Positions 1-25,412 of a stretch of DNA of 25,412 nt are shown piece by piece. Positions within the stretch are counted from its first letter, which is position 1; each line of letters starts with the position of its first letter. This DNA comes from a virus, in IMG/VR virus record IMGVR_UViG_3300031851_000163, positions 1-25,412 of that record; one strand, written 5' to 3'. The translations under genes were made by a program, and so were the position numbers. The notes beneath the pieces were generated by a model. The model was not told where the DNA came from. It ran no database searches and worked only from the letters and a program-made list of their open reading frames with translations.

Positions 1-665
1 GGGAGTTGTCTCGAGACCCTCAGATCATCGAGGATATTCTGAATGGTAAGGATGTACACAGCCAGACTGCGGCTATCATACACCAGATAGAACCCGAAAA
101 AGTTACTAAAGATCAAAGGTCTGCGGCCAAGAGCGTTACGTTCAGCCCCCTCTACGGGGGGATGGGCTCTGGTGAGCCGGAGCATGTGCAGGCATATTTC
201 AAGGAGTATTTCCATGTCTACAAAGGACTCAAAAAATGGCACACAGAACTTGGGGATCAGGTACTCAGACGAGGCTTTGTACAAACGCCGTCTGGCCGCC
301 AGTTTGCATTCCCCGGAGCTAAACGGACTCGGTCAGGAAGAGTCACTAACCATACGCAGTTGGTTAACTTTCCGGTTCAGAGCTTTGCGACGGCGGATCA
401 AGTACCACTGGCATGTGTTCGTGCGCTTCGTAAGTTCAGAAAACTAAAGCTCAAGTCTAAGCTGGTCTTAACAGTCCATGACAGCATCGTTGTGGACATA
501 CACCCAGACGAACTGGATGCAGTCAATCAAGCACTGAAGTGGGCCATGACAGGCGTCACTGACGAGATGAAAGACCGCTTCAATTATGAAGCAGTTCTGC
601 CTCTAGATATTGAAGGTTCTGTCGGCACAAATTGGATGGATCAACACGAACTAAGTGTTGACTGA
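1..665 (+). CDS. polA: DNA polymerase I (family A), C-terminal polymerase domain, 5' partial
   Basis: This is the 3' part of a family A replicative DNA polymerase whose start lies before the window: the frame is open to base 3 and the first residues match the segment just after polymerase motif A. Numbering from the TTG at base 6, motif B (O helix) shows R38, K42, F46 and Y50 in the spacing of E. coli R754, K758, F762 and Y766, so the fidelity-linked '762' residue is Phe. The thumb/fingers segment 'TPSGRQFAFPG' and 'NFPVQSFATADQ' follow. Motif C is VHDSI, with H158 and the metal-binding D159, but Ser160 replaces the usual Glu of HDE. The stop is TGA at 663-665. It lies first in the replication block, 48 nt before the next gene. 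The family is certain; whether an exonuclease or DnaJ-like domain lies upstream cannot be seen. Confidence 0.95.
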   Translation, partial: ELSRDPQIIEDILNGKDVHSQTAAIIHQIEPEKVTKDQRSAAKSVTFSPLYGGMGSGEPEHVQAYFKEYFHVYKGLKKWHTELGDQVLRRGFVQTPSGRQFAFPGAKRTRSGRVTNHTQLVNFPVQSFATADQVPLACVRALRKFRKLKLKSKLVLTVHDSIVVDIHPDELDAVNQALKWAMTGVTDEMKDRFNYEAVLPLDIEGSVGTNWMDQHELSVD

Positions 666-713
666 CGCACCTAACTATTCTACGTTACAGGTCTAAACTA
701 AGAGGAGATCACA

Positions 714-1562
714 ATGGGTGATTTAGCAGTATCAAACGCCGCAGAGATGGCAAAACTTAACGCAATTCTGGGCCTAAATGATGCCCCAATCGGCGGCGGT
801 GATCGTGCGCCGTCCAACCGTCTACCTGAGTTGAAAATCAACTATCAGCGCAAGGACAAAGAAGGCCGCTCGATCAAAGACAAGATCGGTATGTTCTACG
901 TCAAAGGTTTGGAGAAAGAGGTCTACGCTGAAGAGGTGAAGATCCGGGTTCTGTCCCAAGTCTTTCAGTGGATCGACTTCGATGAAGAGGAGATGAAGCC
1001 TCGTAACCGTACCATTATGATCCCACGGTTCTCTATGGAGCCTATCGATGAACTGGGTACCATTCGGTGTGGTAAGCCTACGTCAAAGCAGATGGCAGAC
1101 TGGGGTAAGGAAGAGAAGGCTAAGTTCTCTACCATCAATCTGTTCCGCCAGCTTCGTGGTTTAGTATCCTACAAGGGTGTCACCGCAGAGGGTGAAGAGG
1201 TGGTCATTGAGAACCAGCCTATGATCTTGATGAACAAGCGTGGCAACTACATGACCTTCGAGGATCAGGTGATCAAGAAAATCTCTGGCCGTGACTTTAA
1301 AGACTTCTGGGTGACGGTGAAATCAATTGAACAAGAGATGGGATCTGTGGTATACTATACCTTCGACTATGAGCCAGACCTACTAAATCCTGTGCCTCTG
1401 GACGACGATACCTACCAGACCATGCTTCGCTTCGCTGAAATGATTTCGTCAGACAACGACAAGATCAAGCAGAAGTACAATGCTTCTCTGGGTGGTATAG
1501 ACTCAATTGATCTGGAAGCCATGAATGCCTTGGACGCTGATCTCGAAGACGATCACGTTTAA
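714..1562 (+). CDS. Putative single-stranded DNA-binding replication protein
   Basis: This is a 282-aa soluble protein with no signal peptide or membrane segment. The start is ATG after a strong AGAGGAG ribosome binding site (701-707). I recognise no named domain with certainty. The body is rich in charged residues and alternating beta-type segments, and the last about 15 residues are strongly acidic (ends 'LDADLEDDHV'). An acidic tail is typical of phage SSBs such as T7 gp2.5, where it contacts the polymerase. Its place directly between DNA polymerase and an Fe-S nuclease is where marine podoviruses often carry an SSB-like gene. SSB function is therefore an inference from tail and context. 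It could instead be another replication accessory factor. Its stop overlaps the next start (TAATG), suggesting translational coupling. Confidence 0.5.
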   Translation: MGDLAVSNAAEMAKLNAILGLNDAPIGGGDRAPSNRLPELKINYQRKDKEGRSIKDKIGMFYVKGLEKEVYAEEVKIRVLSQVFQWIDFDEEEMKPRNRTIMIPRFSMEPIDELGTIRCGKPTSKQMADWGKEEKAKFSTINLFRQLRGLVSYKGVTAEGEEVVIENQPMILMNKRGNYMTFEDQVIKKISGRDFKDFWVTVKSIEQEMGSVVYYTFDYEPDLLNPVPLDDDTYQTMLRFAEMISSDNDKIKQKYNASLGGIDSIDLEAMNALDADLEDDHV

Positions 1563-2458
1563 TGGAACACCCTCACGAGGTTAAGTTCCAGCAATTTACC
1601 GAGCGCCTATCGAATAATGACAACGAAGATCTTCGCCAAAATAAGGCGGAGATCCTCAAGATCATCGATGACGCTGGTGAGATGTGGAAAGAGGCTATGG
1701 CAAAGCAGCTATTGCGTGAGCCAGAGCCATCATTTCGCATTCGGGGTTCTAACACTGGCCGCCCTCTCTGTCAGCTACAGATGGAGAAGATGGGCAAGCC
1801 TAAGACACGGATGCCTTACAACCACATAATACGAATGATGCACGGTGATGCTATTGAATGTATCATCGAAGTGTTACTTCGTGCCGCCAAGTTCAACATC
1901 ACAGGCGGTAAGGACAAGGTCACGTTAGAGATCGAAGGCACGTCCATCAAGGGCGAGTCCGATATCGATATTGACGATAAGGTCTGGGACACAAAGTCAG
2001 CCAGTCCTTGGGCCTTCTCTCATAAGTGGAGCAACGGCTTTGAGGGTTTAGATAAGAGTGACGACTTTGGTTATGTGAACCAGTTGTACGTCTACTCTAT
2101 GGCCCAACAGAAGCAGCCCGGTGGATGGATCGTGGTGGATAAATCATCCGGCCATGTGAAGTTCGTTGAGTGTCCCGAGAATGAGGTTAGGCAAGAGCAA
2201 GTCGTAGACTCAATCAAAGACAAGATTGAGAACATAGATGGTGAGTTCAGGCGTTGCTTCGAGCCAGAGGATGAGACGTTCCGTAAGCAACCTACTGGAT
2301 CAAAGCGTCTGCCTTCTCAGTGTGGGTTCTGTTCGTATCTAGGGTCATGCTGGCCACACGCCAAGCATCTTCCCCAGACCCTGTCTCAGGCCAAAAACCC
2401 CAGACACTACTGGTACACTGAGTACGAAGGTGAAGTCCTCGATGGCAATCAAGACTAG
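1562..2458 (+). CDS. Cas4/AddB-type Fe-S PD-(D/E)XK exonuclease
   Basis: This 298-aa nuclease belongs to the RecB/Cas4-like PD-(D/E)XK superfamily. Visible motifs in order are: first cluster cysteine C70 ('GRPLCQLQ'); candidate catalytic His H94 ('MMHGDAIE'); D134 in 'KGESDIDI'; D143-x-K145 in 'VWDTKSAS'; the QhxxY motif at 174-178 ('QLYVY'); and C254-x2-C257-x5-C263 near the C-terminus. The arrangement C...CxxC-x5-C is the 4Fe-4S ligand pattern of AddB and Cas4 nucleases. The likely role is exonucleolytic processing of host or phage DNA, giving recombination intermediates or host nucleotides, as T7 gp6 does in T7. No good ribosome binding site precedes the ATG; the TAATG overlap with the upstream gene suggests coupling. 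The nuclease fold is very likely; polarity and substrate are unknown. Confidence 0.85.
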   Translation: MEHPHEVKFQQFTERLSNNDNEDLRQNKAEILKIIDDAGEMWKEAMAKQLLREPEPSFRIRGSNTGRPLCQLQMEKMGKPKTRMPYNHIIRMMHGDAIECIIEVLLRAAKFNITGGKDKVTLEIEGTSIKGESDIDIDDKVWDTKSASPWAFSHKWSNGFEGLDKSDDFGYVNQLYVYSMAQQKQPGGWIVVDKSSGHVKFVECPENEVRQEQVVDSIKDKIENIDGEFRRCFEPEDETFRKQPTGSKRLPSQCGFCSYLGSCWPHAKHLPQTLSQAKNPRHYWYTEYEGEVLDGNQD

Positions 2459-2795
2459 CTCTGCGAAGGCCAAAGGGAGAAAGCACCAGCAATGGGTGCG
2501 GGATAAGATCTACGAGACCTTTCCCAAGCTCGAGCCACTGGATGTTATCTCCACATCGATGGGCGCTGGCGGTGAAGACATAGTCCTTAGTCCCGCTGCC
2601 AGACGCCTCCTACCGCTCTCTATCGAGTGCAAGTCCTTCAAGAGTTTCGCTGTCTACAAGGTGATGGAACAGGCCGAGGCAAACGCACCCAAAGGGGCAG
2701 AACCCGTAGCAATTATCAAAGGCGATAGGAAGAAGCCCCTAGCCGTAATTGATGCAGAATATTTCTTTAAGATGATGAAGGGCCAACATGGATAA
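2442..2795 (+). CDS. Small PD-(D/E)XK endonuclease, Holliday-junction-resolvase-like
   Basis: This is a 117-aa basic protein. The N-terminus 'KGRKHQQWVR' is followed by 'GAGGEDIVLS' (D46) and 'PLSIECKSF' (E62-C-K64), the D...ExK catalytic core of small resolvase/VRR-like nucleases. I chose ATG 2442 over GTG 2430 because AAGGTG (2427-2432) sits about 9 nt before 2442, while nothing SD-like precedes 2430. It overlaps the preceding nuclease gene by 17 nt. Phages of this type usually carry one small endonuclease beside the exonuclease, and T7 uses gp3 at this point to resolve replication junctions and break host DNA. Junction resolution is inferred from size, motif and position, not shown by the sequence. 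Confidence 0.7.
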   Translation: MAIKTSSAKAKGRKHQQWVRDKIYETFPKLEPLDVISTSMGAGGEDIVLSPAARRLLPLSIECKSFKSFAVYKVMEQAEANAPKGAEPVAIIKGDRKKPLAVIDAEYFFKMMKGQHG

Positions 2796-3111
2796 TTTCC
2801 CAGATTTAGAGGAAAACACCTTACTCCTGCGTCTCAAAATATTGGACGATGATGAGATAGAGGTAGCCTACGGGCACAGCCTCTCTGAAGACTTTGATGA
2901 AGCCAAGGCACTGTACTTCATCGACCTACTAAACGGCCTGAACCTGTCTCTCAACACTTCAATGGACCACTTTTCTGTCATTGGAAGGATGCTTCGAGAT
3001 CTCCAAGAGAGTGAAGAAGAGGAAGAGTGGGTATTCGAGCCAGACGAAGAACTGCTTGAGGCACGGGCAGACAAAAAGATCATCCCATTCAACAAGAACA
3101 AACTAAACTGA
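2788..3111 (+). CDS. Acidic hypothetical protein
   Basis: This is a 107-aa protein I do not recognise. It is strongly acidic: 'ESEEEEEW' lies near the middle of the C-terminal half and 'EPDEELLEA' follows, before a short basic end. The central part ('ALYFIDLLNGLNLSL' and following) looks helical. There is no Cys pair, no signal peptide and no membrane segment. Its ATG overlaps the upstream stop by 8 nt and only a weak AAGGG precedes it, so it is probably translated by coupling. Its position among nuclease and nucleotide genes suggests a replication-linked or nucleic-acid-mimic role, but no function can be assigned. Confidence 0.7.
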   Translation: MDNFPDLEENTLLLRLKILDDDEIEVAYGHSLSEDFDEAKALYFIDLLNGLNLSLNTSMDHFSVIGRMLRDLQESEEEEEWVFEPDEELLEARADKKIIPFNKNKLN

Positions 3112-3120
3112 GGCAACGAC

Positions 3121-3411
3121 ATGCAAACCAATGGGCATACACTAGACTTATCAGGACTTACTCTGACCGGGGGAACTCAGTCAGATATGGTCAATCATCC
3201 ACCCCACTATAACCAGAGTGGCATCGAGTGCATCGAAGCCATCTACCACGCCCTTGGTAATGAAGGGTTCAAAGCCTACTGCCACGGCAACGCCCAGAAG
3301 TACCTCTGGCGTCATGCCTACAAAGGTAATGCCGTCGAGGATCTGAAGAAGGCTAAGTGGTACATCAATCAAATTATTGAAGCCATCGAGGAGTGTCCCG
3401 ATGAAGTTTGA
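3121..3411 (+). CDS. DUF3310 protein (T7 gp1.7 nucleotide kinase-like domain)
   Basis: This 96-aa protein carries the DUF3310 signature: 'VNHPPHYNQSG' (from residue 24), then 'IECIEAI', 'GNAQKYLWRHAYKG' and 'EDLKKAKWYI'. The same domain is found in T7 gp1.7, a nucleotide kinase with an unusual fold that phosphorylates dGMP/dTMP, so a nucleotide-kinase or nucleotide-binding role is likely here. The protein consists of little more than the domain plus a 20-residue Gly/Thr-rich N-terminus. GAGGCAACGAC before the ATG supplies the ribosome binding site. The next gene (MazG) starts inside its 3' end, so the two dNTP-pool genes are coupled. The family is secure; activity in this shortened form is inferred. 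Confidence 0.85.
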   Translation: MQTNGHTLDLSGLTLTGGTQSDMVNHPPHYNQSGIECIEAIYHALGNEGFKAYCHGNAQKYLWRHAYKGNAVEDLKKAKWYINQIIEAIEECPDEV

Positions 3412-3727
3412 AGATTATCAGACACAGGCCTCTAAGACCGCAATCTATAATGATGCAGATGTAATCGTGTATCCCGCCCTCGGACTGTTATCTGAAGCCG
3501 GTGAGGTAGCTGGCAAGGTCAAGAAGGTCTTGCGTGACAACAACGGACACTTCGATCCCACACAACGTGAGGCCATCTCCCATGAGGTAGGTGACGTGCT
3601 TTGGTACATCGCCGCTCTCTGCACCGACTTGGGTATCGGTATGGAAACAATCGCCCAGCAAAATCTAGACAAATTAAATAGCCGACTGGCCCGTGGAGTC
3701 ATCAAAGGCTCCGGCGACAATCGGTAA
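3401..3727 (+). CDS. mazG: MazG-like nucleotide pyrophosphohydrolase
   Basis: This is a 108-aa all-alpha NTP pyrophosphatase of the MazG superfamily. The metal-binding motif is visible as E32-x2-E35 ('SEAGEVAGKVKK') and E62-x2-D65 ('HEVGDVLWYI'), matching ExxE...ExxD. Phage MazG-like enzymes hydrolyse (d)NTPs to monophosphates and are proposed to recycle host nucleotides or to alter ppGpp levels; the substrate here is unknown. I start at ATG 3401, which has GAGGAG at 3388-3393 with good spacing; an upstream TTG at 3377 has no such support. It overlaps the DUF3310 stop by 11 nt and ends 13 nt before the RNR start, forming a nucleotide-metabolism cassette. Confidence 0.85.
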   Translation: MKFEDYQTQASKTAIYNDADVIVYPALGLLSEAGEVAGKVKKVLRDNNGHFDPTQREAISHEVGDVLWYIAALCTDLGIGMETIAQQNLDKLNSRLARGVIKGSGDNR

Positions 3728-3740
3728 CAGGGGATCAGGA

Positions 3741-5729
3741 ATGAATAACAACAGACAATTTTCCGCACGAGCCAACATGGTTACTCGTCGCACATACAAC
3801 CGCCCTCTAAACGACGAAGGCACTGTATTTGAAACGTGGAGCCAGACTGTAGCTCGTGTGATACATCATCAACAATGGCTGTGGGAAAGAGCAAAAGGCT
3901 CTGAGCTTACTGAGGAAGAGTTAAACGAACTAGAAGAGCTTCGTGATCTTATGGAAGATCGTAAGGCTACAGTGTCTGGCCGTACACTATGGCTCGGTGG
4001 CACAGACGTAGCCAAGACCCGTGAGGCCTCACAGTTCAATTGTAGCTTCGGTAAGTCTGAGACTGTACACGACATCGTAGATCAGTTCTGGCTGCTTCTA
4101 CAGGGCTGTGGTGTAGGCTTTGAGCCAGTTCGAGGTACACTAAATGGCTTCGCTAAACCTGTTGAGGTAGAGATCATCCGCTCCACCCGGACGGACAAAG
4201 GTTTCCCAGACAACCAAGAGCGCACCTTCACTGATGACGAAGGCAACAAGATTACTCACATCAAGATTGGTGATAGTGCCGAGGCATGGGCCAAGTCTGT
4301 AGGTAAGATCCTAGCCCTCAAGAAGCCTATTGATAAACTGATACTAGACTTCTCTGAGATCCGCCCAGCGGGTGAACGTCTCAAGGGATATGGCTGGATT
4401 AGCTCTGGTGATGAGACCATCTCTATCGCATTTAAGAACATCTGTGACCTACTCAATGACCGGGCCGGTAAGCTACTCACTCGCATTGATGTATTGGACC
4501 TGTTGAATCACCTCGGTACGACACTGTCCTCTCGACGGTCTGCCGAGATTGCTCTGATGCCTATGCAAGATCCAGAGATCGATGAGTTCATCCTAGCGAA
4601 GAAGAATTTCTGGGAAGGCCGGAACCATCGCACACAATCTAACAACTCTATCATGTTCCATAGCAAGCCCACGAAGTGGGAGTTGTCGTACATCTTTGAT
4701 CGTATGGTTGAGGCTGGTGGGAGTGAACCGGGATTCGTAAATGCGGAGTCAGCAAAGCGCCGTGCCCCTTATTTTAAGGGCGGAAATCCATGTTTTGAAA
4801 TTCTACTCGGAAATAAGAGTTTTTGTAACCTAGTCGAGACAGACCTCGGTAAATTCCTTGGAGACACTGATGGTTTGGAACGAGCTATCTGGATTATCAG
4901 CCGAGCCAACTACCGCCAGACATGCGTGAATTTAGACGATGGTGTGTTGCAGAGGTCTTGGCATGAGCTAAACGAGTTCCTACGTTTGTGTGGTGTAGGT
5001 CTGACAGGCATTGTTAAGTTCCTAGACTTCTACGGCCCAGAGTCCCCCAACCGCCTCAAGAACCTTCGTTCATGGGCCAAGCGGGGTGCCAACAATATGG
5101 CAGATACATTGCGCTTACCTCGCCCACAGAACGTGACGACGGTTAAGCCAAGCGGAAGCCTGAGCAAAATATTTGATACTACAGAAGGGGTGCATCGCCC
5201 ACTCGGAAAGTATCTATTCAACAACATCACCTTCTCTAAGCACGATCCTCTGGTGCCTATGCTTCGTGCAGCCAACTACAAAGTCATCGATAAGCCCGGT
5301 GAAGTAGATAGTGTTTTGGCTACATTCCCTGTGGCATACGAGGATGTTAAGTTCACAGAGATCGACGGTAAGTTCGTAAACATAGAGAGCGCAGTAGAAC
5401 AGCTAGAACGATACAAGCTGATGATGGACAACTACGTCGATCACAATTGCTCGGTCACTATCTCCTACGACACCACAGAGATCCCATCCATCATTGAATG
5501 GATCATGGATAATTGGGACAGCTACGTCGGTGTGTCATTCATCTACCGCAATGACCCCACAAAGACCGCAAAGGACTTGGGTTACCCCTACCTTCCACAG
5601 GAAGTGGTGACGCAAGAAGAATACACTGCCTATGCGTCTACACTTCTCACAGTCGATCTGGATGCTGGCAACAGCCTTCTAGAGCTTGAGGAAGCAGACT
5701 GTGCCACCGGCGCATGTCCTATTCGCTGA
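3741..5729 (+). CDS. nrdJ: Adenosylcobalamin-dependent (class II) ribonucleoside-triphosphate reductase
   Basis: This 662-aa monomeric class II RNR (RTPR type) reduces NTPs to dNTPs using coenzyme B12. All active-site elements align with Lactobacillus leichmannii RTPR: C101 in 'QFNCSFG' (=C119), C351 in 'NPCFEI' (thiyl radical C408) with E353 (=E410), and C362 in 'SFCNLVE' exactly 11 residues later (=C419). The finger-loop region contains 'TTVKPSGSLSK' and 'GVHRP'. The C-terminal redox pair is C654-x4-C659 in 'DCATGACPIR', the usual swinging tail. I chose ATG 3741 after CAGGGGA; GTG 3693 would run back into mazG. The stop overlaps the glutaredoxin ATG (TGATG). It appears intact, about 75 residues shorter than the Lactobacillus enzyme. 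B12 must come from the host. Confidence 0.96.
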   Translation: MNNNRQFSARANMVTRRTYNRPLNDEGTVFETWSQTVARVIHHQQWLWERAKGSELTEEELNELEELRDLMEDRKATVSGRTLWLGGTDVAKTREASQFNCSFGKSETVHDIVDQFWLLLQGCGVGFEPVRGTLNGFAKPVEVEIIRSTRTDKGFPDNQERTFTDDEGNKITHIKIGDSAEAWAKSVGKILALKKPIDKLILDFSEIRPAGERLKGYGWISSGDETISIAFKNICDLLNDRAGKLLTRIDVLDLLNHLGTTLSSRRSAEIALMPMQDPEIDEFILAKKNFWEGRNHRTQSNNSIMFHSKPTKWELSYIFDRMVEAGGSEPGFVNAESAKRRAPYFKGGNPCFEILLGNKSFCNLVETDLGKFLGDTDGLERAIWIISRANYRQTCVNLDDGVLQRSWHELNEFLRLCGVGLTGIVKFLDFYGPESPNRLKNLRSWAKRGANNMADTLRLPRPQNVTTVKPSGSLSKIFDTTEGVHRPLGKYLFNNITFSKHDPLVPMLRAANYKVIDKPGEVDSVLATFPVAYEDVKFTEIDGKFVNIESAVEQLERYKLMMDNYVDHNCSVTISYDTTEIPSIIEWIMDNWDSYVGVSFIYRNDPTKTAKDLGYPYLPQEVVTQEEYTAYASTLLTVDLDAGNSLLELEEADCATGACPIR

Positions 5730-6019
5730 TGTACGTTATCGTCTCAAGAAACCAATGTAACTTCTGTGACCGGGCAAAGGCTGTCCTCCGGTCACAGGGC
5801 AAGCCTTACACCGAGTACAACGTACAATCGGCAAGCAGTAAGTGGCTTCTGTCTCTTATGCTGAAGGCTGACTTAACCACCGTACCGCAGATCTTCTCTC
5901 CAGATGGTAGGCATATCGGTGGCTATACAGAACTAGAACAAGAGTTGGATCAGAATACGCAGGGACTTACTAGAAACGAGGTAGGTTATGAGCAACCCAA
6001 CACTAACACGAGCCTTTAA
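5729..6019 (+). CDS. Glutaredoxin
   Basis: This is a 96-aa glutaredoxin-fold protein. The redox motif C10-x2-C13 ('QCNFC') follows a first beta strand 'YVIVS'; a cis-Pro motif 'TTVPQIF' and the glutathione-binding 'GGYTEL' come later, in canonical order. A 20-residue polar tail follows the fold. I place the start at ATG 5729, in a TGATG overlap with the RNR stop, because the first beta strand then begins at once, as in typical short glutaredoxins; ATG 5714 would add five residues. Coupling to the class II RNR implies that it re-reduces the RNR C-terminal cysteines. RTPRs studied in bacteria mainly use thioredoxin, so this pairing is a notable phage arrangement. Confidence 0.9.
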   Translation: MYVIVSRNQCNFCDRAKAVLRSQGKPYTEYNVQSASSKWLLSLMLKADLTTVPQIFSPDGRHIGGYTELEQELDQNTQGLTRNEVGYEQPNTNTSL

Positions 6020-6173
6020 CAAAGGGATCGAAGCATTCCAGAAAGGCGTTTTTAACTCACCATTCTCAAGTGGATCTCTGAACCACAAAGAATGGCAACG
6101 TGGCTTTGATGTAGCCTACGTTGAAAACCAAAAGGGGCATTTGTCTAATGTACAAAGAATTCGAGCAGCATGA
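5988..6173 (+). CDS. Small protein resembling ribosome modulation factor (RMF)
   Basis: This is a 61-aa basic protein. Its pattern, 'AFNKGIEAFQKG', then 'SPFSSG', then 'HKEWQRGFDVAY', follows the A-x3-G-x2-A-x2-xG...P-[YF]...W-x2-G-x3-A spacing of ribosome modulation factor and RMF-like phage proteins. RMF dimerises 70S ribosomes into inactive 100S particles in stationary phase; a phage copy could modulate host translation. GAGGTAGG sits just before the ATG (5988), which overlaps the glutaredoxin 3' end by 32 nt in another frame. The resemblance is a short-pattern match, so function is tentative. It could be an unrelated small DNA- or RNA-binding protein. Confidence 0.5.
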   Translation: MSNPTLTRAFNKGIEAFQKGVFNSPFSSGSLNHKEWQRGFDVAYVENQKGHLSNVQRIRAA

Positions 6174-6576
6174 ATTTGACGTATATGATGCCCCGGCCAG
6201 AGATCGGGCAAAAACCTTCTGGGAACACACAGGATATCACTGTGAGGACCACGAGGATCAATTTGGCGTCGATCTTGTGGTCAGAGGCAAGGGTAAGACC
6301 TTCTATTGTGAGGTAGAGGTCAAGAAAAGCTGGCACGGAGTGCAGTTTAACTACTCCACGCTGCATATACCCGTCCGAAAGGCCAAGTTCCTAACTAAAC
6401 CCACGCAGTTCCTCGTTTTCAACGCCGGATTGCATGCAGTGGCTAGGGTAGGACGTAAGACAGTGGCCGCTGCGCCTTGCGTAGAAGTACCCAACTATAA
6501 ATCGCCCTTTGGAGAGCGGTTTTACGACATCCCAGCCGAGGAAGTAGCATTCTACACCCTTGGCTCCGTGAATTAG
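6148..6576 (+). CDS. PD-(D/E)XK nuclease-like phage protein
   Basis: This is a 142-aa protein. A central D42 ('FGVDLVVRGKG') is followed by 'FYCEVEVKKSW' (E55, E57, K59), the D...(E)xExK layout of PD-(D/E)XK nuclease folds, and then 'IPVRKAKFL', a basic strand common in such small phage enzymes. The start is ATG 6148, with AAAAGGGG about 10 nt upstream and a 26-nt overlap with the preceding gene; TTG 6121 lacks support. It could be a nicking or recombination endonuclease, or a catalytically inactive DNA-binding relative. It is the third PD-(D/E)XK-like reading frame in this block. Assignment rests on motif spacing only. Confidence 0.6.
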   Translation: MYKEFEQHEFDVYDAPARDRAKTFWEHTGYHCEDHEDQFGVDLVVRGKGKTFYCEVEVKKSWHGVQFNYSTLHIPVRKAKFLTKPTQFLVFNAGLHAVARVGRKTVAAAPCVEVPNYKSPFGERFYDIPAEEVAFYTLGSVN

Positions 6577-6585
6577 GAGATTATC

Positions 6586-6810
6586 ATGGAAGAAGTTAAG
6601 TCAGCCCTTAAAGAGGCACAGAAACAGAAGCTACAGTCCGTGTTGGTCTGCGGTTTCGACGATAATGGTCAGGTCTACATGAATAGCTCGATCAACAGCA
6701 TCCCATACATGCACTGGCTATTGAATCGGTCTTTGTTCGAGGTGTCTCTTTTCGAGAAAAACCGTCCAGAAGTAGAGCCTGAACAAGAAAAAAGCCCTGA
6801 GGACAGTTGA
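6586..6810 (+). CDS. Small conserved phage protein of unknown function
   Basis: This is a 74-aa protein preceded by a clear TTAGGAGATT ribosome binding site. The middle ('VLVCGFDDNGQVYMNSS...MHWLLNRS') follows a pattern I know from small hypothetical proteins of many Gram-negative phages: a beta strand, an acidic turn, 'xxSS' and then 'WLLxxx'. No enzyme motif is present and the C-terminus is acidic and Pro/Glu-rich. It is the last gene of the rightward block, and its stop codon overlaps the -35 element of the promoter proposed for the convergent junction. No function can be given. Confidence 0.7.
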   Translation: MEEVKSALKEAQKQKLQSVLVCGFDDNGQVYMNSSINSIPYMHWLLNRSLFEVSLFEKNRPEVEPEQEKSPEDS

Positions 6811-6835
6811 CCTCAGAGCCTTGTATAGGTATAAC
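6807..6835 (+). promoter_or_regulatory. Sigma70-like promoter in the convergent junction
   Basis: TTGACC (6807-6812) and TATAAC (6830-6835) are separated by exactly 17 nt, each one base off the sigma70 consensus. The -35 box overlaps the TGA stop of the preceding gene. It points rightward, yet no gene follows on that strand before opposing late genes begin. Predicted start is near 6842. Its use is inferred. Confidence 0.5.
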
Positions 6836-6841
6836 AATACA

Positions 6842-6912
6842 TGAAAAGTTTGGTCACTTTTCAAGTTAGATAGCAGCCCCTTCGAGCGAAAGCCCGGAGG
6901 GGTTGTTTCTAT
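6842..6912 (+). ncRNA. Candidate small non-coding RNA between convergent operons
   Basis: The predicted transcript of about 65-70 nt would begin just after the promoter at 6807-6835. It folds into a perfect 8-bp hairpin (TGAAAAGT 6842-6849 with ACTTTTCA 6856-6863, 6-nt loop), an 11-nt single-stranded linker (6864-6874) and a terminator-like hairpin (6875-6904) ending in a T-rich run. No plausible reading frame with a ribosome binding site exists inside; the ATG at 6841 opens only 9 codons. The 3' end reaches the last codons of the opposing late operon, so read-through would be antisense to it. This is a structure-based prediction. The same hairpins could simply be terminators for the two operons. 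Confidence 0.4.
6875..6912 (+). terminator. Rho-independent-like terminator at the convergent junction
   Basis: Bases 6875-6883 (AGCCCCTTC) pair with 6896-6904 (GGAGGGGTT) as a 9-bp stem with two G-U pairs and a 12-nt loop, followed on the + strand by TTGTTTCTATTCT. It would end rightward transcripts. The minus-strand version lacks a T run, so the late operon may end otherwise, perhaps at the 6842-6863 hairpin. Confidence 0.6.
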
Positions 6913-9900
6913 TCTACGGGTAGTGCTTCCCGGGTTTGTTCGTCTGTAGATTCACGAACTTTAGCCCCACCTAGCGCCCCTCGAGAGGCCCAGTAAGTCA
7001 TAATCTGCATTGCATCAGCGTCCTTACCTTCAGCTACTAACTTCAAGACACGATCAAATTCTAGAGGTTCAGCCGCTATGAATCTGATTGTCTGTTCCGC
7101 TGCTTCCTGTACGGAACCCTTGTAACCGGCAGTTAGTGCCCCAACTAAGTTTCGTGTAACCGTGGCGGTTGTGTTTAGAACGCCAAATCGAAGCGTGATA
7201 ATACGGTCCATAAGTTTAGTAAGATCTTTGTCATAGGTAATCTTACCGTCTATTGGCGTACTTGAACCCCTTAGGTCACCTCTTAAATTCTTAGACCCAG
7301 CAATTAGCTCTTGGATCTCCAGCATACTTACGATCTGCGCTGCCCTATTGGGGTCATCTGCGAAAAGTATGTTTAGTGTCTTTAGGGTTGGGCTTGATCT
7401 GTCACTTAGTATCCCAACAATCTGCGATTGGGAAACTTGCATAACATTTTCTGAGGTGTCCTTGGTAGAGATTGCCATTGGCTTGTTGGTAAATAACCGG
7501 CTGGCTAAGTCATCGATAAATGCCGCTTGCATACCCTGACGCACCATTGGGTTACCTTGGCTGTCGGCAGCCTCTAGTAGCCTACGAGTAATGTCGGGTG
7601 AGTCCGCAGACCTATAGATTTGTTTGAAGACAGACTGCGGGTTATCCTTAATCTTAGGTACTCCCGGCAGATCAAATACAAACTTTCCGGCTACGTCCCT
7701 AGTAGCATTAGACAGAACTCCGGCTTTCTCCCTAGCTAGGTTAGCTACCGCTTGATCTGCGGTAATTAGGCCAGCCTCTAGTGCCTCTAAGTCTTGTACT
7801 ACGGAGGACCACCTTTCATATACACCGCCACGGATGCGCTTTAGTTGATCTACAAACGGCTGGGTAGCGTTCCGTATGCTACGGGAGGTAACGGTCTGAC
7901 CCGCTTCTAGAGACCTACTAAGGGCATTCATAGCCAGTCCGATGTAAGCCTCAGACAACTCTGGGTTCAGGCTTTGGTCAGCGCCTTGGTTTAAGGCACG
8001 AATAAAAGCCTCTGCATAGGGCGTGAAGTCTTCGTCTACAGACTGCTTTAGAGCATCTAGCCCAGCCTTATAAGCATCTGGTTGCCCTTTAGGTATTCCG
8101 GTTCTTGGACCCGGGGCATTTTCTACAACATCCTTGACCGCCGTGTCGTATGCACGGAGAGGCTGCGTGTTGAGAAATGTTTCTGCATGCTCCATATACT
8201 TGGTTTTAGCGTCTATAAAGGCGGGGTCTCCAATTCCTTCCGCAATAGCATCAATACCCCTCTTCAATGCTATAAGGGGCGCAGCGTTAGTATCTAGCTT
8301 CTGTGCCCGTAAGGCTCTGATACGGAGTTCCAATGCCGGACGCAGTTCAGTATATACTTGTTTAAAACTTGTGCCTTGGTCCGTCAGTCTCTGAACCATC
8401 TCCTCATAGGTCTCTACCGTTAAGGTGCCGGGGGAAGCCGAAGACTTCATGCCAGCGGTACCTACATCAGCCTTTGGGGTCACCAAAGCTAGAAGGGTCT
8501 TTAGCGGGTCTTCGACAGTCTCTGTCAGCGTTACTTGATCGATGAGGTTGGGCCACATCTTAGGATCAGGGAACGATGCTTCTACTAGAGACACGAACTC
8601 TTCAACAGGCAGAGGTATGTCGTCTGGTAGATTTTTAAACGCATCTTTGTACGCAGACGAGGATCGTTGCCATGATTTATATAGGTCTGGACCAGATAAT
8701 TTCTCTAGGAGTGCCCTCATAGTTTGATCAGAACCTAGTGCATTACCTCTACGGGCATCAAGGAGAGCGTCCGTCACAGCATTTCGGCTGGCGGCAACCT
8801 CAAGCTGCTGTCCTACTAAGTCTCGGGTAGCAGTGGCACCTGATAGTTTTTCTGTGGCGTCTTCGACAGCGTCAATTACAGGCCTACCGAGTTGCTCTGC
8901 GGCTAGGTCTACACCCGGGCGAGTTAATCCATCTGAGGCTGCGCCAGCAAGTTCATCCGCTGTCCCAGTAAAAGCGTCGGCCATACCTGCCGCCATATCG
9001 CCTTCTTTAGTTATAATTTCAGGTGCGGAAGCCCTAGATACACGGAGACTATTCATCTCTGATACTATGTTTATTGCTAGATCAGAACGAAATTTCTCCC
9101 ACTCCTTTGCGCCCATGAGACTTTTCTGGAAACTGTAAGCTCGATCTACATACTCATCCACACCCGCCCGTAAGGCGGTTAGGCTGTCCAACGGCATGGT
9201 TTTGTTAGAGAGTAGCTCTGAGGTAAATTCTTTGTTATTGATAAGTACCTCACCCATAATTCTAGCCCGTTGGGCAATAATTTCTGCGGGTGCGCCTACT
9301 AGGTTGGGATCTAGTCCAGACAGGATAACGAGGCCTATATCACGGTCTCTGAAGTTTTTATTAGCGGCTAATGCGCCCTTACCTATCTTCTTGAGTCCTC
9401 TGCCACCCGCTACAGCCAACCGTCCCAGTATGGTTAGTCCAGTTGAGAAGGCTACGTTGTCTGCAAAGTTAGCCAGAAATCGGTTGTCCTCTGGGGATAT
9501 ACCTAAACTAGATACTATTTCGTCTCCAAAGAGAGGCTTAGTTTCCTCTGGTGTTGTAGCTGAAGTCCCTAAGTTTGCGCCCGTACCCGCAATAAGTATC
9601 TGTGACATTACACGGGCAGCGTCTGCTATCTCTGCGGGGGATTTACCTTTCAATTTGGCTAATGCTTTAGATGTCCACTCTGCCATTTTAGGAGTAAGGC
9701 CAACAACCTTAGACAAATTAGAGACTAGCCCAGCGCCACCGATACCCCCTACAATCATTGAGGTGATCTCTTGACCCATCGCATCATACTTATTTTCTGG
9801 GGGTGCTAGAGGAAAATTCTGGCGGGTAGTATTTACGGCGTTGTCTTCCTCATCATCACCTACCTGATCGGCAATTGCCTCTGGTAGACCTGCAATCATT

Positions 9901-10448
9901 CTACCGGCTTGCATTACCCCTCCGGTGATAGACCGAAGCACGTTGCCACCAGTCTCACCAAAGATCATATCTGCGCCACGGGAGCTGGGTGCCGGGACTA
10001 CATACTTCTGTTCCTGTCCATCTGCATCCACACCCATTTGAAACCTTGGGTTAGTTCCATCACCCAGTACATCTGCAATAGGCCCAACGTCAGCCTCTGT
10101 TCCCTGCCTTTCGTATAAGGCTTGGTTAGCATCATCTACTGCTATCCTAAACATCCGACGACGTTCTGACGGCTCTGCCTCACGGAAGTCCGGGTTAGTC
10201 ATCAGGTTTCGATAGATAGGGTCATCTTCGTCAATGCTAGTGATGCCCATAGTCTGAAGTAGACTGGGCGGGGCGTAGTATTGATCTGCGGTAAAGAGTG
10301 GGTTTTCGTCTGGTTTCTCCATGTCCCCAGATTTTCTGGCCATTTCTAAGAGATCTTCTATTGAGGGGCTTTCGCCACCTGTCGATAGATCTCCTGTCTC
10401 TTCCGCCATTTTCAAAAGGGATTCTACGGTTACTTCAGGCTCCATCAT
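6909..10448 (-). CDS. Very large internal/ejection-type virion protein (1179 aa)
   Basis: This is the last gene of the leftward late operon. I recognise no named domain. Size, position after another very large protein and downstream of the tail genes suggest an internal virion (ejectosome) protein, comparable in place to T7 gp15/gp16. The N-terminus contains two related 17-residue segments ('ESLLKMAEETGD' at 9-20 and 'EDLLEMARKSGD' at 31-42). Hydrophobic Gly-rich stretches lie around residues 225-245 ('MIVGGIGGAGLV') and 330-355, which could enter the membrane; the remainder is mainly helical and charged. No transglycosylase motif was found. The start overlaps the preceding stop (ATGATG with GGGGGTGA upstream); two adjacent ATGs make the start uncertain by one codon. 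Confidence 0.75.
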   Translation of the reverse strand: MMEPEVTVESLLKMAEETGDLSTGGESPSIEDLLEMARKSGDMEKPDENPLFTADQYYAPPSLLQTMGITSIDEDDPIYRNLMTNPDFREAEPSERRRMFRIAVDDANQALYERQGTEADVGPIADVLGDGTNPRFQMGVDADGQEQKYVVPAPSSRGADMIFGETGGNVLRSITGGVMQAGRMIAGLPEAIADQVGDDEEDNAVNTTRQNFPLAPPENKYDAMGQEITSMIVGGIGGAGLVSNLSKVVGLTPKMAEWTSKALAKLKGKSPAEIADAARVMSQILIAGTGANLGTSATTPEETKPLFGDEIVSSLGISPEDNRFLANFADNVAFSTGLTILGRLAVAGGRGLKKIGKGALAANKNFRDRDIGLVILSGLDPNLVGAPAEIIAQRARIMGEVLINNKEFTSELLSNKTMPLDSLTALRAGVDEYVDRAYSFQKSLMGAKEWEKFRSDLAINIVSEMNSLRVSRASAPEIITKEGDMAAGMADAFTGTADELAGAASDGLTRPGVDLAAEQLGRPVIDAVEDATEKLSGATATRDLVGQQLEVAASRNAVTDALLDARRGNALGSDQTMRALLEKLSGPDLYKSWQRSSSAYKDAFKNLPDDIPLPVEEFVSLVEASFPDPKMWPNLIDQVTLTETVEDPLKTLLALVTPKADVGTAGMKSSASPGTLTVETYEEMVQRLTDQGTSFKQVYTELRPALELRIRALRAQKLDTNAAPLIALKRGIDAIAEGIGDPAFIDAKTKYMEHAETFLNTQPLRAYDTAVKDVVENAPGPRTGIPKGQPDAYKAGLDALKQSVDEDFTPYAEAFIRALNQGADQSLNPELSEAYIGLAMNALSRSLEAGQTVTSRSIRNATQPFVDQLKRIRGGVYERWSSVVQDLEALEAGLITADQAVANLAREKAGVLSNATRDVAGKFVFDLPGVPKIKDNPQSVFKQIYRSADSPDITRRLLEAADSQGNPMVRQGMQAAFIDDLASRLFTNKPMAISTKDTSENVMQVSQSQIVGILSDRSSPTLKTLNILFADDPNRAAQIVSMLEIQELIAGSKNLRGDLRGSSTPIDGKITYDKDLTKLMDRIITLRFGVLNTTATVTRNLVGALTAGYKGSVQEAAEQTIRFIAAEPLEFDRVLKLVAEGKDADAMQIMTYWASRGALGGAKVRESTDEQTREALPVE
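10317..10433 (-). repeat. Tandem N-terminal peptide motif in the 1179-aa virion protein
   Basis: Residues 6-22 and 28-44 of the 1179-aa protein are two copies of a motif V/P-[TS]-[VI]-E-x-LL-x-MA-[RE]-x-[TS]-GD, 22 residues apart. The copies are diverged at base level. Such a short amphipathic repeat at the N-terminus suggests a docking or cargo-binding segment. Confidence 0.6.
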
Positions 10449-13231
10449 TCACCCCCTTTATTCGATTCGGCTATAATCCTGTCTAACTCAGCTTGAGCCT
10501 TCTCTGGACTACCCAGCAATGAGGTCAGTGCTATTAGAAGGTTATTCCCAAATTCCTGTTTCCCCTCGTCGGTGGGGGTATTTCTGTATATACCTACATA
10601 TTGGTTAAACAGGTTTCCAGATATCTGCCCTGCGGGTGTATCAGAACCGGATGCAAGATTTATTTCAATAGGTGCCCCTTTATAGGCCCAAGCCATGTAA
10701 TCTACGGCATCTGGTACGCCTTCTCCCAACATTGTGAAGTATTGGTCCGCAGTAAATAGTTCGCTACCTAACACGCCGCCGTAGGACTCTGCTTGTTTAA
10801 CGCCGGTGCTAGTCCGTAGTTGTTTAGCAGTACTCGTGGCATCCGTAAGTCTCTCACGAGCAAAGGTACGCATGTTTGCACCAAAGCTCTTCAGGTTATT
10901 GCTGTTGAGTAGGGCGGACCTGATATTGTTATAGTCTTGGTTAGAGAAGCCATTACCTTCTTGGCCGAGAGCCTTACCCGCTGCAAAGATGTAACGAGTA
11001 GACGCAGCCATGAATTCTTTAACCATTGCGGCTTCTTCTTCGCTTAGTGCGCTGTTGGATAGGTAATCATTAACTTTCTGTAGGACAGTTTCTTGGTCTA
11101 GCTCTTGATTATCGCTGGCTTCACCAATGATATTCAAAGCGGCCCCTAGCTCGACTCTTACGCTTGATAGGAAGGCCTGTGCCCCACCTACTCGGGTTAG
11201 AACACCCTCATACTCGGTAGCCATCTTCTCGAGTGCATATCCTTGTACAGCGACGTTGACCGCCGACGCCATCTTAGCGGCTTGTTTGTCTAGAGGACCA
11301 CTAATGGCCGTCACAGCGGCCCTAGTGTTATCAGACATAGCCTCTGTAGTAATAGATTGGATATCTGTTACGGGTTTGCCTTGAAGATCAGTGTACCCAT
11401 TATTTCCGTCTGACATTACCGCAATACGTCTACCATCAGTTAAGATGGCTACCGTGTCTCTATTCGGCGTTTTCCCGATAGAGCTTACGTCCGCTAGTGC
11501 TTGTCTCTGAGTCGGGTAAACTGCATCGATATATAGCTGTGCATCCGCCACGACTTTAGGGTCTTTTGAGGTAAGATCAAGACGAGCTTGTGCCAGATTC
11601 TGTGCCAATTCGCCTGAGGTTAAGGTGTCGTTTCCTCGGCTAGTGAGTAGGCCTTTAGCACGGACAAGTAGAGCCTCTCTACCGGAACTATCTGCGTTCT
11701 CATATTCAGGTGTGCGCATGACTTCATTTACCAGCGCCTCCTCGAAGTTGCTGATCTCTTGCGGTGCATCTGGTTTATCGGTGAACCGCATTACACTGAG
11801 AAGTAACTGTCCCTCGGTATTCTGCCAATTCTCAATAGCGGTTTTCTTGTCTTCGAAAGACAAATCGGGGGATAGTCCAGCTATAAATGCACGTTGTGCT
11901 TCTTGGACTGTCTTTTCTGGTGAGAGGCCAGCCACCCGCTCCGCTTCTATCTTTAGGTCTAGAGCCGCTATACGTTGAGCCAGTTGGTCCCTATACACTT
12001 TAGACACGTTGGTTATACGACCTGCCGTGATGTCTCTCTGTACACCTCGTAGTTCATCCGGGTTTGTGGTGGATAATGACGGCAGCGCCTTATTCCGAGT
12101 ATCCTCGAGGAAGTCGGCAGCCTGTACCCGAAGTGAGTTCATTACTTGGGCGTCAATTGCCTTATATTCAGGAGGCATAGTACCTACGGAGTTTGTCTGT
12201 CTTATAAATGCCGTAAGTTGCTGTTCGTTCATGTCACCAACCTTTGGGGTGTTGGTGAATTGCTTGAGAAGGAATTGGGCACGTTTCAGCTTGTCTTCCT
12301 GACCGGACACACCCGTTAGTGCTACAACAGCGGCCATAGCTTTCTCGTAGTCATCGATCTTATTGACTTCGATCTCTTCTGCGGCGGCAGTTTTAGCCAG
12401 AGGGTTAATCCTCAGTGTTCGTACAGTCGCTGCGGTACGCTCTGACGGAGTGGCAACACCATCTGCGTCTGCTAAGATGATATTAGCGGCACTACTAGAG
12501 CCACCACCCAGACCATCTGGGTTGGTTACGTCAGTCTTTGTCTCTAGGGCTGCTACCTGTGTCTCTGATGCAGCACTGATACGGGCTTCTTGCCGGTCTA
12601 CAAATCTCTGCGCCCATCCACTTCCGAGAGAGGCCTCTTGTACAGGCTCTCCGTCCGTCTCAGCCGGTGTATCATCTTGTGATACGACTGTAGGTGCTGG
12701 TTCTGGGGCTGGCTGTACGGCTGACTGGTCACCGAAGGCTTCGTTCATCTCTTGATCTAGAGGTGAGGCTGGGGCGTCGTCTGGGACGGGTTCTGCGGCA
12801 GCCGGTGGGGTTTCCTCGGTAGGAGATTCATCAGAATACACTAATGTACCATCCTCAATTGCCTTACTTAACTGCGTGAATACCGTGTTATCTGATATAC
12901 CACCACTAAGCATCGTGTAGGCTGTCATCACCGCATCATTAGAATTTACCCCGGTAGGCAATGTCAGTGTAGAGACAATGTTTTTAGCCTTTTTCATTAT
13001 CTCATTATATTCGCTAGTTGTTTTAGCCGCCGCCTCGGCGGCATCAATCTCAGCCTGTTTATCTAGTTTGGCTAGGGCTAGTTCTTTGTCGGCAGCCGCC
13101 TTATTGGACGCCGCATATGCAGGTACAAAGCCAGCCGCAAAACCTTCTGCGAACCCCACAAGGCCGTCACTTGGACCGCCTACGTCGTAGTTCTTCATAA
13201 AGTCTCCGAATTTGTATTCACCATAACTCAT
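10445..13231 (-). CDS. Large internal/ejection-type virion protein (928 aa)
   Basis: This is a 928-aa protein, mostly predicted helical. The N-terminus has an Ala-rich helix (residues about 25-70, 'AAGFVPAYAASNKAAADKE'), which may be membrane-interacting or coiled-coil, then a Pro/Glu/Ala-rich low-complexity linker (about 134-200) and a long Ala/Gln/Asp-rich helical body. No catalytic motif (lysozyme, peptidase) was recognised. It sits between small acidic proteins and the 1179-aa protein in the late operon, the position of internal core or ejection proteins in podoviruses, which is the basis of the call. The start ATGA overlaps the stop of the preceding gene, and its own stop overlaps the next start. 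It could alternatively be a tail-associated structural protein. Confidence 0.75.
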   Translation of the reverse strand: MSYGEYKFGDFMKNYDVGGPSDGLVGFAEGFAAGFVPAYAASNKAAADKELALAKLDKQAEIDAAEAAAKTTSEYNEIMKKAKNIVSTLTLPTGVNSNDAVMTAYTMLSGGISDNTVFTQLSKAIEDGTLVYSDESPTEETPPAAAEPVPDDAPASPLDQEMNEAFGDQSAVQPAPEPAPTVVSQDDTPAETDGEPVQEASLGSGWAQRFVDRQEARISAASETQVAALETKTDVTNPDGLGGGSSSAANIILADADGVATPSERTAATVRTLRINPLAKTAAAEEIEVNKIDDYEKAMAAVVALTGVSGQEDKLKRAQFLLKQFTNTPKVGDMNEQQLTAFIRQTNSVGTMPPEYKAIDAQVMNSLRVQAADFLEDTRNKALPSLSTTNPDELRGVQRDITAGRITNVSKVYRDQLAQRIAALDLKIEAERVAGLSPEKTVQEAQRAFIAGLSPDLSFEDKKTAIENWQNTEGQLLLSVMRFTDKPDAPQEISNFEEALVNEVMRTPEYENADSSGREALLVRAKGLLTSRGNDTLTSGELAQNLAQARLDLTSKDPKVVADAQLYIDAVYPTQRQALADVSSIGKTPNRDTVAILTDGRRIAVMSDGNNGYTDLQGKPVTDIQSITTEAMSDNTRAAVTAISGPLDKQAAKMASAVNVAVQGYALEKMATEYEGVLTRVGGAQAFLSSVRVELGAALNIIGEASDNQELDQETVLQKVNDYLSNSALSEEEAAMVKEFMAASTRYIFAAGKALGQEGNGFSNQDYNNIRSALLNSNNLKSFGANMRTFARERLTDATSTAKQLRTSTGVKQAESYGGVLGSELFTADQYFTMLGEGVPDAVDYMAWAYKGAPIEINLASGSDTPAGQISGNLFNQYVGIYRNTPTDEGKQEFGNNLLIALTSLLGSPEKAQAELDRIIAESNKGGE

Positions 13232-13806
13232 ACTACTTCTGGCTCCTCTTCTTCGGAGTATCCAAGCATCTCGTCTTGGGTATCTTTGTCGGCAGGACCA
13301 CCATCCAGACCTGACATAGCGGACATTAGACCGCCGCCTTCTTCGGGATTTTCTTCCGGCATCACTTCTCCCGGGGTGTCGTCGAGGCCTTCTTCTTCCT
13401 CTTCGTCTTCCCCTATGAGTTCTACCATGTCGGCCACCATTTCTTTGGTAGCTACGGTAATCTCTTCATCAATACCCATCTCGTAGTCGTATCCCGCCTG
13501 AACGGCGATAAGCTCGATGGTCTTGGCCACAGGGCCAGCAATCACAAGGGCAAAGTCTAGCGTCCACTTACCTAGACCCACGTTTCGGGTAAGGTAGAAG
13601 TCGGTCATAGTTGCTACTGTGATACCGTTGGCCAGCATGGTCTCTAGCCCAATTAGGGCATTAGGCTGCTTAAACTCTTTAGCGGCAAACTCTAGTGCCT
13701 CGTCGTAGTCTGTAATTTCAGGCGGACGGTGCCACGGGTAGTTCTTTGTATCAGAGGTGAAGTTCTCGCCGGGGATTGGCCCATCAAATTCAGGTTCAGT
13801 CCTCAT
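13228..13806 (-). CDS. Virion-associated acidic hypothetical protein (192 aa)
   Basis: This protein has an N-terminal segment 'KNYPWHRPPEITDYDEAL', a central hydrophobic-helical part ('FALVIAGPVAKTIELIAV') and a long acidic, Gly/Pro-rich tail from about residue 130 to the end with a run of Glu/Asp. I do not recognise the family by name. The acidic low-complexity tail and late-operon place suggest a virion or assembly-associated protein. I chose ATG 13806, which has a strong GAGGAG on the minus strand 8 nt upstream, over GTG 13845. The chosen start overlaps the upstream small gene by 11 nt, and the stop overlaps the 928-aa protein start (ATGA). Confidence 0.7.
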   Translation of the reverse strand: MRTEPEFDGPIPGENFTSDTKNYPWHRPPEITDYDEALEFAAKEFKQPNALIGLETMLANGITVATMTDFYLTRNVGLGKWTLDFALVIAGPVAKTIELIAVQAGYDYEMGIDEEITVATKEMVADMVELIGEDEEEEEGLDDTPGEVMPEENPEEGGGLMSAMSGLDGGPADKDTQDEMLGYSEEEEPEVV

Positions 13807-14002
13807 CTTCGATCTCCTCTTCGGCCTCTCCGTCGAGGCGTTCACCGGCTTCGTCGCCTACGTCTTCGATCAAAGTCTTCTCGAACTCTGCAAAGTATTG
13901 CGGGGTGTATTTCATGTCGGGGAAAACCTCGAAGGTCTTCTCTGGAACCTCGCCCCGGTAATAGGAGCGAATGGCCTTGATTACGGCTTCTTCAAATCTC
14001 AT
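13796..14002 (-). CDS. Small acidic hypothetical protein (68 aa)
   Basis: This is a 68-aa protein. A basic N-terminal helix ('FEEAVIKAIRSYYRG'), a middle segment ('KYTPQYFAEFEKTLIED') and a highly acidic end ('EAEEEIEDED') are seen. There is no signal peptide, membrane segment or catalytic motif. Its ATG overlaps the preceding stop (ATGA) and GAGAGG lies just upstream. Being in the late operon immediately before the 192-aa acidic protein, it may work with it in virion assembly. Function is unknown. Confidence 0.65.
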   Translation of the reverse strand: MRFEEAVIKAIRSYYRGEVPEKTFEVFPDMKYTPQYFAEFEKTLIEDVGDEAGERLDGEAEEEIEDED

Positions 14003-15882
14003 TGGAGCCTCTCATACTTAACTGTAAGGTATCCGTGTATCGGGTGACGTGACACGGCGTGTGGGTGTGTCTTCATAGCCTCTTGGGCCATCACACCTAC
14101 GTTGTGGAACTTCTCAGCGCCGATGGATTTAGCAGTCTCGGACCAATCCCACTTATAGAGAGGTAGGCCAGACTTGTGTGTTCCGATACGGGTGATATTC
14201 TCTTTGAGTTGTTCGTCGGAGATGAATCCTAATAGAGAAGTAAGTCCGCTGACAACGCTTCCGCCCGACATTAAGGAACCTAAACCACTCATCGCAGAGC
14301 TACCTGCACCTAAGAATCCGCCGCTTCCAAACATACTCCCGGCTACTGAACCCATTACAGATCCAACAGCACCAAATAGACCCTTCTTCTTGTCAGCCTT
14401 GGCCTTCATTGCGGCCATCTGCATTTCCATCTTCATCTGGAACATCTTCATGTCCCGGTCTGCTTGGTTCTCAGAAGACTTCCACGTCCAATCTAGCTGT
14501 GCGTCTGAACGATCCCACATCTGGTTTAGTTGCTCGGAGGTTAAGCCTACCATGTTCTTCACGTCGGTGGCTGCGGCATCAAATTTGTTCTGGTTATTTT
14601 GCAGGGTTACCGACTGACGCCACTTGGCGTTGGACAGATCGATGTTGTATTGCATGTTCTGGTAGAACTGTTCACGGGCATTCTCGAGTGAGGAGTTAAA
14701 CTCGGATCGGTCATTCACCTCTCCGGTATTAAACTTCTTCATCCCGTTTAGTTGCTCGGCGTTAAAAATGTTGATGTTCGTATCAAGCTGATCGTAGAAC
14801 TTATTCATGTCGTTGGTCTGTTCCGCCGAGAACATACGAGCGGCGTTAGTCATCTTAGCGTCTTCTAATAGAGACTGTACCCGAGACTGACTATTGATTA
14901 CTCGGGCTTGCTGGATGTTGGACATGTTAGCCAAATCCATCTGCATGAAGTTCTTAGAGTTGTTCAGAGCCGCATTCATCCGGGCGTCTAGGTTGGCTAC
15001 CTCGAGCTTGGATAAGATCATCGCCTTATTGATTGTGGCTTGCTGCTTGTTGTCCAAGTTCTTCATAGCAATGCTGCTAAAGATCTGGGCATCTTGCTGG
15101 GCAATAGGGAGCGTGGCCTCGATCATAGCTTGGGCTATGGCGGCTTGTCCGGCTGTGCCAGCATTAGTGAAGGCAAATGTACGGTTCACGTTACGGGCAA
15201 TACCCGCTGCCCATGTAGGGATCTTAGGCTGTCCGTCTGGGCCTGTGAACTGTTCTGATAAGAGTTCTAGCTGACCCATTACGGTCTGCTTTGAGTCGGT
15301 GTAATTACCTTCCCCCAGCGTCTGGGCCAGTATCTTACCGGCTACTGTGGAGGTGTCGATTACGTTTGAAATGTCCTGAGAGGCAAAGTCGTTAACAGCC
15401 ACGCCGAGTTGGTTAACTGTACCATCCTCGTTGCGCCCTGTACCAGCCCCTGTCATGTCCACAGTCATATCTTCTGCGTCGATGATTGCTTCGTCTCTGA
15501 CTTCGCCTGTAGCGGCGTCTACGTCGTTCTCATCACGGCTTACACGGTCAAATGTAGTCTCGGCCTCAAATGTCTCGGCGTCTTTCTTGACCTGATTCAC
15601 GGCTGTGTCTGTGTAGCCTACCGTGTCGGCGTCTTTGCTCAGTGCGTTAGTGTCGGTACTAAATTTCGGATCACTACCGTCGATATTGGTCCCTGATGTA
15701 TCTGCGTCGATAATAGGGACTTCGTCACTCAGCTTCATGTCTTTGCGCTCAAGGAATGCACCGGGGTCACCGATGATGTCTTCAGACACATTGGTAACGT
15801 CTGTGTTACCAACCATGTTCACGCTATTTGGCAATGCGCTGGGATCGCCAATCAGCCCCTGTGTAGATAATACATCAGCCAT
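13999..15882 (-). CDS. Virion protein with hendecad repeats and C-terminal S74-type chaperone module
   Basis: This is a 627-aa protein in four parts: an Asp/Thr-rich N-terminus (about 1-190, repeated 'IGDPSALPNS'/'IGDPGAFLE'-like phrases), a Gln/Asn-rich helical body, a Gly/Ser/Ala-rich hydrophobic stretch (about 497-553, 'GAVGSVMGSVAGSMFG'), and a 73-residue C-terminal domain starting at S555. That domain shows 'SDEQLKENITRIG', 'GLPLYKWDW', 'GVMAQEAM' and 'YLTVKYERL', the conserved pattern of Peptidase_S74 intramolecular chaperones, which trimerise fibre-like proteins and then cut themselves off around the Ser-Asp site. Residues 350-435 form 11-residue repeats with an aromatic in each. It sits among lysis and internal-protein genes rather than fibres, so an internal or tail-tip structural role is possible. 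The start overlaps the o-spanin stop by 8 nt. Confidence 0.8.
   Translation of the reverse strand: MADVLSTQGLIGDPSALPNSVNMVGNTDVTNVSEDIIGDPGAFLERKDMKLSDEVPIIDADTSGTNIDGSDPKFSTDTNALSKDADTVGYTDTAVNQVKKDAETFEAETTFDRVSRDENDVDAATGEVRDEAIIDAEDMTVDMTGAGTGRNEDGTVNQLGVAVNDFASQDISNVIDTSTVAGKILAQTLGEGNYTDSKQTVMGQLELLSEQFTGPDGQPKIPTWAAGIARNVNRTFAFTNAGTAGQAAIAQAMIEATLPIAQQDAQIFSSIAMKNLDNKQQATINKAMILSKLEVANLDARMNAALNNSKNFMQMDLANMSNIQQARVINSQSRVQSLLEDAKMTNAARMFSAEQTNDMNKFYDQLDTNINIFNAEQLNGMKKFNTGEVNDRSEFNSSLENAREQFYQNMQYNIDLSNAKWRQSVTLQNNQNKFDAAATDVKNMVGLTSEQLNQMWDRSDAQLDWTWKSSENQADRDMKMFQMKMEMQMAAMKAKADKKKGLFGAVGSVMGSVAGSMFGSGGFLGAGSSAMSGLGSLMSGGSVVSGLTSLLGFISDEQLKENITRIGTHKSGLPLYKWDWSETAKSIGAEKFHNVGVMAQEAMKTHPHAVSRHPIHGYLTVKYERLQ
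14570..14835 (-). repeat. Eleven-residue (33-bp) hendecad repeat in the S74-module protein
   Basis: From residue 350 the protein runs in 11-residue units, most beginning x-F-[NYS]: MFSAEQ.., KFYDQL.., IFNAEQ.., KFNTGE.., EFNSSL.., QFYQNM.., LSNAKW.., LQNNQN... About eight units are visible. Hendecad periodicity suggests a right-handed or straight coiled coil. DNA copies are diverged, so only the protein period is obvious. Confidence 0.75.
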
Positions 15883-16135
15883 AATTTTTCTTTTCCTCTT
15901 GGCAGGATTTCACTCGATCCCGTAACTTTATGTATCCAAACATAGCCTCTGGGATGGCCCAGCTATCTTCGGGCAAAGCATCCAATTCGTCGGCTAGTTG
16001 TTCATTGAACTGGTCTGAGTAATCGTTAATTGGTGGGCAGTAGATCTCTAGCTTTGTTCTAAAGACCGTTTCGGCGCACCCGCTCAACAAGCTCATTCCG
16101 ATTACGAGGAGCGTTAGCTTGAACATCTGATTCAT
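15875..16135 (-). CDS. Outer-membrane spanin lipoprotein (Rz1-like, o-spanin)
   Basis: This is an 86-aa protein with an N-terminal lipoprotein signal: positively charged start, hydrophobic core 'LTLLVIGMSL' and lipobox L17-S-G-C20, giving a mature 67-residue lipoprotein. It overlaps the inner-membrane spanin frame by 77 nt and directly follows the endolysin, the classical Rz/Rz1 layout, so it is the outer-membrane partner that fuses the inner and outer membranes after peptidoglycan degradation. Two further cysteines (in 'YCPP' and 'SCQEE') could form disulfides. It is not Pro-rich as lambda Rz1 is. The start could be M1 or M4; both keep the signal. The family call rests on lipobox plus overlap, not on sequence similarity. 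Confidence 0.8.
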   Translation of the reverse strand: MNQMFKLTLLVIGMSLLSGCAETVFRTKLEIYCPPINDYSDQFNEQLADELDALPEDSWAIPEAMFGYIKLRDRVKSCQEEKKNYG

Positions 16136-16316
16136 GGCCCTGCATCGCCTTATAAAAGTCAGACCGCTTATTTGCGGCCTCTAATTCGTCTTTCAGGACT
16201 GCGTTCTTAACCCTGCGGCCACCACCGAGGCGGCCTAAGACGTAGATCACAGGCAAGGCTACAGAGAAGGCTATGATGATAGCGGTCTTAATCTTGCCTG
16301 TGATAAATCCGAACAT
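16059..16316 (-). CDS. Inner-membrane spanin (Rz-like, i-spanin)
   Basis: This is an 85-aa protein with one N-terminal membrane segment (about residues 9-30, 'TAIIIAFSVALPVIYVLG') followed by a Gly-Gly-Gly hinge and a charged, coiled-coil-like periplasmic part ('KDELEAANKRSDFYKAM'). This is the expected topology of an Rz-type i-spanin. I start at ATG 16316, a TAATG overlap with the endolysin stop with AAGGAAGG upstream on the minus strand, rather than the longer frame from 16385, which lies inside the endolysin gene. The 3' end encodes the o-spanin signal region in another frame. Function is inferred from topology and context. Confidence 0.8.
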   Translation of the reverse strand: MFGFITGKIKTAIIIAFSVALPVIYVLGRLGGGRRVKNAVLKDELEAANKRSDFYKAMQGHESDVQANAPRNRNELVERVRRNGL

Positions 16317-17044
16317 TATCGGGTGCCTTCCTTGCTGTCTTTCCAGCGTGAGTAGGCTACTAGGGCGATACCTCCGACAGCACACAACAGGAAGATTGTC
16401 TTCATGCTATCACTGTATGGAACTAAGGCCTCGATCTGTGGAGCAATCTCGCTCAATGCCGTAGCGGCACCGGCTACACCCGCACCAGCCATAGTCTTAG
16501 ACTGGGTCAAAGGTTTGGGTTTTGCTTCCTCGATCTTCTGGGGCATCTTATCCCCACCATCACCGGCCAGTTTAGCGTCCATTGAGAACAGAGCCGCTTC
16601 GGCTGCACGACGACGTGTGAGGCCACGCAGAGGTGTTAGCTTGCCGTCTACCCGAGCCTTATTCCAGCGCATTAGCTGGTTAGGTACATCGTGGTACTGG
16701 CCTGAGTTCAGACGGGATAGCAAGGTGCTGGACTTGAAGTTGGCTGCACCGACGTTGAAAATGAACGAGGTCAGAGCATCATACTGGTTTTGGCTGAGAG
16801 GGACTTCCACATAGCGGTGGATCGCCTTTGCGTGATCTTCTAGATCAGTCACGAGACGAGCCTCGGCTTCCTCTACGGTAATACGCATACCAGAGCGGAC
16901 GCCTTTGCACGAACCCCAGCCAATCGTGTACTTTCCGGCGGGGCATCGATATGAATGGATTAGACCATCCTTACCTTCCTTATGTAGTCCTTCGAACTTT
17001 TTAACGAGGCGAACACCCGCCTCGCTGATATTATCAGGGATCAT
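16316..17044 (-). CDS. Endolysin, GH24 lysozyme with C-terminal membrane anchor
   Basis: This 242-aa muramidase cleaves peptidoglycan for lysis. The GH24 catalytic region shows E18 ('KFEGLH') and 'YRCPAGKYTIGWGS', where C34 and T40 take the places of T4 lysozyme D20 and T26 (same 6-residue gap); Cys at this site is common in P21-type enzymes. Between E18 and C34 there are about 7 extra residues relative to T4. 'QYDALTSFIFNVG' and 'LRGLTRRRAAEAALF' complete the fold (to about residue 160). A linker follows, then an Ala/Gly-rich helix ('AGAGVAGAATAL') and a clear membrane segment at 214-232, ending in basic 'WKDSKEGTR'. There is no N-terminal signal. The C-terminal part resembles holin-like hydrophobic segments fused to lysozymes in alphaproteobacterial phages. 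GAGGATAAG precedes the ATG. Confidence 0.88.
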   Translation of the reverse strand: MIPDNISEAGVRLVKKFEGLHKEGKDGLIHSYRCPAGKYTIGWGSCKGVRSGMRITVEEAEARLVTDLEDHAKAIHRYVEVPLSQNQYDALTSFIFNVGAANFKSSTLLSRLNSGQYHDVPNQLMRWNKARVDGKLTPLRGLTRRRAAEAALFSMDAKLAGDGGDKMPQKIEEAKPKPLTQSKTMAGAGVAGAATALSEIAPQIEALVPYSDSMKTIFLLCAVGGIALVAYSRWKDSKEGTR

Positions 17045-17047
17045 AAC

Positions 17048-18493
17048 TTATCCTCGAGTAGAAGCATACGGCTGAGTAGCCGGTGACATCATACCAGTGC
17101 GTGAAATGGTACTGTTCTGGATGCTATCCAGCGTACTAAACATCTGGTTCATGTCGTAGCCAAACTGGCTAATACGAGTTCCCTGTTGATCAAATTGGGA
17201 GATCATTAGATTGCCATTCTTGTCGATGGCTCGTTTTGTTTCCTGACCTTGGGCATTTACGCTGTTGGCGATAAGGCGGCCCTGAGTATCAAACGAATTA
17301 GCTAGGTTGGTGTAGCTGTCACGGACACTGGCGTCTAACTGATCGCCTTGATTCGTTACGAGGCTACGCACGTCATTCAGCTTATTGAGGTATTCGTCTT
17401 GCGCTGCTTGGCCTTCTGAGGTGGAAGCCTCTACGCCCATAGTCAAAGACCGAGCTACATCAGCAAAGTTAGTATCTATCTGGGATGCTGCATCTTCTGT
17501 GGCTCGTGTGTTACCTTCTGCGGCAGATCGGATCTGATCCTCAGTAGACGCAGCACTTTCTGCCAAGCTACCTTGAATGCCAGATACGGCGTTCTGTAGG
17601 CCTGTCGTCAGGTCATTACGGGCACGGTTAGCCAGAGTAGTGTCATCGCCATATTGATCGGTGAAGGTTGAGAAGTCGGATGTTAGTCCGCCTAAGGTAC
17701 CGGACATATCTTGCTGACCCTGTGACAGGTCGCCGTAATAGGTGTCGAGGTTTCCGCTCATACCATCTACGGCGGATTGAATGCCACTTTGTCCAGCGGT
17801 CATATCACGGGTGAGATCATCGAAGCCAGAGGTCTGCCCAGTCTGTAGTGTGCCTAGAAGGCCGTCTACGCTGTCGAAACGCCCACCTGTCATGGTAGAG
17901 ATGCTTCCAAACTTGTCATTCAGAAAGCCTTCAAGGTCCGTTTTGTTGGTCCCAAGTCTGTCTAGTATGTCTGTGCGTGAATCAGCAATGTCACCTTGGG
18001 TATCTTCGAAGCCCTCGGTAAGCTCCTCACCTTGTTGCTTAAATTCACCACTAATGTATTGTTGCTGGTCACCAAACTCATCCGTGATGAAGTCTTCTTG
18101 GCCGTCGAAGGCGTCGTCTATATAATCTTCTTGATCACTAAACCCAGTAGATACTTGGTCACCTACACCCTCTACGTCGTCTGATAGGTTGCTGAGACCC
18201 CGCTCTGCGGAACCAAAGCCAGAGGTCATACCAGAATATACGTCGTCGATAGCATTATCGAGGTCTGCGTAACCACGGTTCATGTCGTAGTTCATATCAG
18301 TTATGTCGCCACTGATGTCGTCTTGGCCACTGAATACGTCTTTGAACTCGGGGTCAGCGTATTCTTTAACAGCGCCTTTGATGTCAGCCAAAGACGGGCC
18401 GCTAGAGCCGCCGCCACCAAACACAATCATCCCAGAAGCACGAGGGTTAAGGTACCGCCCGGGGCCGAACATATTGAGGAAAGAATTTCCCAT
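17048..18493 (-). CDS. Hendecad-repeat virion protein (481 aa)
   Basis: This is a 481-aa protein rich in Asp, Gln, Ser and Gly with almost no catalytic character. After an N-terminus with 'FGGGGSSGPS', the chain is a long series of amphipathic helical units. Phe recurs exactly every 11 residues at 118, 129, 140, 151 and 162, and again at 195 and 206 in the same register. The later part continues as Gln/Asn/Ser-rich helical repeats. Such a chain fits a long trimeric coiled-coil rod such as a tail fibre shaft, tail needle or internal structure; which one cannot be decided. GGAGATTT precedes the ATG and the gene starts inside the stop region of the GNAT-like gene. It is followed 3 nt later by the endolysin. 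Confidence 0.75.
   Translation of the reverse strand: MGNSFLNMFGPGRYLNPRASGMIVFGGGGSSGPSLADIKGAVKEYADPEFKDVFSGQDDISGDITDMNYDMNRGYADLDNAIDDVYSGMTSGFGSAERGLSNLSDDVEGVGDQVSTGFSDQEDYIDDAFDGQEDFITDEFGDQQQYISGEFKQQGEELTEGFEDTQGDIADSRTDILDRLGTNKTDLEGFLNDKFGSISTMTGGRFDSVDGLLGTLQTGQTSGFDDLTRDMTAGQSGIQSAVDGMSGNLDTYYGDLSQGQQDMSGTLGGLTSDFSTFTDQYGDDTTLANRARNDLTTGLQNAVSGIQGSLAESAASTEDQIRSAAEGNTRATEDAASQIDTNFADVARSLTMGVEASTSEGQAAQDEYLNKLNDVRSLVTNQGDQLDASVRDSYTNLANSFDTQGRLIANSVNAQGQETKRAIDKNGNLMISQFDQQGTRISQFGYDMNQMFSTLDSIQNSTISRTGMMSPATQPYASTRG
17869..18142 (-). repeat. Eleven-residue repeat array in the 481-aa virion protein
   Basis: Residues 118-209 contain units of the type F-x-D/Q-Q-E-x-[YF]-I-x-[DE]-x, e.g. 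'DGQEDFITDEF' and 'GDQQQYISGEF', with Phe at a strict 11-residue interval (118-162, then 195, 206). This indicates a hendecad coiled coil. Confidence 0.75.
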
Positions 18494-18494
18494 T

Positions 18495-18929
18495 TTAAAT
18501 CTCCATATTGTAGACGTGGTAGAGAAGCTGGTAGGGCTTACCTTTGTTGCTCTCTAGATGACGAAGCCTTCGTTCCCAGCCTCGACGGCCCCACACTTGC
18601 ATTGAATTGCACCCGTTCTTCTTTGCGAACTCTTCGAGTGTTGTATGATGAGCGGTCCAAGTGTCCCAGTTAGGGACTTGCCCAGCGCAGGTCATAATTA
18701 ACAGAGACTTGCTGTGTGCGCTGGAGGTGAACCTAGTGACTATTACGGTTATCACTTGACCGTCTTCGTCTCTGGTTAGCCAGATGTGTGCCTGTTCAGA
18801 CAGGGCCATGAGGCAGATTGAGAAAGGATCATATTCACCGATTGAGTGGTGAAGGGCGGACTCTATATGTGGTTCAAGTAGAGGCCAGAGTTTGAGGACT
18901 TGGGGAGGGGTTAGGAGGGAGGATATCAC
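18495..18929 (-). CDS. GNAT-like acetyltransferase-fold phage protein
   Basis: This 144-aa protein matches a pattern I know from many podo- and siphovirus genomes: an N-terminal helix pair ending in 'GEYDPFSICLMAL', a beta strand 'AHIWLTRDEDGQVITVIVTRF', 'SLLIMTCAG', then 'FAKKNGCNSMQVWGRRGWERRL'. The layout is that of a reduced GNAT fold, and the last motif is the best conserved one of the family. Such proteins lie between tail and lysis genes and have no proven substrate; modification of a virion or host protein is a guess. The start is GTG in a TAGTG overlap with the preceding stop, so it is translationally coupled. The canonical acetyl-CoA loop is not obvious, so it may be non-catalytic. 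Confidence 0.65.
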   Translation of the reverse strand: MISSLLTPPQVLKLWPLLEPHIESALHHSIGEYDPFSICLMALSEQAHIWLTRDEDGQVITVIVTRFTSSAHSKSLLIMTCAGQVPNWDTWTAHHTTLEEFAKKNGCNSMQVWGRRGWERRLRHLESNKGKPYQLLYHVYNMEI

Positions 18930-19897
18930 TAGCTGAATACTACGCCATTAATTAGCTGAATGTGCCCACTCGAATAACCACTTGTTGAGATCTTACCAGC
19001 CTCTGGGTACGCCACAACGGTGTTTGAACTGCCTTCGCCCCTGTCATTTTGAACATAGTAGCCGTAAGCAAAGCTACTGAAGCTGCCCAGAGTACTTAAG
19101 TCATACGCAGTACTCATCTTAGCATAGTAGAAATTTGGGTTACTGGCGTGGCTTTCATTGTGGTTAGACACAAATAGCCAATTTCCACTAGGGTCAATTG
19201 AAGCCCCTAACATGTTTAAACTACCGGGCGTTGGTACCACGCCTTGCTCAAGTTTTTTTGAGCTTATTGGGTTGCCGTACGGTATGAACGGCGTAGTACA
19301 GTTGAAGATGTCTACATAAGAATTGTCGCCACCCTGAGTGAAGTAGGCAAATCTAGACCCGTCTTCTGAGAAGTGGCATCCGTTTGGCGCTCCCCGTGAT
19401 GATATAAGCTGGCCAACATCTACTGTAGTTATGCGGGAGGCAGAAGCCGGGTCAAAAGGGGTACTTAGGCTAAAACTTGCAACATTCTTGTTGCCACGGT
19501 CTTGAATTGCCATCCTAGATCCATCTCTAGATACCCACACACCTGAGGGATTGCTTGGGACATATCCGTCTATGTTTTGCGATGATGAGTAGTCACTGGA
19601 GGATGATGGGAAGGTAAATGGAGAAGGACACTGCGCCCAATGAAAGTTGCTCGAGGAATAATCTGGAACGTACACCCAATTACCGTCTTGTGAAAGGGTG
19701 TGTCCTAGTATGCTATCTCTTGTACTCCCCGAGTCACTTCCACTAGAAACATTTGAGAACGACATACTTGTGAACTCTAGCGGACCATCGCCTCCGGTAG
19801 AAATCCCTAGCCCAAATCCTCGGGCGGCCCCTCCGCCGAAGGTTCCGAGCATAGGGGCATACAGAGGCTGTTTGTTAGGCATCCAAAAAGAGGACAT
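18929..19897 (-). CDS. Beta-propeller-like tail protein, candidate receptor-binding protein
   Basis: This is a 322-aa protein. The N-terminus ('PLYAPMLGTFGGGAARGFG') is a phrase shared by tail-associated proteins of marine phages and probably docks to the tail. The body contains repeated blades: 'LSQDGNWVYV', 'VSRDGSRMAI', 'FSEDGSRFAYF', 'IDPSGNWLFVS', each followed by a segment such as 'FSLSTPFDPAS' or 'MSTAYDLSTLG'. This is the beta-propeller pattern of phage tail-tip proteins. Being Ser-rich, repetitive and next to two tail fibre genes, it could contact the host surface. AGAGGAGA lies 6 nt before the ATG. Only about four to five blades are easily read, so the fold is likely but not certain. 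Confidence 0.65.
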   Translation of the reverse strand: MSSFWMPNKQPLYAPMLGTFGGGAARGFGLGISTGGDGPLEFTSMSFSNVSSGSDSGSTRDSILGHTLSQDGNWVYVPDYSSSNFHWAQCPSPFTFPSSSSDYSSSQNIDGYVPSNPSGVWVSRDGSRMAIQDRGNKNVASFSLSTPFDPASASRITTVDVGQLISSRGAPNGCHFSEDGSRFAYFTQGGDNSYVDIFNCTTPFIPYGNPISSKKLEQGVVPTPGSLNMLGASIDPSGNWLFVSNHNESHASNPNFYYAKMSTAYDLSTLGSFSSFAYGYYVQNDRGEGSSNTVVAYPEAGKISTSGYSSGHIQLINGVVFS

Positions 19898-19912
19898 AGG
19901 TATCTCCTCTAA

Positions 19913-20713
19913 TTAAGCATACTGCGACTGGGAAGCCAGCACAGTGAAAGTAGCATCCGCCGTCTTGATGATCGTGAATGTGTATACGTCGATACCAGAG
20001 GCGTTGCCCCCAGTAGGAGCGGAGCCGCCTGACCATTTCGGTGTGACTGTCGAGCCGTCTACTTGGTAGGCGTTGAGGTAGTAGGCTGTGGAGCCTTGTG
20101 ACGTTAAGATACTTGCAGTGACTGACTGACCTGTAGCAAGATTACCGTTCACATTTTGGAAGTTCACGGTTCTGTTTGCGGTTTGGTTTGCACTGAAATA
20201 GACAATACCACCACTAGTGGTGTTTATGTTCATGGTACCGCTTGTACTGCTACTGTCTACAACAACTCTTTCGTACACTTCCTCGATGTCCAGCGTACCA
20301 TTCACAGTCGCTGACGGTGTTATCAGGTTACCAGTCATAGTACCGCCAGCTAGAGGCAATTTAGTTGCAATGTTGTTCGTAACCGTGGTGCTAAAGTTAG
20401 CGTCATCACCTAAGGCCGCTGCCAGTTCATTCAGCGTATCCAGTGTACCCGGTGCGCTGTCTACTACGTTAGCTGCCGCTGTGTCCGCATAGCCCTCATA
20501 GGCTGTTTGGATCTGGGATAAGGATTGTCCACCTAGAGTAGTTGCGTTAGATGAAATCCCGCTCTCTTTAGCCAGAGGAATGCCCCCGGCTGTAGAACCG
20601 TCGTGTATGACAAGTGTGTCTTTTGTGGTATCGACCGTGATCTCGCCAGCCAAGCCCGTGAAAGAGCCATGTTCTGTCGTAGTGCCACGGCGAAGCTGTA
20701 GTGCGTTAGCCAT
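19913..20713 (-). CDS. Short tail fibre protein (266 aa)
   Basis: The N-terminus 'LQLRRGTTTEH...FTGLAGEITVDT...LVIHDGST' (residues 5-41) is the widespread phage tail-fibre head motif. It is followed by a module 'TLDTLNELAAALGDDANF...IATKLPLAGGTMTGNL', which also occurs in the long tail fibre, and a beta-rich C-terminal part ('GIVYFSANQTANRTVNF', ends 'VLASQSQYA') that probably forms the tip. The start overlaps the long-fibre stop (TAATG), with GGGAG about 9 nt upstream. Role: an accessory or branched fibre involved in host attachment. The fibre family is very likely; the receptor is unknown. Confidence 0.85.
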   Translation of the reverse strand: MANALQLRRGTTTEHGSFTGLAGEITVDTTKDTLVIHDGSTAGGIPLAKESGISSNATTLGGQSLSQIQTAYEGYADTAAANVVDSAPGTLDTLNELAAALGDDANFSTTVTNNIATKLPLAGGTMTGNLITPSATVNGTLDIEEVYERVVVDSSSTSGTMNINTTSGGIVYFSANQTANRTVNFQNVNGNLATGQSVTASILTSQGSTAYYLNAYQVDGSTVTPKWSGGSAPTGGNASGIDVYTFTIIKTADATFTVLASQSQYA

Positions 20714-23700
20714 TAGGTTAAACTCCCGAAATCAAAGTCAATGCCACTGATAGATCCACCAGTGATGTTTACGTTAGTATTGTCTTGCTGTGCCATGTTA
20801 CCCGCAGGGGCCACGATGTTATTCCAGCTAGATCCGTCGTAGTAGCGCATGTTTGATAGAGTCGTATCAAAATAGAGGTCACCAGCCTGAAGTGCGCTAC
20901 TGTCGTTTCGTGTTGTTGGGGCGCTTGATTTTGGCCCTTGGTACACATCTGCGAAGTTGGTGATGTCTGCCACATTAGCGGCAGCCGTAGTAATATCTGA
21001 AGCAATTGGCGCTAGTGCAGCCACTCCGGTAGATACTCCCGCTACCGCTGTTACATTGGCGCTTATACCCGCCACAGTTTGAACATCAGCTAAGTTGTTT
21101 GCCACCGTGACTATAAAGCCATTTGGAGCGCCTGAAGTCCCGGTTACAGATCCTGTGATAGATCCAAAGTCATATATGGTACCGGCAACAAAGTTCCCAG
21201 AATTTAGGTCTGAGGCAATCGTATTGATGTCTGTTATGTTGGTAGCTGCCGTTGTGACGTTTGCGTCGTTGGTGGCTACTGTAGTCACGTTTGCGCTATT
21301 ACCGGAGACTGTGGTAATGTCTGAGCTAATTCCTACTAAGGTGTTTAGCTGGCCAGATATACCGGAAAGGTTTGCAATGTCCGTGGTGTAGGCAGATAGG
21401 TTTGTTACATCTGACGTAATTCCCGCTACTGCGGTGACATCAGTATCAATATTTGCTACGGACGTTACGTTAGCGTTTATTCCGGCAACTGTATTGATAT
21501 TCGTGGCGTTTGCATCCACCGCCACTATATTAGATGATATACCAGCAACCGTACTAACGTCAACACTTATCCCAGCTACTGAGTTAACATTTGCGATATT
21601 ATTTGCTGTAGTAGTAATGTTCGAAGAATTAGTTACGACAGAGCTAACGTCTGAGCTAATGCCAGCTACTGTTGATATGTTACCTGCAATACTTGCCAAA
21701 GTGGCAATGTTGTTTTGTGGCGACACTTGACCCGCTACAGTGTTGATGTTTGTGTTGTTGTTGGCGACTGAGGTTACATTACCAGCAATAGCTGATACTG
21801 CCGATACATCAGTACCAATAGACGCCACCGATGTGATATCTGTAGGGATACCTGCTACAGTAGTTATATTGGCTGATATTGGCCCAAGGGCTGCTACCTC
21901 AGTGCTTACTCCCGCCACCGTAGTAACATTTGTTACAACATTAGCTACGGTCTGTATGTCCGCCAGATTATCAGCCACAGTAACGATGAAGCCGTTAGGC
22001 GACCCGCTAGTGCCTGTCGCAGCATCTGTAATAGACCCGTAGTCGTATATCTGACCGGCTACGAAGTTACCCGAACTAAGGTCATTGGCTACGTTAACCA
22101 GATCATCGATGTTTGTAACAATCGTTCCGATGTTAGCGTCTGTTGCCCAGTATTTAGCAGAGTAGTTAGTCCCGTCTACTGTGCCGCCGGTGTAGCTTGC
22201 CCAGTCTTTAGCTGAACCGATGTTACCCCGGATAACTGTACCAATGGCGTATTCTTTGGCGGAGTATTCACTCTCGCCTGTAACAGTGCCTGTGGTCTTA
22301 GTGGCCCACTCTTGTGCCTCGTCCTCTGATGCCTGTGCGTTAGCCGCAGATCCAGAGGCTTGGGCCGCCAATGCAGACGCCGTAGAGGCGCTGGCCGCAG
22401 CCGAAGTAGCAGAACCCAAGATAGAGTCCACATACAATTTGTTGGTTGCGTCACCGTTGTTGGCCGGATTGGCTAGGCTAGTGATGCCTTGGGAATTCAT
22501 GTTGATTGCACCAGACATCGTACCGCCAGCTGTGGCTAGACGGGTGTCTCTCTGCGTATCAACGTACCCTTTGTTTGATCCATCAGAGTTTGCTGACGGC
22601 GTCGGCATGTTCGTGATCTTGTTGGTGCTATCGAGATCAATATTACCAGTCATTGTACCACCGCTCAAAGAGAGCTTAGTGGCAATGCTATTGTTGACCG
22701 TTGTAGCAAAGTTAGCGTCGTCATTGATCGCTGCGGCTAACTCATTGAGTGTATCTAATGCAGCCGGTGCAGAGGATAAAACGAGTGCTACTTGTTGGTC
22801 CACATACGCTTTCGTCGAAGCATCAGTAGGGTTCAGAGGAGTAGACAGACCCGTAATGGTAGACGCTGTTGTAGCATCCATATCCAAGCTACCGTTGATC
22901 ACCACATTGTTGAATGTTGAAGATCCGCTGGAAGCGGTTACGTTACCCGTCACATCCCCGGTCACACCGCCCGTTACAGCGCCTGTGAGGTTACCTGTAA
23001 CATTACCCGATACGTTACCAGTGAGGTCTCCTGAGAAGCCTGTAGAGGCCGCTACAGTAAGGCCCGTGATGTTCAGGGGGGTACTACCACCAATTACACT
23101 GTTGTTGATTGTACCGCCGGATATAGTGGCGTTAGTTAGGTTTGCTGAAGTGTTGGCTGTCAGTGCTGTGAATGTACCCGCAGCGGCAGTGCCTCCACCA
23201 ATTGTAGTCCCGTTAATAGTACCGGAAGTAATTGCTGCATTTGCAATTGTGTTAGCTGCGCCGGTGAAGTTCGTGATGCTACTAAATGTAGCGGAACCAT
23301 TAAAGGTTGCCGCCCCAGTATTAGTCTGTGTTCCACCCACAGTCATATCACCTGATACGGCTGCGGATACGGTATTCATAGACCCGGATAGGTTTGTGTC
23401 TTTGAACTTAAAGGTAGATGAGCCGAGGTCCACTGCACCCGTGATGCCGGGTTCAATAACAGAGCCAGTCTCAACCATAAGCATCTCACGCCATATGGCG
23501 GAGCCTACGATGTTATCAATACAAATGTACCATCTATCAGAAGTGTAGTTATACCAGTGAGACCCTCGGCCATAGCCATCATCTGCGTCATCGCCGTTAC
23601 CGGGATTTGAGGTGGCGGATAGGTTGTTCTTACCTCCCGTTCCTCCATTAGCGTCTGATAGGTAGCCAGTTACAGAGGTAGCTAAATTAATTTTAGGGGC

Positions 23701-23841
23701 ATTACCTGACGTGCCGTCGTGAGTGTGTCCTCCAGCGCCAAACGAGCTGGCTAACTGGTTGAACTCCGCATTCAACGGTGGCGCAGTGATGTTTGCGCCG
23801 TTAATAATCTGTGAGGTAGATTGCCGGGTATAGCCAGCCAT
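20713..23841 (-). CDS. Long tail fibre protein (1042 aa)
   Basis: The N-terminus, with 'PPLNAEFNQLASSFG' and 'GGHTHDGTSG' (residues 21-45), is the standard virion-docking head of T7-like and marine podovirus fibres. Next come Gly/Thr-rich beta segments, including 'TGNVSGNVTGNLTG'-type 4-residue repeats, a 'TLDTLNELAAAINDDANF' module shared with the short fibre, an Ala-rich helical stretch, then two copies of a 47-residue module flanking about 23 decapeptide repeats, and a C-terminal 'ALQAGDLYFDTTLSNMRYYDGSSWN' -type domain. No S74 domain or enzyme motif is at its end, so a separate chaperone or the S74 protein may assist. GGGAGACG precedes the ATG in a TAATG overlap with the nozzle-like gene. 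Confidence 0.9.
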   Translation of the reverse strand: MAGYTRQSTSQIINGANITAPPLNAEFNQLASSFGAGGHTHDGTSGNAPKINLATSVTGYLSDANGGTGGKNNLSATSNPGNGDDADDGYGRGSHWYNYTSDRWYICIDNIVGSAIWREMLMVETGSVIEPGITGAVDLGSSTFKFKDTNLSGSMNTVSAAVSGDMTVGGTQTNTGAATFNGSATFSSITNFTGAANTIANAAITSGTINGTTIGGGTAAAGTFTALTANTSANLTNATISGGTINNSVIGGSTPLNITGLTVAASTGFSGDLTGNVSGNVTGNLTGAVTGGVTGDVTGNVTASSGSSTFNNVVINGSLDMDATTASTITGLSTPLNPTDASTKAYVDQQVALVLSSAPAALDTLNELAAAINDDANFATTVNNSIATKLSLSGGTMTGNIDLDSTNKITNMPTPSANSDGSNKGYVDTQRDTRLATAGGTMSGAINMNSQGITSLANPANNGDATNKLYVDSILGSATSAAASASTASALAAQASGSAANAQASEDEAQEWATKTTGTVTGESEYSAKEYAIGTVIRGNIGSAKDWASYTGGTVDGTNYSAKYWATDANIGTIVTNIDDLVNVANDLSSGNFVAGQIYDYGSITDAATGTSGSPNGFIVTVADNLADIQTVANVVTNVTTVAGVSTEVAALGPISANITTVAGIPTDITSVASIGTDVSAVSAIAGNVTSVANNNTNINTVAGQVSPQNNIATLASIAGNISTVAGISSDVSSVVTNSSNITTTANNIANVNSVAGISVDVSTVAGISSNIVAVDANATNINTVAGINANVTSVANIDTDVTAVAGITSDVTNLSAYTTDIANLSGISGQLNTLVGISSDITTVSGNSANVTTVATNDANVTTAATNITDINTIASDLNSGNFVAGTIYDFGSITGSVTGTSGAPNGFIVTVANNLADVQTVAGISANVTAVAGVSTGVAALAPIASDITTAAANVADITNFADVYQGPKSSAPTTRNDSSALQAGDLYFDTTLSNMRYYDGSSWNNIVAPAGNMAQQDNTNVNITGGSISGIDFDFGSLT
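21070..21210 (-). repeat. Second copy of duplicated fibre module
   Basis: This encodes 'NSGNFVAGTIYDFGSIT...GAPNGFIVTVANNLADVQTVA', directly after the decapeptide array, and is followed by 4-5 more decapeptide-like units. It matches the copy at about 21945-22085. Confidence 0.85.
21190..21960 (-). repeat. Decapeptide (30-bp) repeat array in the long tail fibre
   Basis: About 23 consecutive 10-residue units of type V-[TS]-x-VA-[GN]-I-x-x-[DN] run through this part of the fibre, e.g. 'VTSVANIDTD', 'VTAVAGITSD', 'ITTVSGNSAN'. One unit ('INTVAGQVSPQNN') has a 3-residue insertion. On the DNA this is a degenerate 30-bp period. It probably forms a repetitive beta or coiled shaft. Confidence 0.85.
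21945..22085 (-). repeat. First copy of duplicated fibre module
   Basis: This encodes 'SSGNFVAGQIYDYGSIT...GSPNGFIVTVADNLADIQTVA', immediately before the decapeptide array. The second copy lies at about 21070-21210. The proteins are nearly identical in pattern but many codons differ, indicating an old duplication. Confidence 0.85.
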
Positions 23842-25412
23842 TATCGTCTCCCTGCGATACTGAACTCAAAGACGATGCCTTGAATGGAATAAGGGGCAAA
23901 GTCGCCTGAGGTTACATAAGTTATTTGTACGGAGTTCCCGCTACCTTCAATTGGAGTGTTGAGAATAGGCTTCTCAGATCCACCATAGGTAACTAGGGCT
24001 GCGTTATAGTCGATGCCCGGGACACGGTATTGTACCGGCTGTCCTCGGCTCTCTTCAGTGTAAGAGGATGGGTTAGATACGTCCGGGGAATACCAGTCAT
24101 ATATCACCGCAATATTCATTTCGAGTGGACCCTCGGCCCGGATGAATGTGTTAACCTTCCGCATGATCTTACGGACCTCAGTGTCCCCAAAATCAAAGAA
24201 TGGTGTAGAATAAACTGCTAAGACTTCTTCTCCAGCAAACGTATTACCGCTTTCTTGCTGGTATACCTTGCCGTCGTAGTCTCCATGAAATACGAACTCA
24301 GATCCGTTTATGTATCCTGATGTGGTACAGGATGCCCGGATTCCCAGTAACTCACCAAACTCCCATCCCAGACGTTGGTCCGATGTCCTTAGTCCACCTA
24401 TGATACCAAAAGCATCTGCTAATGATGTGGTGGGTTCAGATATGAAGTAACGGAGTTGAGACTTGTTTCGGATCACACAGCCACACAAGTTTTTCAAGTC
24501 ATACTCGGCAGGCAACTGAGAGATTGTAGTCTGTATACGCTTGGAGATTGTCTCTAGTTCAACGTCGCCAATACGAGAAGTACCCGCCACAGGGCGTAGG
24601 CCGTCTGGTGCTAAGAATACTAGGTCACCGCCAAGCTCTAATACGCTGTCTCTAGCAACACATCCCACATTGGCTGTAACTTGCTCGAGGATGAAAGGCA
24701 CATTAACGTCGGAGTTGGTTATAGCCTTCTTGATGGCATTTTCACCGAAGATAAACAGGTTGTCTCGGAAGGGCTTAAACTGTACTAGGTCATATCCAAT
24801 AGGAAGCTGACCCGCACCTCCCGCCGCTGTCCAATTATTTTCATCCCGGGGGGTAGAGTACGCAATGTTAGATGCGTCTGTCTTATCACCACCGAGCCAT
24901 AGATGGTTCTCGTAGACCTCTACGACCTCAGGTGCAGCGAAGCACATAACACCGCCGGGACTGGCAGAAGTACCTGCACCAGACGGTGAGATAGACTTCC
25001 AGTTCACTCCGTCAAAGACTACGGCGTTGTTAACCCCATCGACGAAACATATCTTGTTACCATCACCGAAGTTAAACTGTGCAGACCTAATCCTAAATAC
25101 TTCAGTCGCAAAAGGCTGAGATCGGGTGTAGTGGTTTAGCCCTGTTGTGTATTCTTGCCACCCAACTAAAAGCACGAAGCGGTAAAATTTATACTCGTGA
25201 TTGTCTATGACCACGATATCGTCTGCTTCGGCTGCCGTGTTTAGGGTAATAGCATTGTTACTGATATCGATAGTGTACTGGGATCGGGCCAACTCAGTGC
25301 CATTGAGATATACTCCCAGTGAAACAGAGTTAGTGACGGATAGAGTTCTGCCATTAAAATCCGCTCCACTGAATACAGACCTAGTTGTACTCATCCTATA
25401 TTCAAAGGGACG
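23841..25412 (-). CDS. Tail nozzle/stabilisation-like protein (T7 gp12 / P22 gp10 type), possibly 5' partial
   Basis: From the ATG at 25394 this is 517 aa, but the frame stays open through the window edge (25412) and no ribosome binding site precedes that ATG, so the true start may be outside. The first about 65 residues ('SGADFNGRTLSVTNS', 'VYLNGTELARSQYTI') resemble a small beta-sandwich module seen in fibre and tail proteins. The remainder contains beta-propeller-like segments: 'VEVYENHLWLGG', 'NIAYSTPRDENNWTA', 'LVQFKPFRDNLFIFGE', 'DLVFLAPDGLRPVAGT', 'DYDGKVYQQESGN'. This pattern, with its place just before the tail fibre gene, fits the podovirus tail tube nozzle (T7 gp12) or P22 gp10-like plug to which fibres attach. 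The tail assignment is good; the exact homology is tentative. The stop overlaps the long-fibre start (TAATG). Confidence 0.7.
   Translation of the reverse strand, partial: RPFEYRMSTTRSVFSGADFNGRTLSVTNSVSLGVYLNGTELARSQYTIDISNNAITLNTAAEADDIVVIDNHEYKFYRFVLLVGWQEYTTGLNHYTRSQPFATEVFRIRSAQFNFGDGNKICFVDGVNNAVVFDGVNWKSISPSGAGTSASPGGVMCFAAPEVVEVYENHLWLGGDKTDASNIAYSTPRDENNWTAAGGAGQLPIGYDLVQFKPFRDNLFIFGENAIKKAITNSDVNVPFILEQVTANVGCVARDSVLELGGDLVFLAPDGLRPVAGTSRIGDVELETISKRIQTTISQLPAEYDLKNLCGCVIRNKSQLRYFISEPTTSLADAFGIIGGLRTSDQRLGWEFGELLGIRASCTTSGYINGSEFVFHGDYDGKVYQQESGNTFAGEEVLAVYSTPFFDFGDTEVRKIMRKVNTFIRAEGPLEMNIAVIYDWYSPDVSNPSSYTEESRGQPVQYRVPGIDYNAALVTYGGSEKPILNTPIEGSGNSVQITYVTSGDFAPYSIQGIVFEFSIAGRR

Follow-up and report, generated by a model that had tools for sequence, protein, structure and literature searches.

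The convergent gene junction described here in all likelihood carries a conserved phage small RNA (sRNA) gene, whose product is a trans-acting antisense RNA that probably represses the phage's own right-end genes. The conserved architecture of the unit, the covariation of its stems, its complementarity to the targets in two blocks and its co-evolution with those targets are shown by the comparisons below. There are no transcript data, and transcription of the unit, repression rather than activation of the targets, and the timing of this control (early-gene shut-off and/or silencing in a lysogen) are inferred.

A candidate sRNA gene between convergent gene blocks

The DNA examined (the window) is a 25.4-kb virus record from an HMO-2011-type roseophage. 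Around the junction, a 1.2-kb stretch matches Roseobacter phage CRP-3 (host FZCC0040), a member of the HMO-2011-type group of marine podoviruses (PMC9038755), at 94.6% identity, and the identity is 100% through the sRNA element. A rightward block of replication and metabolism genes ends with an ORF of 74 aa (positions 6586–6810, plus strand), which has unknown function and for which relatives were seen; its stop codon lies within the −35 box of the putative sRNA promoter. The leftward late block ends at 6909 with an ORF of 1179 aa that converges on the sRNA (6909–10448, minus strand) and is also of unknown function, its product being 98% identical to CRP-3 gp20.

A preliminary description of this junction had proposed a small RNA gene composed of a sigma-70 promoter, an 8 bp hairpin at the predicted transcript start and a 9 bp terminator-like hairpin at 6875–6912. 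The promoter was confirmed, in that the −35 box TTGACC (6807–6812, plus strand) and the −10 box TATAAC (6830–6835, plus strand) are separated by exactly 17 nt and match the consensus at 10 of 12 positions. An automatic promoter scan skipped TATAAC because it requires T as the final base of the −10 box. The first hairpin was likewise confirmed. It spans 6842–6863, reads TGAAAAGT-TTGGTC-ACTTTTCA and displays the hexaloop UUGGUC (6850–6855), with the predicted transcript start at its base, near 6842, a position equivalent to CRP-3 13730. The linker AAGUUAG (6863–6869) and a rightward intrinsic terminator (6872–6912) complete the unit, all on the plus strand. Here the earlier claim held only in part, as the terminator stem is longer and comprises 13 outer pairs beginning at 6872 (6872–6884 with 6895–6907), followed by TTGTTTCTATT. 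The overall length of the predicted RNA is about 67 nt. By sequence, the unit occupies a spacer without genes and has both a promoter and an intrinsic terminator of its own, with the −35 box overlapping the stop codon of the upstream gene. The interpretation as a small RNA gene is supported by conservation of the unit, and transcription has not been shown.

The unit folds far more strongly than shuffled sequences (z −6.65; z −5.8 in a repeat fold). A terminator pattern scan of this one region gave four terminator-like sites where 2.7 were expected, which is not above chance; with a single-region count so close to chance, it is conservation across relatives that decides. No match above the gathering score of Rfam 15 was obtained anywhere in the window.

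Overlap with the late operon terminator

The preliminary description had missed that the −35 box lies within a strong leftward terminator. This intrinsic terminator occupies 6785–6822 on the minus strand and consists of a 12 bp stem followed by TTTTTTC; the scan places the stem and its run (12 bp and TTTTTT) at 6822–6791, and the stem-loop contains the −35 box. We infer that it would end the late operon. As this terminator is located beyond the sRNA gene, the whole sRNA would be antisense to the 3′ UTR of the late mRNA, and the opposite-strand overlap with the late transcript that is typical of an OOP-type RNA is present by sequence. The suggestion that only a leaky form of the RNA would be antisense to the late operon is corrected accordingly, since no leakiness is needed. 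A leftward terminator-like structure covers the −35 box in 50 of 54 distinct units. A promoter −35 box that overlaps the stem-loop of a terminator facing the other way is an unusual and conserved arrangement, and conservation of TTGACC could partly reflect the overlapping terminator.

Conservation and covariation of the unit in related phages

Because pattern searches select for what they seek, relatives were sampled as 80 loci fetched solely by homology of the upstream 141-aa protein, which avoids motif-based selection. In 76 of the 80 loci, a UUGGUC hairpin with a stem of 5 bp or more lies within 60 nt downstream of TTGAC(N), and stems of this length are present in all 76 without any pre-selection on the stem. 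Three of the four loci without the unit are contigs that end within 200 nt, and the fourth (L284) has a variant unit immediately downstream of the protein gene, on a contig that ends 853 nt further on. The −35 box is TTGACC in nearly all of the homology-fetched loci, with TTGACA or TTGACT in three distinct units; a TA-rich −10 box is spaced at 15–19 nt, and the hairpin begins at the expected transcript start. In most loci a linker of the AGTTAG, GTTTAG, GTTTTAG or AGCTAG type comes after the hairpin and precedes a strong terminator.

The preliminary description had named covarying stems and a conserved linker in related phages as the check on its proposal, and these were found. The loop does not vary in any of 28 distinct hairpins, and compensatory changes are present in all nine stem pairs counted. 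Double-compensatory cells in the 5′ hairpin number 83, compared with 27.6 in shuffles (0/500), and slid controls give far lower values. The second (terminator) stem also covaries in relatives, and a conserved RNA secondary structure is thereby supported by covariation in both stems. Promoter, 5′ hairpin, linker and terminator are kept together in close and middle relatives; clades differ widely in how far the unit lies from the upstream protein gene, and the unit itself is retained.

A covariance model matches the units of the window, CRP-3, CRP-212, CRP-235 and L091, with a weaker second match in the L112 clade; the variant unit of CRP-738 was missed by the model and was read by eye. The model found none in HMO-2011, HTVC033P, CRP-1, CRP-2, CRP-207, CRP-345 and CRP-603, the junctions of which were also read directly. 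These phages are a more distant subgroup in which the whole element is absent, and short terminator-only junctions occur in distant relatives. Retention of the terminator stem alone, which had been named earlier as the refuting case, is seen only in this distant subgroup.

A first pattern scan gave 79 loci, mostly representing one unrelated coding gene, and these were removed by a tighter pattern and a hairpin check. Bacterial genomes gave eleven matches to the pattern, but their stems reach no more than 2–4 pairs and the matches appear to be due to chance. Homologues of the upstream protein were absent from 385 alphaproteobacterial genomes, in a search without a positive control that shows little.

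The junction was also considered as an attachment site. The integration site of CRP-3 is a host tRNA-Met gene (PMC6918029), with no link to the junction, and this idea was rejected. Separately, comparison of L040 and L138 with window positions 6151–10448 revealed that the left side of the junction is ~97% identical (L040) and the late gene only ~40% identical, which points to a recombination breakpoint at the sRNA junction.

Predicted targets at the right end of the genome

The more important partners of the RNA are predicted to lie in trans, beyond the antisense idea of the preliminary description, which had also missed the matches of loop and linker to target sites in other parts of the genomes of relatives. 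These targets are located outside the 25-kb window, which stops short of that region, and were read in relatives. In CRP-3, the start regions of the leftward right-end genes gp55, gp56, gp57 and gp60 read CTAACTT-GGAGA-GACCAA-ATG or close to it. The sRNA reads UUGGUC-ACUUUUCA-AGUUAG, so that both blocks are complementary to the target in the correct order and flank the Shine–Dalgarno sequence. The loop has GACCAA at target start codons as its predicted partner, and the linker has CUAACUU upstream of the Shine–Dalgarno sites. Among the targets, gp55 is a DUF2958 protein and gp57 a DUF932 protein; their functions are unknown. In L301 (15213–18686, CRP-3 gp53–gp60), several of the leftward right-end genes share a near-identical start motif and resemble a co-regulated set.

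When annotated start regions were ranked by sRNA pairing, the four right-end genes of CRP-3 took ranks 1–4 of 60. Right-end genes rank 1–3 and 5 of 59 in CRP-212 and 1, 2 and 4 of 65 in CRP-738; in CRP-235, a weaker case, they rank 1 and 3 of 61. The right-end target sets pair better with the native RNA than with 300 shuffled sRNAs in every isolate (0/300). These sets were named after the ranking had been seen, and the shuffle test is not fully independent of that choice; the duplex energies moreover disregard accessibility and concentration. In CRP-235, the three top-scoring start regions do not stand out on average (20/300 shuffles). A comparison that rests on the motif itself is given by GACCA, which in the four isolates occurs near the starts of 11/31 right-end genes versus 7/214 others (Fisher p 4e-7), and no other permutation of this pentamer exceeds two right-end genes. 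Partial complementarity to several ribosome-binding sites, with co-evolution of the two partners, is present by sequence.

The annotated gp57 of CRP-235 ranks only 50th. In L303 (49880–49946, within CRP-235 gp57) a GACCAA site lies beside an ATG ~60 nt inside the annotated gene, and the annotated start is perhaps too far upstream. The start of the helicase gene also ranks high (CRP-3 gp09, rank 5; CRP-212 gp08, rank 6; CRP-738 gp10, rank 3). It may be a further target, with the reservation that GACCAA at this position partly represents Asp-Gln codons.

Co-evolution of the RNA and its targets

The linker co-varies with its target between lineages. AAGUUAG is paired with CUAACUU in CRP-3, AGUUAGAAU with AUUCUAACU in CRP-212, AAGUUUAG with CUAAACUU in CRP-235, CGGUUUUAAU with AUUAAAACCG in L254/L308, and GUUUAGCUAG with CUAGCUAAAC in L257/L313. 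The L266/L268 lineage has GGAACC in the target, matching GGUUCC in the 3′ arm of the hairpin stem. In L091 the RNA is remodelled, with two hairpins and the loop GUGGUA, and its DUF932 site has been remodelled to match (−40.1 kcal/mol).

In a 12 × 12 matrix of sRNAs against start regions of the DUF932 gene, own pairs are favoured over cross pairs by a mean of 9.7 kcal/mol (row and column centred), and 0 of 100,000 permutations were as strong. Some of the 12 lineages are sisters or close relatives, so the result of the permutations should not be read as a true probability. A natural control for the link between motif and sRNA is provided, by sequence, by relatives without the sRNA: GACCA was not found at the starts of the DUF932 homologues in HMO-2011, CRP-1 and CRP-345. 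The fixed loop is probably explained by its targets, as conservation of loop and linker is accounted for by the co-varying mRNA sites. After these sites were found, several earlier ideas for UUGGUC were dropped, namely a loop resembling the tRNA-Thr anticodon, base pairing to the CCA ends of tRNAs, and a protein ligand.

Proposed mechanism

In the mechanism that we propose, a sigma-70 promoter with its −35 box inside the stem-loop of the late terminator would give rise to an RNA of ~67 nt, consisting of a 5′ hairpin with the UUGGUC hexaloop, the single-stranded linker AAGUUAG and the terminator. This RNA would base-pair in trans with the initiation regions of several leftward right-end genes (CRP-3 gp55, gp56, gp57 and gp60), the linker pairing just upstream of the Shine–Dalgarno sequence and the loop at the start codon. 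Pairing of both elements around these sites would probably block ribosome binding. The role of the RNA could be early-gene shut-off, lysogeny or immunity; early expression of the right-end genes is itself inferred.

With the late terminator located beyond the sRNA gene, the late mRNA would include a sequence complementary to the entire sRNA and could act to titrate it, which again is inference. A bolder reading that we can offer only as a possibility is a self-timed RNA circuit in which the late operon switches the sRNA off by sponging. The sRNA would silence the right-end set early in infection or in the lysogen. Leftward late transcription would then cross the sRNA gene before terminating and thereby block the sRNA promoter, and the late 3′ UTR would carry a perfect target mimic (CUAACUU...GACCAA). 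The overlap of terminator and promoter would be the conserved hinge of such a switch. If the proposed function is correct, a conserved RNA whose several targets belong to the phage itself and evolve along with it would amount to an RNA-level control circuit for these phages, and uncharacterized right-end genes (DUF932, DUF2958 and DUF2786-like) are pointed to as a regulon under common control. The rules of pairing are defined clearly enough to be tested with compensatory mutants.

Comparison with known phage RNAs

The junction sRNA appears to work like known trans-acting phage sRNAs and is OOP-like in its position, with no match to a curated family; this is inferred from sequence alone. VpdS of phage VP882 and PreS of lambda are phage-encoded trans-acting sRNAs (review PMC12197685) and resemble it as short phage RNAs that regulate mRNAs by base pairing in trans. 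They differ in that the action described for them is, together with Hfq, on mRNAs of the host (and some of the phage), whereas the predicted targets of the junction sRNA are several of the phage's own right-end start sites, with which it co-evolves lineage by lineage. The OOP RNA of lambda is also less than 80 nt long, has its own promoter and terminator and, as an antisense RNA, overlaps the 3′ end of a phage transcript read in the opposite direction. Its effect on cII is exerted in cis, whereas the conserved loop and linker of the junction sRNA have their matches in trans, at start sites far away in the genome. P22 sar, P1 C4 and P4 CI are likewise phage antisense RNAs that control phage gene expression, but they have other targets and another biogenesis, and the junction sRNA has its own promoter and several targets. 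The C4 and CI RNAs are processed and serve immunity. Lambda boxB and HK022 put offer a likeness of form, with a 5′ hairpin near the transcript start in which a variable stem carries a conserved loop. These elements alter RNA polymerase in cis, whereas the junction hairpin has an immediate terminator and co-varying mRNA partners. A site of the boxB/put kind at the start of antiterminated operons was not found where sequence of CRP-3, CRP-212 and CRP-235 was searched. The literature that we searched yielded no paper on small RNAs of HMO-2011-type phages.

Alternative explanations

The alternative that survives best is that the RNA serves mainly in lysogeny or immunity, like P4 CI RNA or P1 C4 RNA, rather than as a lytic timing switch. 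The RNA would then keep right-end genes silent both in the prophage and in sister phages that enter the cell. Integration of CRP-3 at the host tRNA-Met gene (PMC6918029), the integrases encoded by CRP-212, CRP-235 and CRP-738 as well, and the host sigma-70 type of the promoter speak for this possibility. Against it, there are no expression or immunity data beyond the documented temperate lifestyle of CRP-3, and the immunity RNAs of P4 and P1 are processed from longer transcripts. On balance we lean away from it, without being able to set it aside.

Two further alternatives have little support. The first is cis-antisense control of the late operon in the manner of lambda OOP, by pairing with the 3′ UTR or by transcription collision. 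In its favour, the late terminator (6822–6791) is beyond the sRNA gene, so that the late mRNA would hold the full complement, and the unit is kept in clades that differ widely in its spacing to the upstream protein gene. However, complementarity in cis is automatic, and it leaves unexplained both why the loop is invariant where the stems vary and why there are matches at start codons far away. A cis effect may nevertheless act in addition to control in trans, for example through titration of the sRNA by the late mRNA. The second keeps the same targets with the opposite sign, pairing serving to activate translation or to stabilize the target mRNAs. Some sRNAs do activate, and sequence cannot give the sign, but the predicted duplexes generally span the Shine–Dalgarno sequence up to the start codon, which is the usual geometry of repression.

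The remaining alternatives can be all but discarded. A hairpin bound by a phage or host protein that reads the loop, such as a boxB-type antitermination site, would suit an invariant hexaloop on variable stems, which is typical of protein ligands, but the searched sequence of CRP-3, CRP-212 and CRP-235 contained no further convincing UUGGUC hairpin, a strong terminator follows at once, and the co-varying mRNA sites explain the conservation of loop and linker. Bidirectional termination alone, with the promoter-like sequence and first hairpin incidental, is consistent with the presence and conservation of both terminators and with the terminator-only short junctions of distant relatives, but the first hairpin is not a terminator and yet has an invariant loop and a covarying stem, the −10 box is kept at near-fixed spacing, and start sites far away both match the loop and linker and vary along with them.

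Additional sRNA-like units

Related phages carry further units that resemble the trans-acting sRNA gene proposed here. In L272 (4434–4570) and in L284, a unit composed of TTGACT-17-TACTAT, a UUGGU-containing hairpin and a terminator is positioned directly after the upstream protein gene; a target for this extra unit was sought in the L272/L284 clade and not found. The clade formed by L112, L134, L271–L274, L278 and L279 has a second TTGACC unit ~560 nt away with the same layout and a different loop (L112 6843–6953, loop around AUUAACUAC). Its predicted partner is a leftward gene of 58 aa (L112 6393–6567, minus strand), which is situated between the two sRNA-like units. Complementarity of ~25 nt to the start of this gene covaries between strains, and the second unit suggests that small RNAs directed at start sites may be a recurring device in these phages.
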